In this document: piece after piece, positions 1 to 64,000 of the stretch
Layout: every line of letters starts with the position of its first letter
Numbering within the stretch: position 1 is the first letter of the stretch
NCBI RefSeq assembly: GCF_004122115.1
Contig: NZ_SBKP01000012.1
Span: 1-64,000, forward strand
DNA length: 64,000 nucleotides
DNA from: Sphingobium fluviale
Lineage (GTDB): Bacteria; Pseudomonadota; Alphaproteobacteria; Sphingomonadales; Sphingomonadaceae
Direction of reading: 5' to 3'
Notes under the pieces: model-generated
The model's input: only the letters and a program-made list of their open reading frames with translations
Database searches by the model: none
What the model was told of the DNA's origin: nothing
Position numbers and translations under genes: made by a program

Positions 1-52
1 ACTCTAACCCGGTCCCTTCACGACCAGCGGTTTTGCGATCCGTCCCCTTCCG

Positions 53-82
53 TCCGGTCCGGGGTGGCCACCCCGGACCGGA
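53..82. repeat. 30-bp perfect palindrome without spacer
   Basis: The half-site TCCGGTCCGGGGTGG is followed directly by its exact reverse complement. No gene could be assigned in 1-222, so its context is unknown; it could be a terminator stem, an operator or the edge of a mobile sequence. A second small inverted repeat (arms 135-142 and 147-154, loop GCAT) and TTCGATCAGATCGAA at 201-215 lie between it and the next gene. Confidence 0.8.
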
Positions 83-222
83 CATCGCATCCTGACCCGA
101 ACGGACCACAAAGTCATAAGACAAGCGTTTTTCAGTCAGATGGCATCATCTGACGATTCAGAAATCTCGGTAAAACAAAGAATGAGAGCAGACTATCCGA
201 TTCGATCAGATCGAAAACGGCA

Positions 223-741
223 CTAATTTCTCGGCACCGCAAGAGTGACTTCTGAAAGGGCAATGCCATGCTCGACAGATGCTTCCAACGCTGTGCCTTC
301 CGGAATGACAGCGCTACGACCGGTAAAGCCTGGCGAGAGAACAGCCAGACCAATGACAGCGCCAGCTGTAACACTGCCCTTTTCCGAAACCGCGCCTCCC
401 ATTCTTACAAAATCGTCCCCCATCCGAATGTAGAGCGGACGGAGCGCTAGCTTACCGTTCATGCCCATGGCGCCTTTGGCGCGAGCCTCAACAACCTGTC
501 CCACCACTTCGGCCCCCTTGGGGATAACGACATGTCCATCGACCATGATGTCTGCAGCAGTTTTAAGCTTTACCAGATCACCTTTTACATGAGTTTTGCT
601 CGATAGCGGCTGCGCAGTAACCAGAGGAATAGATGTTCCGGCACGGAGCAAATATCGCATGGGTTCCTGCGCCAGTGGGACCGTCGGAACAAGCAACATC
701 ATGGCGACGGCTATGGCTAAAAAACGGAAAGGCGATTTCAT
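223..741 (-). CDS. exported protein, paralog of the upstream gene
   Basis: A 172-residue protein of unknown function. An N-terminal signal peptide is evident (hydrophobic core about residues 5-23, ending PLAQ). The mature part resembles the upstream neighbour: both have a stretch on the pattern PI/PL...G..I.PKGA...G.V..A..KG..G..GKL, a LY.R/K.GD strand and a Gly/Ser-rich SEKG/SDKG turn, so I read them as a tandem duplication. ATG at 739-741 overlaps the upstream stop (ATGA), indicating translational coupling. The less GC-rich composition contrasts with the rest of the window. I do not recognise a named family with certainty; an envelope or periplasmic role is inferred from the signal peptide only. 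Confidence 0.75.
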   Translation of the reverse strand: MKSPFRFLAIAVAMMLLVPTVPLAQEPMRYLLRAGTSIPLVTAQPLSSKTHVKGDLVKLKTAADIMVDGHVVIPKGAEVVGQVVEARAKGAMGMNGKLALRPLYIRMGDDFVRMGGAVSEKGSVTAGAVIGLAVLSPGFTGRSAVIPEGTALEASVEHGIALSEVTLAVPRN

Positions 742-1346
742 TGCTGGGGCACTTGTGTGGCTTGCAGTGCAGATACACGTTTGATCGGTGCCGATGACAA
801 ATCCAGCGATACGTCTTCGGCAATAAAGCCGGTTAAAATTTTTCCGGCCTTGATCTTGGCATTGTTACCACGATGAAAGAAGCCTGCCCAACCCGTGAAC
901 AGGATCGCTAATCCAGCCGAACCGGCACCTGTGCCTTTATCACTGGTTTCACCTTCCAGCGGAATCTCCGCATCGCCGAGTTTGAGATAGAGCAGTTTGG
1001 CTGTCATGCGGCCTGATTTTCCAAGACCGCCGGAATCTTCTGCAGCCGTTACCATACCATAAGCGAGACTGCCTTTAGGGGCTATGATTTTGCCCGCTAC
1101 CGTAATCGGTTGGTTGAGCAACAGTTTGAAACGTTTGCCTGGAGCAGAGTCGGCTGTACTGACCTCGCTATAGGCCATCAGTTCAACGGGCGTATCACGC
1201 TTGATCGTCACAAGTGATTGTGGCGAGGGAGCAGTGATCTGGTCAGAGCCAGCAACTGTGAGAGCAGCGTCGGAAGGAGTGGTCTGCGCCTCAACACATA
1301 CACTTAAATTCGCTAGCACAATTGCCAGCACCAATGGTCTTCCCAT
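738..1346 (-). CDS. exported protein, first of a paralogous pair
   Basis: A 202-residue exported protein when started at the ATG at 1344-1346, which gives a clean signal peptide (MGRPLVLAIVLANLSVCVEA). The open frame extends further upstream but that part would bury the signal sequence. The core repeats the motif pattern of the downstream paralog (QPITVAGKIIAPKGS, GKSGRMTAKLLYLKLGD, SDKGTGAGSAG). Its ribosome-binding region contains a run of nine G on the coding strand. Function unknown; the pair forms a two-gene operon facing away from the gene at 1484. Confidence 0.72.
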   Translation of the reverse strand: MGRPLVLAIVLANLSVCVEAQTTPSDAALTVAGSDQITAPSPQSLVTIKRDTPVELMAYSEVSTADSAPGKRFKLLLNQPITVAGKIIAPKGSLAYGMVTAAEDSGGLGKSGRMTAKLLYLKLGDAEIPLEGETSDKGTGAGSAGLAILFTGWAGFFHRGNNAKIKAGKILTGFIAEDVSLDLSSAPIKRVSALQATQVPQQ

Positions 1347-1352
1347 GTTACA

Positions 1353-1361
1353 CCCCCCCCC
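1353..1361 (-). promoter_or_regulatory. poly-G tract acting as ribosome-binding region
   Basis: Nine consecutive C on the plus strand read as G9 six bases upstream of the ATG at 1346. It is the only purine-rich Shine-Dalgarno-like sequence for that gene. Homopolymers of this length can slip, so the initiation rate could vary between cells; that is inference. Confidence 0.5.
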
Positions 1362-1483
1362 GGTTGTAATTCCTGCAGCGTGCATGCTTCCTACAAGCCG
1401 CATCGTCAACAGGCACTTTCTTGTCAAATTGACATAGTCAGAATTCTTTGCTCAATCCTTGGCTCCATGTTGGAGGGACCAAA

Positions 1484-1906
1484 ATGAAAACTCTGAAATA
1501 TTTGCCTCTCGCCGCGATGCTGGCGATCTATCCCGCATCCTCGACCTTCGCCAAAGAAGCGAAAACCTATGCTGTCGTGAATGAGGATGTCGGTGTACCG
1601 GTCTTTCCAAACGACATCTCTGATCGCCCCTACACGGTCATCGGAGAGGTGACTGCGGGTGTACGCAAGGCCACTGTGTTCAGCAAGGAAGCTTCGCAAA
1701 GCAAAATCTATCGCGAGCTTTGGGAGAGAGCAGAGAAACTTGGCGCCGATGCCGTTATCAATGCAAAATATGGTGATTCCCATATTTCAGCATTTAGCTG
1801 GGGCAAGACAAATGCAACCGGAACGGCTATCAAGTTCACGGCTGTGCCAGCGGCTCCTGCGGAGGCCGCTCCGGCATCGACTGCTGCAGCACCAACCGTC
1901 CAGTAA
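1484..1906 (+). CDS. exported protein with YbjQ-like core
   Basis: A 140-residue protein started at ATG 1484, seven bases after a GGAGGG ribosome-binding site. Residues 1-23 form a signal peptide ending TFAKEA. The middle (about 35-100) contains a YTVIGEV strand and a LWERAEKLGADAVINAKYGD helix-strand unit that resembles the YbjQ/heavy-metal-binding-like fold, which also occurs at 28064. The C-terminus is a low-complexity Ala/Pro tail. It is divergent from the pair at 223-1346. Function unknown; the YbjQ resemblance is by eye only. Confidence 0.72.
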   Translation: MKTLKYLPLAAMLAIYPASSTFAKEAKTYAVVNEDVGVPVFPNDISDRPYTVIGEVTAGVRKATVFSKEASQSKIYRELWERAEKLGADAVINAKYGDSHISAFSWGKTNATGTAIKFTAVPAAPAEAAPASTAAAPTVQ

Positions 1907-1914
1907 TTCTACAC

Positions 1915-1937
1915 GGGGGCGGGCTTCACCCGCTCCC
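1915..1937 (+). terminator. probable terminator of the exported-protein gene
   Basis: A 9-bp GC-rich stem (one G-U pair) with loop CTTCA begins nine bases after the stop codon at 1906. The downstream tract is only moderately T-rich. Confidence 0.5.
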
Positions 1938-2240
1938 GCTTGAATATCCATTACTCTTAGCCCCTCTTGGAGTCAGCCAAGAGTTCCAGCCTCAGCTCCA
2001 ACCCGCACCACTCTGCTCTTACCAATCGTGCGATATGGCATGGAGAGAAAATCGCGATCCCAGATTATGCCATTAGCTATGTGTATTGAGGCTATCAAGA
2101 TTACAGGAAGTCGCCAAATCTGTTTCGCAAAGGTGTGTAAACAAGGCTGCTTACGCACACAAAATTGGGTGGACTAAAGGGTGAGCGGGATTTTGAACAA
2201 CTCGCTAACACCTTGAATTTCTTTGGTGAATTCAAGGGAT
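1938..2240. other. gene-free stretch downstream of tRNA-Leu
   Basis: No credible coding frame. It holds two hairpins: CTCTTGG/CCAAGAG (arms 1964-1970 and 1977-1983) and CCTTGAATT/AATTCAAGG (arms 2211-2219 and 2229-2237). The second lies just outside the 3' end of the tRNA and could stop its transcription, though no T-run follows. Composition is less GC-rich than the rest of the window. Confidence 0.5.
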
Positions 2241-2327
2241 TGGTGCGGTCGAGAAGACTCGAACTTCCACGGCCTTTCGGCCACAACGACCTCAACGTTG
2301 CGCGTCTACCAGTTCCGCCACGACCGC
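2241..2327 (-). tRNA. tRNA-Leu(GAG)
   Basis: A complete 87-nt cloverleaf including an encoded CCA. The acceptor arms GCGGTCG and CGACCGC pair perfectly. The anticodon stem CAACG/CGTTG encloses loop TTGAGGT with anticodon GAG (complement of 2291-2293). A long variable arm (TGGCCGAAAGGCCGT) and the T-arm GTTCGAGTC confirm a class II leucine tRNA reading CUU/CUC codons. The 3' end faces the less GC-rich stretch at 1-2240. Confidence 0.95.
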
Positions 2328-2491
2328 ACATCACATAGGAAACCGGCCCTTTAACAATAAGGCGCGGCCCCTGGTAGGCGGTGGCCATTAGCAAAGCGGG
2401 GGGGGGCATGCAAGCGCCCTGTTAGGATGTAACTGGAAATTGGCTTTCCCAGCGACTCCGGACGTAGTTTCAGCCTTCCTCGCTCTAGGTA

Positions 2492-2631
2492 CTGTGGGGA
2501 TTCAGTTCAGATGGAACCACGGCCGCAGGCGACCGCAGAGCAAAAGGGGTTTTCGAGCATCGGAGCGGTGCGTGAGCACCGAAGCACAGAAAATAGCGCT
2601 TTGCAGGGCCATATGGGCTGAATCCCCACAG
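2492..2631 (+). ncRNA. candidate structured RNA or palindromic element
   Basis: CTGTGGGGATTCAG and its exact reverse complement close a 140-nt segment. In plus-strand RNA the closing stem extends to about 22 of 23 paired positions through two U-G wobbles, which would be A-C mismatches in the minus-strand RNA. Inside lie GCAGAGC (2535-2541) with GCTTTGC (2598-2604), TTTTC (2550-2554) with GAAAA (2589-2593), and an apical CGGTGC-GTGA-GCACCG hairpin (2566-2581) with a GNRA loop. The rod shape recalls 6S RNA but no 6S sequence signature was recognised. The element ends three bases from the stop codon of the opposing gene. Confidence 0.5.
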
Positions 2632-2634
2632 ACC

Positions 2635-3501
2635 TTAGTGCGCAGTGACGAAGGCGAGGGTTATATTCTCAACACTCTTGGGAATATCGAGCCGGCTTTC
2701 ATTGAGATTGGCTTCTTCGCCCGGCTTCAGCTCAGCCTTGTCGGCACGGGTGGTCCAGCTGAAGACCAGCCGCCCCTGCCTATCGCGCAATTGCACCTCA
2801 ACTGGCGGAACCGGCTCTACATTTGCACCGCTGTTGAGGATACGCGCACTGAATGCGAAATACTCCGCCCCGTTGGATAGCGTGCGCCACTCGGCAGGCT
2901 TGGTCAGACTGAACAACAGCACTGGCTCGTCATTATCGGCCAGCAGCCCGGCACGCACCGCCCACTGCGGAGGGCCGAAATAGCTGAGCGCGCCTGCTGC
3001 GGCCGCGATCGACAGCGCGAACAGGATTGCTGCCCATGTCCACAGCTTCGCAGGGTTACGGCGCGGGCGGAATGGCACATCATCGTCGGCGTCGTAACGC
3101 GCATCTTCAGCAAGATCAGCAGCCCGCTTACCCGCCATCTGGTCTATCACGCGCGGATTAGTGGGGCCGACATTGGCGACATCCACCTCTTGCACATGGC
3201 CCTGCGGGGGGGCACCGGCTGCTCCGTCTGCCACCGCCTCGAAGCCGAACTCATCCGCAACGCTATCGACCGGGATCGCTGTCCCTGCAACGTTCGCGTC
3301 GGCCTGAGCGGGAGCGGAAGCCGGAGCGGATACCGGAGCCTGAGCAGGCGCGGCGGGCTTTTCTTCACGCGGGGCGAGGACGACGCCCTCCTGAAACCAG
3401 CTATGTTTGCATGATGCGCAGCGCACCTGCCGCCCTTCAACGCCAATTGCCTCGTCCGGCACAAGATAGCGCGTCGCGCAATTGGGGCAGTTCAGGATCA
3501 T
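2635..3501 (-). CDS. MJ0042-type zinc-ribbon, single-pass membrane protein
   Basis: A 288-residue protein. Residues 1-35 are a zinc ribbon with CxxC pairs at C5/C8 and C28/C31 (NCPNC, CASC), the MJ0042 signature. An Ala/Pro-rich linker follows, then one membrane helix near residues 150-172, then a C-terminal domain of the DUF3426 type (..EWRTLSNGAEYFAFSARILN.., ..PVPPVEVQLRDRQGR..). Proteins of this architecture are common in proteobacteria and are sometimes called finger-like; their function is not established. The start is the ATG giving the ribbon at the extreme N-terminus. It is divergent from ftsE. Confidence 0.88.
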   Translation of the reverse strand: MILNCPNCATRYLVPDEAIGVEGRQVRCASCKHSWFQEGVVLAPREEKPAAPAQAPVSAPASAPAQADANVAGTAIPVDSVADEFGFEAVADGAAGAPPQGHVQEVDVANVGPTNPRVIDQMAGKRAADLAEDARYDADDDVPFRPRRNPAKLWTWAAILFALSIAAAAGALSYFGPPQWAVRAGLLADNDEPVLLFSLTKPAEWRTLSNGAEYFAFSARILNSGANVEPVPPVEVQLRDRQGRLVFSWTTRADKAELKPGEEANLNESRLDIPKSVENITLAFVTAH

Positions 3502-3653
3502 GCCTCTTATTAAGCGCGCATCGGACTGGCGCGCAAGCCATATGAAGAGACGTTAACCATTGTGTGCTCCGGACGCACAGGCTTTACCTCTAACGGGGCT
3601 TGTGCGATGGCATAGACGCATAAGGGTTCGGGCGGGGTCGTAGCTGGTTGCAC

Positions 3654-4397
3654 ATGGAAAGGATCATCCAGTTCGAGAATATCGGCCTGCGCTATGGCGC
3701 GGATGCAGAGGTGTTGTCCGACATCAGTTTTTCCCTCACCACAGGCGGCTTTTATTTTCTCACCGGCGCATCGGGCGCGGGCAAGACCTCGCTCTTGAAA
3801 TTGCTCTATCTGGCCCAGCGGCCTACGCGCGGCGTACTCCGGCTGTTTGACGAGGATGTGGTGATGATGCCCCGCAGCCGCCTGCCCGGCTTTCGCCGCC
3901 GTATTGGGGTGGTGTTTCAGGATTTCCGACTGGTGCCGCATCTGTCCGCCTTTGACAATGTGGCTTTGCCGCTGCGCGTGGCGGGAATGGACGAACGCGA
4001 GATCGCCGGGCCGGTGGAGGAGATGTTGACCTGGGTCGGGCTGGGCGGCCGGCAGGGTGCGCTGCCCGCGTCGCTTTCCGGTGGAGAGCAGCAGCGCATC
4101 GCCATCGCTCGCGCGGTAATCGGCAGGCCAGACATTTTGGTGGCAGACGAGCCGACGGGCAACGTCGATCCCGATATGGCGAAGCGTCTTATCGAGCTGT
4201 TCGAAGCGCTCAACCGGCTGGGAACAACAATCGTCATCGCGACGCATGACATGCCGCTCATTGGCCAGATCAGCCACGCGCAGATGATGCGGCTGGACAA
4301 GGGGCGGCTCATAGATCCGACCGGTGCATTGCGCTTTCCCCCCGCTTCTGGCGGGCGTGACGAGCGGGCAGGCCTGCCGCTGGGCAGGCCGCAATGA
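3654..4397 (+). CDS. ftsE: cell division ABC transporter ATPase FtsE
   Basis: A 247-residue ABC ATPase that, with FtsX, couples ATP hydrolysis at the divisome to activation of peptidoglycan hydrolases. Walker A is GASGAGKTS at residues 38-46, the Q-loop is VFQD, the signature is LSGGEQQR and Walker B is LVADEP followed by the H-loop THD. The protein is slightly longer than usual because of a Pro/Gly/Arg-rich tail of about 25 residues. ATG 3654 is preferred to the upstream TTG. The stop overlaps ftsX (ATGA). Confidence 0.95.
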   Translation: MERIIQFENIGLRYGADAEVLSDISFSLTTGGFYFLTGASGAGKTSLLKLLYLAQRPTRGVLRLFDEDVVMMPRSRLPGFRRRIGVVFQDFRLVPHLSAFDNVALPLRVAGMDEREIAGPVEEMLTWVGLGGRQGALPASLSGGEQQRIAIARAVIGRPDILVADEPTGNVDPDMAKRLIELFEALNRLGTTIVIATHDMPLIGQISHAQMMRLDKGRLIDPTGALRFPPASGGRDERAGLPLGRPQ

Positions 4398-5299
4398 GCG
4401 GCGCCCGCCCTGCCCTGCTGTCCGCCAAGGCCGCCCAGCGCCGCTGGCTGCCGGAAGGGCGTCGCGGGCCGATGCCGTGGATCATCGCGATCATGATGTT
4501 CCTGACGGTGCTGGCCGCCGCCTGTGCGCTGGGGCTGGGGCATGCGCTGTGGAAAATGCGGGGCGATATGGCGGGCGGTTATACCGTCCAGATCGTCGAG
4601 GCCAACGCGGCGAAGCGGGCGGAGATGGTGCGGCAAGTAGAGGGCTTTTTCCACGCAGAAACGTCTGTGCGATCCTACAGGGTCGTGTTGGAAAGCCGGT
4701 TGCGCGAACAGCTCGCCCCGTGGCTGGGCGAAGAGGCGCAATCGGGCGACCTGCCGATCCCCGCGCTGATAGACCTGAGCCTGAAGCCTGACGTAAGCCC
4801 TTCAAAAATAGAAGAAATCCGTCGCGAAATCATCACCCGCGCCCCCTCGGCGCGGATCGATGCGCACCAGAGCTACCTCGCCCCGGTGGAGGCGCTGATG
4901 CGCGCGCTGATGTGGGCGGCGGCGGCGCTGGTGGCGCTGATGCTGCTGGTGACGGGCGCAGTGGTCGTCCTCGCCGCGCGCAGCACGCATGACGCGCATC
5001 GCGGCACCATCGACATCATGCACATGCTCGGCGCGACCGACCTGCAAATCGCCCGGCTGTTTCAGCGCCGCATCGCGCTCGATGCGCTGCTGGGCGCCAT
5101 TGTCGGCACCATTGCCGCCGCCGCGCTGTTGTGGCTGCTTGACCGCAACCTTGCCGCCGCCGGGTCAGAACTCGCCGCGCTGATCGCCCTGCCCTGGCGC
5201 TCTGCCGCCGTGCTGCTCGGCCTGCCGATCTTCGCGATGCTGGTTGCCGCCGTTACCGCACGGATCACGGTGATGCGCGCGCTGGAACGCAGCCTGTGA
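4394..5299 (+). CDS. ftsX: cell division protein FtsX
   Basis: A 301-residue permease partner of FtsE. Topology is as expected: a cytoplasmic N-terminus, one helix near residues 27-49, a periplasmic domain (about 50-165) that in the family contacts murein hydrolase regulators, then three C-terminal helices. The segment following the second helix (THDAHRGTIDIMHMLGATD) is the conserved FtsX region. The ATG overlaps the ftsE stop and the TGA overlaps the next gene's GTG, so ftsE, ftsX and ydcF are translationally coupled. Confidence 0.93.
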   Translation: MSGARPALLSAKAAQRRWLPEGRRGPMPWIIAIMMFLTVLAAACALGLGHALWKMRGDMAGGYTVQIVEANAAKRAEMVRQVEGFFHAETSVRSYRVVLESRLREQLAPWLGEEAQSGDLPIPALIDLSLKPDVSPSKIEEIRREIITRAPSARIDAHQSYLAPVEALMRALMWAAAALVALMLLVTGAVVVLAARSTHDAHRGTIDIMHMLGATDLQIARLFQRRIALDALLGAIVGTIAAAALLWLLDRNLAAAGSELAALIALPWRSAAVLLGLPIFAMLVAAVTARITVMRALERSL

Positions 5300-5826
5300 C
5301 GGCGCGCCTTTCCGCGCTGATACTGCTGGTGTGGGCGCTCGGCTTTGGCTGGTTCGCGCTGTTGCTGCCCCAGCCGCTCGATGGGCGCACGACCGACGCG
5401 ATCGTGGTGCTGACAGGCGGGCCGGGACGGCTCGACCGCGGCCTCAAGCTGATGCAGGATGGCGCGGCGCGGCGCATGCTGATCTCCGGCGTCGACCGCG
5501 CGGTGAAGCCGCACGAGCTGGCCGTGACCTATCAGGTGCCGGACACGCTGTTCGCCTGCTGCATCACGCTGGGCCGCGAGGCGATAGACACCCGCTCCAA
5601 CGGCATCGAAACCGCGCAATGGCTGGAGCGGCGCGGTTATGACACGGTGCGCCTCATCACCAGTGACTGGCACATGCGGCGCGCCGCGTTTGAGCTGAGG
5701 CTGGCGCTGCCCGCCGATATCGTGCTGGTCTATGATGCGGTGCCGAGCCAGCCGAGCTTTTCGACGCTCTTCATGGAATATAACAAATATGTGCTGCGCC
5801 GGGTCGCGGCCCTGATCGGGATTTGA
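5296..5826 (+). CDS. YdcF family (DUF218) membrane-anchored protein
   Basis: A 176-residue protein with an N-terminal membrane anchor (about residues 5-24) and a DUF218 domain beginning DAIVVLTGGPGRLDRG, the nucleotide-like fold shared by YdcF, SanA and ElyC. ElyC and SanA affect envelope integrity and lipid-carrier metabolism in Escherichia coli; a related envelope role would fit the ftsEX neighbourhood but is inference. The GTG start overlaps the ftsX stop (GTGA). Confidence 0.85.
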   Translation: MTARLSALILLVWALGFGWFALLLPQPLDGRTTDAIVVLTGGPGRLDRGLKLMQDGAARRMLISGVDRAVKPHELAVTYQVPDTLFACCITLGREAIDTRSNGIETAQWLERRGYDTVRLITSDWHMRRAAFELRLALPADIVLVYDAVPSQPSFSTLFMEYNKYVLRRVAALIGI

Positions 5827-5831
5827 GGCGA

Positions 5832-6542
5832 ATGGCAGGCACAATGCTGGCGGCGGCGCGATCTGCGCTGTTTGCGCTGTTATTTTATCCGCTCACGGCT
5901 GTGACGGTAGCGGCATGTGGGGTTGCGGGGCTGTTTTCCGCGCAGCTGCTGCGCCGGGTGGCGCGGCTGTGGGGGTTCATACACCGCTTTTTGTGCCGCT
6001 TTGTGCTGGGCCAGACAGTGCGGATCATCGGCACGGTGCCGACCGGGCCGGTGCTGATCGTGTTCAAGCATGAGTCGATGTTCGAGACGATTGACCTGCT
6101 CTGCCTGTTTGCCGAGCCGGTGGTGATCGCGAAGCAGGAGCTGCTCGACATTCCCGGCTGGGGCTGGGCCGCGCGGCGGCACGGGGTGATCGGCCTCAAG
6201 CGCGACGATGGCGCAAAGGCCATCCGCCACTTGCGCACAGAGATTGCGAAGGCAACCGGCTCTGGCCGCCCGATATGCCTGTTCCCCGAAGGAACCCGCG
6301 TGCCGCATGGAGAGCGCCCGGCGATTCGCGCGGGGTTTGCCGCGCTCTATCAGTTGCTCGGCCTGCCGGTGGTGCCGATAGCGGTCGACAGCGGGCTGAT
6401 CTCGCCGCGCCGCAGCTTTATCAAACGGCCGGGCATCATCACCTACAAGGTGGGCGAGACCATTGCCGCAGGGCTGCCCCGCCACGAGGCGGAGGCGATG
6501 GCCCATGCCGCGATCAATGCGCTGAACCCCACAGCCGATTGA
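5832..6542 (+). CDS. plsC: 1-acyl-sn-glycerol-3-phosphate acyltransferase
   Basis: A 236-residue membrane acyltransferase that converts lysophosphatidate to phosphatidate in phospholipid synthesis. The catalytic motif is KHESMFET, the HX4E variant seen in one PlsC subgroup instead of HX4D, and the glycerol-phosphate motif is FPEGTR. Hydrophobic segments precede the catalytic block. ATG 5832 is chosen; TTG 5823 (overlapping the upstream stop) and ATG 5844 are alternatives. An FNR-type box overlaps its stop codon. Confidence 0.9.
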   Translation: MAGTMLAAARSALFALLFYPLTAVTVAACGVAGLFSAQLLRRVARLWGFIHRFLCRFVLGQTVRIIGTVPTGPVLIVFKHESMFETIDLLCLFAEPVVIAKQELLDIPGWGWAARRHGVIGLKRDDGAKAIRHLRTEIAKATGSGRPICLFPEGTRVPHGERPAIRAGFAALYQLLGLPVVPIAVDSGLISPRRSFIKRPGIITYKVGETIAAGLPRHEAEAMAHAAINALNPTAD

Positions 6543-6552
6543 CCTGAATCAA
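6539..6552 (+). promoter_or_regulatory. FNR/FixK-type box
   Basis: TTGACCTGAATCAA matches the FNR/FixK consensus TTGAY-N4-RTCAA in both half-sites. A possible -10 hexamer CATGAT lies at 6575-6580, which places the box centre about 41.5 bases upstream of an expected start near 6587, the spacing of class II FNR-activated promoters. It precedes the small membrane protein at 6607. Confidence 0.7.
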
Positions 6553-6583
6553 GGACATTGCGGCCCATCGCCGACATGATCCG

Positions 6584-6600
6584 CCCTCCAACGAGGAGGG
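6584..6600 (+). promoter_or_regulatory. inverted repeat covering the ribosome-binding site
   Basis: CCCTCC (6584-6589) is complementary to GGAGGG (6595-6600), which is the ribosome-binding site of the small gene at 6607. It could mask initiation in a longer transcript; a transcript starting near 6587 would lack most of the first arm. Confidence 0.45.
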
Positions 6601-6606
6601 TTATGT

Positions 6607-6711
6607 ATGAACATTCTGCACGAACTGCCGCTGATGGGCGCCATCATTGCCGCCGGAATTTTCATGGCGGTGATGATTTTCGTCTCGGTGGAAGACGCCC
6701 TCAAGCACTGA
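6607..6711 (+). CDS. 34-residue single-helix membrane peptide
   Basis: A short frame beginning MNILHELPLM and ending VEDALKH. One hydrophobic helix spans about residues 9-27 and is flanked by acidic and histidine-containing ends. It has a strong GAGGAGGG ribosome-binding site six bases upstream of ATG 6607 and an FNR-type box 55 bp upstream. No family is recognised. Small single-helix proteins under oxygen control are often accessory subunits of respiratory oxidases, but nothing here identifies a partner. A hairpin (6717-6729, GAGGG/CCCTC) after the stop may terminate it together with the convergent gene. Confidence 0.7.
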   Translation: MNILHELPLMGAIIAAGIFMAVMIFVSVEDALKH

Positions 6712-6727
6712 GAGAGGAGGGCCGCCC

Positions 6728-7159
6728 TCAGCAGCGGCGGCCATCACCCTTGTCTATGGCGTGGCCCGCCACCGCGCCGATAGCCGCGCCTATTACCGTG
6801 CCAGTGGTCCGATCTCCACGACCGGCAACCTGATTGCCGAGCAGGCCGCCCGCAACCGCGCCGATCACCGCGCCGCCCTTGCCTTCATCGCGGCAGCGAT
6901 AGCGGCCCTTGCTGTCATAATATCCACGGTCATAATTGTAATAGCGGCCATCGCGCCGATAGTCCGCGCGGCGATAATCGCGATAATCGCGATCATAGCC
7001 GTTCCAGCCATGCCCGCGGTTATACCCGCCATAATAATCGCCGGGGCGATAATCATGACGATCATGACGCGCCATCGCAGGGGTGGCGCTCATGGCGCCC
7101 GCGCACACCAGCCCCATAGTGACTGCTGCGATCATCTTTTTGCTGAATATGTGTGCCAT
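6728..7159 (-). CDS. glycine-zipper 2TM domain exported protein
   Basis: A 143-residue protein with a signal peptide (MAHIFSKKMIAAVTMGLVCA, cleavage after ATPAMA), an Arg/Tyr/Asp-rich repetitive middle (YRRADYRRDGRYY-like units, about residues 31-95) and a C-terminal glycine-zipper hairpin (GAVIGAVAGGLLG and GTVIGAAIGAVAG). This architecture is common in outer-membrane-associated proteins of alphaproteobacteria. ATG 7159 is chosen because AAGGAG lies seven bases upstream; an in-frame ATG at 7177 lacks a site. Confidence 0.85.
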   Translation of the reverse strand: MAHIFSKKMIAAVTMGLVCAGAMSATPAMARHDRHDYRPGDYYGGYNRGHGWNGYDRDYRDYRRADYRRDGRYYNYDRGYYDSKGRYRCRDEGKGGAVIGAVAGGLLGNQVAGRGDRTTGTVIGAAIGAVAGHAIDKGDGRRC

Positions 7160-7313
7160 CGCGCCGCTCCTTTTCATACTGAACTCTGCCTAGATGCCTT
7201 TTGTGCCTGAACCGGCTTGAGCCGATGCTGAATAAGGCTGTCAGCCTATGTTCAGCATTGTACAGGCGATATTTGCGTGAATTCCCCAGATTTATAGCCT
7301 ATGCCCGCCACAC

Positions 7314-8309
7314 ATGCGCTGGTTCCTCAGTCTCTCCGTCCTGCTTATCATGCTGTCTATCGCAGCTTCGTCGATCAATACCAAGCCGGCGACGCCTACG
7401 CCCGGCCCGGTTGCCATCGCGATAGAGCCGCTGGTGCTCAACCCGGATGATCCCGCGCAGCTGACGCTCGGCGCGCTGCGCTATCTCGGCGGGTGGCGGC
7501 TGACGAGCGGGCGGACGCTGTTCGGCGGCCTTTCTGCGCTGGCGGTAAAGCCTGACGGGCAAATCTGGGCGCTGAGCGATGGCGGTGTGGTGTTCGAGCT
7601 GCCCCAGCCCGGCCCGGCGGCCAAGGTGATTGTGCAGGCGCGGCTCTTGCCGATCAACAAGCCCAAGAAGCACTGGATGCCCCGCCCGGAAGACAGCGAA
7701 TCGATGACGGCGGACGGGGACTTCACCCATGTCTGGGTCGGCTATGAGCTGTTGCAGCTCATCTGCCGCTATGACACCGGCCTCAAGCAGATCGGCCCAT
7801 GCCGCCGCCCGCACCAGCTCTCCGGCTGGCCGGAGACAGAGAGCATCGAAACGCTCGCGCGGCTGCCCGATGGGCGCTTCATCGCGATATCGGAGGGCGG
7901 ATCAGGCCCGGCAGGCGGGCGCGACATGCTGGTGTTCGCGGGCGACCCGGTCAACATCGCGACACGGCGGCCGCTGCGCATGAGCTATATGCCGCCCGTG
8001 GGGTATGACCCGACGGACGCGGTCTATATCGGCGACGGCAAGCTGATCGTGCTCAACCGCCGCGCGACGCTGTATGACGGTTTCACCGCCGTGCTGAAGC
8101 TGATCGATCTGCGCCAGATGCGCGAGGGCGCAGCGCTTAACGGCCCGGAGATCGCCCGCTTCGCGCCGCCGGTGCTGGCCGACAATTTCGAGGGGCTGGC
8201 GCTGGAGCGGCACGGGAAACAGCGGATCTTGTGGATGGTGTCTGACGACAACCATCTGTTTTTCCAGCGCACGCTGCTGTTGAAATTCGCGCTGGATGAG
8301 GATCTGTAG
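7314..8309 (+). CDS. esterase-like activity of phytase family protein
   Basis: A 331-residue exported or anchored protein: hydrophobic N-terminus (about residues 3-20), then a beta-propeller-type domain with GGLSALAVKPDGQIWALSDGG near residue 65 and EGLALERHGKQRILWMVSDDN near the C-terminus, the pattern of the esterase-like phytase family (PF13449 type). Substrate unknown. It is followed by a double-hairpin element shared with the region after prs. Confidence 0.82.
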   Translation: MRWFLSLSVLLIMLSIAASSINTKPATPTPGPVAIAIEPLVLNPDDPAQLTLGALRYLGGWRLTSGRTLFGGLSALAVKPDGQIWALSDGGVVFELPQPGPAAKVIVQARLLPINKPKKHWMPRPEDSESMTADGDFTHVWVGYELLQLICRYDTGLKQIGPCRRPHQLSGWPETESIETLARLPDGRFIAISEGGSGPAGGRDMLVFAGDPVNIATRRPLRMSYMPPVGYDPTDAVYIGDGKLIVLNRRATLYDGFTAVLKLIDLRQMREGAALNGPEIARFAPPVLADNFEGLALERHGKQRILWMVSDDNHLFFQRTLLLKFALDEDL

Positions 8310-8314
8310 GGGGG

Positions 8315-8428
8315 CGGCACCAGTCCTCTCCCCCTCCCAACCTCCCGACAGGGTATCTTATGGGAGGCTGGGAGGGGGAGAGGGCTGGTGCCGCATATCC
8401 GAGCGCCGCGCAGCGGACGCGCTCGGAT
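8315..8428. repeat. double-hairpin repeat element, copy 1
   Basis: Hairpin 1 (8315-8393) has long arms of the type GGCACCAGTCCTCTCCCC and its complement. Hairpin 2 has arms ATCCGAGCG (8397-8405) and CGCTCGGAT (8420-8428). A second copy lies at 45093-45208. Both copies sit between converging genes. Confidence 0.9.
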
Positions 8429-8429
8429 C

Positions 8430-8455
8430 AAAAAAAGCGGCCCCAAAGGACCGCT
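8430..8455 (-). terminator. rho-independent terminator of rpmB
   Basis: On the minus strand AGCGGTCC-TTTG-GGGCCGCT is followed by a run of T (complement of 8430-8436). It lies 30 bases beyond the rpmB stop codon. Confidence 0.85.
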
Positions 8456-8484
8456 CTTTGAAAGCTTATGCTGATTCGCGCGAA

Positions 8485-8784
8485 TCAGGCAGCGGCGGCG
8501 CTGGTGCCCTGCTTCTTGACGATGTCGCGCTTCAGGCGGCGCGCCTTCAGCGAGAGCTTGTCGTCAGAGGTCTTGAGCAGCCAGTTGTCCAGCCCGCCAT
8601 TATGCTCCACAGAGCGCAGGCCCGCAGTCGAAACGCGCAGCTTCACACTGGTTCCCAGCGCCTCGGACATCAAAGTGACGTTCTGGAGGTTGGGCAGGAA
8701 CACCCGCTTGGTCTTGTTGTTGGCGTGAGACACATTGTGGCCCACCATGCGGCCCTTGCCGGTCAGTTCGCAAATGCGCGACAT
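8485..8784 (-). CDS. rpmB: 50S ribosomal protein L28
   Basis: A 99-residue basic protein with the L28 N-terminus [20 protein letters not shown] and the S(N)xKTKR-type RNA-binding segment [13 protein letters not shown]. The length and Ala-rich C-terminus are normal for alphaproteobacteria. It is monocistronic here with its own terminator and is divergent from tadA. Confidence 0.97.
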
Positions 8785-8901
8785 ATCTACAAATCCTGTT
8801 GCTCGGAAATTTCCGGGAAGCGGGGCCGATAGCGGGAATGACCGCGCGCGTCAAGCATGGGATCGGTTGCAAGCGGGGCTTTTTCCGTCGATAGGGTGGG
8901 C

Positions 8902-9360
8902 ATGAGCCAGCCCTTTCCCTTGCCCCTGCCCATGCAGCGCGCGCTCCAGCTTGCCCGTGCGGCGGAGCAGGCGGGCGAGGTGCCGATCGGCGCGGTGGTG
9001 GCGCGCGGGCAGGAGATAGTCGGCGAGGGCGAAAACCGCAACCGGCGCGACAACGACCCCAGCGCCCATGCCGAGATCGTCGCGATTCGCGCGGCGGCGG
9101 CTCGGCTCAATGACTTCCGCCTGACGGGCTGCGACCTCTATGTGACGCTGGAACCCTGCGCGATGTGCGCGGGCGCGATCTCCCACGCGCGGATCGAGCG
9201 GCTCTATTATGGCGCGAGCGACCCTAAGGGCGGCGCGGTGGAGCACGGCGCGCGCGTCTTCACCCACCCGCAATGCCACCACAGGCCGGAGGTTTACGGC
9301 GGACTGGGCGAGGGCGAAGCGGCGGGGTTGCTTAAGGGGTTTTTTGGGGGGAAGAGGTAG
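8902..9360 (+). CDS. tadA: tRNA-specific adenosine deaminase TadA
   Basis: A 152-residue zinc deaminase that converts A34 of tRNA-Arg(ACG) to inosine. Zinc ligands and the catalytic acid are in HAE (H56, E58) and PCAMC (C86, C89). The RRDNDPSAHAE context and the ARIERLYYGA strand are typical. ATG 8902 is chosen; it lies after a GGTGGG purine tract and upstream extension has no conservation. Confidence 0.95.
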   Translation: MSQPFPLPLPMQRALQLARAAEQAGEVPIGAVVARGQEIVGEGENRNRRDNDPSAHAEIVAIRAAAARLNDFRLTGCDLYVTLEPCAMCAGAISHARIERLYYGASDPKGGAVEHGARVFTHPQCHHRPEVYGGLGEGEAAGLLKGFFGGKR

Positions 9361-9383
9361 GGGTGAGGCGGGGTTGCAGTCCT

Positions 9384-9465
9384 GCCCACCCCGCTGCGAC
9401 TAGCCACGCCTGCGGCTTGGCAAGTCTCGCTCCCCTCCCGCTTGCGGGAGGGGCTGGGGGTGGGC
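9384..9465. repeat. palindromic repeat between tadA and the GT-C-like gene
   Basis: An outer inverted repeat GCCCACCCC (9384-9392) with GGGGTGGGC (9457-9465) encloses an inner hairpin CCCCTCCCGC-TT-GCGGGAGGGG (9432-9453). It lies between converging genes. I recall similar stem-loops from other sphingomonad genomes; that is from memory, not a search. Confidence 0.75.
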
Positions 9466-9466
9466 C

Positions 9467-11320
9467 TCATTCAATCCGATACAGCCGATAGGGCAGCGCA
9501 AAGCCGCTTTTCAGCTCCACCGGCGTGAGCCACTTGGGCAGGTCGCCCCGCTCGATCCGGTCATACATGCCGCCTTTGCTCCGCGCGCGGTAGATGGTGC
9601 CTTCGGGGAAATCCGGGCACAGCAGAAAATAGCGCGCGCCATGCCGCCGGGCGGTGTTTAGGAAGGCGGCTTCGTCGCCATCATAGGCGTGGTGCAGATC
9701 GAGGATCGCCGTGCCGTTGCGATGATACGGCCCGGCAATCGCGCTGTGATGCGTCACGGCGATGAGGCGGGGGCCGAGGTCCACCAGCGTCATGATCGTC
9801 GCGGGCGGGAGCTGATTGAGCGCGACGAGCGCGGGTTGGGTGCGGCAGCGGCCATTGGCCTGATTGATGCGCTTGAGCCGCTCGGCCCGCGCCTTGGACG
9901 CGGGGGTTGCGGGCGCGGGCTTGGCGACGAGGCCTGCATTCTGAAGCTGAGGATAGACCCAGCCGCCGTTGAACGAGAGTGCGACGACGCCGATGCCCGC
10001 CAGCGCGGCAATGCGCTCTCCCCATGATCCGCGCACCAGCCATTCGAGCGCGCCATAGCCCACCCACGCCACCGCCGGGATCGCGATGAGCTGTGCCGCC
10101 GGGGCGGAGCGGATCTGCCAGAGCATCAGGATGAGCGCGAAGCCGACCATCAGCATCACGCTGGCCCACGCCCACAGCCGCTCCCTGTCTCCGCGCGCGG
10201 CGATGCACCCCAGCACCGCCGCCAATAGCCCGCCGATAGGCAGCGCCAGCATCGGGATGGCGGCGGAGAGCGTCTGGCTGGTGATCGGCTTTGCCTCGCG
10301 GATGTGCGAGAGCCAGAGCCGGTCCAGCTCCGGCTCGATCTGATAGGCGCTGGTGAGGCATTGCGGCCAGAAATAATAGCTGAACGCCATCACCACGCCG
10401 CCGACCACCGCGCCGGCCGCCAGCCGCCGCGGCCAGCCTTTGAGGCCCAGCAGGCTCAGCAGCACCATGCCGCCTGCCGCGAGGCCGAGCGTCGCGACCC
10501 AGTTGAGCGAGATGGAATCACACACGATGCCGCGATTGTCATGGCTCGCGAAGGCGACATAGAGCAGGCCGGTGCCGCTGCCCAGCGCCAAGGCATAGGG
10601 CGCCATCCGCCGCGCCGCGCCCTCCTTGAACACCCAGCGCAACGCGATGAGGCCGCCTGCACCCGCAAGATAGACCATCATCTCCATGCCGATCGCGACC
10701 GAGAGCGCGCTCGCCGCCCCGGCGACGAGGCCACCGCGCAGCCATTTGCGGTCGACGATGCCCGCGAGCATGGCGACGACGAGAGCAAGCTGCCAGCCAT
10801 GATGATCGACCCGCAGCGGCATATACATGCCCAGCCCCATCGGCGCGCCCAGCGGCCCGAAGGCGGCAATGATCCATGCCGCGCTGCGCGGCGGGGCCAG
10901 CCTGCGCGCGATGAAGGCGAGGCCAAGCATCAGCGGCAACAGGGGGAGCAGCGGCGCGACCGCGCACGCCCATTTGTCCGCCAGCGGCGCGCTCATGAAC
11001 AGCCGGAAGAGCAGCATCAGCGCCGCGATCGGCAGATCGACGATGCGCGACCAGTGGATATTCGCGCCTTCCGGCGGATTCATATGGTGCTGGCGCAGAT
11101 CGAACCAGCCTTGGCCGTTCAGCCAGTCCCGCACCTGCGCATAGCGCATATTGTCATCGGTATCGCCCAGCGCGAACCAATGCACTGCGTCTGCCCGAAG
11201 GCTGAGGTAATATGCGCTCACGCCCATCCAGATGAGGAGGACGATGAATTTCCAGTTGGCATTGGCCCAGCCAAGCGCCGCCGCTCCGCGATTTGCGGCT
11301 GGCCCCCGTCCGTACATCAT
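9467..11320 (-). CDS. polytopic membrane protein, GT-C glycosyltransferase-like
   Basis: A 617-residue protein with about eleven hydrophobic helices in the first two thirds and a soluble C-terminal part (about residues 470-617). An acidic DTDDN motif follows the first helix and a VDHHGW motif lies near residue 165; acidic first loops and DHH motifs occur in STT3/PglB-type and related GT-C enzymes that use polyprenyl-linked sugars. Assignment as a glycosyltransferase is inference. ATG 11320 (GAGGG site eight bases upstream) is preferred to ATG 11335. It is divergent from a GtrA flippase, supporting a cell-surface sugar role. Confidence 0.7.
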   Translation of the reverse strand: MMYGRGPAANRGAAALGWANANWKFIVLLIWMGVSAYYLSLRADAVHWFALGDTDDNMRYAQVRDWLNGQGWFDLRQHHMNPPEGANIHWSRIVDLPIAALMLLFRLFMSAPLADKWACAVAPLLPLLPLMLGLAFIARRLAPPRSAAWIIAAFGPLGAPMGLGMYMPLRVDHHGWQLALVVAMLAGIVDRKWLRGGLVAGAASALSVAIGMEMMVYLAGAGGLIALRWVFKEGAARRMAPYALALGSGTGLLYVAFASHDNRGIVCDSISLNWVATLGLAAGGMVLLSLLGLKGWPRRLAAGAVVGGVVMAFSYYFWPQCLTSAYQIEPELDRLWLSHIREAKPITSQTLSAAIPMLALPIGGLLAAVLGCIAARGDRERLWAWASVMLMVGFALILMLWQIRSAPAAQLIAIPAVAWVGYGALEWLVRGSWGERIAALAGIGVVALSFNGGWVYPQLQNAGLVAKPAPATPASKARAERLKRINQANGRCRTQPALVALNQLPPATIMTLVDLGPRLIAVTHHSAIAGPYHRNGTAILDLHHAYDGDEAAFLNTARRHGARYFLLCPDFPEGTIYRARSKGGMYDRIERGDLPKWLTPVELKSGFALPYRLYRIE

Positions 11321-11406
11321 GGCGCTTTCCCTCATGCCTATCAGGGATTAGAGGGCTTGCACCAAAGCGCAATGGGATTGTTGCGCTGCAACTGCGGGGA
11401 GCCGCC

Positions 11407-11841
11407 GTGCATCTGGCCGGACTGTGGAAGAAAGTTGCCCCTGCGCGGCGCGCGCTGATCGCCCAGCTGGTGCGCTATGCGCTTGTGGGCCTTGGCGTAA
11501 CCAGCGTTCAGGCGCTGGTATACTGGCTATTGGCGGAGCAGGCCCAGCTGCACAGCCAGATTGCGAATTTCGCGGGCTATTTATGCGCGGTGGGCTGCGG
11601 CTATGTGCTTCACGGGCGCTATACCTTCTCCGGCGCGGCAATGCCCGAAGGCGGCGCGGCCCATGTTGCGCGCGGCGGGCGGTTCGTCGTCGCTTCGCTG
11701 GTGAGCTGGGGGCTGAACGCGCTGTGGGTGTGGCTCTGTGTCTCGTGGCGCGGCTGGCCGACATGGACGCCGATCCCCGCGATGCTTTTGGTTACGCCCG
11801 CGCTGGTGTTTGTACTCAACAAGAAATGGGTCTTCAGATAG
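11407..11841 (+). CDS. GtrA family membrane protein
   Basis: A 144-residue four-helix protein with the GtrA pattern: LVRYALVGLGVTSVQALVYWLL at the N-terminus (from residue 19), NFAGYLCAVGCGYVLHGRYTF in the middle, and a terminal LNKKWVFR. GtrA proteins flip or help transfer polyprenyl-phosphate sugars. The GTG start at 11407 follows GGGGAG by six bases; longer upstream frames lack support. It pairs divergently with the GT-C-like gene. Confidence 0.85.
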   Translation: MHLAGLWKKVAPARRALIAQLVRYALVGLGVTSVQALVYWLLAEQAQLHSQIANFAGYLCAVGCGYVLHGRYTFSGAAMPEGGAAHVARGGRFVVASLVSWGLNALWVWLCVSWRGWPTWTPIPAMLLVTPALVFVLNKKWVFR

Positions 11842-11892
11842 GGCGGACGAAGTCGCTCTCTGAGCGTACCTAAGGGGCGACAAGCAAATGAT

Positions 11893-12039
11893 CGTCATGC
11901 TGAACTTGTTTCAGCATCCATTTGGCCGCAGGCTCGGTTTTATCATAGCGAGAGATAGCTGCCGTCGGCGACCTTCCAAAGCCTGCTCTGGCTTCGCCCC
12001 TTTGGGCACGATGGATGCTGAAACAAGTTCAGCATGACG
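11893..12039. repeat. sphingomonad-type inverted repeat, family A copy 1
   Basis: Two perfect 29-base arms (11893-11921 and 12011-12039) enclose about 90 bases. Each arm itself holds TGCTGAACTTGTTTCAGCA, so each can fold alone. Related arms occur at 16318-16432 and 59279-59369. The element fills the space between gtrA and the response regulator. Confidence 0.9.
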
Positions 12040-12060
12040 CAGGTAAGCGTAAAGAGAAGC

Positions 12061-12089
12061 GGGACCCCGGATCAAGTCCGGGGTGACGA
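12061..12089. repeat. short palindromic repeat, family B
   Basis: GACCCCGGATCAAGTCCGGGGT is a stem-loop (CCCCGGA/TCCGGGG) followed by GACGA. Similar units are, as far as I recall, scattered through alphaproteobacterial intergenic regions. It lies just beyond family A copy 1. Confidence 0.6.
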
Positions 12090-12137
12090 AGGTTAGGAAT
12101 TAAACGGCAATCCCGTTCGCCCAAATACCAGACTGCT

Positions 12138-12941
12138 TCAATGCACGAACCGGGCGACGACATCGCGGTAAGACCGGCTCACCTTCACCTGCGCGCCCGA
12201 TTCCAGCACGAGGAAGCACTCGCCATTGGTATGGGGTTTTACCTGTCGCACCTGGCTGAGGTTGACGATGGTGGAGCGGTGGACGCGCTGGAAGTTGCGC
12301 GGATCGAGCCGTTTTTCCAGATCCTTCATCGTCTCGCGCAGGATCAGGGAATTGTCCGCCGTGTAGATGCACATATAGTCGCCCGCCGCATCGATCCGCT
12401 CGATGCTGTCCACGTCTACCCGGAAAATCTGGCCACGATCCTTGATGTTGATGAGCTTTTCAAAGCGGTTGGCGGCGGGGGCATCATCCTCGCCCGCGTC
12501 GAAATGCTGCATGGCATCGGGCGCGACCTCGGCGAGCACTTCGCGCAGGCGCTCTGCCTCCTGCGCCTGCCGCTTGTCCGCAAGGCGCTGGCGCACCCGG
12601 TCGAGCGCGTCGGCAAGGCGCTGTTCGTCCACGGGCTTGACGATATAGTCCACCGCCTGCGCCTCGAACGCCTTTAGCGCATGATCCGAATAGGCGGTGA
12701 CGAACACGAACAGCGGCGGCTCCACATCCATCGTGCCCTGCACCACCGAGAAACCATCAAAGCCGGGCATCTGGATATCGAGGAACACCAGATCCGGCTT
12801 GTGCGTCTTGATCGCGCGGATCGCCTCGCGCCCGTTCTGGCAGGTTTCGACGATTTCAACGTCTTCATGCGGTTCAAGGCGCAGCTTAAGCCCCTGTATC
12901 GCGAGGCTTTCGTCGTCTACAAGGATGGTGCGGATCGTCAT
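12138..12941 (-). CDS. LytTR-family response regulator
   Basis: A 267-residue regulator. The receiver domain (about 1-120) has acidic D9/D10, the phosphoacceptor D55 in VFLDIQMPG and the conserved Lys in VKPVDE. The C-terminal LytTR DNA-binding domain (about 165-265) has the pattern RVDSIERIDAAGDYMCIYT and FQRVHRSTIVNLSQV. It lies four bases downstream of a LytS-type kinase gene, so the two form a two-component system. Targets are not evident. Confidence 0.92.
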   Translation of the reverse strand: MTIRTILVDDESLAIQGLKLRLEPHEDVEIVETCQNGREAIRAIKTHKPDLVFLDIQMPGFDGFSVVQGTMDVEPPLFVFVTAYSDHALKAFEAQAVDYIVKPVDEQRLADALDRVRQRLADKRQAQEAERLREVLAEVAPDAMQHFDAGEDDAPAANRFEKLINIKDRGQIFRVDVDSIERIDAAGDYMCIYTADNSLILRETMKDLEKRLDPRNFQRVHRSTIVNLSQVRQVKPHTNGECFLVLESGAQVKVSRSYRDVVARFVH

Positions 12942-12945
12942 GGCG

Positions 12946-14031
12946 TCACTCTTGTTGTTGCTTGAGGTGCGGCAGCTCGATCGTCACGACAAAGCCTCCG
13001 CCGGGGGTAGAACGCGTTTCGAAGCGATGTCGTTCCCCGAAGGCCTGCGATAATCTGTCGCGGATGTTGGCGAGGCCAACGCCGGTGGACACCACATCGA
13101 TGGGGAACTCCGCGCCAAAGCCCGGCCCGGTATCCGAGACGGTGATGCGCACATTCTCGCCCGCCGGTTGCGCGACGATGCTGATGTCCGCCCCTTCCTC
13201 GCGCGGGGTGACGGCATATTTGATCGCGTTTTCCACCAGAGGCTGGAGCAGGAGCGAGGGCAGATGCGCCTTTTCCACCATCGGATCGATGTCAAAGCTG
13301 GGGCGCAGCCGGTCCTCGAACCGCATCTTCTCGATATCGAGATAGAGCTTCAGCGTCTCTATCTCCTGATGCAGCGGCACCAGAGCCGTCGGCTCGTTGA
13401 TCAGGGTATAGCGCAGGAAGGAGGACAGGCGCGAGAGCATCGCGTTTGCTGGCTCCGTCTGTTTCAGCAGCACCAAAGTCGAGATGCTGTTGAGCGTGTT
13501 GAACAGGAAATGGGGATTGAGCTGATACCGCAGCATCGCGAGCTGGGCAGAGGAGGCCTGGCTTTCGAGATGCTGGAGCTGGTCCGCCTGCTCCTCCACC
13601 GTGAGGTAGAAGTTGATCGCGTAATAGAGCGCAGACCATGCGAACAGCAACGTCACCGTCAGATAATAAGCGCCAAGCAGCAATTGCAGGCTGGCAAGGC
13701 CGCCGCCCCGGTTCTGCATCGTGAACACCCATGCGTCGATAAAGGCGCCGATCGCGGCGGCGACGAGCACCACGAGGATCGAGACCGTCCAAGTCACCAG
13801 CGGGCGCTGGTTGAGCAGTACGCGGAAGATCACCGCCATCACCAATGTGAGCGAATAGCCGGTGATCGTGGAAATCAGCACCGGGGCCAGAAACGAGATC
13901 GGCTGGCCATTGGCGAGGCCGGAAATGCCGCGCAGGATGAACGCGCCCGCCCACCCGGCAAGCTGAAGGTTCCAGAACGCACGGTTCTTGTCCTGAAAGA
14001 AAGGCTTGGGCTGAAACGGGTTCACGGACAT
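12946..14031 (-). CDS. LytS-type sensor histidine kinase
   Basis: A 361-residue kinase. Several hydrophobic helices occupy about residues 22-145, then a coiled segment, then the His_kinase domain with the phosphorylated histidine H174 in LNPHFLFNTL. The ATP-binding part has LQPLVENAIKYAV (N box), SDTGPGFG (G1) and GVGLANIRDRL (G2). The start at ATG 14031 (MSVNPFQPKP) is chosen because the upstream open frame has no hydrophobic or conserved content; the ribosome-binding site is weak. It forms an operon with the LytTR regulator. Confidence 0.88.
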   Translation of the reverse strand: MSVNPFQPKPFFQDKNRAFWNLQLAGWAGAFILRGISGLANGQPISFLAPVLISTITGYSLTLVMAVIFRVLLNQRPLVTWTVSILVVLVAAAIGAFIDAWVFTMQNRGGGLASLQLLLGAYYLTVTLLFAWSALYYAINFYLTVEEQADQLQHLESQASSAQLAMLRYQLNPHFLFNTLNSISTLVLLKQTEPANAMLSRLSSFLRYTLINEPTALVPLHQEIETLKLYLDIEKMRFEDRLRPSFDIDPMVEKAHLPSLLLQPLVENAIKYAVTPREEGADISIVAQPAGENVRITVSDTGPGFGAEFPIDVVSTGVGLANIRDRLSQAFGERHRFETRSTPGGGFVVTIELPHLKQQQE

Positions 14032-14186
14032 CGCCGTTTGTTCATAACCGCGAAAATCCGATATGCGAACCCGTTTCGGTACATTGCCAGATTTACGGCA
14101 CAGGTAGCGGATTATTATGGGAAATCGGCGCATCGCGGGATTTTTTTGTTGCGTCGCAACGGCATGAGGCCGCATCCTCGCGCGAT

Positions 14187-16277
14187 ATGTTGCGCCAGTA
14201 TGAACTTGTCGAAAAAGTAAAACGCTATGATCCGCAAGCGGACGAGGCGATGATCAACCGCGCCTATGTCTTTTCGGTGCAAAAGCACGGCAGCCAGAAA
14301 CGCGCGAGCGGCGACCCCTATTTCAGCCACCCGATCGAGGTGGCGGGCATCCTCACCGACTTTTACATGGACGACAAGACGATCGTCACCGCGCTGCTGC
14401 ACGACACGATCGAGGATACGCTCGTTACCTACGAGGAGATCGAGGCGCTGTTTGGCGAGGAGGTCGGCCGGCTGGTCGATGGCGTGACCAAGCTCTCCAA
14501 GATCGAGGCGCAATCGGAAAACGAGCGCGCGGCGGAAAATCTGCGCAAGTTCCTGCTCGCCATGTCTGACGACATCCGCGTGCTGCTGGTGAAGCTGGCG
14601 GACCGGCTGCACAACATGCGCACGCTGCACTTCATCGCCAACCCGGACAAGCGCCGCCGCATCGCGCGCGAGACGATGGAAATCTATGCGCCGCTGGCCG
14701 AGCGGATCGGCATGTATGACTTCATGCGCGAGATGCAGCTCCTTGCCTTCAAGGAGCTGGAACCCGAAGCCTATGACAGCATCACCCGCCGCCTGACTCA
14801 GTTGCAGGAGGGCGGGGGAGACAAGGTGGCGCGCATCGCATCCGGCCTGCAATTGCTGCTGGGCAGCGCGGGCCTCAAGGTAACGGTATCAGGGCGAGAG
14901 AAGCACCCCTACTCCATCTGGCGCAAGATGCAGGAACGCCACATCAGCTTCGAGCAGCTGACCGACGTGATGGCCTTTCGCGTCATCACCGCCAATACCG
15001 ACGATTGCTATCGCGCGCTTGGGGTCATCCATGGGCGCTACAAGATGGTGCCGGGCCGCTTCAAGGACTATATCTCCACCGCCAAGCGCAACGGCTATCG
15101 CTCGCTTCACACCACGGTGATCCATGGCGAAAATGCGCGCATCGAAATCCAGATCCGCAGCGCGGAGATGCACCGAGAGAGCGAATTCGGCCTTGCGGCG
15201 CACTGGGCCTACAAGACTGGCGGCACCGCCACGCCCGATGGGCAAGCCGGGTGGCTGCGCGATCTGATCGAGATCCTCGACCAGAGCCATGATGCCGAGG
15301 AGCTGCTGGAGCATACGCGCCTTGCGATGTATCAGGACCGCATCTTCGCCTTCACCCCCAAGGGCGAGCTGCATCAGCTGCCCAAAGGCGCGACGACCGT
15401 CGATTTTGCCTATGCGATCCACACCAGCCTTGGCGATCAGACCGTAGGCGCCAAGGTCAATGGCCGGGTGGTGCCGCTGCGCACGGTGCTGGAAAATGGC
15501 GATCAGGTCGAAATCCTCAAAAGCGAGGGGCAGGAGCCTCAGCCCGGTTGGCTTACCTTCGCAATCACCGCCAAGGCGCGCGCCGCCATCCGCCGCTATA
15601 TCCGCCACAAGCAGCGCGACGAGACGGTGGCGCTGGGCGAAAAGCTGTATGAAGATATTCTCGAACGCCTGCCGGTGGAGGTGGGCGACAAGGCCGTGAA
15701 GGCGGCATTGAAGCGGCTGAAGCTGGAAGATCGGCCTGCACTGATGATCGCCATCGCCACCCACCGCGTGACCGACGGCGAGGTGATGGAGGCGCTGATC
15801 CCCGGCTCTACCCAGAGCGAGGGCGTGGACCCGCATGGCCAGCACAAGCCGGTCTCGATCCGCGGCCTGACGCCCGGCATCGCCTATCAGCTGGGCGATT
15901 GCTGCCACCCGGTGCCGGGCGACCGGATTGTGGGCATCCGCCAGACCGGCGAGCCGATCGAGGTGCATACCATAGACTGCCTGGCTTTAGAGAGCGGGCA
16001 GGACGCGGACTGGGTGGACCTCGCGTGGGACAGCAAATCCAAGGGCGGCACGGCACGGTTGCAGGTGATCGTCAAGAACCAGCCGGGCGCGCTCGCCGCC
16101 GTCACCAATATCTTCGGCGTCAACAAGGCGAACATCCTCAACCTGCAACTGGTGAATCGCGAGGGGCCGTTTCACACCGACATCATCGACCTAGAAGTGG
16201 CCGACGCCCAGCACCTGATGCGGATCGTCTCGGCGCTCCGCGCGCTGGAGTGCGTGGCGCAGGCGGACAGGGTTTAG
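14187..16277 (+). CDS. bifunctional (p)ppGpp synthetase/hydrolase (RSH)
   Basis: A 696-residue stringent-response enzyme. The HD hydrolase domain has HDTIEDT with H72/D73, the synthetase domain follows (AFRVITANTDDCY, SLHTTVIHG), then TGS (FTPKGELHQLPKGATTVDFAY) and a C-terminal ACT domain. Intact HD residues suggest that hydrolysis is active, as in the single Rel/Spo enzymes of alphaproteobacteria. No RSH paralog is in the window. Gene symbol left empty because rsh, relA and spoT are all in use. Confidence 0.96.
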   Translation: MLRQYELVEKVKRYDPQADEAMINRAYVFSVQKHGSQKRASGDPYFSHPIEVAGILTDFYMDDKTIVTALLHDTIEDTLVTYEEIEALFGEEVGRLVDGVTKLSKIEAQSENERAAENLRKFLLAMSDDIRVLLVKLADRLHNMRTLHFIANPDKRRRIARETMEIYAPLAERIGMYDFMREMQLLAFKELEPEAYDSITRRLTQLQEGGGDKVARIASGLQLLLGSAGLKVTVSGREKHPYSIWRKMQERHISFEQLTDVMAFRVITANTDDCYRALGVIHGRYKMVPGRFKDYISTAKRNGYRSLHTTVIHGENARIEIQIRSAEMHRESEFGLAAHWAYKTGGTATPDGQAGWLRDLIEILDQSHDAEELLEHTRLAMYQDRIFAFTPKGELHQLPKGATTVDFAYAIHTSLGDQTVGAKVNGRVVPLRTVLENGDQVEILKSEGQEPQPGWLTFAITAKARAAIRRYIRHKQRDETVALGEKLYEDILERLPVEVGDKAVKAALKRLKLEDRPALMIAIATHRVTDGEVMEALIPGSTQSEGVDPHGQHKPVSIRGLTPGIAYQLGDCCHPVPGDRIVGIRQTGEPIEVHTIDCLALESGQDADWVDLAWDSKSKGGTARLQVIVKNQPGALAAVTNIFGVNKANILNLQLVNREGPFHTDIIDLEVADAQHLMRIVSALRALECVAQADRV

Positions 16278-16317
16278 GGGGGCTGTCTGGAAGGGCGACC
16301 ACGCCCGCTATCCTTAG

Positions 16318-16432
16318 CGTCACCCTGAACTTGTTTCAGGGTCCATTTCTCCAGATTAGACAAGGCTTTGTGGTGCGCGATGTGTTGTCGAGGCACGTGA
16401 CTCGACAGCACTGAAACAAGTTCAGCATGACG
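16318..16432. repeat. family A inverted repeat, copy 2
   Basis: Left arm 16318-16346 contains CCCTGAACTTGTTTCAGGG, a variant with CCC/GGG in place of the TGC/GCA pairs of copy 1. Right arm 16409-16432 retains the copy 1 sequence. A hairpin TGTCGAG/CTCGACA lies between them. It sits between RSH and gloB, which converge. Confidence 0.85.
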
Positions 16433-16479
16433 AATGAGGCAACGTCTCCTTCCCCCAACAAAGCAGACCTGAACCCCCT

Positions 16480-17205
16480 TCAAAAACTATCCTTCGCGCT
16501 CCTTAGTCGCGCCAGTTCTTCCACGGTGCCTGCGCGCATGAACGGGTTGGTGGCGCGCTCCTGCGCGATTGTGGTGGGCACGGTCGGTTCGCCGCGTTCG
16601 CGCATGGCGGTGACTTCCGCCACGCGGGCCGCGATCTCCGCATTGTCCGGCTCCATCGCGGCCGCGAATTTGGCGTTGGAGAGCGTATATTCGTGCGCGC
16701 AATAGACGCGGGTTGCGCCATCGAGCGTGGCGAAGCGCTGCATATTGGCGAACATCTGATCCGCCGTCCCCTCAAACAGCCGCCCGCAACCCATGGCGAA
16801 CAGCGTGTCACCGACGAAAATCACCCCCGCGCTCGGCAGATAATACGCGATGTGGCCGGCGGTGTGCGCGGGCACATCCCACACTTCGGCGCGCAGGCCT
16901 CCGATGGTCGCGATGTCGTTGCCCTTCACGGTCGCGTCGAGCGTGTCGATCTTCGCCGCCTCGTCTGCCGGGCCTGTGATCCGGCATCCCGTCGCCGCCT
17001 TAATCTGCGCGTTGCCGCCGACATGATCGGGGTGCCAGTGGGTGTTCCAGATCTGGCTGATGCGCCAGCCGCGCGCATCCGCCTCCGCCAGCACCGGCTC
17101 AGCCACGGCAGGGTCTATCACCACCGTTTCGCCGGTCACTTCCTCGTGCATCAACCAGACATAATTGTCATTGAGCACCGGTACGCCCACGATCTCGATC
17201 GTCAT
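16480..17205 (-). CDS. gloB: hydroxyacylglutathione hydrolase (glyoxalase II)
   Basis: A 241-residue metallo-beta-lactamase-fold enzyme that hydrolyses S-lactoylglutathione to lactate and glutathione. The metal motif THWHPDH gives H56, H58, D60 and H61; GDTLF and HEYT supply further ligands. The ATG at 17205 overlaps the stop of the upstream glyoxalase gene (TGATG) and has AGGGG upstream, so the two steps of methylglyoxal detoxification appear coupled. Confidence 0.94.
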   Translation of the reverse strand: MTIEIVGVPVLNDNYVWLMHEEVTGETVVIDPAVAEPVLAEADARGWRISQIWNTHWHPDHVGGNAQIKAATGCRITGPADEAAKIDTLDATVKGNDIATIGGLRAEVWDVPAHTAGHIAYYLPSAGVIFVGDTLFAMGCGRLFEGTADQMFANMQRFATLDGATRVYCAHEYTLSNAKFAAAMEPDNAEIAARVAEVTAMRERGEPTVPTTIAQERATNPFMRAGTVEELARLRSAKDSF

Positions 17206-17639
17206 CACCATTCCCCTGTATTGGGCATCGACGCCCACGGCTCTTGCGGCGCCAGCGCGCCTCCCCCCTGCAACAGCTCCACAGAAATACCGTCAGGCGA
17301 GCGCACGAACGCCATATGCCCATCGCGCGGCGGGCGATTGATCAGGACTCCCCCGTCCATCAGGCGCTGGCAGGTCTCGTATATATTCTCAACCCTGTAG
17401 GCGAGATGGCCGAAATTGCGCCCGCCGGTATAGACCTCTCCCACGCCGCCTTCGGGTGGCCAGTTATACGTCAGCTCCACCTGCGCATCTTCATCGCCCG
17501 GCGCGGCGAGGAAGATAAGCGTGAAGCGGCCTTGCGCGCTGTCCACGCGGCGCACTTCGCGCAGGCCGATAAGCTCGAAGAAGCGGACGGTGGCATCGGG
17601 ATCCGACACACGGATCATGGTGTGGAGATATTTGGGCAT
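17205..17639 (-). CDS. gloA: lactoylglutathione lyase (glyoxalase I) family
   Basis: A 144-residue vicinal-oxygen-chelate protein converting the methylglyoxal-glutathione hemithioacetal to S-lactoylglutathione. [21 protein letters not shown], a VELTYNW strand and [10 protein letters not shown] supply the expected metal ligand pattern, ending with [17 protein letters not shown] 17639 is chosen from family-like [14 protein letters not shown] 17648 is also possible and neither has a good ribosome-binding site. It is coupled to gloB. Confidence 0.88.
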
Positions 17640-17701
17640 GGCCAGCATTTAGCAAAGCTGCCACGCAGATACCATGCCCTTACGACTAAAGCGTTTTGCC
17701 T

Positions 17702-19387
17702 TTAGCGCCCCTGATTGCGCCAGCGGTGGATAGTGCGGCTGAGAATATCCTCTTCACCGCCGCACTGCTTCCACAGGTCAGAGAAGCTGGGATCGGCCGA
17801 CGCCGGGCGCTTGCGCTCCTCCAGATCATCGAGCGAGACGCGGATCGGGATAGACACACCCTCGCCGCAGATAATGCACTCACGGTTGCGCAGCGCGGGG
17901 ATCGAATCGAGGAAGCCGCGCGCGCCTTCGGGCATGGCTGCGCGGACGAACGCCTGGTCGCGGTCGTTGTTGAGGCGCAGCGAGATGATGGTGCCGCATT
18001 GCGAGAGGACGCCCTCGGCAAGGTCTGACGGGCGCTGGGTGATGAGGCCCAATGACACGCCATATTTGCGGCCCTCCTTGGCGATGCGCTCCAGAATCTT
18101 GCGCACGGATTGCCCCACGCCGATGGTCGAATTGGGGATATAGCGGTGCGCCTCCTCACAGACGAGCAGAATCGGCCGCTTCGGCTCGTTGCGCGCCCAG
18201 ATCGCGTAATCGAAGATCAGGCGCGATAGCACCGATACGACCACCGAGGTGATCTCAGACGGCATAGCCGAAGTATCGACAATCGAGATCGGCTTGCCAT
18301 CCGCCGGCATGCGAAACAGCTTGGCGATGAAATCCTGCATCGTATCCGCCACCAGCATGCCGGAGAACATGAAGCTGTAGCGCGGATCGGTCTTGATCTC
18401 GTCGATCCGGCCCTTGAGGCGCATATAAGGCAGCGAGTTGGTGCCCTTGTCGAGCTTGCCCATCTCGTTGGAGATGATGGTGGTGAGGTCCGAGAGCAGA
18501 TAGGGCACCGGCGAATCGACGGTGAGGCGGGCCATGCCCTCCGCCGCGCGGTTCTTGGCGCGGGCGGCGAGCAGGCACTTGGCGAGGATCTCGCTGTCGC
18601 GCGCGTGGTCGTCTCCGGTCGAGGTGACGAACACCTCGCAATGCTCCTCGAAGTTCATCAGCCAATAGGGTAGCGCGAGGTTGCTGGCGTCATACAGCGC
18701 GCCGTTCTGGGTGAAGGCGGCGGAATATTCGCCGTGCGGGTCGATCATCACGATATGCCCCTTGGGGGACTGTTCGCAGATCTTGTGGAGTATCAGCGCG
18801 GCCGATGTCGATTTACCGGTGCCGGTGGAGCCCAGCAGCGCGAAATGCTTGCCCAGCAGCGCATCGACATACAGCGCGGCGCGGGTGTGGGTGGTGGGAT
18901 AGACGGTGCCGATCTGCACATGCGACCGCCCGGTGGCGGCGTAGATCTGGTCCATATCCGCGCTGGAAACCGGGAAAATCGGTGTGCCGGGCGTGGGATA
19001 GCGCGTTACGCCCCTGCGGAAATTGACGATGACGCCAGTGCCGAATTCCTCGTTACCTTCGCCCAGAAAGTCTATGTCCGCCACGACGCGGGTGGAATCG
19101 CGCCGGTCCAGCACCATCGATCGGATGTTGGCGATGATCCACATATGCCCCAGCCGCATCTTCACCTGGCTGCCAACCTGGCCGGTCATGGCGATGCAGG
19201 GATCCGGATGATGGCCGAGTGCGTCGATGCTCTTGAGGTCGATCAGTATCTGGGAGCTGCTGCCCGCCACCTGAAAGACGAAGCCGATATCCTCCAGCGG
19301 GGTGTTGTCGCTCCGCTGCTCCGGTGCGTCTGCCTTCGCCGCACGAAGCTGCGAAGCCAGCGAAAAAGTACCGGTCATGTCATTCAT
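17702..19387 (-). CDS. HerA-type hexameric ATPase (DUF87)
   Basis: A 561-residue ATPase with an N-terminal beta-barrel HAS-like region (about 30-150), Walker A GSTGTGKST at residues 186-194, DPHGEYS, Walker B LLVCEEAH and a C-terminal RPSDLAEGVLSQCGT segment. HerA ATPases drive DNA translocation and usually partner with the NurA nuclease; in some islands they partner with SIR2 or other effectors. No nurA or effector neighbour is present, so the partner is unknown. Start at ATG 19387 with GGA upstream. Confidence 0.85.
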   Translation of the reverse strand: MNDMTGTFSLASQLRAAKADAPEQRSDNTPLEDIGFVFQVAGSSSQILIDLKSIDALGHHPDPCIAMTGQVGSQVKMRLGHMWIIANIRSMVLDRRDSTRVVADIDFLGEGNEEFGTGVIVNFRRGVTRYPTPGTPIFPVSSADMDQIYAATGRSHVQIGTVYPTTHTRAALYVDALLGKHFALLGSTGTGKSTSAALILHKICEQSPKGHIVMIDPHGEYSAAFTQNGALYDASNLALPYWLMNFEEHCEVFVTSTGDDHARDSEILAKCLLAARAKNRAAEGMARLTVDSPVPYLLSDLTTIISNEMGKLDKGTNSLPYMRLKGRIDEIKTDPRYSFMFSGMLVADTMQDFIAKLFRMPADGKPISIVDTSAMPSEITSVVVSVLSRLIFDYAIWARNEPKRPILLVCEEAHRYIPNSTIGVGQSVRKILERIAKEGRKYGVSLGLITQRPSDLAEGVLSQCGTIISLRLNNDRDQAFVRAAMPEGARGFLDSIPALRNRECIICGEGVSIPIRVSLDDLEERKRPASADPSFSDLWKQCGGEEDILSRTIHRWRNQGR

Positions 19388-19507
19388 ACATCATTCCATC
19401 GCCCACGGCGCCGCTCTGGGCGACCGCAAAGCAATAGACAATCAAGGTAAAGAAGTGTTTTAGACGACGAGAAATAGTTGGTGGCACCAGATGGTGCGAA
19501 GACGCGT

Positions 19508-19891
19508 CTACGCCAGATGGGTGCGAAACCAGTCCGCCAGTTCTTCTTCGCTCAGTTCTCCGGCGGCGAGGGCGAGGAACACCACGACCAGCTCGGCATC
19601 GGATGCGGAAAGTGCGTAGCCATTCAGCACCAGAAACGTTTCGCTGACCACTGCAGCCGTACGCTTGTTGCCGTCTACGAACGGATGATTGCGGGCAATT
19701 CCAAAAGCATAGGCCGCGGCAAGAGCGGCGGCATCTGGTTCCCCATAAACCGCCAGGTTGCGCGGACGCGCCATGGCGCTCTCCAGCGCTCCTGGGTCGC
19801 GGACACCCTCACCGCCGCCATGCTCCGCCAATTGCTCGGCATGCGCCGCCATCGCCACCGCATCGGCGACCCAGATCCAGTCCTGCGCCAT
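19508..19891 (-). CDS. Doc/Fic-type toxin of a toxin-antitoxin pair
   Basis: A 127-residue Fic-fold protein of the death-on-curing type. The Fic motif HPFVDGNKR is complete at residues 69-77. Doc toxins phosphorylate EF-Tu whereas longer Fic proteins AMPylate targets; the short length favours Doc. The start ATG 19891 lies four bases after the antitoxin stop. Hairpins GCACCA/TGGTGC (19484-19497) and GACGCGTC (19501-19508) lie at its 3' end. Confidence 0.9.
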   Translation of the reverse strand: MAQDWIWVADAVAMAAHAEQLAEHGGGEGVRDPGALESAMARPRNLAVYGEPDAAALAAAYAFGIARNHPFVDGNKRTAAVVSETFLVLNGYALSASDAELVVVFLALAAGELSEEELADWFRTHLA

Positions 19892-19895
19892 GATC

Positions 19896-20123
19896 TTACT
19901 TTGCGAGTTCGCGCAAAGCGCGCTTGCGCCGCGCCATAACATCGCGCGCAGCAGCCATCTGCTGATCGAAATCGGGATCGGCAGCGCTCAGCTCTATACC
20001 GCGCGTGGTGAACACCACGGTCAGGTTCTCACCAACGGCAGCGTTGAGATGCGCAAGCACCTCCTTGGGCAGGATAAGACCGGCGCTGTTGCCGACTTTG
20101 GTGATCTTGAGCGGCGCGTTCAT
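19896..20123 (-). CDS. AbrB/MazE-type antitoxin
   Basis: A 75-residue SpoVT/AbrB swapped-hairpin protein: LKITKVGNSAGLILPKEVLAHL is the DNA-binding part and the Arg/Lys-rich C-terminus would bind the toxin. Such antitoxins usually autoregulate their promoter. It precedes the Doc toxin by four bases, the normal antitoxin-first order. Doc toxins are classically paired with Phd; AbrB-type partners also occur. Confidence 0.88.
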   Translation of the reverse strand: MNAPLKITKVGNSAGLILPKEVLAHLNAAVGENLTVVFTTRGIELSAADPDFDQQMAAARDVMARRKRALRELAK

Positions 20124-20159
20124 ACGGATGTTATAACAGAAGGCAGCGCCGGAGGCAAT

Positions 20160-20183
20160 GGGGCGACAGGATGGCGTCGCCCC
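20160..20183 (-). terminator. hairpin downstream of pal
   Basis: GGGGCGAC and GTCGCCCC form an 8-bp stem with an 8-base loop beginning 13 bases beyond the pal stop. No T-run follows on the minus strand, so termination by this hairpin alone is uncertain. Confidence 0.4.
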
Positions 20184-20195
20184 GTGCCGTGGTGC

Positions 20196-20726
20196 TTATT
20201 GCACCGTGACCGTCACCGCGCGGCGGTTTTGCGCCCAGGCGGCTTCATCTGACCCCAGCGCGGCGGGGCGTTCCTTGCCATAGCTGATGGTAGTGATGCG
20301 CGCGGGGTCCACACCCAGCGAGGCGAGATAGTTCTTGGCGGCGTTGGCGCGGCGCTCACCCAGCGCGAGGTTATAGTCGCGCGTGCCGCGCTCGTCTGCG
20401 TGGCCCTCGACCGTCACTTTTGCCGCAGGGTTGGCGGCGAGCCATTGTGCCTGACTGCGCAAAACGTCCTGATCCTGCGCATCGACATCATATTTGTCGG
20501 TATCGAAATAGATTTTGTCCGCTGCCACGCTCGCGAGGAAATCTTCCTGGCTGCCCTTCACCGGTCCTGTCGGCGTCGTTGCCACGGGCGCCGTTTCCGC
20601 CGGGCGGGCGGTTTCGACGGGCGCGGGAGGAAGCTCCTCAGGCGCTTTTTTGGAGCAGGCAGAGAGCGCGATGAAGGCGGATGCCATCATCAAAGTGCGG
20701 GCGAGCGGAGTCGCGATAAGGGTCAT
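20196..20726 (-). CDS. pal: peptidoglycan-associated lipoprotein Pal
   Basis: A 176-residue outer-membrane lipoprotein. The signal peptide ends in the lipobox ALSAC with C24 as the lipidated cysteine. A Pro/Ala/Thr-rich linker follows, then an OmpA-like domain with [19 protein letters not shown] that binds diaminopimelate of murein. It is the last gene of the tol cluster and has a good AAGGAG site. Confidence 0.96.
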
Positions 20727-20774
20727 GGGGCGTTTCTCCTTCTTTTACAGTAACTAACATAACGGCATTCGGTT

Positions 20775-22097
20775 TCAGGGCAAGAGCGGGCCCCAGGCGG
20801 GGTCGGAGCCGCTCAGGGGTGTGGGGATGCGCCGCTCGTTGACGCCGGTGAGATCGACCTGCCAGACCTGGGCCACGCCTGATGACCCCTGGCTGGTGCG
20901 GAAGAATTGCAGCACCCGGCCATTGGGTGACCATGTCGGCGCTTCGTCCTGCCAGCCGCGCGTGAGCACGCGCTCGTTGCCGCCATCGGGGGTCATCACC
21001 GCGATATTGAAATCTCCCGCCATTTTGGTGAAGGCGATCAGGTCTCCGCGCGGCGACCATTCTGGCGTGGCATAGCGCCCGCCGCCATGGCTGATCCGCT
21101 GCTGGCCGGAACCATCGGCGTTCATCACATAGATTTGCTGGCTGCCCGAACGATCGCTCTCGAACACGATCTTCGAGCCATCGGGCGAATAGCTGCCCCC
21201 CACGTCGATGCCGGGAGAGCTGGTGAGCCGCACCGGCACGCCGCCACCCGCTGGCACACGGTAAATGTCTGTATTCCCGGCAATTGCCATCGAAAACAAA
21301 ATAGAGCGGCCATCGGGCGACCATCTGGGCGCGAAGGTGGGGTTGGTGCTTTCCGTCACCAGCCGCTGTTTGCCGGTGCCGATGTCGTAAACGAATATCC
21401 GCACCCGATCCTGAACATAGCTCACATAGAGCAGAGAGCCGTAATCGGGCGAGAAGCGCGGGCTGAGCGCAATCGCCTGGCCGTTGGTGATGAAGCGGTG
21501 ATTGGCGCCGTCTGAATCCATGATGGCAAGGCGCTTGACGCGGCGCTCCTTCGATCCGCTCTCGGCGATATAGGCGATGCGGCTGTCGAAGAACGGACTC
21601 TCGCCGGAAAGGCGGGCGTAGATGGCGTCGGCGCATTTGTGCGCGGCGCGGCGCCAGTCACGCGGGGCGACGACATAGCCCTTGCGATCCAGCTCGGTTG
21701 TGAGGGCGATGTCATAGAGATAGCAGCCGACCGTGATGTCGCTCTCTCCGCCCGCCGAACGGACAAAGCCCTGCACCAGCGCCTCATAGCCGCCCCAAGA
21801 GGGATAATTCGGCGCCATCACCTCGGTCATGGCGATGGTGCGCGTGCCTTCTGGCCCGGTGGGGGCGAACAGGCCGGAATTGCGCAGATCATCCGCGATC
21901 ACCTGCGCGATCTTGACGCCCAGCTCGTCGGTCGTGCCGGCGGGGGTCGAGACGCTCTGGCTGGTGGGCAGGGCAGGCACGGCGATCTTGAGCGAGGCTG
22001 AGCCGCTATCGTCCGTCACGTCGACGGAGAGCTGCGCGGCGGCAGGCGCGGCGAAGGCCAGCAGGACGAGGGTAAGGAACGATGCAAACCGGATCAT
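20775..22097 (-). CDS. tolB: Tol-Pal system periplasmic protein TolB
   Basis: A 440-residue periplasmic protein with a signal peptide (ending AAPAAAQ), an N-terminal alpha/beta domain (about 25-170) and a C-terminal beta-propeller with repeated SPDG/SPNG blades (PRFSPDYGSLLYVS, PRWSPDGRSILFS, GSYSPDGSKIVFESDR). It connects TolA with Pal during outer-membrane constriction. The start overlaps the tolA stop (ATGA) and pal follows after 48 bases. Confidence 0.96.
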   Translation of the reverse strand: MIRFASFLTLVLLAFAAPAAAQLSVDVTDDSGSASLKIAVPALPTSQSVSTPAGTTDELGVKIAQVIADDLRNSGLFAPTGPEGTRTIAMTEVMAPNYPSWGGYEALVQGFVRSAGGESDITVGCYLYDIALTTELDRKGYVVAPRDWRRAAHKCADAIYARLSGESPFFDSRIAYIAESGSKERRVKRLAIMDSDGANHRFITNGQAIALSPRFSPDYGSLLYVSYVQDRVRIFVYDIGTGKQRLVTESTNPTFAPRWSPDGRSILFSMAIAGNTDIYRVPAGGGVPVRLTSSPGIDVGGSYSPDGSKIVFESDRSGSQQIYVMNADGSGQQRISHGGGRYATPEWSPRGDLIAFTKMAGDFNIAVMTPDGGNERVLTRGWQDEAPTWSPNGRVLQFFRTSQGSSGVAQVWQVDLTGVNERRIPTPLSGSDPAWGPLLP

Positions 22098-22864
22098 TGC
22101 GAGAGCTTCCTGTCCACGGTGACACTGAGCGACTTCCAGCCCTCATACAGGTCTGGCGGCAAACGGAAAGGCGCGGCGAGGCGCACCGCCTTGATTGCCT
22201 GCTCCTGATGCAGCCGCACCTGCCCCCTGTTGCTGGCGGTCTGGCCGGTGGTGCTGATGATCTGCGGATCGCCCACCAGTGCGCCATCGCGCGCAAGGCG
22301 GACGGCGAGGGTGGTACGCAGCAGGTCGGCATCCGCGCCGGTGGGGGCTTTCCAGAAGGGCTTGATCTGACGGCGGATCTCGGCGGCGAGCGCGCTTTGC
22401 TGGGCCGGGCCTATGCTGGAGGCAGGCGCTCCATCCGTGGGTTTGGCCTGCGGGTTCGCGCCTGCGGAGGGCTTGAGCCAGTCGCTCGTATCCAGCTTGA
22501 GGCCACCCGCTTTCGGCTTGGGCGGCGCGGCGGGCGTAGCCGGTTTGGCGGGCTGGCGCGGGGCAGCCACCGGCTTTGGCGTAGGAACGGGGGTTGGCTC
22601 CGGCACGGCATCTCGCGCGGCGGGAGCGGGCGGGGCGGGGTCTGGCTCTGTCACCGCCTGATCCGCGCCGGAAGGCGGCGGCGGTGCGTCGGCAATCCTG
22701 GGCGCAGCGGATTGCAATGCCACTTCGTCCGCGATGCTGATCTCGATCGGCGCGGAATCGAGCGTCAGCGGGTCTGCCGCCAGCCAGCCAGCCGAGAGCG
22801 CCGCGAACAGCAGAACATGGCCCGCCCCCGCTATCCCCAGCCCGATTGTGTCCGCGCGTTGCAT
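22094..22864 (-). CDS. tolA: TolA-like energy-transducing protein
   Basis: A 256-residue bridge protein of the Tol-Pal machine: a short cytoplasmic end, one membrane helix (about residues 7-28), a long Pro/Ala/Lys-rich periplasmic stalk (about 60-165), and a C-terminal domain (about 175-256) with ALAAEIRRQIKPFW and LAVRLARDGALVG strands typical of TolA/TonB C-termini. The stalk is shorter and more proline-rich than enterobacterial TolA. Position between tolR and tolB supports the name. Confidence 0.88.
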   Translation of the reverse strand: MQRADTIGLGIAGAGHVLLFAALSAGWLAADPLTLDSAPIEISIADEVALQSAAPRIADAPPPPSGADQAVTEPDPAPPAPAARDAVPEPTPVPTPKPVAAPRQPAKPATPAAPPKPKAGGLKLDTSDWLKPSAGANPQAKPTDGAPASSIGPAQQSALAAEIRRQIKPFWKAPTGADADLLRTTLAVRLARDGALVGDPQIISTTGQTASNRGQVRLHQEQAIKAVRLAAPFRLPPDLYEGWKSLSVTVDRKLSQ

Positions 22865-22882
22865 GCCGCCTACCCTAGCAGC

Positions 22883-23362
22883 CTATTCTGAACGCGGGCT
22901 GACAGGAGGAGCAGCGGGCGCGGAAGCGCCGCCCGCCTGCGCCGTGCTGACCAGCGCGATGCGGTTCAGCCCCTCGGCATTGAGCGCGCCCATCACCCGC
23001 ATCACCCGGCCATAATCGAGCCGCGCGTCTGCCCGCAGGAAGATTTGCGGAGGCTCCAGACCGGCGTTGGCGGCGGCGATCTCGGCGATGCGATCATCCA
23101 GCTCAGCCTCGTCCACGCGCGCATCGTTGATATAGGCCTCGCCCGCCGCGTTGAGCGAAATGACGGTAGGCTTGTCGTTCGTTTCCAGCGCCTTGGCCCG
23201 GTTCTGCGGCAGCTTTACCGCAACGCCCGTCACCAGCAGCGGCGCCGTCACCATGAAGATGATCAGCAGCACCAGCATCACATCGACCAGCGGCGTGACG
23301 TTGATCTCCGACATCGGCGGGCGGCGTCTGCCCCGCCGCGCGGAGGGAGGCGCGCCGATCAT
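22883..23362 (-). CDS. tolR: TolR (ExbD family)
   Basis: A 159-residue inner-membrane protein with one helix and the proton-channel aspartate in [18 protein letters not shown]. The periplasmic domain ends with an Ala/Pro-rich tail. Together with TolQ it harvests proton-motive force for TolA. Its ATG overlaps the tolQ stop by one base (TGATG). Confidence 0.95.
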
Positions 23363-24060
23363 CAGGCGCGCTCCAGCTCACGGCTCAGCGTGGCGTAGAG
23401 GCCATCGGCAAAGCGGCTAAGGCTGGCCTCCAGCCGGTTGATGCGGTGCGAAAAGCGGTTGTAGGCGATCACCGCCGGGATGGCGGCGAACAGGCCGATG
23501 GCGGTGGCGAACAAAGCCTCGGCAATACCCGGCGCGACGACGGCGAGCGAGCTGTTCTGCTGCGCCGCAATCGCGGTGAAGCTGCGCATGATGCCCCAGA
23601 CCGTGCCGAACAGCCCGACGAACGGCGCCACCGCGCCCACCGTCGCCAATATGTTGAGCCGGTCCGCCAGCGCATCGACCTCCATGCTCACCGCGCTCGC
23701 CATCGCGGTGGAGAGGCGGTCGCGCGTGCCTTCGCGGTCGACCGAGCGGCTGCGGGTAGAGCGCCGCCATTCGCTCACCGCCGCCGCAAACACCCGCGCG
23801 CTGGGCACGGCTTCCTTGCCGCGCTTGTCGTAAAAACCGTCTATGTCCTCGCTGCGCCAGAAGTCCTTTTCATAAGCGGCGCATTTGCGCGCCAGCCCGC
23901 CCGCGCCGAGCCAGAAGGCGATGATGACGCCCCAGACCCAGATGCTCGCCAGCAGCAGGCCGACCATTACGGCCTTGACGACGATATCCGCCTGAAGGAA
24001 CAGAGCGAGCGGCGAGAGGGTGGCGGCGTCTGTGGCCAGAGCGAGCGCGGGCATGGTCAT
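23362..24060 (-). CDS. tolQ: TolQ (ExbB/MotA family)
   Basis: A 232-residue three-helix protein of the proton-driven TolQR motor. A hydrophobic N-terminal helix (about 25-50) is followed by a cytoplasmic loop and two helices containing the family segments [19 protein letters not shown] and [21 protein letters not shown]. The ATG overlaps the ybgC stop (ATGA) and the stop overlaps tolR. Confidence 0.96.
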
Positions 24061-24536
24061 TGCGGGCTGAGTTCCCCTGTTGTGATGCTGGTGAAGCGCG
24101 CAACCCAGTCTTTGGGCTGGCGTTTGGGTCGGCCCTGGGCCGAGAGAAAGGCGACGGTGACAGCGCCGTCTGTGAGCAGCGTCTCGCCCCGCATCACTTG
24201 CTGGGCGATGGAAACGGTCGCGCCGCCCACCCCTGTCATGCGGCTGATGACAAGCAGCTCATCGTCCAGCCGAGCTGGCGCGCGATAGTTTATGCTGAGG
24301 CTGGATACGGCATAAGCGCCCTCGCCCGCATCCAGCGCGCCGCGCTGGCTGATGCCGAGCAGCCGCAGCATGTCAGATCGAGCGCGCTCCATGAAGCGCA
24401 GGTAATTGGCGTGATAGACGATGCCGCCCGCATCCGTATCCTCGAAATAGACGCGCACCGGAAAATGATGCGCCCCGCCCGCGAAAACGCCGGAGCCGGG
24501 CAACAGATTTGCGGGGGCGGGTTGCGGCGCGGACAT
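24057..24536 (-). CDS. ybgC: YbgC acyl-CoA thioesterase of the tol cluster
   Basis: A 159-residue hotdog-fold thioesterase. [27 protein letters not shown] is the YbgC signature (the Asp in DTDAGG is catalytic in the family). It is the usual first gene of tol-pal operons and acts on short or acyl-carrier-bound chains. ATG 24536 is chosen; a GTG at 24572 would give a longer, unconserved N-terminus. Confidence 0.92.
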
Positions 24537-24593
24537 GCGCGCCTGTGTAACCGAGGGGCGACTCACGGTCAAAGCCGGAAATACGCGCCCAGC

Positions 24594-25616
24594 CTATCCA
24601 TCGAACAGCCCGTCTTGGCTTTCGGCCGGCGGATTGAGGCCGAGATGCTTCCAGCCGCCCGCATTGAGGCAGCGCCCACGCGCCGTGCGCGCCACGAGGC
24701 CGAGCTGGATGAGATACGGCTCGATCACCTCCTCGATCGTGTCGCGCGGCTCGGAAAGCCCGGCCGCCAGCGTCTCCACGCCGACCGGGCCGCCTTTATA
24801 AATGTCCGCGATCATCAAGAGGTAGCGCCTGTCCATCGCATCGAGGCCGAGCGCGTCCACCTCCAGCCGGTTGAGCGCGGAGTCCGCCGTGCGCGCGTCA
24901 ACTTCCGCCACGCCCGCGACATCGGCGAAATCGCGCACGCGGCGCAGCAGCCGCCCGGCGATGCGCGGTGTGCCGCGCGAGCGCCGCGCCACTTCGACCG
25001 CGCCATCGGCCGTGATGCCAAGGCCCAGCAACCGCGCCGCGCGGCTCACCACCTGCACCAGCTCCTCGACACTATAGAATTGCAGCCGCACCGGGATGCC
25101 GAAGCGGTCCCGCAACGGCGTCGTCAGCAGGCCTTGCCGCGTGGTGGCGCCGACGAGCGTGAATTTCGGCAGGTCGATCCTCACCGAGCGCGCGGACGGG
25201 CCCTCGCCGATCATGATATCAAGCGCGCGGTCCTCCATCGCGGGGTAGAGGATTTCCTCGACCGCGGGATTGAGGCGGTGGATCTCGTCCACGAACAGCA
25301 CATCGCCCTCATCGAGATTGGTGAGCAGCGCGGCAAGATCGCCCGCCTTCGCAATCACCGGGCCGGAGGTGGCGCGAAAGCCGACGCCCATCTCCTTGGC
25401 GACGATCTGCGCCAGTGTGGTCTTGCCGAGGCCGGGTGGGCCGAAGAACAGCACATGATCGAGCGCCTCGCCGCGATTGCGGGCGGCCTCGATGAAGATG
25501 CGCAGATTCTCGCGCGCGGCCTTCTGGCCCACGAATTCGTCGAGGGTTTTCGGGCGCAAGGCGGCGTCTATGTCTTCAGGCTTGCGTGACGCGGAGAGGA
25601 GGGGGGAGGAGGTCAT
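24594..25616 (-). CDS. ruvB: Holliday junction branch migration helicase RuvB
   Basis: A 340-residue AAA+ motor. Walker A is GPPGLGKTT at residues 59-67, Walker B is [10 protein letters not shown], sensor 1 lies in [10 protein letters not shown] and the arginine finger region in [10 protein letters not shown]-terminal winged-helix domain (about 265-335) binds DNA. ATG 25616 (MTSSPLL) follows GGGGG by about eleven bases and overlaps the stop of an unexpected gene inserted between it and ruvA. Confidence 0.97.
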
Positions 25617-26101
25617 TTTAAATATACCCCCATTGCGATTGCTCCGACTAAGAAACAAATCGCTGAAATCCATCCGACAAAGCTAGATGCCAAGTTGTAA
25701 TGCCTCGTAGCAGAAACAAATTGCTTTTTTCGCTGCTGTAATAGTTCCTCGTCAAATTCACCGCTCCACATAGTATCAACCCAGAATCCTGCGATTTCTC
25801 CTGTAGGCTTAACGCCTTTTTCGCAGGACTTCATTGTGAAATAAGCGAGCAAAAGCGCAAAAAAAATTCCCGTCACGAAGCTAACACCAGAAACCAACTT
25901 TCCACATTTTGTAATATTATCTGAAGAAAACCCCGCCAAGGCGGCACCGCCATTGACCGTCAACAATGAAGCAAAAATCCAACGAAATGCAGCGCTGTTT
26001 TCATCGAGAAGGCGATTGCGCGCTTCGAGCGAAGAGGACAACTCTAATTCTGCGACCTTTACGATCAACTCGGATGGAATAGAGCCCTTTCCGTCTTCCA
26101 T
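25613..26101 (-). CDS. unknown three-helix membrane protein between ruvA and ruvB
   Basis: A 162-residue protein without a recognised family. Hydrophilic N-terminus (about 1-35, Glu/Leu-rich), helix 1 near 38-58 ([13 protein letters not shown]), helix 2 near 72-92 ([13 protein letters not shown]), a hydrophilic stretch with [15 protein letters not shown], and helix 3 near 137-162. Base composition is clearly less GC-rich than its neighbours. ATG 26101 overlaps the ruvA stop and its TGA overlaps the ruvB ATG, so it is embedded without spacer in the operon. Horizontal acquisition is inferred from composition. Confidence 0.82.
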
Positions 26102-26727
26102 CACTTCGCCGCCTTCCTCAGCGCCAGCCGCACCAGCGCGTCGAGGGTCGCGCCCTCGCCCAGCTCCGCCTCCGCCGCCGCCACTGCCGCGCTCGCCTCA
26201 TAGGGCTTGAAGCCAAGGCCGGTGAGCGCGCTCAGCGCGTCTGCGGCGATGCCGCCCGCAGGCGCTACGCCGCCCGCGCCCGGCGCCATGCCCGCCCCGC
26301 CGATTGCCATCGGGCCGGTGAGGATTGTGCCGGTCTTGTCCTTCAGCTCGCGCACGATCCGCTCGGCAAGCTTCGGCCCCACGCCGTTCGCGCGCGCGAC
26401 CATCGCCTTGTCCTGCGCCGCAATCGCGCGGTGCAGCTCCGCGCCATCCAGCGCCGACAATATCGCCAAAGCCACCCGCGCGCCGACGCCCTGCACCCCG
26501 GTGAGCAGGCGAAACCAGTCCCGCTCCTCCGCGGAAGCGAAGCCGACCAGCCGGATGAAATCCTCGCCCACCAGCATCTCGGTGTACACCGTCACCGCAT
26601 CACCCACCACGCCCAGCGCCGAGAGCGTGCGGCCCGAAGCGCCAAAGGCATAGCCGACGCCATTCACGTCCACCACCGCGCCATCCGCCCCCGTCGACGC
26701 CAAAATCCCTTTGAGATGCGCGATCAT
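26101..26727 (-). CDS. ruvA: Holliday junction DNA-binding protein RuvA
   Basis: A 208-residue protein that binds four-way junctions and loads RuvB. It has the N-terminal OB-fold start MIAHLKGIL, helix-hairpin-helix motifs ([16 protein letters not shown] and [16 protein letters not shown]) and a C-terminal domain III (about 155-208) that contacts RuvB. ATG 26727 gives the canonical start; ATG 26730 is adjacent and equally possible. It follows ruvC after 35 bases. Confidence 0.96.
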
Positions 26728-26762
26728 CATATGACCTTAACGATGTTCCCGGTTCGTTTCCA

Positions 26763-27248
26763 TCACAAAGTGAGTCGGCGGGCGTTCGCTGAATGATGGG
26801 CATGGGTGATGGCGACGGCGAGCGCATCCGCCGCGTCCGGCCCGCTGATCGCCGTGCCGGGCAGCAGCCGCAGGATCATTGCGTGGACCTGGTCCTTGGA
26901 TGCATTGCCGATGCCGACAACGGACTTTTTCACCAGCCGCGCGGCATATTCGCCCACTTCTATTCCCGCCCGCGCGGCATTGAGCAGCACGACGCCGCGC
27001 GCCTGCCCTAATTTGAGCGTCGATTGCGGGTTGGCATTGACGAACACCTCCTCCACCGCCGCGCCGTCTGGCTTGTAGGCGAGGATGAGGTCGGTCAGCG
27101 CGGCATCGAGCGCGAGCAGGCGGGATGCCAGCGGCGCCTTCGCGTCTGTCTTGATCTGGCCGTTGGCGATGTGGGACAGGCGGTTGCCATCGGCCATGAT
27201 CAGCCCCCAGCCGGTGGTGCCGAGGCCGGGATCGAGGCCGAGGATCAG
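26763..27248 (-). CDS. ruvC: Holliday junction resolvase RuvC with apparent CTG start
   Basis: A 161-residue resolvase if initiated at CTG 27248. The frame between the upstream in-frame stop (27276-27278) and the first ATG (27197) contains the conserved [15 protein letters not shown] with catalytic Asp at residue 6, but no ATG, GTG or TTG. Starting at ATG 27197 would delete that strand and the aspartate. The other acidic residues are present ([15 protein letters not shown]). GGGA lies upstream of the CTG and the yebC stop (27251-27253) overlaps the region. AUA at 27254 is another non-standard option. Confidence 0.85.
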
Positions 27249-27250
27249 AC

Positions 27251-27994
27251 TTATCCCAGCTTCTCCATCACCGCGTCAGAGATGTCGTAATTGCCCCACA
27301 CGGTCTGGACGTCGTCGTCATCCTCCAGCGTGTCTATCAGCTTCATCAGCGTGGCGGCGGTGCCTTCGTCTACTTCGACCGAGGTCTGCGGCTTCCACGC
27401 GAGCTTGGCGGCCTCCGCCGGGCCAAGGCTGGCTTCCAGCGCCTTCGCGACCTCGTGCAGCGCGTCCATCGCGGTCCAGATGCTGTGGCCGTCTTCCGAC
27501 GACTCCACATCCTCCGCGCCCGCCTCGATCGCGGCTTCCAGCACCTTTTCCTCGTCCCCCACAGAGGCGGGATATTCGATAAGGCCCATGCGATCGAACC
27601 CGTGGCTCACCGCGCCGGATGCGCCAAGGTTGCCGCCATTCTTCGAGAAAGCGGTGCGCACATTGGTGGCGGTGCGGTTGCGATTGTCGGTCAGCGCCTC
27701 GACGATGATGGCGATGCCCGCCGGGCCATAGCCCTCATAGCGCACTTCCTCATAATTCTCGCCATCGTTTTTGCTCGCCTTGTCGATGGCGCGCTGGATA
27801 TTGTCCTTGGGCATGGACTGCGCCTTGGCGGCGTTGACCGCGAGGCGCAGGCGCGGGTTCATGTCCGGGTCTGGCATGCCCATCTTCGCCGCGACGGTGA
27901 TCTCGCGCGAGAGCTTGGAAAACATGGCAGAGCGCTTTTTGTCCTGCGCGCCCTTGCGGTGCATGATGTTCTTGAATTTGCTATGGCCTGCCAC
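27251..27994 (-). CDS. yebC: YebC/TACO1 family protein
   Basis: A 247-residue protein with the canonical [21 protein letters not shown]-terminus and the conserved segment ARVNAAKAQ-like ([20 protein letters not shown]). Family members bind DNA as regulators or relieve ribosome stalling at proline tracts. The GTG at 27994 follows AGGGAG by about seven bases. It is the first gene of the ruvC-ruvA-ruvB cluster, a common arrangement. Confidence 0.95.
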
Positions 27995-28063
27995 GGCCTG
28001 CTCCCTTGCCTGATTGTCTCTATGGTGCGCCCTACTAGCGGGCGAAGTGGCAAGCCGCAACCA

Positions 28064-28429
28064 TCAGACGCGCACCGCCGTGCCGGTGGCCGACACCATC
28101 AGCATAGAGCCGTTGGAGCCGAGCACCTCATAATCGAGGTCTACGCCCACGACAGCGTTCGCGCCCAGCTCTGCCGCGCGCATCCGCATCTCTCCCAGCG
28201 CCTGCTCGCGCGCGCTTTGGAGCACATTCTCATAGGATGAGGCCCGGCCCCCTACGATGTCCCGGATGCCGGCGAACAGGTCACGAAAGATATTCGCGCC
28301 GACAATCACCTCGCCGGTGACGATGCCCAGATAGTGTTGCGCCGGGCGGCCCTCCACCGTGGGAGTGGTGGTGACGATCATCTCGCCGCCGCTGCCTGCG
28401 GGGGTTGCGCCCCAGGGGGAACTCGCCAT
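28064..28429 (-). CDS. YbjQ family protein
   Basis: A 121-residue protein with the YbjQ core: [45 protein letters not shown] and [22 protein letters not shown]. YbjQ proteins form pentameric rings; a heavy-metal role has been suggested but is unproven. ATG 28429 has AGGAGA upstream and gives a 16-residue extension before the core. Confidence 0.9.
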
Positions 28430-28484
28430 ATCTGTCTCCTGTCTTTAGGCGCCAGTCATACCGGACCGAGCGCATCGGCTTTGT

Positions 28485-28505
28485 GAATGATCCCCCGGAT
28501 CATTC
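28485..28505. other. hairpin spanning the stop codon of the GapR-like gene
   Basis: GAATGATCC (28485-28493) and GGATCATTC (28497-28505) form a perfect 9-bp stem with a three-base loop. On the minus strand the first arm contains the TGA stop. No T-run follows, so it may protect the 3' end or act as a weak terminator. Confidence 0.5.
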
Positions 28506-28742
28506 GATTCCCAAGGCCGATTTATATGTCTCCAGCAGCGCCTCTGCCTCCTGCCGTACGTGGCTCTCCAGTTTGCGCAGGCGCACGATAGCGCGCATCG
28601 TCTTCACATCATAGCCGGTGGCCTTGGCCTCGGAATAGACATCCTTGATGTCATCCGCGATGCCCTTTTTCTCTTCTTCCAGCCGCTCGATACGCTCGAT
28701 AAACAGGCGCAGCTGGTCTGCGGCTACGTTGCCCTCGCTCAT
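28500..28742 (-). CDS. GapR-like DUF2312 nucleoid-associated protein
   Basis: An 80-residue, coiled-coil-rich protein: [46 protein letters not shown] matches the DUF2312 pattern. In Caulobacter the homolog GapR clamps overtwisted AT-rich DNA ahead of replication forks and supports topoisomerases. AAGGAG lies five bases upstream of ATG 28742. Confidence 0.92.
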
Positions 28743-28778
28743 GGGGTCTCCTTATGGTGAATCGGGTCGGCGTGACCC

Positions 28779-29078
28779 TTAATGACTCGCTTTGTTCTTT
28801 GCCACGCTTTCTTCCATGCGGGTGAGCTGTTCTGGCGTTGCCTCGGCCTGGTGGGCCTTTTTCCACTCGGCATAGGGCATGCCGTAGATCGCCTCGCGCG
28901 CGGCATCCTTGCTCATCGCGCCGTCCGCCTCGGCCAGCCAGTCGGCAAGACAGTTGCGGCAGAAGCCCGCCAGCCCCATCAGATCCACGTTCTGTGCGTC
29001 TGTTCTGTGTTGCAAATGGCTGACCAGCCTGCGGAAAGCCGCCGCAGCCGCCGTGTCGTTGATCTTCGGTTCGTTCAT
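28779..29078 (-). CDS. DUF1244 family protein
   Basis: A 99-residue protein with the DUF1244 pattern: AAFRRLVSHLQHRTDAQNVDLMGLAGFCRNCLADWL and AREAIYGMPYAEWKKAHQ. The CRNC pair could bind metal. Function unknown. ATG 29078 is chosen because the longer open frame has no conserved content. It is divergent from pyk. Confidence 0.88.
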   Translation of the reverse strand: MNEPKINDTAAAAAFRRLVSHLQHRTDAQNVDLMGLAGFCRNCLADWLAEADGAMSKDAAREAIYGMPYAEWKKAHQAEATPEQLTRMEESVAKNKASH

Positions 29079-29171
29079 GGTTAACACTTTCTTGGTAGCA
29101 CCCCTGCGGGGCGGCGTTGTTCGCCATAGAATAGCAATATAGCCATCGTCATACAAAGCCGGGAAAGCATT

Positions 29172-30626
29172 TTGAAAACTCTCTCTCCACGCGCACGCAA
29201 GGTTCGTATTCTCGCCACTCTTGGTCCGGCCAGCAGCAGTGCGGAGATGATTCGCGAGCTGTTTCTCGCGGGCGCGGACGCCTTCCGCCTCAACATGAGT
29301 CACGGCGCGCACGAGGATCACGCCCGCAACATCATCCATATCCGCGCGCTGGAAAAGGAATTTGGCCGCCCCACCACAATCCTTGCGGATTTACAGGGGC
29401 CGAAGCTGCGCGTCGGCACCATCGTCGACAATATGGTGATGCTGAAAGCCGGCCAGGCCTTCGTGCTGGATCGCAACGAGGCGCCAGGCAACACCAAGCG
29501 CGTCAACCTGCCTCACCCGGAAATCTATGCCGCGCTCCAGCCCGAAACCCGCCTGCTGATTGACGATGGCAAGCTTGTCCTGCGCGTGAAAAACGTGGAG
29601 CCGGAGCGGGTCGAGACGATCGTCGAGATCGGCGGGCCGCTCTCCAACCGCAAGGGCGTCAATGTGCCGGATGTCGTGGTGCCGATGGCGGCGATGACCG
29701 AGAAAGACCGGCGCGACCTCGCCTTCGCCGTGGAGCAGGGGGCAGACTGGATCGCGCTGTCTTTCGTGCAGCGGCCGGAGGATCTGGCCGAGGCACGTCG
29801 GCTGATGGGCGGCTATGGCGCGCTGATGGCGAAGATCGAGAAGCCCGCCGCCATTCAGCGGCTGGACGAGATACTGGAGCTGGCCGATGGTGTGATGGTC
29901 GCGCGCGGAGATCTGGGTGTGGAGCTGCCGCCGCAGGATGTGCCGCCGCTGCAAAAGCATATTGTCGCTTGCGCTCGCCGATTGGGCCGCCCGGTCGTGG
30001 TGGCGACGCAGATGCTCGAATCGATGATCAAGGCGCCCACGCCCACCCGCGCCGAAGTCTCCGACGTCGCGACAGCGGTGTATGATGGCGCCGACGCGAT
30101 CATGCTCTCGGCCGAGACGGCGGCAGGAGACTGGCCGCGCGAGGCGGTGGCGATGATGGACAGCATCGCGAAAAGCGTGGAGGGCGACCCCGGCTACCTC
30201 GCTCGGCTGCACTTCACCGAAACCAAGCCTGACGCCACCACGGCAGATGCACTCGCGGAGGCAGCGGGCAGCATCACCCGCACGGTCGATGCCAAGGCCA
30301 TCGTCTGCTTCACCTCATCGGGCAGCACGGTGCGCCGCGTCTCGCGCGAACGGTCACAGACGCCGATCCTTGCGCTCACGCCCAAGATGGAGACGGCGCG
30401 GCGCATGGGCCTGCTCTGGGGCGCGCACGCGGTGCGCACCAAGGACATCGGCAGCTTTGAGGAAATGATCGGCAAGGCCCGGCGCATGGCGTTGCGCCAC
30501 AAGATGGCAGATGCGAGCGACAAGATTATCGTGCTGGCCGGCGTCCCCTTCGGCACGCCCGGCTCCACCAACGTGATCCATGTCGCGCATGTGCATGGAG
30601 ACGAGCTTAAGGGCCGGGAGGAGTAA
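29172..30626 (+). CDS. pyk: pyruvate kinase
   Basis: A 484-residue glycolytic enzyme transferring phosphate from phosphoenolpyruvate to ADP. ILATLGPAS, FRLNMSHGAHEDH, the catalytic MAKIEKPAA with Lys, and MVARGDLGVELP are present, with a B domain (about 70-170) and a C-terminal domain. The start is TTG 29172; no nearer ATG or GTG precedes the conserved strand. The ribosome-binding site is weak. Confidence 0.96.
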   Translation: MKTLSPRARKVRILATLGPASSSAEMIRELFLAGADAFRLNMSHGAHEDHARNIIHIRALEKEFGRPTTILADLQGPKLRVGTIVDNMVMLKAGQAFVLDRNEAPGNTKRVNLPHPEIYAALQPETRLLIDDGKLVLRVKNVEPERVETIVEIGGPLSNRKGVNVPDVVVPMAAMTEKDRRDLAFAVEQGADWIALSFVQRPEDLAEARRLMGGYGALMAKIEKPAAIQRLDEILELADGVMVARGDLGVELPPQDVPPLQKHIVACARRLGRPVVVATQMLESMIKAPTPTRAEVSDVATAVYDGADAIMLSAETAAGDWPREAVAMMDSIAKSVEGDPGYLARLHFTETKPDATTADALAEAAGSITRTVDAKAIVCFTSSGSTVRRVSRERSQTPILALTPKMETARRMGLLWGAHAVRTKDIGSFEEMIGKARRMALRHKMADASDKIIVLAGVPFGTPGSTNVIHVAHVHGDELKGREE

Positions 30627-30629
30627 AGA

Positions 30630-31103
30630 CTACTCCTGCCCCTCTTCCTGATGGGACAATATCTCCGCCCTGATCCGCACCACGGACGAGCCGAGCCGCG
30701 TTTCGACTATAAACAGCGCGAAGGCGATGCCGACAGACAACATTGCACCCACGAACATCAGCGCGATCGGGGTATCCAGCCGGTTGGAAAAGAGCTGGTT
30801 GGCGAACAGCAGCGTCACCACCATACACACGAGGCAGGCGCTCACCACCGCCAGCGAGATGCTGGCGTTACAAACCCCTATCCGCCTGTCGAGCGTACGG
30901 ATTTCATGCAGCAGGCGGTCATGCTCCGGCCCGTGCGCGCGGGTCAGCCGGTCTTCCACCACACGAGCGCGGTCCACCACCCGCGCCAGCCGCGCCGCGC
31001 AGACATTGAGCAGGCCGCCTATACCCGCGAGCAGAAACACCGGCGCGACCGAGAGCTGGATCGCCTGCACGACATGCGAGACATGGGGCACAGCCTGTAT
31101 CAT
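30630..31103 (-). CDS. DUF2721 membrane protein
   Basis: A 157-residue protein with three hydrophobic helices: about 14-34 (LSVAPVFLLAGIGGLLNV), 85-107 (ISLAVVSACLVCMVVTLLF) and 118-140. A charged RVVDRARVVEDRL segment follows helix 1, as in DUF2721 proteins. Function unknown. ATG 31103 is taken; a TTG at 31124 overlapping the aminotransferase stop (TTGA) is possible and would indicate coupling. Confidence 0.8.
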   Translation of the reverse strand: MIQAVPHVSHVVQAIQLSVAPVFLLAGIGGLLNVCAARLARVVDRARVVEDRLTRAHGPEHDRLLHEIRTLDRRIGVCNASISLAVVSACLVCMVVTLLFANQLFSNRLDTPIALMFVGAMLSVGIAFALFIVETRLGSSVVRIRAEILSHQEEGQE

Positions 31104-31120
31104 CGGTGTCGCGCCAATGC

Positions 31121-32335
31121 TCAACCGTCTGTACCCGTGGTGGCCGGCCCGTTGATGCCCATGCTCTGCAGATATTTCCTCACGTTGCGGGCGGCCTGGC
31201 GCAGACGTTGCTCATTCTCGACCATCGCGATGCGCACAAAGCCTTCGCCGTCCTCGCCATAACCGACGCCGGGCGCGACCGCGACCTTGGCGTGGCTGAG
31301 CAACTGCTTCGAGAATTCGAGGCTGCCCATGTCCCTCAAGGCGGGCGGCAATGGCGCCCAGCAGAACATGCTCGCTCTGGCAGGCGGAATATCCCATCCC
31401 GCGCGACCAAAGCTCTCTACCAAAACATCGCGCCGCTTGTGATACAACTCGCGGTTCTTCTGCACGATATCCTGCGGCCCGTTCAGCGCCGCGCAGGCCG
31501 CCGCCTGTATCGGCGTGAAGGCCCCATAATCGAGATAAGATTTCACCCGCGTCATCGCCGCGATCAGCTTTTTGTTGCCCACCGCAAAGCCCATGCGCCA
31601 ACCCGCCATTGAATAGGTCTTGGACATGGAGGTGAATTCAATCGCCACGTCCTTCGCGCCCGGCACCTGCAGGATCGATGGCGTGGGGTTGCCATCGAAA
31701 TAGAGCTCGGAATAGGCAAGGTCTGACAATACCCAGACCTTGTTCTCCTTCGCCCACGCCACCAGCCGCTCGTAGAAGGCGAGATCGACCGTCTCCGCCG
31801 TGGGGTTGGAGGGATAGTTCACCACAAGGATCGACGGGCGCGGCACGGTGAAGGCCATCGCCCGGTCCAGCGAGCGCCAGTAATTCTCATCCGGCGTGGT
31901 CGGCACGGAACGGATCGTCGCCCCGGCGATGATGAAGCCGAAGGTGTGGATCGGATAGCTGGGGTTGGGCGCGAGCACGACATCGCCCGGCGCTGTGATC
32001 GCGGTGGCGAGGCTCGCCAGCCCTTCCTTGGACCCCATGGTGACGACGACTTCCGTCTCAGGATCGACATCGACACCAAAGCGGCGCGCATAATAATTTG
32101 CCTGTGCCTTGCGCAGGCCGGGGATGCCCTTGGACTGGGAATAGCCATGCGCATCGGGCTTCATCGCCACTTCGCACAGCTTCTCGATCACGTGCGGCGG
32201 TGGCGGCAGATCGGGGTTGCCCATGCCGAGGTCGATAATGTCCTCTCCGGCCGCACGCGCTGCGGCCCGCATCGCGTTCACTTCCGCGATGACATAGGGG
32301 GGCAGGCGCTTGATGCGGTAGAATTCCTCGGACAT
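31121..32335 (-). CDS. alaC: class I aminotransferase, AlaC type
   Basis: A 404-residue PLP enzyme, probably glutamate-pyruvate aminotransferase. The N-terminal RIKRLPPYVIAEVNAMRAAARAAGEDIIDLGMGNPDLPPP is typical of AlaC/DapL-like enzymes. The PLP lysine is K239 in SMSKTYSMAGWRMGF, and YPSNPTAE and the C-terminal RIAMVENEQRLRQA arginine region are present. ATG 32335 follows AAGGAAAG. It is divergent from phaC. Confidence 0.9.
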   Translation of the reverse strand: MSEEFYRIKRLPPYVIAEVNAMRAAARAAGEDIIDLGMGNPDLPPPPHVIEKLCEVAMKPDAHGYSQSKGIPGLRKAQANYYARRFGVDVDPETEVVVTMGSKEGLASLATAITAPGDVVLAPNPSYPIHTFGFIIAGATIRSVPTTPDENYWRSLDRAMAFTVPRPSILVVNYPSNPTAETVDLAFYERLVAWAKENKVWVLSDLAYSELYFDGNPTPSILQVPGAKDVAIEFTSMSKTYSMAGWRMGFAVGNKKLIAAMTRVKSYLDYGAFTPIQAAACAALNGPQDIVQKNRELYHKRRDVLVESFGRAGWDIPPARASMFCWAPLPPALRDMGSLEFSKQLLSHAKVAVAPGVGYGEDGEGFVRIAMVENEQRLRQAARNVRKYLQSMGINGPATTGTDG

Positions 32336-32354
32336 GGGTGTGACTTTCCTTAAT

Positions 32355-32370
32355 TGCTGCACTGCAACAT
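32355..32370. promoter_or_regulatory. 16-bp motif shared with the phasin promoter, phaC side
   Basis: TGCTGCACTGCAACAT lies 75 bp upstream of phaC and 20 bp upstream of alaC. The reverse complement, with one base changed, overlaps the phasin -10 region at 34341-34356. A nearby TGTTGCA at 32376-32382 completes a TGCAACA...TGTTGCA inverted repeat. PhaR operators in other alphaproteobacteria are CTGC/GCAG-rich, so this is a candidate PhaR site. Confidence 0.55.
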
Positions 32371-32444
32371 CCTATTGTTGCACGGTGCGCCCACAGCTAT
32401 ATACTGCGATTGCGCCGGTCGCCAGACCCGGCCAAGGATTTTAG

Positions 32445-34262
32445 ATGAATTGCGGGAGTGCGGCGGTGAGCGATGGGATAGTCAAGAGCGAAACCGGCCC
32501 GCTGCCTGCGCTGCCCACGCTGGATGACATGCAGCACTGGACCCGCTCGATCGGCCAGGCGCAGCAGCTTCTCCTTGAATATGCCGCCGGAGCGATGACC
32601 AGCCAGAAGCCGCTCGAAGCAGCGCAAACCGCGACACAATCCGCATTGACCTCCGCCCCGCTGATGTTTCAGCCGGAGCTGCTGGCGAAGGTCCAGAGCG
32701 ATTTCGCCAAGGAGTCCATCGCGCTGTGGCAGCGTTTTCTCGATGCAGACCCCTCCAACAACGCTCCGCCTGAGAACAGCCCGGCAGCCCGCAAGGACCG
32801 CCGCTTTGCCGATCCCAAATGGAGCGACAACCCCTTCTTCGACCTCATGCGCCAGAGCTATCTATTGCTGTCGGACTATATGCTGCGCCTGTCGGATAGC
32901 GTCGATGGACTGGATACGCAGCACAAGAACCAGCTCAAATTCGCGACACAGGGGCTGATCGATGCGCTCTCCCCCAGCAATTTCCCGCTCACCAACCCGG
33001 TGGTGCTGGAAAAGACGCTGGAAAGCCGGGGCGAAAATCTCGTGCGCGGCCTGCACCATATGCTGGCAGACATGAGCAAGGGCCAACTCACCCACACCGA
33101 TGGCAGCAAGTTCGAGCTGGGCGTCAATATCGCCAACACGCCGGGCAAGGTCATCAAGGAAACGCCGCTCTATCAGCTTATCCAGTATGAGCCGACGACC
33201 AAGAAGGTGCTGGAGACGCCGCTGGTCATCTTCCCGCCGTGGATCAACCGGTTCTACATCCTCGATCTTGCCCCGCACAAAAGCTTCGTCAAATGGGCGG
33301 TGGATCAGGGCATCAGCGTTTTCATCGTCAGCTGGAAATCTGCCGACGCCAGCATGAAAGATCTGGAGTGGGCCGATTATATCGTGCGCGGTCAGGTAGA
33401 CGCGATCGACACGATACGCGAGTTGCTGGACGTAAAGAGTGTCCACACCATCGGCTATTGCGTGGCGGGGACGACTCTGGCGGCCACCCTTGCATGGCTT
33501 GCGGCGCGGGGCGAGGCGGACAAGGTGAAGAGCGCAACCTTCTTTACCGCGCAGGTCGATTTTCAGGACGCGGGCGATCTCAAGCTGTTTGTCGATGACG
33601 AGCAGTTGAAACTGGTCGATCAGCTCGCGGCACCCGGCTATCTCGACGGGCGCTATATGGCCGCGACGTTCAACCTGCTGCGCGGGCGTGACCTCATCTG
33701 GAACTATGTCGTCAATAATTATCTGCTCGGCGCCGATTATCCGCCGTTCGATCTGCTCTACTGGAACGGCGACACCACCAACCTGCCCGCCAAATGGCAC
33801 CGGCAGTATCTCACCGATCTGTATCGCGACAACAAGCTGGCGACGCCGGGCGCGATCAGCATCGAGGGCGTCCCTATAGACCTGCGAAAGGTTACGACGC
33901 CTGCTTATATACAGGCAGGCCGGGAAGATCATATCGCGCCACTGAAGAGCGTATGGAAGCTGATGGAGCATTTCTCCGGCCCGGCGCGCTTCCTGCTCGC
34001 CGGGTCCGGCCATATCGCGGGGGTGGTGAATCCGCCCGCTGACAATAAATATCAATACTGGACCTGCGCAAAAACCGCATCCACTTTGGACGAATTCATC
34101 GCATCCGCGAACGAAACCAAAGGAAGCTGGTGGCCAGACTGGGTAGAATGGCTCAAGACTCAGGACGATGCGACTGTTCCCGCAAAGGGCGCCAGAATCC
34201 CTGGAAAAGGGGCATTAAAGGCGCTGGAACCGGCCCCCGGACGCTATGTGAAAAGCCGCTGA
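32445..34262 (+). CDS. phaC: class I polyhydroxyalkanoate synthase
   Basis: A 605-residue synthase polymerising (R)-3-hydroxyacyl-CoA on granule surfaces. The lipase-like box GYCVAGT holds the catalytic cysteine C339; D495 in GREDHIAP and H523 in GSGHIAGVVNPP complete the triad. Length suits class I enzymes. ATG 32445 has AAGGA six bases upstream; GTG 32466 (after GGGAG) is an alternative. It is followed by a phasin gene with its own promoter. Confidence 0.95.
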   Translation: MNCGSAAVSDGIVKSETGPLPALPTLDDMQHWTRSIGQAQQLLLEYAAGAMTSQKPLEAAQTATQSALTSAPLMFQPELLAKVQSDFAKESIALWQRFLDADPSNNAPPENSPAARKDRRFADPKWSDNPFFDLMRQSYLLLSDYMLRLSDSVDGLDTQHKNQLKFATQGLIDALSPSNFPLTNPVVLEKTLESRGENLVRGLHHMLADMSKGQLTHTDGSKFELGVNIANTPGKVIKETPLYQLIQYEPTTKKVLETPLVIFPPWINRFYILDLAPHKSFVKWAVDQGISVFIVSWKSADASMKDLEWADYIVRGQVDAIDTIRELLDVKSVHTIGYCVAGTTLAATLAWLAARGEADKVKSATFFTAQVDFQDAGDLKLFVDDEQLKLVDQLAAPGYLDGRYMAATFNLLRGRDLIWNYVVNNYLLGADYPPFDLLYWNGDTTNLPAKWHRQYLTDLYRDNKLATPGAISIEGVPIDLRKVTTPAYIQAGREDHIAPLKSVWKLMEHFSGPARFLLAGSGHIAGVVNPPADNKYQYWTCAKTASTLDEFIASANETKGSWWPDWVEWLKTQDDATVPAKGARIPGKGALKALEPAPGRYVKSR

Positions 34263-34316
34263 CGCGCCGCGCGCGATTAGCTGTGTTTCATTTATGTTGC
34301 GCTGCACAAAATCCAC

Positions 34317-34345
34317 TTGACAGCGGTCACGAATTTTCCTATGTT
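34317..34345 (+). promoter_or_regulatory. sigma70-type promoter of the phasin gene
   Basis: TTGACA (34317-34322), a 17-base spacer and TATGTT (34340-34345) form a near-consensus promoter ahead of the phasin gene. Confidence 0.7.
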
Positions 34346-34356
34346 GCAATGCAGCA
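34341..34356. promoter_or_regulatory. 16-bp motif overlapping the phasin -10 region
   Basis: ATGTTGCAATGCAGCA is the reverse complement (one mismatch) of the motif upstream of phaC. A related ATGTTGCGCTGCACA lies at 34294-34308 on the other side of the -35 hexamer. Overlap with the -10 suggests repression, as by PhaR, but the regulator gene is not in the window. Confidence 0.55.
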
Positions 34357-34370
34357 TAAGGGAGTTCGTG

Positions 34371-35192
34371 ATGACTGGCAAATCCAAAACGCCGCGACGC
34401 CCGAAGATGGCCAATACCGGGACTGTCGCCGCAAAGACACCCAGAACCGTCACCCGGAAACGTGCGGCGGTTACACCAGAGGCTCCGGCGCCCAAGCCGG
34501 TCGCGATGGCCGAACCGGCCCCCGCGCCCGAACCGACGCCTGAACTCACCGCGGCGGATCTCGCCCCGGCCGAGGACATAATAACAGAAACAGAACACGT
34601 TATAGAACCAACAGTTGAGCACATTGAAATTACGGCTCCACCCCCTCCAGCGGTTGAGGCGGCCACCGAAGAGGTGAGCCAGGCCCTGACCGAAACCGAG
34701 GAACGAGCCGACCAGAAAGGAACGAAAATCATGACTGACGTACTCGAATCCACCAAAAAGTTCGCCGAAGAAGCCAAGGGCCGCTTTGAAGCCGCCTTCG
34801 CCGAGATGAGCGAAAAGACCAAGGCCGGCGTGGAAAAGTCCAGCAAGGCGATGGAAGAACTGAGCGCGCTGGCGAAGGGCAATGTCGAGGCGCTGGTCGA
34901 ATCCGGCAAGATCGCCACCAAGGGCGTTGAAACAATGGGTCAGGACGCCGCCGAATATGGCCGCGTGACCTTCGAGAAGGCGTCTGCCGCATTGAAGAGC
35001 CTCGCGGCGGTGAAGACCCCGGCCGAGTTCTTCCAGCTGCAGAGCGAGCTGCTCTCCAGCAGCTTCGATGCTTTCGCCAAGGAAGCCGCCAAGAACAGCG
35101 AAGCGATGCTCAAGCTGGCTGGCGACGTGGCCCAGCCGATCAGCACCCGCGTATCGATCGTGACCGAGAAGGTGCGTTCGATCGCCGCCTGA
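34371..35192 (+). CDS. phasin family protein
   Basis: A 273-residue granule-associated protein. Residues 1-115 are a low-complexity Pro/Ala/Glu/Lys-rich region beginning MTGKSKTPRRPKM; the phasin domain follows (about 125-273: FAEEAKGRFEAAFAEMSEKT, NVEALVESGKIATKGVE, KTPAEFFQLQSELLSSSFD). The long N-terminal extension is common in sphingomonad phasins. ATG 34371 follows AGGGAG by seven bases. It sits downstream of phaC with separate promoter and terminator. Confidence 0.92.
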   Translation: MTGKSKTPRRPKMANTGTVAAKTPRTVTRKRAAVTPEAPAPKPVAMAEPAPAPEPTPELTAADLAPAEDIITETEHVIEPTVEHIEITAPPPPAVEAATEEVSQALTETEERADQKGTKIMTDVLESTKKFAEEAKGRFEAAFAEMSEKTKAGVEKSSKAMEELSALAKGNVEALVESGKIATKGVETMGQDAAEYGRVTFEKASAALKSLAAVKTPAEFFQLQSELLSSSFDAFAKEAAKNSEAMLKLAGDVAQPISTRVSIVTEKVRSIAA

Positions 35193-35216
35193 TCTTTCCG
35201 GCGCACAGTAAGAAAA

Positions 35217-35250
35217 GACCCTGCCTCCAGCCCGGAGGTAGGGTTTTTTT
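35217..35250 (+). terminator. rho-independent terminator of the phasin gene
   Basis: ACCCTGCCTCC and GGAGGTAGGGT (one mismatched or wobble pair) with loop AGCCC are followed by seven T. It begins 25 bases after the stop. Confidence 0.9.
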
Positions 35251-35265
35251 CATGACTTGGCGCGC

Positions 35266-35271
35266 TATAAT
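35266..35271 (+). promoter_or_regulatory. possible -10 element upstream of clpS
   Basis: A perfect TATAAT lies just past the phasin terminator and about 125 bp before clpS. No good -35 is visible at the right distance, so the call is tentative. Confidence 0.35.
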
Positions 35272-35394
35272 GGCTGAATATGATTTTACAGCCTCGATTA
35301 GTCTCGCCACCCCTTGCCGAAATTGCTCTCTCCCGCCATATTTGGCCCGATGAGAGATGAGCGCGGAATCTACGGGCAGATGCTGAGCATTACG

Positions 35395-35730
35395 ATGGCC
35401 GCCGATCGTGGCGAAGACGACGGAGGCGCGTCTGGCCCCGGCGTCAGTGTTGCGACCCGCACGCGCACACGCACCAAACGGCCATCGCATTACAAAGTAT
35501 TGATGCTCAACGACGATTATACCCCGATGGAGTTTGTCGTCCATGTGCTCCAGCGGTTCTTCAAGATGGACATGGAGGAGGCGACCCGCGTGATGCTGCA
35601 TGTCCATCAGCGCGGGGTCGGCATCTGTGGCGTGTTCAGCTATGAAGTGGCCGAAACCAAGGTGAACCAGGTGATGGACTTCGCCCGGCAAAACCAGCAC
35701 CCGCTGCAATGCACGCTGGAGAAGGCCTGA
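35395..35730 (+). CDS. clpS: ATP-dependent Clp protease adaptor ClpS
   Basis: A 111-residue adaptor delivering N-degron substrates to Clp[27 protein letters not shown] carries the [10 protein letters not shown] substrate pocket and [24 protein letters not shown] the ClpA-binding face. Start choice is uncertain: ATG 35395, 35380 and 35350 are in frame and none has a clear ribosome-binding site. clpA is not adjacent. Confidence 0.9.
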
Positions 35731-35853
35731 GCGCCTGATCCGATCCCCCCGGCTGCGCTGGATTTCTGACCCGTTATGAGTTTGCGTAGGGGATTCGGCC
35801 CATATGCAATCATATGCTTGGCGAACCCTCTGGCCTGCGTTATGAGCGGAGCC

Positions 35854-36639
35854 ATGCTGTTCAAACTCCCCCGCCCCTTCGGCCTCGCCCTTGGCGCACT
35901 TGCCGCCGCTACCCTGCTCTCCGCCTGCTCCACGGGCAAGAACAAGGGCGATACCCATTATGTCGCGCGCGATGTTTCGACGCTCTATAACAGCGCGAAA
36001 TATCGGCTCGACTCCGGGCAATATAAGCTGGCCGCGCAGTTGTTTGACGAGGTGGAGCGCCAGCATCCCTATTCGCCATGGGCGCGCCGCGCGCAGCTGA
36101 TGAGCGCTTTTTCCTATTATATGAACCGCGATTTCACCGAGGCGGTTTCGGGTGCGCAGCGTTTCCTTGCCATTCACCCCGGCAACAAGGACGCGTCCTA
36201 CGCCTTTTACCTGATCGGCATCAGCTATTATGAGCAGATCGCCGACGTAACCCGCGACCAGAAGGTGACGGAGCAGGCGCGCGATGCACTGGGCGAGCTG
36301 ATCCGCCGCTATCCGCAGACCGAATATGCCGCCGATGCGCGCCTGAAGCTCGACCTCGTAAACGATCACCTTGCCGGCAAGGAAATGGAGATCGGCCGTT
36401 TCTATCAGCGCCGTGGCCAGTGGCTGGCCGCCACCACCCGCTTTCGCAACGTGATCGACATCTATCAGACGACGACCCACACGCCCGAAGCACTGGAGCG
36501 TCTGGTAGAAAGCTATCTCGCGCTGGGTATCCCCGAAGAGGCGAAGAAAGCCGCGGCTGTGCTGGGCGCCAACTATCCAGGCACCAAATGGTATGAGCAT
36601 AGCTACAAGCTCATCCGGGAATATGGCGCCGGGGTTTGA
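35854..36639 (+). CDS. bamD: outer membrane assembly lipoprotein BamD
   Basis: A 261-residue lipoprotein of the beta-barrel assembly complex. The signal peptide ends LLSAC (C25 lipidated). The rest is TPR-like helices with YNSAKYRLDSGQYKLAAQLFDEVERQHPYSPWARRAQLMSAF-type repeats, as in BamD/ComL. ATG 35854 is chosen for a normal-length signal; ATG 35842 is possible. recN follows after 12 bases, likely in the same transcript. Confidence 0.93.
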   Translation: MLFKLPRPFGLALGALAAATLLSACSTGKNKGDTHYVARDVSTLYNSAKYRLDSGQYKLAAQLFDEVERQHPYSPWARRAQLMSAFSYYMNRDFTEAVSGAQRFLAIHPGNKDASYAFYLIGISYYEQIADVTRDQKVTEQARDALGELIRRYPQTEYAADARLKLDLVNDHLAGKEMEIGRFYQRRGQWLAATTRFRNVIDIYQTTTHTPEALERLVESYLALGIPEEAKKAAAVLGANYPGTKWYEHSYKLIREYGAGV

Positions 36640-36651
36640 ATTAGCGCGGCG

Positions 36652-38331
36652 ATGCTGACCGCGCTTTCCATCCGCAACGTGGTGCTGATCGAGGCGCTGG
36701 ATCTTGAGTTCGCGCCAGGCCTTGGCGTTCTGACCGGCGAAACGGGGGCCGGCAAATCCATCCTGCTCGATTCTCTTGGCCTTGCGCTCGGCATGCGCGC
36801 GGACAGCGGGCTGGTGCGCAATGGCGAGGCGCAGGCCAGCGTCACCGCCAGCTTTGAGCCGGGCGGCGCGGGTGCGCGCATCGCTGCGCTGGCCGAAGAG
36901 AGCGGGCTGGAGGTGGAGCCGGGAGAGCCGATCCTCATTCGCCGCACCCTGAAGGCCGATGGCGGCAGCCGCGCCTTCCTTAACGATCAACCCTGTTCCG
37001 TTGCGCTGCTGCGGGAAATCGGCGCGATGCTGGTCGAGATCCATGGCCAGCATGATGATCGCGGCCTGCTCAATCCCGCCGGGCACCGCGCCCTGCTGGA
37101 CAGCTTTGGCCGGTGCGACAGCGCGGGCGTGGCGCAGGCCTATGCCGCATGGCGCGCGGCGGCGGACGCGCTGGAGGCAGCGCGCATCGATATCGCCAAT
37201 GCCGCGCGAGACCGGGACTATCTCACCCATGTCGTTGCAGAGTTGCAGGCGTTCGATCCGCAACCGGGCGAGGAGGCGCAGCTCGCCGAAGAGCGCGCGA
37301 TGATGCAAAAGGGCGCGCGCCTGCTCGATGATCTGTCCGCAATAGAAACGCTGTTCGGCGGCTCGGAAGGCGGCCTTGCCCAACTGCGGCAGGCGGCGCG
37401 GCGGCTGGACCGGATCGGCGCGGAGCATCCGCTGCTCCAACAGGCGCTTGCCCTTCTCGACCGCGCGCTGATTGACGCCAGCGAGGCGGAGGACGTGCTC
37501 ACACAAGCCGCAGAGGCGCTGAACGCCGATCCGGCGCGGCTGGAGGCGGTGGAGGCGCGGTTGTTCGATCTGCGCGCGCTGGCGCGGAAGCATCAGGTTC
37601 AGGCGGATGACCTTGCCGCGCTGGCCGAGGAGCTGGCGGCAAAGCTGGCACGGATCGAAGCGGGCGAGGAAGGGCTGGCCGCGCTGGAGGCATCCGAGCG
37701 AGCGACGCGCGCGGCTTATGAGGAGACAGCGCGCACCTTGTCTGAGCGGCGCACCGAGGCGGCGGCGCGGCTGGATAGGGCAGTGGCAGGAGAACTGGCC
37801 CCGCTGAAGCTCGACGCCGCGAAGTTTCGCACCAGCGTCGAGCCGCTGCCGACAAGCCAGTGGGGCGCGGGCGGCGCGGACCGGGTCGAGTTCCTCATTT
37901 CCACCAACCCCGGCGCGCCCTTCGCCCCGCTTACAAAGATCGCGTCCGGCGGAGAGCTGTCGCGCTTCATCCTCGCGCTGAAAGTCGCGCTGGCAGAGCA
38001 GGGGGCTGTGCAGACGATGATCTTTGACGAGATCGACCGCGGCGTCGGCGGCGCGGTGGCATCCGCAATCGGTGATCGGTTGGCGCGGCTGGCGGAGGCC
38101 AAAGGGGGCAATGAAAGTCAGGTGGTTGTCGTCACACATAGCCCGCAGGTCGCGGCGCGGGGGGGCAGCCATATGCTGATCGCTAAAAGCTCGGAAGGCA
38201 CCGTGACCCGTACCGATGTGAAACCGCTCGATGAGGCGGGCCGACGCGAGGAAATCGCGCGCATGCTCTCTGGCGCAGACATCACAGCCGAGGCCCGCGC
38301 ACAGGCGGACAGATTGCTGGAGCGGGTGTGA
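36652..38331 (+). CDS. recN: DNA repair protein RecN
   Basis: A 559-residue SMC-like ATPase acting on double-strand breaks. Walker A is GETGAGKS at residues 29-36, long coiled-coil arms occupy about 165-380, and the C-terminal lobe has the signature ASGGELSRFILALK, Walker B MIFDEIDRGVGG and VVVTHSPQVAA. No LexA-type site was seen upstream. Confidence 0.96.
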   Translation: MLTALSIRNVVLIEALDLEFAPGLGVLTGETGAGKSILLDSLGLALGMRADSGLVRNGEAQASVTASFEPGGAGARIAALAEESGLEVEPGEPILIRRTLKADGGSRAFLNDQPCSVALLREIGAMLVEIHGQHDDRGLLNPAGHRALLDSFGRCDSAGVAQAYAAWRAAADALEAARIDIANAARDRDYLTHVVAELQAFDPQPGEEAQLAEERAMMQKGARLLDDLSAIETLFGGSEGGLAQLRQAARRLDRIGAEHPLLQQALALLDRALIDASEAEDVLTQAAEALNADPARLEAVEARLFDLRALARKHQVQADDLAALAEELAAKLARIEAGEEGLAALEASERATRAAYEETARTLSERRTEAAARLDRAVAGELAPLKLDAAKFRTSVEPLPTSQWGAGGADRVEFLISTNPGAPFAPLTKIASGGELSRFILALKVALAEQGAVQTMIFDEIDRGVGGAVASAIGDRLARLAEAKGGNESQVVVVTHSPQVAARGGSHMLIAKSSEGTVTRTDVKPLDEAGRREEIARMLSGADITAEARAQADRLLERV

Positions 38332-38390
38332 TAACAGAACTATAGCGTTAGGCACAAGACAAACGCCAGAATATTTGACGCAAGTCCTTG

Positions 38391-38408
38391 TGTGGCAAAA
38401 TTGCCACA
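38391..38408. promoter_or_regulatory. palindrome upstream of clpB
   Basis: TGTGGCAA and TTGCCACA are exact complements separated by AA, 35 bases before the clpB ATG. It overlaps a possible heat-shock-like promoter (CTTG at 38387-38390, CCACATTA at 38404-38411) whose spacing is shorter than usual. Candidate operator. Confidence 0.5.
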
Positions 38409-38442
38409 TTACCTCTGATCCCGAAAGGTTGGAGGACAGCAT

Positions 38443-41022
<2,580 letters not shown>

Positions 41023-41027
41023 ATATT

Positions 41028-42356
41028 TCAGGCGGAAAGGCGTTTCAGCGCCTCGTCCCGCCCGATGAGCGGCAACAAAGCGGCCATATCAGGCCCGTGA
41101 TCGAGACCGGTGAGCGCGCGGCGCAGGGGCAGGAACAGCGCCTTGCCCTTGCGCCCGGTCTCGGCCTTCAGCCGCTCGGTGAGGGCTGGCCACACGCCTG
41201 CGTCAAACGGCAGGCTGGCGAGCGCATCGGCAGCGGCGGCAAGATAGGGCGCATCCTCCGCCTCCGCCACGGGGGCAATAATCGGCCCGGTGACGATCCG
41301 CCACCAATTCGTAATGTCCGCTACAATTTCGAGATTGGGGCGCAACGCGAGCCAACCCGCCTCGCTCACGCCGTCAGGCAGGCGGTCCTTGACCGCATCA
41401 TAATCCAGCAGATGCACGATCTTCTGGTTGAGCAGCTTCAGCTCGCCCTCATCAAACCGGGCGGGTGCGCGGCCGAAATGGGCGAAGTCGAACGCGGCGA
41501 TCAGCGGCGCGGGGTCCGCCACCGGGATGACCGGGTCCGAGGTGCCGATACGCGCCAGCAGCGCGATCAGCGCTTGTCGCTCCAGCCCCTGCTCGCGAAA
41601 TGTGCCCACGCCCAGCGAGCCGAGCCGCTTGGAGAGCTTGCCCTCGCTCCCCACCAGCAGCGCCTCATGCGCGAAGGCGGGGGGCGTTGCACCCAGCGCG
41701 GCGAACATCTGAATCTGCGCGGCGGTGTTGGTAACATGGTCCTCACCGCGCACGACATGGGTGATGCCCATATCGACATCGTCGATCACCGAGGGCAGCA
41801 TATAGAGCCAGCTGCCGTCCGCGCGGCGGATGACGGGATCGGACAGTAGCTTCGGGTCAAAATGCTGTGACCCGCGCACCATGTCTTCCCACGCGATCGG
41901 CGCGTCATGATCCAAGCGGAAGCGCCAGTGGGGCGTGCGTCCTTCTGCTTCATAGGCCGCGATCTGATCGGGCGTGAGATTGAGCGCAGCGCGGTCATAA
42001 ACCGGGGGCAGGCCGCGCCCCAGTTGCACCTTGCGTTTGAGGTCCAGCTCTTGCGCGGTTTCGTAACAAGGATAGACCCTTCCTGCCGCGCGCAGCTCTG
42101 AAAAGCGCGCTTCATACAGGGCGAAACGGTCTGACTGCTTCACCTCGTCGTCCGGCGTGAGGCCGAGCCAGGCAAGATCGGCCCGGATGCCATCGGCATA
42201 TTCGGGACGGGACCGCTCGATGTCGGTATCGTCGAGCCGCAGCAGGAAGCGGCCATTATGACGACGCGCCCACATCCAGTTGTGGATTGCCGTGCGCAGA
42301 TTGCCGACATGCAGATGCCCGGTGGGCGAGGGCGCGAAACGGGTGATGACGGTCAT
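41028..42356 (-). CDS. gltX: glutamate--tRNA ligase
   Basis: A 442-residue class I synthetase. The HIGH-like motif is PSPTGHLHVGN near residue 9 and the KMSKS-like motif is GKLSKRLG; FLLRLDDTD is the family's ATP/glutamate region. The relatively short length matches one of the two GltX types found in alphaproteobacteria, which may charge tRNA-Glu or tRNA-Gln. ATG 42356 starts seven bases after the nadE stop, so the two genes are probably cotranscribed. Confidence 0.95.
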   Translation of the reverse strand: MTVITRFAPSPTGHLHVGNLRTAIHNWMWARRHNGRFLLRLDDTDIERSRPEYADGIRADLAWLGLTPDDEVKQSDRFALYEARFSELRAAGRVYPCYETAQELDLKRKVQLGRGLPPVYDRAALNLTPDQIAAYEAEGRTPHWRFRLDHDAPIAWEDMVRGSQHFDPKLLSDPVIRRADGSWLYMLPSVIDDVDMGITHVVRGEDHVTNTAAQIQMFAALGATPPAFAHEALLVGSEGKLSKRLGSLGVGTFREQGLERQALIALLARIGTSDPVIPVADPAPLIAAFDFAHFGRAPARFDEGELKLLNQKIVHLLDYDAVKDRLPDGVSEAGWLALRPNLEIVADITNWWRIVTGPIIAPVAEAEDAPYLAAAADALASLPFDAGVWPALTERLKAETGRKGKALFLPLRRALTGLDHGPDMAALLPLIGRDEALKRLSA

Positions 42357-42363
42357 GGCGGCC

Positions 42364-44028
42364 TTAGCTCGTCCGGAAGGCGTTGGTGATGGGATAGCGG
42401 CGGTCGCGGCCGAAGTTGCGGCTGCCGAGCTTGACTCCAGGAGGCGCCTGCCGCCTTTTGTACTCCGCGATATAGAGCAGCCGCTCGATCCGCGCGACCG
42501 TTTCCCGGTCAAACCCACGCGCGACGACCTGTTCGACGGACAACTCGCTCTCCACCAGCCCATGCAATATGGGGTCCAGCACCTCATAGGGCGGCAGGCT
42601 GTCTTCGTCCTTCTGGTTCTCGCGCAGTTCCGCCGTGGGCGGCTTGGTGATGACGCGCTCCGGCATTACCGGGCCGGAAGGGCCGAGGCCGATGGCGGGG
42701 GTGTGCGCGTTTCTCCAGCGCGAGAGATCGAACACCGTCGTCTTGTACGCGTCTTTCAGCACCGAATAGCCGCCCGCCATGTCGCCGTAGATGGTGGCGT
42801 AACCGACCGACATTTCGCTCTTGTTGCCGGTGGTGAGCAGCATGTGTCCGAACTTGTTCGACAGCGCCATCAGCGTGACGCCACGGATGCGGGACTGGAT
42901 ATTCTCCTCGGTGAGGTCTTTGCCCCGCCCCTCAAACACGCCCGCCAGCATCGCGTCAAAGGATTTCATAGCGTCTGCTATAAAAATACTGTCAAGCCGG
43001 ACGCCGAGCATTTCCGCGCAGCTTGCCGCGTCATCGAGGCTGTCCTGGCTGGTAAATGGCGAGGGCATCATCACGCACCACACCCGGTCCGGCCCCAGCG
43101 CATCGACGGCAACGGCGGCGCTCAAGGCGCTGTCGATCCCGCCCGAAAGCCCCAGCACCACGCCGGTGAAGCGGTTGCGGTTCACATAATCGCGCAAGGA
43201 TACGATCATCGCGCAATAGACATCCTCAGGATAGGGCGCGAGCGGGGCGATATCACCCGGCGCGCAGGCCCAGCGGCCATCTGCTTGCGCCTCCCAGCGC
43301 GTGAGCCGCATCTCTTCTCGCCAGTCGGCCAGCTGATGCGCGAGGCTGCCGTCGCCATTGAGGACGAACGATGCGCCATCGAACGCCAGCTCGTCCTGCC
43401 CGCCAACGCGGTTGAGATAGGCGATGGGCAAGCCCGTTTCCTGCACCCGCGCCGCGCACACCTGCGCCACGCGGCGCTCATCCTTATCGATCTCGTAAGG
43501 GCTGCCATTGGGCGAGATGAGGAGCTGAGCGCCCTGAGCCTTCAGGTGTGCGCAGACGAACGGATACCAGACATCCTCGCATATCGGCACACCGATCTTC
43601 ACACCCCGGAACTCGATAGGCTCCGGCAGCGGCCCCGGCGCGAACAGGCGCTTTTCATCGAACGTGCCGTAATTGGGAAGCTCGCGCTTCTGCCGCACCG
43701 CTGCGATCTCTCCACCATCAAGCAGCACCACGCAGTTGAACAGCGCGCCCTGATTGGCGATCACAGTGCCGACCAGCATCGCCGGGCCGCCATCCGCGCT
43801 CGCCCGCATCAGGCGCAGCAGCTCATCGCCCGCGCGCTCAACCAGGGCGGGTTTCAGCACCAGATCCTCCGGCGGATAGCCGATGAGCTGGAGTTCCGGG
43901 AACACGACCATATCCGCGCCCTGCTCCGCTGCGCGAACGCGCCATTCCAGCATGGCATCTGCATTGCCCACCAGATCGCCCACTGACTGTGTGGACTGGA
44001 CAAGCGCTATGTTCAGTGAATCCGTCAT
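42364..44028 (-). CDS. nadE: glutamine-dependent NAD+ synthetase
   Basis: A 554-residue two-domain enzyme. The N-terminal nitrilase-like glutaminase has the nucleophile C150 in VPICEDVW plus VFPELQLIGYPPEDL and the KRELPNYGTFDEKR lysine region. The C-terminal synthetase has the PP-loop GLSGGIDSAL and TGNKSEMSVGYATIYGDMAGG. It converts nicotinic acid adenine dinucleotide to NAD+. gltX follows at once. Confidence 0.96.
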   Translation of the reverse strand: MTDSLNIALVQSTQSVGDLVGNADAMLEWRVRAAEQGADMVVFPELQLIGYPPEDLVLKPALVERAGDELLRLMRASADGGPAMLVGTVIANQGALFNCVVLLDGGEIAAVRQKRELPNYGTFDEKRLFAPGPLPEPIEFRGVKIGVPICEDVWYPFVCAHLKAQGAQLLISPNGSPYEIDKDERRVAQVCAARVQETGLPIAYLNRVGGQDELAFDGASFVLNGDGSLAHQLADWREEMRLTRWEAQADGRWACAPGDIAPLAPYPEDVYCAMIVSLRDYVNRNRFTGVVLGLSGGIDSALSAAVAVDALGPDRVWCVMMPSPFTSQDSLDDAASCAEMLGVRLDSIFIADAMKSFDAMLAGVFEGRGKDLTEENIQSRIRGVTLMALSNKFGHMLLTTGNKSEMSVGYATIYGDMAGGYSVLKDAYKTTVFDLSRWRNAHTPAIGLGPSGPVMPERVITKPPTAELRENQKDEDSLPPYEVLDPILHGLVESELSVEQVVARGFDRETVARIERLLYIAEYKRRQAPPGVKLGSRNFGRDRRYPITNAFRTS

Positions 44029-44138
44029 CGCTCCGGCCCTAGAGTATTTTTGTTCACGGCAAAAGCCTTGCCCTTTGCGTGTGCGCCGCTAAAGGGCTGG
44101 CTTGTCGAGCGTCACAGGATCGTAACGAGGGGCATTCC

Positions 44139-45074
44139 ATGAAATTGATGACGGGTAACAGCAATCGGCCACTCGCGCAGGCCATCGCCGATTATCTTGA
44201 AATGCCGCTCACCAATGCCTCTGTGCGCCGCTTTGCCGACGAGGAAGTGTTTGTCGAGGTGCATGAGAATGTCCGCGGCGAGGATGTGTTCCTGATCCAG
44301 TCGACCAGCTTCCCGACCAACGACAATCTGATGGAGCTGCTGATCTGCATCGACGCGCTCCGCCGCGCGTCTGCCAAGCGGATCACCGCCGTGGTGCCTT
44401 ATTTCGGCTATGCCCGGCAGGACCGCAAACCCGGCCCCCGTACGCCGATCTCGGCCAAGCTGGTGGCGAACCTCATCACCGTGGCCGGGGCGGACCGCGT
44501 GCTGTGCGTAGATCTGCATGCAGGCCAGATCCAGGGCTTCTTCGATATCCCGACCGACAACCTGTTCGCCGCGCCGGTGATGTCTGCCGATATTCAGGCG
44601 CGCTTTGGGGCTAAGAACATCATGGTCGTCTCGCCGGACGTGGGCGGCGTGGTGCGCGCGCGCGCGCTCGCCAAGCGGCTGGACAACGCCCCCCTCGCCA
44701 TCGTCGATAAACGGCGCGAGCGCGCGGGCGAATCGGAGGTGATGAACATCATCGGCGATGTATCCGGGCGCTTTTGTGTGCTGATCGACGATATCGTCGA
44801 TTCGGCGGGCACGCTGTGCAACGCGGCGGCGGCGCTCAAGGCCGCGGGTGCCGAGGATGTGGTCGCCTATGTCAGCCACGGTGTGCTGTCTGGCGGCGCG
44901 GTGGCGCGGGTCGAGGCGTCGCAACTGCTGGAGCTGGTGATTACCGACTCGATCCTCGGCAATGAGGTGGTGCAATCCTCCAAGAAGGTGCGCCAGATGC
45001 CGATTGCGCCGCTGCTGGGCGAGGCGATCAAGCGCATTTCCGACGAAAGCTCGGTGTCCAGTCTGTTTGATTGA
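44139..45074 (+). CDS. prs: ribose-phosphate pyrophosphokinase
   Basis: A 311-residue enzyme making PRPP from ribose-5-phosphate and [15 protein letters not shown], the [17 protein letters not shown] flexible region and the PRPP-binding [11 protein letters not shown] are present. ATG 44139 follows GAGGGG by seven bases. The 3' end is followed by the second copy of the double-hairpin repeat. Confidence 0.97.
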
Positions 45075-45092
45075 TCCGCTCACGCGGATAGT

Positions 45093-45208
45093 CGGCACCA
45101 GCCCTCTCCCCCGCCCAACCTCCCGATATTTTACCGTGTCGGGAGGTTGGGCGGGGGAGAGGGCTGGTGCCGTACATCCGAAACGCAGCGCAGCTGCTTG
45201 TTTCGGAT
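45093..45208. repeat. double-hairpin repeat element, copy 2
   Basis: Hairpin 1 (45093-45172) carries arms related to copy 1 at 8315. Hairpin 2 has arms ATCCGAAAC (45176-45184) and GTTTCGGAT (45200-45208). Relative to copy 1, paired positions changed on both sides. It lies between prs and a converging small gene. Confidence 0.9.
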
Positions 45209-45212
45209 CAAA

Positions 45213-45449
45213 TCACGCCGGCCCGACCAGTACCAGCGGCAGAGCCAGCATCAGCGCGATGCAGGCCGCCGCGCGTTGTTTGCCGTTGAGGAAGTCAGAA
45301 AGCGGATATAGCCGCCACAGGGCCGGACAGGAAAAGAAGCTCGCCACGAATAGCCCGGTCGAGATCGTCTCGCCCAGATGGCGCGGCAAATCCATCTGCG
45401 CGGCGAGGGCGCCGAGGAAGCTTCCGATACAGATGAGCCATCCGAGCAT
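45213..45449 (-). CDS. small membrane protein of unknown function
   Basis: A 78-residue frame with three hydrophobic stretches (about residues 1-17, 30-45 and 58-77) and polar loops. No family recognised and no clear ribosome-binding site before ATG 45449; codon use fits the neighbourhood. It may be real but is the least supported gene of this region. Confidence 0.5.
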   Translation of the reverse strand: MLGWLICIGSFLGALAAQMDLPRHLGETISTGLFVASFFSCPALWRLYPLSDFLNGKQRAAACIALMLALPLVLVGPA

Positions 45450-45508
45450 GGTGTTGCCAGTCTCCGTCCACGCATAAGAACGGCGCAGGCGGCGCGGGGT
45501 TTAACCCG

Positions 45509-45898
45509 TCAGTCGTAACCTTCGCCTAAGTGCTGCGAAATCCACCACAGATTGCCCCACGCATCGCGCACGCCGCCCTGCCGATCGCCATACGGTTGAT
45601 CCGCCACCGGCATGATCTCGGTCGCACCTGCGGCAAGGGCGCGCTGTTGCGCCGTGTCGGCATCGGCAACATAGATATAGTAGGATGCAGGCATGGCGGG
45701 CCAGTCGTTAGTCGCCTCGCTGACCATGACCGTGGTGGTGCCCAGGCGCACCCGCGCATTGGCGATGCGGCTCCCGGCCATCGTGCGGCCGATTTCTTCG
45801 CCACCCAGCCCAGTGACGAGGAAAGCACAGAAATCTTCTGCATTGCTCGCGAAAAAATAGGGGAAGACGGAGCTGTAACCCGGGGGAATATTCGTCAT
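45509..45898 (-). CDS. VOC family protein (PhnB/glyoxalase-like)
   Basis: A 129-residue protein with the VOC two-module pattern: SSVFPYFFASNAEDFCAFL, RLGTTTVMVSEA, and GGVRDAWGNLWWISQHLGEGYD at the C-terminus, which is close to PhnB-like proteins. Function not determined. ATG 45898 has GGAG upstream. It is divergent from hisN. Confidence 0.87.
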   Translation of the reverse strand: MTNIPPGYSSVFPYFFASNAEDFCAFLVTGLGGEEIGRTMAGSRIANARVRLGTTTVMVSEATNDWPAMPASYYIYVADADTAQQRALAAGATEIMPVADQPYGDRQGGVRDAWGNLWWISQHLGEGYD

Positions 45899-45955
45899 AG
45901 TACGCTCCGCACGTTTGCTCTTGCCATAAGCTAGCTGAAACAAGAGAAGGCGTCC

Positions 45956-46744
45956 ATGAGCCTGTCCGACGATCTTGCCCTCGCCCATGCCCTCGCCGAT
46001 GCGGCGGGCGCCGCCATTCGCCCCTTTTTCCGCGCGCGTTTCGATACGGATTATAAGGCCGACACTTCGCCTGTGACCGAGGCAGACCGTGCCGCCGAGG
46101 CCGCCATACGCGCGATTCTGGAGCGCGAGCGGCCCGCTGACGGCATCATAGGTGAGGAATATGGCGCGGTGCGCGAGGAGGCGGAGCGGGTGTGGATCCT
46201 CGATCCGATCGACGGCACCAAGAGCTTCATTGCCGGGCGGCCGATCTTCGGTTCGCTGATCGCGCTTACTACCGGCGGCTGGCCGGTGCTTGGCATCATC
46301 GACCAACCGATCGCCAAGGAACGCTGGGCAGGCGCGGCGGGCCAGGCGACCACGCATAACGGCCATGTGGTAAAGACCCGCGCCTGCCGCGAACTGTCGC
46401 AGGCAATTCTTGCTTCCACCGGGCCGCAATATTTCCCGCATCCCACCGGCGAAGCCTTCGCCCATCTCGCGCGCGATTGCCGCGACACGGTGTGGGGCGG
46501 GGACTGCTATAATTATGGGCTGGTGGCGAGCGGCCATATCGACATCGTGGTCGAGGCCGGGCTGAAGCTGCATGACATCGCGGCGCTGGTGCCTGTGGTG
46601 GAGGGCGCGGGTGGGCGCATGTGCGACTGGCAGGGCGATCCCTTGACCGACACCAGCGACGGCAAGGTCATCGCACTGGGCGACCCCGCGCGGCTCGATG
46701 ATGTGCTGGAGGCGCTGCACGAGGGGCACCATCACCACCACTGA
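45956..46744 (+). CDS. hisN: histidinol-phosphatase, inositol monophosphatase family
   Basis: A 262-residue Mg-dependent phosphatase. GEEYG and the WILDPIDGTKSFI metal-binding signature are present, with WGGDCYNYGLVASGHIDIVVEAGLKLHDIAAL near the C-terminus, which is typical of HisN-type members rather than SuhB. The protein ends in five histidines. Activity on histidinol phosphate is inferred from these motifs; other phosphomonoesters remain possible. Confidence 0.88.
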   Translation: MSLSDDLALAHALADAAGAAIRPFFRARFDTDYKADTSPVTEADRAAEAAIRAILERERPADGIIGEEYGAVREEAERVWILDPIDGTKSFIAGRPIFGSLIALTTGGWPVLGIIDQPIAKERWAGAAGQATTHNGHVVKTRACRELSQAILASTGPQYFPHPTGEAFAHLARDCRDTVWGGDCYNYGLVASGHIDIVVEAGLKLHDIAALVPVVEGAGGRMCDWQGDPLTDTSDGKVIALGDPARLDDVLEALHEGHHHHH

Positions 46745-46889
46745 ACGCTTGCCAAAGCGGGGCTTGGCCCCTATAGGCGCGCCTTCGTCCAGCGTGCTGG
46801 ATGATTCTTGATGGGACGAGCAGGCTGATAGGGCTGCCTTGTTTGTCCGCAAACGTCAAAGGCTTATGGCCTCAACGAAGGAGACGAAA

Positions 46890-47093
46890 ATGCCCAAGCT
46901 CAAGACCAAGAGCGGTGTGAAGAAGCGCTTCAAATTCACCGCGACCGGCAAGGTGAAGCATGGCGTCGCTGGCAAGCGGCACCGCCTCATCAGCCACAAT
47001 GCCAAGTATATCCGCCAGAACCGTGGCACTTCCGTGCTCGCCGATGCCGACGTGGCTCACGTCCGCCTCTGGGCGCCCTACGGCCTCAAGTAA
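46890..47093 (+). CDS. rpmI: 50S ribosomal protein L35
   Basis: A 67-residue basic protein, [20 protein letters not shown]..., with the family's [17 protein letters not shown] segment. GGAGACG lies upstream of ATG 46890. It is followed by rplT after 13 bases; infC, often upstream, is not here. Confidence 0.97.
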
Positions 47094-47106
47094 GGAGTAG
47101 AGAGAG

Positions 47107-47466
47107 ATGGCACGCGTCAAACGGGGCACCACCACCCGCGCCAAGCACAAGAATATCTTGGAGCAGGCAAAAGGCTATTATGGCCGCCGCAAGAACACGA
47201 TCCGCATCGCCCGTCAGGCCGTCGAGAAGGCCGGGCAATATGCCTATCGCGATCGCAAGGTTAAGAAGCGCAGTTTCCGCGCCCTGTGGATCCAGCGCAT
47301 CAACGCCGCCGTGCGCATGGAAGGCCTGACCTACGGCCAGTTCATGCACGGCCTCAAGCTCGCAGGAGTCGAACTGGACCGGAAGGTCCTCGCCGACATC
47401 GCGATGCACGAGGGCGAGGCGTTTAAGGGCATCGTGGCGCAGGCCAAGAGCGCCCTTCCGGCCTGA
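47107..47466 (+). CDS. rplT: 50S ribosomal protein L20
   Basis: A 119-residue protein starting [19 protein letters not shown] with the conserved [22 protein letters not shown] and [11 protein letters not shown] segments. L20 assembles early on 23S rRNA and in some bacteria represses its own operon; no repressor site was identified here. Confidence 0.97.
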
Positions 47467-47488
47467 TAGATGCAGAAGCAGGTTATAG

Positions 47489-47520
47489 AGCGCCGGGGGT
47501 TATCCTTCGGCGCTTTTTTT
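47489..47520 (+). terminator. rho-independent terminator of rpmI-rplT
   Basis: AGCGCCG and CGGCGCT form a 7-bp stem with a 12-base loop followed by seven T. Confidence 0.9.
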
Positions 47521-47541
47521 GCCCAGATGTTACTCTGGGAT

Positions 47542-48216
47542 TTATCGAGACATTGCGCTCGACGCCGCCTGAATCGCTTCATTGTCCCAGAAGGCCTTGC
47601 CGCACGCCGGTCCCCGCGCGGCAATGCCCGCGGCGGCTTCTGTCGCACGCTGGGCAAAATCCTCGCCGTCGAGTGCAACGATGGACCGCTTGCCCAGGCG
47701 TTTTTCGCTCATCACGATCCGCCCGCGGTCCATACGGACGAACTGCATGGCTTCTTCCTGCAGCGAGGCAGCAAGAGCAGTAGAAATCTTGCAAAGCGTG
47801 GCGGCGTCGCGAATTTTTCCGCTGGCGGCGGCGGGTAACGCCTCGGTGGGTGCGGGCGGCGAGCCGCCATCGGGCTTCAGCACGCCCATCTTGTCCAACG
47901 CGTCGCAATCATTCTGGGTCAGCGTCGCGGGCGGCAGCCACACTACCGTGGGAATCGCGCCCGTGCGCACGACGATTCGGCCGGTACGTGGATCGCGGAC
48001 ATTATAGGCCGGGCTTTGCATATCGGGCGGTCCGATATACCCCGCACGGACATTCACGAAGCAGGTCAACACCTTACCGTCCGAGAGCTGCACCCTGCCG
48101 CGCACCTTCGGGTTGAGGCCCGCCTGCGCGGCTGCTTTCATCTCGTCAAGAAATTTCGGCCCCGCCATCGCCGGTGCGGCGGTGCTCATGATCAGACACG
48201 CGACAATAAAACGCAT
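47542..48216 (-). CDS. exported protein of unknown function
   Basis: A 224-residue protein with a signal peptide ([18 protein letters not shown]). The mature part has scattered cysteines ([29 protein letters not shown]) that could form two disulfides, and no recognised domain. GGGGGA precedes ATG 48216. It lies between converging rplT and diverging pheS. Confidence 0.78.
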
Positions 48217-48293
48217 TGCTCGTCCCCCACGGTCTCAGCATCATAATGCAAAGGCTTCTTTTCGTCGCGGGCAAAATCCGCTACCCGCGCGCC

Positions 48294-49388
48294 ATGACTG
48301 AAGTAAAAGCATTGCAAGCAGGCCTGCTGGCCGAAATCGAACGGGCCGACACGCTGGCGCAGGTCGAGGAATTGCGCGTCGGCGCGCTGGGCAAGTCTGG
48401 CGTGGTGACGGCACTGTTGAAGACTTTGGGCGGCATGTCTCCCGAAGAGCGGCTCGAAAAAGGCCCGCCGATCCAGGATTTGCGCGAGAGTGTGACCGCA
48501 GCCATCGCAGCGCGCAAGGCCGCGCTGGAGGCAGAGGAGCTGAACGCCCGCCTAGCGTCCGAGCGGCTGGACATGACGCTCCCCGCAGAGACCGCGCCGC
48601 AGGGCAGCGTGCATCCCGTCTCTCAGGTGATGGACGAGCTGGCGGAAATCTTCGCGGACCTGGGCTTTGCCGTCGCCACCGGGCCGGAGATAGAGGACGA
48701 CTGGCAGAATTTCACCGCGCTCAACATCCCGGAGACGCACCCGGCGCGCGCGATGCACGACACCTTCTATTTCCCGGACAAGGACGCGCAAGGCCGCGCC
48801 ATGTTGTTGCGTACGCATACCTCGCCGGTCCAGATCCGCACCATGACGTCAAACCCGCCGCCGATCCGCATCATCGCGCCGGGGCGGGTTTATCGCTCTG
48901 ACTCGGATGCGACACATACGCCGATGTTCCACCAGATCGAGGGACTGGTGATCGACAAGGGTATTCACTTGGGCCACCTCAAATGGACGCTGGAGACATT
49001 CCTCAAGGCCTTCTTCGAGCGCGATGACATCACGCTGCGGCTACGCCCCAGCTATTTCCCGTTCACCGAGCCTTCGGTGGAGGTCGATGTGGGCTATACC
49101 ATCGAGAAAGGCCAGCGCGTGATCGGCGGCAGCGGCGACGCGCCCGGCGGCGGCTGGATGGAGGTACTCGGCAGTGGCATGGTTCACCGCAAAGTCATCG
49201 AGAATTGCGGGCTGGACCCGGACGAGTGGCAGGGCTTTGCCTTCGGCACCGGGGTCGATCGGCTCGCAATGCTGAAATATGGCATGAACGACCTGCGCGC
49301 CTTTTTTGACGGCGATTTGAGGTGGCTGAGGCATTATGGGTTCAGTGCCTTGGATGTGCCCACGCTTTCGGGGGGAGTAGGCGCATGA
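48294..49388 (+). CDS. pheS: phenylalanine--tRNA ligase alpha subunit
   Basis: A 364-residue catalytic subunit: an N-terminal coiled coil (about 1-90), class II motif 1-2 region ([33 protein letters not shown]) and motif 3 [19 protein letters not shown] 48294 gives the normal N-terminus. It is separated from pheT by a palindromic repeat. Confidence 0.97.
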
Positions 49389-49411
49389 CAGCTTTTCGGG
49401 TGCCTTTCTGT

Positions 49412-49488
49412 GTTCCTGCGGAGGCAGGAACCCAGGATTCGGAGTGCGGCGCTTGGGGCTCTGGGCTCCTGCTTGCGCAGGAGCACGG
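49412..49488. repeat. palindromic repeat between pheS and pheT
   Basis: Two hairpins: GTTCCTGC/GCAGGAAC-like (49412-49430) and CTCCTGC-TT-GCGCAGGAG (49466-49483), flanked by CCCAG and CTGGG that are themselves complementary. It is inserted within the pheST operon without disrupting either gene. Confidence 0.75.
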
Positions 49489-49512
49489 GTTACTCGCGAG
49501 GGAGATACACGC

Positions 49513-51897
49513 ATGAAATTCTCCCTCTCCTGGCTCACATATTATCTCGATACACAGGCCGATCTCGATACGATCCTCAAGACGCTCAATGCCATTGGCC
49601 TTGAGGTAGAGGGTGTCGAGAACCCGGCGGAGAAGCTCAGCGGCTTCAAGGTCGCGAAAGTGCTCACCGCCGCGCCGCACCCGCAGGCCGACAAGCTTCA
49701 GGTGCTGACCGTCGATCAGGGCGACGGAAACCCGCTGCAGGTCGTGTGCGGCGCGCCCAATGCGCGGGCGGGCCTCGTCGGCGTGTTCGGCGTCGAGGGC
49801 GCGGTGGTGCCCGCGAATGGCATGGTGCTGCGTAAGGCGGCGATTCGCGGCGTCGAGTCGAACGGCATGATGTGCTCCACACGCGAGCTGGAGCTGGGCG
49901 ATGACCATGATGGCATCATAGAGCTGCCCGCTGACGCGCCCGTCGGCGCGGCGTTTGCGGACTATGCCAAGCTCGACGACCCGGTGATCGACATTTCGGT
50001 GACGCCCAACCGTCAGGATTGCATGGGCGTGATGGGCATCGCGCGGGATCTGGCGGCGGCGGGCCTTGGGGTTTTCAAGCCGGTCGATGTGCCTGCCATC
50101 GCGGGCGACTATCCCTGCCCGGTCGAGATTCGCACCGACGATCCGGCGGGCTGCCCGGCTTTTTATGGCCGCGTGATCCGGGGCGTGAAAAACGGCCCGT
50201 CACCCGAATGGATGCAGGCGCGCCTCAAGGCGATCGGCCAGCGGCCGATCTCCGCGCTCGTCGATTGCACCAACTATCTGATGTTCGCCTGCGGGCGGCC
50301 GGCGCACGCCTATGATCTGGCGAAGCTTTCCGGCCCGGTCGTCGCGCGCCGCGCCCTTGAAGGCGAGCGCATGACCGCGCTCAACGGCAAGGACTATGCC
50401 CTCACCCCGGATATGACGGTGATTGCCGATGACGCAGGCGTGCATGACATCGCCGGGATCATGGGCGGCGAACATTCGGGCTGCGCGGATGGCACGACCG
50501 ACGTGCTGCTCGAAATCGCCTATTTCACGCCGGAACACATCGCCCGCACGGGGCAGGCGTTGCAGCTCACGTCTGATGCGCGCACCCGCTTCGAGCGGGG
50601 TGTGGACCCGGCGTTTCTCGATGATGCGCTCAATCTGTTGACGGACCTGATCCTGCAGACCTGCGGCGGCAGCGCCAGCGAAGTGGTGCGCGCGGGCGAA
50701 CCGCCGGTTGCGCGGCGCAACTTTTCCTATGATCCGGCGCAAACCCTGAAGATTGCGGGCGTTGACCTCGCGGCGGATGCGCAACATGCAATCCTTGAAA
50801 AGCTGGGCTTTGAGGTAAGTGCGGACTGGGCGATCGCCGTGCCAACCTGGCGGCGCGATATCGATGGCGCGGCGGATATCGTCGAGGAGGTGGTGCGCAT
50901 CCACGGCCTTGGCAATGTGCCCTCTACGCCACTGCCGCGCGCGCCCGGCGTGGCGAAGCCCACGGCAACGCCCGACCAACTGACCGAGCGCCGCGCCCGC
51001 CGCGCCGCCGCCGCGCGGGGGCTGAGCGAGGCGATCAACTGGAGCTTCATTTCCGAGAAGGAGGCGGCGTCTGTGGGCGGGGGCGACTGGACGCTCGCCA
51101 ACCCGATCAGCGAAGACCTAAAGGTCATGCGCCCCTCGCTGCTCCCCGGCCTGCTCTCGGCCGCGCGGCGCAACATGGACCGGGGTGCGGCATCCGTGCG
51201 TTTGTTCGAGATCGGGCGGCGCTATTTCCGCGCGGAGGATGGCAGCAGCATCGAGAAGCTGACGCTGGGCATAGTGATGGCGGGCGAGAAAAGCCCGCGC
51301 GGCTGGCAAACAGGCAAGGCGCGCAGCTTCGATGCGTTCGATGCGAAGGCCGAGGCGCTGGCGCTGCTCGGCGCTGCGGGCGCGCCGGTGGCAAATCTGC
51401 AAATGTTTGGCGAGGCTGGCGGCAACTATCATCCCGGCCAGTCCGGCACCTTGCGGCTGGGGCCAAAGACGGTGCTGGCGGAATATGGCGTGCTGCACCC
51501 AGCGCTCACCAAGGCGTTTGACCTTGGCGGCACGGTGGTTGTGGCGCAGCTTTTCCTCGATGCGATACCGGCGAAACGCAGGACCGGGTTCATGCGCGCG
51601 CCCTATGCGCCGCCCGCATTGCAGGCGATAACGCGCGACTTCGCGTTCCTTGTGCCCGAAGCGCTGGAGGCCGATGCACTGGTGCGCGCCGTGAAAGGCG
51701 CCGACAAGAAGAGCATCGTCGATGCGCGGTTATTCGATCTGTTCACCGGCGCGGGCGTGGAGCCGGGGATGAAATCGCTGGCGGTGGAGATCACGCTGCA
51801 ACCCGGTGAGAAAAGCTTCACCGAGGAAGAGCTTGCCGGGATCAGCGCTGCGGTGGTGAAGGCGGCGGAGAAGCTGGGCGGGGTTTTGCGGGGCTAA
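49513..51897 (+). CDS. pheT: phenylalanine--tRNA ligase beta subunit
   Basis: A 794-residue subunit with the N-terminal tRNA-binding (EMAP-like) domain (about 40-150), B3/B4 editing domain, B5 and the C-terminal anticodon-binding FDX-ACB domain (YAPPALQAITRDFAFLVPE ... AVEITLQPGEKSFTEEEL). GGGAGA precedes ATG 49513. The last 56 bases overlap the convergent gene at 51842. Confidence 0.97.
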   Translation: MKFSLSWLTYYLDTQADLDTILKTLNAIGLEVEGVENPAEKLSGFKVAKVLTAAPHPQADKLQVLTVDQGDGNPLQVVCGAPNARAGLVGVFGVEGAVVPANGMVLRKAAIRGVESNGMMCSTRELELGDDHDGIIELPADAPVGAAFADYAKLDDPVIDISVTPNRQDCMGVMGIARDLAAAGLGVFKPVDVPAIAGDYPCPVEIRTDDPAGCPAFYGRVIRGVKNGPSPEWMQARLKAIGQRPISALVDCTNYLMFACGRPAHAYDLAKLSGPVVARRALEGERMTALNGKDYALTPDMTVIADDAGVHDIAGIMGGEHSGCADGTTDVLLEIAYFTPEHIARTGQALQLTSDARTRFERGVDPAFLDDALNLLTDLILQTCGGSASEVVRAGEPPVARRNFSYDPAQTLKIAGVDLAADAQHAILEKLGFEVSADWAIAVPTWRRDIDGAADIVEEVVRIHGLGNVPSTPLPRAPGVAKPTATPDQLTERRARRAAAARGLSEAINWSFISEKEAASVGGGDWTLANPISEDLKVMRPSLLPGLLSAARRNMDRGAASVRLFEIGRRYFRAEDGSSIEKLTLGIVMAGEKSPRGWQTGKARSFDAFDAKAEALALLGAAGAPVANLQMFGEAGGNYHPGQSGTLRLGPKTVLAEYGVLHPALTKAFDLGGTVVVAQLFLDAIPAKRRTGFMRAPYAPPALQAITRDFAFLVPEALEADALVRAVKGADKKSIVDARLFDLFTGAGVEPGMKSLAVEITLQPGEKSFTEEELAGISAAVVKAAEKLGGVLRG

Positions 51898-52468
51898 TCC
51901 CCACCAGCGGCTCGTGCGGCTCATAACGTTCCATCGCATCGAGCAGCGTGGGCAGGCTGTCCCGCGCGATGATGATGCCTGTATGAGCCGGGCGGATGAA
52001 GCCGCTAGTCGCCATCTGACCGTAAAAGGCGATCAGCGCATCATAAAAGCCGCCCATATTGAGCAGGCCGACCGGCTTGTCATGATAGCCGAGCTGCGCC
52101 CAACTCACCGCCTCCCATAGTTCGTCCATCGTGCCCACCCCGCCGGGCAGCGTGAGAAACCCGTCCGCCAGCGTGGTGAACAGCGCCTTGCGGCTGTGCA
52201 TATCGGGCACGATATGCAGCGCACTCAAGCCCTGATGCGCTAGCTCTGCATGGACCAGCGCTTCAGGGATCACGCCCGTCACCTCGCCCCCAGCGCCCAG
52301 CGCGCCATCGGCCAGCGCGCCCATCATCCCGACATTTCCGCCACCATAGACGATCGCGACACCCCAGCGCGCCAGCTGCGCGCCCACATCACGCGCGCAT
52401 TCCAGAAACTCCGGGCTATTGCCCGTTGATGAGCCGCAATAGACCGCCAGACTCGTCAGTTTCCTCAA
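51842..52468 (-). CDS. LOG family (TIGR00730 type) phosphoribohydrolase
   Basis: A 208-residue Rossmann-like protein with YGGGNVGMMGALADG and the PGGVGTMDELWE motif of cytokinin riboside 5'-monophosphate phosphoribohydrolases; in bacteria these cleave nucleotide monophosphates. The start is TTG 52468, overlapping the crtI stop (TTGA). The final ~19 residues are a Pro-rich tail encoded antisense to the end of pheT. Confidence 0.9.
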   Translation of the reverse strand: MRKLTSLAVYCGSSTGNSPEFLECARDVGAQLARWGVAIVYGGGNVGMMGALADGALGAGGEVTGVIPEALVHAELAHQGLSALHIVPDMHSRKALFTTLADGFLTLPGGVGTMDELWEAVSWAQLGYHDKPVGLLNMGGFYDALIAFYGQMATSGFIRPAHTGIIIARDSLPTLLDAMERYEPHEPLVGISPAKPRPASPPPSPPQR

Positions 52469-53973
52469 AGGCTTTCCTCCATCATCGCCTGCGCCGCCAG
52501 CCGCGCCCCGCCCAGCACGCAGGGGATGCCAGCGCCAGGGTGCGCGCCCGCCCCGACCAGATACAGGTTGCGCACCACCGCGTCGCGTGCCTGTGGGCGC
52601 AGCCTCAGGCTCTGGCTGTTCAAGGGTGCGAGCGAGAAGGCGCTGCCCAGATGCGCGCGCATATCCGCCGCGAAATCATTGGGCGCGACGTGAAATTGCG
52701 TGACGATGCGCGTATGAATATCGGGGATAAGCCGCTGCCCGATCTCGTCCAAGATCCGCCGGGCATAGAGCGGCGCCATATGACCCCAGTCGATCGGCAG
52801 CTTGCCGGTGTGCGGCACGGGGACCAGCGCGCTGAACACCGAGCAGCCTTCGGGCGCCAGGCTGGGGTCTGTCACGCTGGCATGGTTGAGGATGATCATC
52901 TGATCAGCGGGCAGTACGCCATGCTGGAAAACATCAGTCAGCCACTCTTGATAGTGTGGCCCAAACAGCACGCTGCGATGCGGGATGCCGGGCCAGCTAC
53001 CGCGTATGCCGAAATGCACCGCAAAGAGCGCGGGCGACCACTGCTTGCGCGCCAGCTTCTCCGTCTTGCGCGGCCCGCGCGGATGCTGGCCCAGCAGATC
53101 ACGATAGCTGTGCATCAGGTCCGCATTGCTCGCGACGAGATCGGCGTCGCCGCGCCATCCGCCCTGCGTGACGACGCCGGTGGCCTGATCGCCCCTCATC
53201 TCTATGCGCGATACCGGATCGCCCAGCCGGATCACGCCGCCGATCCGCTCGAACAGCGCGACCATCGCCATCACCAGCTTGTTGAACCCGCCGCGCGGAT
53301 GCCACAGGCCGGTGTCCCGCTCCAACCGGTGCCGCCACCCGTGCAGCGCGCTAACCTCCAGCGGGTTGCCGCCCGCGAGCAGCGTATGAAAAGAAAAGGC
53401 CTGCCGCAGCCTGTCGTTGCCGATCTGGCTCGCCACCAGCCCATATACGGAGCGCCAGCCCTGATGATGCGCCAGCGGGGGAAGCGCCTTCAGCATCGAC
53501 CGCATATCCGGGAAGGCCATGCGCCCCAGCCGCCCCGGCCCCTCGCGGAGGGCCTCGCCGCCATAGTCGAGCAGCCGCTGCGCGCCCGCCAGATCCCGGC
53601 CGTCGAGCTGCGCTATGGCCTGCCGCATCGCCGCGTCGTCTGCGCTCAGGTCCAGCTGCGCACCATCGGGCCAGCTCAAGCGCCAGAGTGGGGCGACCGG
53701 CTCCAGCGTGACATCCGCCGCCATATCCTGCCCCGAAAGGCGCCACAGCTCGGCGAAACTGTCAGGGTCCGTGATCGTGACCGGCCCGGCATCGAATACA
53801 AACCCCTCGCGCGCTTGCCAGCTGGCGCAGCCGCCGGGGCGCTCCCGCGCTTCGAGGATGGTGGTGGAAACACCCGCCGATTGCAGACGGATGCCCAGCG
53901 CCAGCCCGCCCAGCCCCGCGCCGATGACGATGGCGCGCTTGCCCGGCGGGCGCGGTTCCAGGGGCGCTGTCAT
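52465..53973 (-). CDS. crtI: phytoene desaturase CrtI
   Basis: A 502-residue FAD-dependent enzyme introducing double bonds into phytoene. The dinucleotide fold is AIVIGAGLGGLALGIRLQSAG near residue 14, and the C-terminal carotenoid signature region reads YLVGAGAHPGAGIPCVLGGARLAAQ. Other crt genes (crtB, crtE, crtY) are not in the window. The downstream LOG-family gene is translationally coupled. Confidence 0.93.
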   Translation of the reverse strand: MTAPLEPRPPGKRAIVIGAGLGGLALGIRLQSAGVSTTILEARERPGGCASWQAREGFVFDAGPVTITDPDSFAELWRLSGQDMAADVTLEPVAPLWRLSWPDGAQLDLSADDAAMRQAIAQLDGRDLAGAQRLLDYGGEALREGPGRLGRMAFPDMRSMLKALPPLAHHQGWRSVYGLVASQIGNDRLRQAFSFHTLLAGGNPLEVSALHGWRHRLERDTGLWHPRGGFNKLVMAMVALFERIGGVIRLGDPVSRIEMRGDQATGVVTQGGWRGDADLVASNADLMHSYRDLLGQHPRGPRKTEKLARKQWSPALFAVHFGIRGSWPGIPHRSVLFGPHYQEWLTDVFQHGVLPADQMIILNHASVTDPSLAPEGCSVFSALVPVPHTGKLPIDWGHMAPLYARRILDEIGQRLIPDIHTRIVTQFHVAPNDFAADMRAHLGSAFSLAPLNSQSLRLRPQARDAVVRNLYLVGAGAHPGAGIPCVLGGARLAAQAMMEESL

Positions 53974-54087
53974 GCGCGGGCCGGTCTCACCACAGCTTGC
54001 ATGGCGCCCTTATGCGCATACCGGCGCGCCGAGACAAGCCCGCGCGAGAGATTGACGTCAATGCGGCAGGAGGCGTAGTCAACGCCC

Positions 54088-55020
54088 ATGAGCACCGCCC
54101 CACCCGAACATACCCATTATTACGACCATATCTATCTGCCGCACACGCATGAGCGCAACGCGCGGCGCACCAACTGGGTTATCGGCCTCACCATGGTGAC
54201 GATGGCGGTGGAAATTGCGGCGGGATGGCTCACCGGCTCGATGGCGCTGCTGGCCGATGGCTTTCACATGGCGACCCACGCGGGCGCGCTGGCGATAGCG
54301 GCGCTGGCCTATGGCTTTGCCCGCCGCCACGCACGCAACGCCCGCTTTACCTTCGGCACCGGCAAGGTGGGAGATCTGGCGGGGTTCGCCTCCGCGATAT
54401 TGCTGGCGGTGGCGGCGCTGGGGATTGCGGCGGAATCGACGGCGCGGCTTTTTCATCTGCGAAGAATTGATTTTGACGAGGCGTTGCTGGTGGCGGCCAT
54501 CGGGCTGGCGGTGAACCTCATCAGCGCATGGATGCTGATGGATCGCCATGACCACAGCCATAATCATGCCCACGACCATCATCATGCCCACGCCGATACC
54601 AATTTGCGTGCCGCCTATCTCCATGTGCTCGCCGATGCGCTGACCTCGGTTGCGGCGATCGCAGCCTTGCTGGGTGGGCGCTATCTCGGATGGCTGTGGC
54701 TCGATCCGCTGATCGGCATTGCCGGCGCGCTGATCATTTTGCGCTGGGCATGGGGGCTGATGCGCGATGCGGCCGCCATATTGCTGGACACCGCCGAGCC
54801 GGAACATGCCGCCGCAATCGAGCGGATCGTGACGGAAGCAGGCGGTGGGATAGCGGACCTGCATGTCTGGCGTTTGGGGCCGCATGCACACGCCGCCATC
54901 GTCAGCCTTGTGGGGGAGGCGGGCGATGCGCAGGCGATCCGCCACGCCATCCATGCCCTGCCGCACTTCGTGCATGTGACGGTGGAGCGCCAACCGGGAA
55001 CAAGCCTTGCCAGCCGTTAA
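54088..55020 (+). CDS. dmeF: cation diffusion facilitator, DmeF type
   Basis: A 310-residue six-helix exporter. The transmembrane metal site pattern ALLADGFHM and HVLADALTS is present, with a histidine-rich cytoplasmic loop (DHSHNHAHDHHHAHAD) near residues 155-170 and a His-rich N-terminus. DmeF proteins export cobalt and nickel. GGAGG lies 15 bases upstream. TTGACGTCAA at 54052-54061 is a small palindrome in the promoter region. Confidence 0.88.
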   Translation: MSTAPPEHTHYYDHIYLPHTHERNARRTNWVIGLTMVTMAVEIAAGWLTGSMALLADGFHMATHAGALAIAALAYGFARRHARNARFTFGTGKVGDLAGFASAILLAVAALGIAAESTARLFHLRRIDFDEALLVAAIGLAVNLISAWMLMDRHDHSHNHAHDHHHAHADTNLRAAYLHVLADALTSVAAIAALLGGRYLGWLWLDPLIGIAGALIILRWAWGLMRDAAAILLDTAEPEHAAAIERIVTEAGGGIADLHVWRLGPHAHAAIVSLVGEAGDAQAIRHAIHALPHFVHVTVERQPGTSLASR

Positions 55021-55071
55021 CCTCGGACAAAGACCGGAATTTTAACGATATGCGCGCAGCATTGGCATATC

Positions 55072-55533
55072 ATGCGTGGAAATGCACCCTTGATCGCCGG
55101 GCTGGCAGTGCTGGCACTGGCAGGCGTCCCCTCCTCCCCCGCATTGGCGCGATCGGCACCGAACGGGCCAGAGGCAAGCGCGGCCCCCATATCCCAGGCC
55201 GTGCGCCAGCCACAACGTGCCTCGAACGAGTACGCTGCTCTTCCCATAGAGGGAATGGTGAAACGCGATGGCGCCTATTATCTTGATATCGACGTTCGCG
55301 CGCTTGAGCGCGAGGGTTTTGATACTTACGCGACTGTAGGCGGCAGTCAGGCAGGTTTTGCCCGGCTCAGCGCCGGACTGGTGACAACCGCCCCGCTATC
55401 GGGCGCTCTGTTCGATGGATGGACCCTAATCGGCATGACCGGCTATGGCCGCCGCACCGACACTTCGGTTCTGCGCAATCTCGAAAGCGGCAATCAATGG
55501 GTCGGCGGTCTGGGCTTCGGCTATCGCTTTTAA
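55072..55533 (+). CDS. exported protein, possible outer-membrane strand end
   Basis: A 153-residue protein with a signal peptide (LIAGLAVLALAGVPSSPALA). The C-terminal half is beta-rich and ends in GGLGFGYRF, whose terminal Phe resembles an outer-membrane barrel signal. No family recognised. The end overlaps the convergent SDR gene by four bases. Confidence 0.65.
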   Translation: MRGNAPLIAGLAVLALAGVPSSPALARSAPNGPEASAAPISQAVRQPQRASNEYAALPIEGMVKRDGAYYLDIDVRALEREGFDTYATVGGSQAGFARLSAGLVTTAPLSGALFDGWTLIGMTGYGRRTDTSVLRNLESGNQWVGGLGFGYRF

Positions 55534-56252
55534 GCTTCGACCCGAATCCGTTCACCGTTAGGTGCGTTGCGCATGACGAGGGCGAGGATGTCCTTCGCCA
55601 CGACTTCCGGCGCTTTCACCGTCTGCGGGTCTTCGCCGGGGAAGGCCTTGGCGCGCATCGCGGTGCGCGTTGCGCCGGGATCGACGATGTGGGTGCGGAT
55701 GGCGGAAATATTCTTCACTTCCTCGCCATAGGCCAGCACCAGCGCCTCCAGCGCCGCCTTGGTCGCGGCATAGGCGCCCCAATAGGGCCGCGGATTGCGG
55801 GCCGCACTGCTGGTGAGTGCTACCACGCGCGCATCGGCGGAAGCGCGCAACAGCGCGTCGAACGCGGCGATCAGCGCCTGATTCGCGCTGATATTCAAGG
55901 TCATGACCTTCGCGAATTCCTTGGTGTCGATTGCGGGGACAGACGCGAGGCTGCCCAGTTGCGCGGCATTGAGCACCAGCAAATCAAGCGCCTTCCAGCG
56001 CCCGGCAATAGCGGTCGCCAGCCGGCCGATGCTTTCTCCATCGATCAGGTCCAGTGGCGCGATGGTGGCGCTCCCGCCCGCATCATGGATGCGCGCCTCG
56101 ACCTCTTCCAGCCCCTCTGCTGTGCGCGCGACGAGGATCACATGCGCACCAGCCTGGCCCAGCGCCACGGCGGTCTCCGCGCCAATGCCTCGACTCGCGC
56201 CGGTGACGAGGGCGAGCTTGCCGCCAAGCGGCTTGTCCTTAGCATCCGCCAT
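55530..56252 (-). CDS. short-chain dehydrogenase/reductase
   Basis: A 240-residue NAD(P)-dependent oxidoreductase. The cofactor motif is TGASRGIG at residues 17-24, NAAQLG follows (NNAG position) and YAATK carries the catalytic Tyr and Lys. Substrate unknown. It starts five bases after the purF stop and may be cotranscribed. Confidence 0.9.
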   Translation of the reverse strand: MADAKDKPLGGKLALVTGASRGIGAETAVALGQAGAHVILVARTAEGLEEVEARIHDAGGSATIAPLDLIDGESIGRLATAIAGRWKALDLLVLNAAQLGSLASVPAIDTKEFAKVMTLNISANQALIAAFDALLRASADARVVALTSSAARNPRPYWGAYAATKAALEALVLAYGEEVKNISAIRTHIVDPGATRTAMRAKAFPGEDPQTVKAPEVVAKDILALVMRNAPNGERIRVEA

Positions 56253-56257
56253 GGCGT

Positions 56258-57727
56258 TCAGGATACCCGCTCGGACAGCAGCTCAAGCTGGTCGCGCACC
56301 TCGGCTTCATCCTGATCAGTCAGTGCGGTCGGATAGTCGCCGGTGAAGCAGGCGTCGCAATATTGCGGGCGGATGTCGGCACGCTTCGCCTCGCCCAGCG
56401 CCTTGTAGAGGCCATCGATCGAGAGGAAGGAGAGACTGTCGGCGTGGATGAAATCCCGCATCCCGCCGATGTCGAGCTTGTGGGCGAGCAGCTTGGTGCG
56501 CTCCGGCGTATCGACGCCGTAGAAGCAGCTATGCCGCGTCGGCGGGCTGGCGATGCGCATATGCACTTCTTTCGCGCCTGCCTCGCGCATCATCTGCACG
56601 ATCTTCAAGCTGGTCGTGCCCCGCACGATGCTGTCATCGATCAAAACGATGCGCTTGCCGTCGATCAGCGCGCGGTTGGCGTTGTGCTTCAGCTTGACGC
56701 CAAGGTGGCGCACCTGATCCCCCGGCTGGATGAAGGTGCGACCGATATAGTGCGAGCGGATGATCCCCAGCTCGAACGGGATGCCCGATTGCTGGGCATA
56801 GCCGATGGCGGCGGGCACGCCCGAATCGGGCACCGGGATGACGTAATCCGCCTCGACCGGATTTTCGAGCGCCAGTTGCGCGCCGATGGATTTGCGCACC
56901 GAATAGACGCTGCTGCCATCGACAATCGAATCGGGGCGGGAGAAATAGACATGCTCGAAGATGCACGGGCGGGGGTGAACCTCGCCGAAGGGGCGGTGGC
57001 TGCGGATCTGCTCCGCGCTGGCGCCATGCGGCACCACGATCAGCTCGCCCGGCTCGACCTGGCGGATATAATCCGCGCCGACGACATCGAACGCCACCGT
57101 CTCCGACGCGAAAATCACCGCATCTCCGAGCTTGCCCATCACCAGCGGGCGGATGCCCAGCGGATCGCGGCAGGCGATCATGCCTTCCGCCGTCATGCAG
57201 ATGAGGGAATAGGCGCCCTCGACCTGCTTCAGTGCATCGATGAACCGATCAAGCAGCGTGCGATAGCTGGAGGTGGCGACGAGGTGGATGATAACCTCGG
57301 TGTCGGAGGTCGACTGAAAAATCGAACCACGACGAATCAGCTCGCGCCGCAGCTTCATCGCGTTGGAGATGTTGCCGTTGTGCGCCACCGCGAAGCCGCC
57401 GGTCGACAGCTCGGCATAGAGCGGCTGGACATTGCGCAGCGAGGTCTCGCCGGTGGTGGAATAGCGCACATGGCCGCAGGCGACCTCGCCGGGCAGCGCC
57501 CTGATCGCCTCGTCATTGTCGAAATTGCCGGCCACATGGCCCATCGCCCGCGTGGTGTGGAACTCGCGCCCGTCCCAGCTTGTGATCCCGGCGGCCTCCT
57601 GCCCCCGGTGCTGGAGCGCATGGAGGCCAAGCGCGACCATGGCCGAAGCGGTGGTGGCGCCGGATACGCCAAAAATGCCGCACTCCTCGCGGAGCTTGTC
57701 GTCGTCAAACGGATGGGTTGTGAGCAT
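56258..57727 (-). CDS. purF: amidophosphoribosyltransferase
   Basis: A 489-residue enzyme for the first committed purine step, PRPP plus glutamine to phosphoribosylamine. The N-terminal glutaminase nucleophile is C16 after a short propeptide (EECGIFGVSG). VRYSTTGETSLRNVQPL belongs to the glutaminase and VLIDDSIVRGTT to the PRPP-binding domain. ATG 57727 follows AGGA by five bases. It is divergent from the ccm operon. Confidence 0.97.
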   Translation of the reverse strand: MLTTHPFDDDKLREECGIFGVSGATTASAMVALGLHALQHRGQEAAGITSWDGREFHTTRAMGHVAGNFDNDEAIRALPGEVACGHVRYSTTGETSLRNVQPLYAELSTGGFAVAHNGNISNAMKLRRELIRRGSIFQSTSDTEVIIHLVATSSYRTLLDRFIDALKQVEGAYSLICMTAEGMIACRDPLGIRPLVMGKLGDAVIFASETVAFDVVGADYIRQVEPGELIVVPHGASAEQIRSHRPFGEVHPRPCIFEHVYFSRPDSIVDGSSVYSVRKSIGAQLALENPVEADYVIPVPDSGVPAAIGYAQQSGIPFELGIIRSHYIGRTFIQPGDQVRHLGVKLKHNANRALIDGKRIVLIDDSIVRGTTSLKIVQMMREAGAKEVHMRIASPPTRHSCFYGVDTPERTKLLAHKLDIGGMRDFIHADSLSFLSIDGLYKALGEAKRADIRPQYCDACFTGDYPTALTDQDEAEVRDQLELLSERVS

Positions 57728-57915
57728 GATCCTGTCGGGTCCAATGCACGTTGATTCTGGTGATAGGGGCGACCTTACAGCGGGCATATAGGCGTATCGT
57801 TCCGCTTTGTCGCCCCCCTGATTGCCATATGGGTGTCACATTTTGGGTATCTGAGCCAAACCGACGCGCATGGAGCCTAGCCAGCCGGTTCCCGCCCCGC
57901 TAAAGGAAGCGCGCA

Positions 57916-58659
57916 ATGCACGCTTTCGCCAACCCCGCGAAGTTTCTTTCCCTCTCCCGGCCGATGACGCCGTGGCTGTTCTGGGGCGGCCTTGCGCTTA
58001 TCCTCATTGGCGGCGGATGCGGCCTGTTCCTCACCCCGGCGGACTATCTGCAAGGCGAATCGGTGCGTATCCTCTATATCCATGTGCCCGCCGCATGGCT
58101 GGGCATGGGCGGGTGGAGCGGCCTTGCCATCGCCGCGCTGGTGCAGATCGTGTGGCGGCACCCGCTCGCCGGAGTCGCCGGGCGCGCCATTGCGGTGCCG
58201 GGCGCGCTGTTCACCGCCATCTGCCTCGCCACCGGCTCGATCTGGGGCAGGCCGACCTGGGGCACCTGGTGGGAGTGGGACGGGCGGATGACGAGCATGC
58301 TGGTGCTTTTGTTCCTCTATTTCGGTTATATCGCCCTCGCTCGCGCCTCTGCTGAGCAGGCGGGCGGCATGGGAGAGAATGGCGGTGTTTCGCGCGTGAC
58401 GGCGATCTTCGCGCTAGTCGGCGCGGTCAACCTGCCGATCATCAACCGCAGCGTGGTATGGTGGAATAGCCTGCATCAGGGGCCGAGCATCACCATGCGC
58501 GGGTCGACCATAGACAGCGCGATATTGTGGCCGCTGGGCTTTACGGTGATCGGCTTCTCCCTGTGGTTCGGCGCGATCGTGCTGATGCGGATGCGCAGCA
58601 TATTGGCACAGAACAAGGTCGAGGCGCGGCTGGCGCGCATGGCGCGGGAGGCGGCGTGA
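57916..58659 (+). CDS. ccmC: heme exporter/handling protein CcmC
   Basis: A 247-residue six-helix protein that presents heme to CcmE. The tryptophan-rich WD segment (WGRPTWGTWWEWD, residues 110-122) lies between heme-ligand candidates H56 and H187. AAGGAAG precedes ATG 57916. First gene of a contiguous ccmCDEFGHI run; ccmA and ccmB are not adjacent. Confidence 0.95.
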   Translation: MHAFANPAKFLSLSRPMTPWLFWGGLALILIGGGCGLFLTPADYLQGESVRILYIHVPAAWLGMGGWSGLAIAALVQIVWRHPLAGVAGRAIAVPGALFTAICLATGSIWGRPTWGTWWEWDGRMTSMLVLLFLYFGYIALARASAEQAGGMGENGGVSRVTAIFALVGAVNLPIINRSVVWWNSLHQGPSITMRGSTIDSAILWPLGFTVIGFSLWFGAIVLMRMRSILAQNKVEARLARMAREAA

Positions 58660-58663
58660 GAGC

Positions 58664-58795
58664 ATGAATCACTGGCCGTTTATCATCGCCGCCTATGCGC
58701 TCACGGCGCTGGGCGTCATCGGCATGAGCTGGGCGAGCTGGCGCGCGATGCGCGCGGCCGAGGCGCGGGCAGACGCGCTGCGGCGGGATCGCTGA
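58664..58795 (+). CDS. ccmD: heme exporter protein CcmD
   Basis: A 43-residue single-helix protein (MNHWPFIIAAYALTALGVIG...) with an Arg/Ala-rich cytoplasmic tail, the usual CcmD form that stabilises the CcmC-CcmE complex. It lies five bases after ccmC and one base before ccmE. Confidence 0.9.
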   Translation: MNHWPFIIAAYALTALGVIGMSWASWRAMRAAEARADALRRDR

Positions 58796-58796
58796 A

Positions 58797-59255
58797 ATGG
58801 CTCTGAAATCCAAACATCAGAGGCTGGTCCTGGCGCTCATCGCGCTGGTGGCGATTATCGGTGCGGGCCTGCTCGCGGCGTCCGCACTGAAGGATGAGGC
58901 CGCCTATTTCTATGTGCCCGCCGACGTGAAGTTCAAAGGGTTCACTCCCGGAAAGGCGGTGAGGCTGGGCGGCATGGTGGTGGCGGGCAGCCTAGCCCAT
59001 GCGCCCGATGGCGTGACGAAAACCTTCACCGTGTCAGACGGCAAGGCCAGCGTTCCGGTGCGCTTCACCGGCATTGCGCCCGATCTGTTCCGCGAAGGCT
59101 CCGGCGTGGTGGCAGAAGGCAAGTTTGATGCGCAGGGCACCTTCATCGCCGACAATCTGCTCGCCAAGCATGACGAACGCTATATGCCGCGCGAGATGGA
59201 GGGGATGAGCTATGACCCCACCACCCACAAGGTGACAGGGGCCAACCAGCCATGA
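58797..59255 (+). CDS. ccmE: cytochrome c heme chaperone CcmE
   Basis: A 152-residue membrane-anchored OB-fold chaperone. After the N-terminal helix (about 8-28), the domain ends with H125 and Y129 in LAKHDERYMP, the HxxxY motif that binds heme covalently at the histidine. Confidence 0.96.
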   Translation: MALKSKHQRLVLALIALVAIIGAGLLAASALKDEAAYFYVPADVKFKGFTPGKAVRLGGMVVAGSLAHAPDGVTKTFTVSDGKASVPVRFTGIAPDLFREGSGVVAEGKFDAQGTFIADNLLAKHDERYMPREMEGMSYDPTTHKVTGANQP

Positions 59256-59278
59256 TCGGTGGCACGATCATCCCCTAT

Positions 59279-59369
59279 CGTCACCCTGAACTTGTTTCAG
59301 GGTCCATGTCTATTCTTGGAGTATGGCTGCCTGAGGCGCGATGGATGCTGAAACGAGTTCAGCATGACG
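59279..59369. repeat. family A inverted repeat, copy 3
   Basis: Left arm 59279-59307 is the CCCTGAACTTGTTTCAGGG variant seen in copy 2; right arm 59341-59369 is the TGCTGAAAC...TTCAGCA form with one change (GAG for AAG). It is inserted between ccmE and ccmF inside the operon. Confidence 0.88.
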
Positions 59370-59391
59370 GTTTCATAAAAGAGAAAGCGCG

Positions 59392-61326
59392 GTGATCGCC
59401 GAACTCGGCCTTGCGGCGCTGTGGCTGGCGGCGGGACTGGCGCTGTTGCAACTGGTGCTGGCCGCGCTGGGGCTGGGCAAGGGCCGGGCAGAGCTGCTCA
59501 GCGGTGTGCGCCCGGTCGCGGTGGCGCAGGGTCTGCTTGGCGCGCTTTCTTTTGGCGCGCTGATCGCGCTGTTTCTGCGGTCTGACATGTCCGTGCTGCT
59601 CGTCGCGATGAACAGCCACAGCGCCAAGCCGTGGCTCTATAAGTTCGCCGGGGCGTGGGGCAATCATGAAGGCTCGATGCTGCTGTGGGTGACGGTGATG
59701 GGGCTGGCGGGCGCGCTCGTCGCGCTGCTGGAACGCGGCCTGAAGCGCGAGACGCATATGGCGACCTTGGGCGCGCAGGCGGCAATCTCGCTCGGTTTTT
59801 ATGCGTTTCTGCTGTTCTCTTCCAACCCGTTTGCGCGGCTTAACCCCGCCGCGCCAGACGGGCAGGGCTTAAATCCGCTGTTGCAGGACCCCGGTCTCGC
59901 CTTTCATCCGCCGACGCTCTATTTCGGATATGTCGGCCTCTCCGTAGCCTTCTCCTTCGCGGTTGGTGCGTTGCTGACGGCGCGGGTGGACGCCGCCTTC
60001 GCCCGCGCGATGCGCCCTTGGGTACTCGGCGCATGGGTGCTCCTCACCATCGGCATCACGGCGGGCAGCTATTGGGCTTATTATGAGCTGGGCTGGGGCG
60101 GCTGGTGGTTTTGGGACCCGGTGGAGAACGCCTCGCTGATGCCATGGCTCGCCGCCACCGCGCTGCTCCATTGCGTGACGGTGCTGGCGACGCGTGACGC
60201 CTTGCGCGCATGGACAGTGATGCTCGCCGTCGTCGCCTTCTCGATGTCGATGGTCGGCACCTTCCTCGTGCGTTCGGGTATCCTTACCAGCGTTCATGCC
60301 TTCGCGGTGGACCCGGAGCGGGGCAGCTTCATCCTCGTGTTGCTGCTGCTCTACATCGGCGGGGCGCTGGCGCTGTTTGGCTTGCGCGTCGGCACGGTGC
60401 GTGAGGGCCGACAGTTTGAGGGCGTCAGCCGCGAGGCGCTGCTCGTCGTCAACAACCTGTTGCTCACGGTTATCCTCGGCGTGGTGCTGGTCGGCACGCT
60501 CTATCCGCTGATGGCTGAGGCCTTTGGGCACAAGATCTCGGTCGGCCCGCCCTATTTCAACGCGGTGGCGGGGCCGATCGCGCTTGTGCTCATGCTCGCG
60601 ATGGCGGTGGGGCCGCTGGTGCGCTGGCGGCGCGATGAGCCGGGCGTGGTGGCGGGAAGGCTGCTGTGGCCCGCAGGCCTGATGATCGGCTTGGGCGCGG
60701 CGCTCGGCGTGGCGGCATGGGGCAAGATCGGGGTGCTGCCGTTCCTTGGCCTCGTTGTGGCGGCGGGCGTTGCGCTCGCGAGCCTGATCCCGCTCACCAA
60801 GCGCAACCTCAGGCGCACGCCATTGTTCACCTATGGCATGGTGCTGGCGCATCTCGGCTGCGCGGTGTCTTTGGGTGGGATGGCGGCGGAGAGCGCCTTC
60901 ACCACCGAGAGACTGGTTGCGATGAAGCCGGGTGAGAGCGTGGAGGCGGCGGGCTGGCGCATCCGCTTTGACCGCGCGCTCCCGCTTGCCGGGCCGAACT
61001 GGGTGGCGATGCAGGCCGATATGGCCGCGAGCCGGGGCGGGGAGGACATCATGCTCCATCCGCAGAGCCGCTTTTTCTCCAGCCCGCCCACCACCACCAG
61101 CGAGTCGGCGATCCTCACGCGCTGGGACGGGCAACTCTATGTCGTGCTGGGCGAGGCGCTGGACGATGGGCGCTGGCAGATGCGCATCTGGTGGAAGCCG
61201 TTCGTCACTTTCATCTGGTTCGGCGGTTTGATGATCGCGGCGGGAGGCACGCTGACGCTGATCGGGCGTGAGCGCCGCGGCTGGATGATGAGACTGCGCC
61301 GCCACCGCGCGGAGCAATCGGCATGA
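59392..61326 (+). CDS. ccmF: cytochrome c heme lyase component CcmF
   Basis: A 644-residue polytopic protein of the cytochrome c synthetase complex. The WWFWDPVENASLMPWL region is the conserved tryptophan-rich heme-binding segment, with 14 or so helices and a periplasmic domain near 490-600. GTG 59392 is the start. Its stop overlaps ccmG (ATGA). Confidence 0.95.
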   Translation: MIAELGLAALWLAAGLALLQLVLAALGLGKGRAELLSGVRPVAVAQGLLGALSFGALIALFLRSDMSVLLVAMNSHSAKPWLYKFAGAWGNHEGSMLLWVTVMGLAGALVALLERGLKRETHMATLGAQAAISLGFYAFLLFSSNPFARLNPAAPDGQGLNPLLQDPGLAFHPPTLYFGYVGLSVAFSFAVGALLTARVDAAFARAMRPWVLGAWVLLTIGITAGSYWAYYELGWGGWWFWDPVENASLMPWLAATALLHCVTVLATRDALRAWTVMLAVVAFSMSMVGTFLVRSGILTSVHAFAVDPERGSFILVLLLLYIGGALALFGLRVGTVREGRQFEGVSREALLVVNNLLLTVILGVVLVGTLYPLMAEAFGHKISVGPPYFNAVAGPIALVLMLAMAVGPLVRWRRDEPGVVAGRLLWPAGLMIGLGAALGVAAWGKIGVLPFLGLVVAAGVALASLIPLTKRNLRRTPLFTYGMVLAHLGCAVSLGGMAAESAFTTERLVAMKPGESVEAAGWRIRFDRALPLAGPNWVAMQADMAASRGGEDIMLHPQSRFFSSPPTTTSESAILTRWDGQLYVVLGEALDDGRWQMRIWWKPFVTFIWFGGLMIAAGGTLTLIGRERRGWMMRLRRHRAEQSA

Positions 61327-61853
61327 AGGGCCGCTGGCTGACCTGGGCGCCGCTTGGGTTCTTCATGGCGCTGGCACTGCTGTTCGCCGGGCGGCTGCTG
61401 TGGCCTGAGGAGCATGTGATCCCCTCGCGCATGGTTGGCAAGCCGCTGCCCACCTTCTCCCTGCCTGCTGCCGCGTCGGATCGCCCGGCGCTCGACAGCC
61501 GCCAGTTTGCTACCGGCAAGCCGCGCCTGCTCAATATCTTCGCGAGCTGGTGCGTGCCCTGCGCCGCCGAAGCGCCTCAGCTCATGGCCTTGAAACAGGC
61601 GGGCGTGCCGATTGACGGCATCGCCATTCGCGACGCGCGCGCGGATGTGGACCGCTTTCTCGCCCGCCATGGCAATCCGTTCGAGCATATCGGGCTGGAT
61701 GCGCGCTCCTCGGTGCAGCTGGCGCTGGGAAGCTCCGGCGTGCCCGAAACCTTCGTCATCGGTGGCGATGGACGCATCTTGCATCAGCATATCGGCGATA
61801 TCCGCGCCGATGATGTAGAGACCATTCTCGCTATCTGGAAAGAGGCGCAATGA
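61323..61853 (+). CDS. ccmG: thiol:disulfide interchange protein CcmG/DsbE
   Basis: A 176-residue membrane-anchored thioredoxin-fold reductase for apocytochrome c. The active site is WCVPC (C77, C80); GVPETFVI supplies the cis-proline. It overlaps ccmF and ccmH by four bases each. Confidence 0.95.
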   Translation: MKGRWLTWAPLGFFMALALLFAGRLLWPEEHVIPSRMVGKPLPTFSLPAAASDRPALDSRQFATGKPRLLNIFASWCVPCAAEAPQLMALKQAGVPIDGIAIRDARADVDRFLARHGNPFEHIGLDARSSVQLALGSSGVPETFVIGGDGRILHQHIGDIRADDVETILAIWKEAQ

Positions 61854-62266
61854 TGCGCGCGCCGCTTTTCCTGCTAGCCTTGGCCGTTGCCGCTCCGCTG
61901 ACGGCGCAAACCGCGCTGCCGCCCGCCCCCTATGCCAACCAGCAACTTGCTGACCCGGTGCAGGAGCGCAAGGCGCATGAGTTGATGCTCACCATCCGCT
62001 GCGTCACCTGCCAGAGCCAGTCTATTGCAGACAGCGACGCCAGCATGGCGGCGGACCTGCGCTCGGAAATTCGCGCGCGCATCGCGGCGGGCGAGGAGCC
62101 GGAGCAGATTCGCGCCTGGCTGATCGAGCGTTATGGCGCATGGATCAGCTATCAGCCGACGGCGGACCCGATCACCTGGCCGCTCTGGGCCGCGCCGATC
62201 GCGCTGCTGGCGGGCGGCGGGGCTCTGGTGATAGGGCGCATCCGGCGCAAACGGAGGAACGCGTGA
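61850..62266 (+). CDS. ccmH: cytochrome c maturation protein CcmH
   Basis: A 138-residue protein with a signal peptide, the redox pair in RCVTCQSQ (C51, C54) and a C-terminal helix (about 108-128). It keeps apocytochrome CXXCH reduced. This is the short, CcmH/CycL-type protein; the TPR part is the separate downstream gene. Confidence 0.94.
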   Translation: MMRAPLFLLALAVAAPLTAQTALPPAPYANQQLADPVQERKAHELMLTIRCVTCQSQSIADSDASMAADLRSEIRARIAAGEEPEQIRAWLIERYGAWISYQPTADPITWPLWAAPIALLAGGGALVIGRIRRKRRNA

Positions 62267-62895
62267 TGGGCTGGGCAATCTTTGCATTGTTGGCGGCGCT
62301 GGTCGCAACCGGCCTCATCCTCGCCCGCATGCCGCGCATGGTGTGGGAGCTGGTCGGTTCGGCGCTGCTGCTCGGCGCAGCGGGCTATGCGTGGCAGGGC
62401 AGCCCCTCGCTTAAGGGAGACCCACGCACGGCAGCGCAAAACACCGCGCGCTATGACGAGGATCTGGCCAAGCTGCGCAATGCCTTTTCCGGCACGGACA
62501 ACAAGGCCGCGCCATGGATCACCATGTCTGACGGTCTGGCGCGGCAGGGCGATTACACCGACGCCACCAATGCGTTGGTCGCCGGGGTAAAGGCAGAGCC
62601 GGACAACGCCAACCTCTGGGTCGCGCTCGGCAACATGCTGATCTACAAGGCGGATGGCGCGCTCTCCCCCGCCGCGCGGTTCAGCTATGCTGAGGCGCAG
62701 CGCCTCGCGCCCAAATCCTCCGCCGCACCCTATTTTTATGGCCTCGCGCGGGCGCAGGCGGGCGAATATGACGCCGCGCGGGCGCTATGGGCCGGCTTAC
62801 AGGCGCGCGTGCCGCCGCAAACGCCGCTCTATGCGATGCTCTCCGCAAATATCGCCCAGCTCGATCGGCTGCTTGCCGGACAAGGCAGGCAATAG
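62266..62895 (+). CDS. ccmI: CcmI/CycH-type TPR protein
   Basis: A 209-residue protein with two N-terminal helices (about 3-45) and TPR-like repeats (WITMSDGLARQGDYTDATNALVAGVKAEPDNANLWVALGNML). CcmI chaperones apocytochrome to the lyase. ATG 62266 follows GGAGG by eight bases; GTG 62263 overlaps the ccmH stop and is an alternative. Confidence 0.88.
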   Translation: MGWAIFALLAALVATGLILARMPRMVWELVGSALLLGAAGYAWQGSPSLKGDPRTAAQNTARYDEDLAKLRNAFSGTDNKAAPWITMSDGLARQGDYTDATNALVAGVKAEPDNANLWVALGNMLIYKADGALSPAARFSYAEAQRLAPKSSAAPYFYGLARAQAGEYDAARALWAGLQARVPPQTPLYAMLSANIAQLDRLLAGQGRQ

Positions 62896-62988
62896 CGATG
62901 GCGTTAGCATTCCGTTTATTGCACCGCACTATACGCTGTGCTAACGCCCCGCGATCGGTCGCCCGGAGACCTGCAAAGGCATTTGCAT

Positions 62989-64000
62989 ATGGCTGAAGAC
63001 AGCAGCACGGCGAGCGAGCAACCCGCGCCCGCATCCCCCCCATCCCATTCTCATGGCAATGACGGCATAGTGAAGCTGGCCGTGGGCGCGATCGGCATCG
63101 TGTTTGGCGACATTGGCACCAGCCCGCTCTACGCCTTCCGCGAAACCTTCGCTGGGCATCATCCGCTCGCGCTAGATGCGGATCATATTTACGGCGTGAT
63201 CAGCCTGATGTTCTGGTCAATGATGATGGTGGTGACGCTGAAATATGTCAGCATCATCATGCGGGCGGACAACAAGGGCGAGGGCGGCAGCCTCGCACTG
63301 CTGGCGCTCATCAATCGCAACAGCGAGGGCAGGCGCTGGACAACGGGCATCGTGCTGCTCGGCGTGTTCGCCACCGCCTTGTTCTATGGCGATTCGATGA
63401 TTACGCCTGCGGTGTCGGTGCTTTCTGCCGTGGAAGGTCTGGCGGTCTATAACCCCAGTCTTGCGCCGCTGATCCTGCCAGCCGCCGTCACCATCCTCGT
63501 CGGGCTGTTCGCGATCCAGAGCGGAGGGACGAGCCGCGTTGCCGCGCTGTTCGGGCCGATCATGCTGACTTATTTCGTCACAATCGGGGCGCTTGGCGTC
63601 ATCAGCATCATGGCCACGCCCCACATCATCACGGCGCTCAATCCCTATTGGGCGGTGATGTTTTTCGCGACCGACCCACTGCCCGCGTTCCTCGCGCTCG
63701 GTTCCGTCGTGCTGGCGGTGACGGGCGCGGAGGCGCTCTACGCCGACATGGGGCATTTTGGGCGCAATCCGATCCGCGTGTCCTGGCTGGTGTTTGTGCT
63801 GCCCGCCTTGATGCTCAACTATATGGGCCAAGGCGCGCTGCTGACGCGTGAGGGCTATGCCGCGCTCGAAAGCCCGTTTTACAATCTTGCCCCCGTCTAC
63901 CTTCAGCTGCCGCTGATCGGCATCGCGACGCTGGCGGCGATCATCGCCTCTCAGGCGGTGATATCGGGCGCGTTTTCCGTCACGCAGCAGGCGATCCAGC
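62989..64000 (+). CDS. kup: potassium transporter Kup, truncated by the window edge
   Basis: The first 337 residues of a Kup/HAK-type K+:H+ symporter. After a 30-residue polar N-terminus the family start [20 protein letters not shown] appears, followed by helices with [20 protein letters not shown] and [19 protein letters not shown] lies upstream of ATG 62989. The 3' end is beyond base 64000. Confidence 0.95.

Follow-up and report, generated by a model that had tools for sequence, protein, structure and literature searches.

In the window, the whole stretch of 64,000 nt of Sphingobium fluviale DNA analysed here, a gene for a 34-aa single-helix membrane peptide lies behind a regulator-binding site of the FNR/FixK type. 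The box, TTGACCTGAATCAA, occupies positions 6539..6552 of the plus strand, with its centre at 6545.5, and fits the sphingomonad Fnr consensus perfectly. A -10-like hexamer, CATGAT (6575..6580, plus strand), is located exactly 22 bp past the box. The predicted, unmapped transcription start at 6587 is 41.5 nt from the box centre, which corresponds to the class II position. A Shine-Dalgarno sequence, GAGGAGGG, was read at 6593..6600 (plus strand), 6 nt 5′ of the ATG at 6607. The peptide frame (6607..6711, plus strand) encodes MNILHELPLMGAIIAAGIFMAVMIFVSVEDALKH, terminates with TGA at 6709-6711, and is matched by the profiles described below. Upstream, on the same strand, a PlsC-like acyltransferase is encoded (ORF 5823..6542; PF01553, E 3.3e-19), and its stop codon lies within the box: the TGA of TTGACCTGAATCAA serves both functions. 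Downstream, the ORF table lists a convergent gene for a glycine-zipper protein on the minus strand (6728..7177; PF05433, E 8.6e-12). Since this next recognised gene 3′ of the peptide is on the opposite strand, the peptide gene looks monocistronic and seems to stand alone in the window. Direct reading of the DNA confirmed all the elements described in an earlier, sequence-only reading of the locus, namely the box, the -10 element that gives the -41.5 geometry, the ribosome-binding site, and the 34-codon frame.

The window box can be written as TTGAC-CTGA-ATCAA and has no mismatch to TTGAc/t-N4-g/aTCAA, the expression-derived Fnr box of Sphingopyxis granuli, which is centred mostly at -41.5 according to the accessible part of its description (PMC7713065). 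The exact 14-mer is present only once in the 3.07-Mb genome. The pattern TTGAY-N4-RTCAA occurs at 13 genomic sites versus 1 for the reversed control pattern, so that the chance of finding one in a given 60-bp stretch is about 2.5e-4. Relative to the FNR consensus of E. coli, the window box differs at a single base, position 5 being C instead of T. Low-oxygen targets, ccoN and a globin gene, were recognised at 2 of the other 12 genomic sites, and most of the remaining ones are located within ORFs; the box by itself is therefore not specific. A generic sigma-70 scan found no promoter at the locus, as is expected where an activator box substitutes for the -35 element. The loose form of the box was only modestly commoner than its reversed control in four relatives (10 versus 6 sites in G084, 22 versus 18 in G114, 36 versus 14 in G011, and 11 versus 5 in G181), and no recognised low-oxygen gene was seen at three other box sites inspected in G084 (L132, L140, and L144).

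Two other boxes in the genome that contains the window deserve a description. One of them (L033, G000:C1:47702-47715) starts 59 nt before a truncated globin gene (PF01152). The second, the consensus box TTGACCTGCATCAA (L032, G000:C1:42562-42575), is flanked by the ends of two genes that converge on it and has no obvious target; a further short gene that escaped annotation may be located there.

The same genome encodes an FnrN-type regulator of 232 aa (L039) with CRP-family domains, cysteines at positions 4, 7, 15, and 103, and the motif E-x-x-S-R in the recognition helix. Its cysteine pattern suggests an O2-sensing FNR homologue. The regulator gene adjoins the boxed ccoN and the cco gene cluster, at the far end of which we read HemN-like and OmpW-like genes.

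The survey for homologous peptides covered 298 genomes of the Sphingomonadaceae. With the window peptide as a query, tblastn gave matches in 29 genomes at E<=1 (own genome included), all but that in the own genome being weak. Eight of the 29 other tblastn loci contained a short ORF just 3′ of a strict box, which we defined as TTGA-N6-TCAA. A profile (A1) was made from ten peptides, namely that of the window, those of eight boxed relatives, and one from an unboxed relative (G237). In this held-out test, a strict box was present at 15 of the 17 further family matches obtained at E<=0.003, and the next three loci (E 0.006-0.012) were long frames without a strict box. The flanking regions of 26 relatives contained 8 boxes in 371,613 bp outside the peptide genes, or 0.0013 per 60-bp stretch. 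Against this background, the 15 boxed matches correspond to P ~6e-42 on the assumption of independent loci, an independence that is only partial. Two later profiles, A2 and A3, omit the diverged peptides L057 and L069 as well as L068, which is near-identical to L062; A3 additionally omits the ftsK-type copies described below, with the exception of that from G237. Profile A3 matched 35 of the 298 family genomes at E<=0.003, and all 6 carriers newly seen outside the genus had a strict box. Overall, of the 30 carriers that belong to Sphingomonadaceae genera other than that of the window, all but G143 and G021 possess the strict box; in these 28, its centre lies 60.5-85.5 nt before the start codon.

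Examination of 94 Sphingobium genomes with profile A2 revealed matches in 56 genomes at 58 places (E<=0.01). A box was detected at 20 of these places, 19 times at 55-71 nt and once at 114.5 nt from the start. Among the 38 places without a box, 22 are located beside ftsK according to a motif test; of the 16 others, 12 share the MIA/MFA-x-x-YP type with the ftsK copies. FNR control of the peptide family is therefore not universal: conservation of the box holds across the family outside the genus but not within Sphingobium, where most matches lack it.

The ftsK-type loci (L050, L154, L156, L157, L159, L161, L163-L165, L167, L169, L170, and others, all in Sphingobium) have no FNR box, and their peptide gene adjoins ftsK, which is divergently oriented; downstream, most of the loci read contain a GNAT-like gene. 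A hidden box was sought in 14 unboxed copies from ftsK loci and rejected, the aligned upstream regions showing only a half-site-like GTCAA. Boxed and ftsK-type copies occur together in two genomes only, in one of these by virtue of the doubtful 114.5-nt copy, versus about 8 genomes expected if the two types were independent (hypergeometric P 0.001, uncorrected for kinship). This rare co-occurrence suggests that one type replaces the other. A search for the acyltransferase gave 46 loci, and the downstream region was checked in 24 of them. The order acyltransferase-box-peptide is kept in Sphingobium sp. DEHP117 (L173) and in the metagenome-assembled genome Go_Eff_bin_2 (L174), both with the box in the same position as in the window, while 22 of the 24 checked loci have none there.

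Similar peptides were also revealed in other alphaproteobacterial families. Profile A2, when applied to 385 genomes of the class, gave weak matches in 29 genomes besides the own one (E<=0.05). Six of these loci encode short peptides, of which four have a strict box, one has a CTGA variant, and one has none. As a control, a strict box within 250 nt was found at 0 of the 23 other weak class matches. The copy in G537 is without a strict box. A further profile (A5), composed of the six short class peptides and run on 245 class genomes, matched 23 genomes at E<=0.01, 18 of these outside the profile. With four long-frame matches left out, a strict box was found at 10 of the 14 new matches examined, across 8 families; two of the ten boxed loci share a genus with a profile member. 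The peptides of other families have a common helix pattern (YL, then A-F-x-x-F and L-A), and F19 is common to them in the alignment while D30 is not. Because the helix pattern is common but the SVEDAL tail is absent, joint descent of these peptides with that of the window is likely, as judged from the sequences, though not proved.

The promoter was compared at 62 boxed loci (57 non-redundant), all anchored on the box, which was sought up to 130 nt from the start codon. L235 was excluded from this count (box at 114.5 nt), and L265 was started at a non-Met residue. Only T/C-TGA-N6-TCAA was required for inclusion in this set. The pattern TTGAY-N4-RTCAA was matched in full by 56 of the 57 non-redundant loci, with the exception of L254, whose first base is C. 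Position 5 was C or T and position 10 was A or G in all 57 loci, neither having been required. Box centre and start codon were 55.5-85.5 nt apart (median 63.5). The -10-like pattern xAxxxT was present exactly 22 bp past the box in 27 of 57 loci versus 2.2 expected, while offset 21, the second most frequent, reached 7; an earlier subset of 29 loci had it at +22 in 18 cases and at any other offset in 4 cases at most. The 22-bp spacing between box and -10 element places the box at -41.5, that is, in class II geometry. A loosely defined SD-like motif was located no more than 20 nt from the start codon in 51 of 57 loci. The sequence-only reading had proposed a comparison of the box and its -41.5 spacing among relatives as a check; the box proved to be kept outside the genus (28/30 strict boxes), and the spacing was enriched among the boxed loci (+22 in 27/57).

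The window peptide is predicted to form a helix from residue 3 to residue 33 (mean pLDDT 91.8), with the hydropathy maximum at residues 10-28. In the A3 alignment of 37 peptides, F19 and D30 are invariant and S27 is nearly so, and the tail is charged. Outside F, S, and D, sequence conservation is poor; the peptide family is a diverged one, with members of about 32-41 aa and a single helix. The dN/dS values among the window peptide, L173, L174, and L155, all from close Sphingobium relatives, were 0.17-0.29. Another genus gave values of about 0.2-0.3 for five pairs and about 0.7 for one close pair (dN 0.12, dS 0.17). Selection was weaker in the ftsK-type copies, nine of which had a pooled pN/pS of 0.44. 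These comparisons support the identification of the frame at 6607-6711 as a conserved protein-coding gene under purifying selection. A chance ORF was ruled out by the conservation in the family and genus and by dN/dS. The earlier reading had named lack of conservation of the frame as grounds for its rejection; the frame was found to be kept in relatives. One copy, L251 in genome G203, has an intact box and an in-frame TAG after 7 codons, and is possibly a pseudogene or a sequencing error.

Gene neighbourhoods were surveyed in 26 relatives and the window and at 18 loci from other families, by eye, by ORF grouping, and by Pfam searches of a selection. A conserved gene partner was sought and rejected, the neighbours varying beyond close relatives, except for genes of the FNR regulon at some loci. 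An fnr gene is divergent from and adjacent to the peptide gene in G084 and G114, and one is 2.8 kb away in G011. The peptide copy in G021 is located near UspA and a HemN-like radical-SAM gene, and the copy in G011 is also near a HemN-like gene. A globin gene with an upstream box is present near the peptide in G253 (L095). An MgtC-family gene adjoins the peptide in two genera (L073 in G273 and L074 in G021), with DUF4010 also present in G021; small peptides regulating MgtC are known. The locus had been described as lying far from any oxidase genes. For ccoN this is true in the own genome, where the gene is on contig C22 and the window on contig C3, but not in G273 and G021, in which ccoN is about 12-13 kb from the peptide.

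Searches of Pfam (covering 4 peptides and, separately, 24 members) and NCBIfam gave no family match above the cut-off. The best Pfam match below the cut-off was to PsbX (E 0.059 for the window peptide and 0.015 for one of the 24 members), and the NCBIfam NqrC model gave E 0.002 for one relative, with 17 bits of the 329 needed. No relative was found among solved structures in PDB with profile A1 at E<=10, and two tblastn queries for plasmid-borne named relatives gave no match. No description of such a peptide was found among the open-licence papers searched, nor do the accessible parts of PMC5082802, PMC10117765, PMC11742914, and PMC6515984, which deal with small proteins, responses of rhizobia to low oxygen, or oxidases, mention one. 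The Fnr class II regulon of Sphingopyxis granuli TFA, as far as the accessible part of its description extends, includes ccoN, uspA, nrdZ, and others at -41.5, with the box consensus and the -41.5 position as in the window; Table 1 of that part has no such peptide by name but includes the monocistronic uncharacterised SGRAN_3843 (PMC7713065).

We consider, with a probability of roughly 0.7, that the locus encodes a stand-alone inner-membrane helix peptide of an undescribed family, which would be activated at low oxygen from a site at -41.5 and would tune a larger complex. The oxygen-responsive small protein suggested by the sequence-only reading is well supported by comparison, with box, spacing, and frame kept and an FnrN-type regulator encoded. 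Activation of the peptide gene by FnrN at low oxygen from the class II site is very probable on this comparative ground. The subsequent step, insertion of the peptide as a single helix and its binding to a larger complex that operates in the membrane at low oxygen, is argued by analogy, and the odds for it are somewhat below even.

One candidate for such a complex is the cbb3 oxidase, for which the peptide would be a specific accessory or assembly helix, equivalent to CcoM in alphaproteobacteria and with its gene separate from ccoNOQP. The family cut-off for ccoN was exceeded in 30 of 35 carriers versus 140 of 263 other genomes (Fisher P 2e-4, uncorrected for kinship), and the own ccoN, like the peptide gene, is behind an FNR-type box. 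CcoM has one helix, and its gene lies apart from the cco operon. In the cbb3 oxidase of Pseudomonas stutzeri (PDB 5djq) we take it to be chain N, whose record itself says putative uncharacterized protein; with 36 aa, it is similar in length to the window peptide. The accessible part of one report describes it as a cbb3 subunit that is important at low oxygen (PMC10433244). Comparison by hhalign placed residues 13-35 of both in register, weakly (probability 8.9%, P 0.0037), and F20, D31, and A32 are in register by eye. HMMER, however, gave no support: CcoM came 3362nd among 5003 sequences, with CydX, CydH, and most of its own shuffles ranked above it. Homology to CcoM is thus not supported by the statistics.

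The distribution of ccoN speaks against a cbb3-specific helper. The window's family also occurs without ccoN, so that an obligate cbb3 association of the kind known for CcoM was not found: the gene is missing from 5 of the 35 family carriers (G011, G084, G143, G174, and G181; 4 of these 5 genomes are 99-100% complete) and from 5 of the 15 boxed carriers tested in other families, where 10 had a ccoN match, 9 of them over the cut-off. Two genomes, G084 (99% complete) and G508 (a single contig, 100% complete), were found to have a boxed peptide but neither ccoN nor cydA, and hence the peptide has no obligate partner in either cbb3 or bd. G308 is likewise without ccoN and cydA, but this genome is only 77% complete and its box is the CTGA variant. 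G084 also has an fnr gene. Furthermore, the 140 genomes with ccoN but no detected peptide indicate that the peptide is dispensable for cbb3, although short diverged peptides may be missed in such a search. A cbb3-specific role is accordingly considered unlikely. CcoQ/FixQ is a small single-helix protein of the FNR/FixK regulon as well. It is longer than the window peptide (61 aa in P. stutzeri, in the accessible part of PMC10433244) and is encoded within ccoNOQP, whereas the window peptide has no Pfam match and ccoN is on another contig. The earlier suggestion of an oxidase accessory is left only weakly supported, by the cbb3 enrichment of the carriers; against it stand the several carriers without ccoN, and no sequence relation to CydX, CcoQ, or CcoM was found.

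Similarly improbable is a low-oxygen stress peptide with no fixed partner that would act on the membrane itself, by lowering its potential or fluidity, or on a sensor. Such a function would agree with the stand-alone gene, the helix-only product, the low conservation outside F, S, and D, and the occurrence with or without cbb3 and bd. A precedent is YohP of E. coli, a stress-linked membrane peptide of 27 aa that we liken to the window peptide by description, not by sequence, and whose production is linked to starvation and stationary phase, not to oxygen, in the accessible part of PMC12719787. The invariant F19 and D30, the nearly invariant S27, and the charged tail suggest a specific contact instead, and the purifying selection also argues against this explanation.

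It is very improbable that the transcript matters, as an FNR-induced small RNA or leader with an incidental frame. The predicted transcript is indeed short, but dN/dS of about 0.2, the family-wide residue conservation, and the frequent SD-like motif (51/57) are against this; in addition, Rfam gave no RNA family at E<=0.1 in 5800-7400, and there is no recognised same-strand gene downstream to lead.

CydX and CydH (YnhF) of the E. coli bd oxidase are likewise very short respiratory membrane peptides, and the gene for CydH lies outside the cyd operon according to the accessible part of PMC11742914. A CydX-type subunit of cytochrome bd oxidase has this precedent and the presence of cydA in 14 of 27 family carriers tested in its favour, but it can be dismissed almost entirely, because cydA is absent from the own genome and 12 others of the 27, CydX has no supported sequence match to the window peptide (no Pfam CydX match up to E 10; 6 columns aligned by hhalign, probability 0.7%), and CydH reached an unsupported 4.1 bits in the HMMER comparison. 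For the genome of the window, where PF01654 (cydA) gave no match, a CydX role is excluded unless the gene is missing from the assembly (G000, 99.99% complete).

Returning to a low-oxygen helix that tunes a larger complex, the following sequence of events can be proposed. At low oxygen, FnrN would carry an iron-sulphur cluster and activate the peptide gene. After insertion of the product, the VS-x-E-D-A-L-K/R end would be cytoplasmic according to the positive-inside rule. The face formed by F, S, and D may then make a helix-to-helix contact with a larger low-oxygen membrane complex, which the peptide might stabilise or tune in analogy to the orphan-encoded oxidase helices CcoM and CydH. The partner cannot be cbb3 alone or bd alone. 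The most likely target would be heme-copper oxidases as a class, including aa3/bo3, or else a different core complex of respiration.

A wider view, which we regard as doubtful, is that of an overlooked, fast-diverging helix present throughout the alphaproteobacteria, with the FNR/FixK promoter, and not the gene neighbourhood, as its most conserved feature, that would be a core member of the low-oxygen regulon of the class and switchable on a universal respiratory complex. If true, this would mean a helix that works on an aa3/bo3 oxidase, on bc1, or on ATP synthase, also in organisms that have neither cbb3 nor bd.

The promoter helped to find family members where the sequence alone was weak. 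This suggests a general route to such peptides, in which the search is anchored on a regulator box at fixed spacing and short conserved helices are then sought. The 57 non-redundant loci, many with a base-exact predicted start, provide a test set for the role of orphan small membrane proteins at low oxygen. A conserved low-oxygen family appears to have been missed because gene callers and family databases pass over members this short. The peptide is probably a real, undescribed part of low-oxygen adaptation in sphingomonads.
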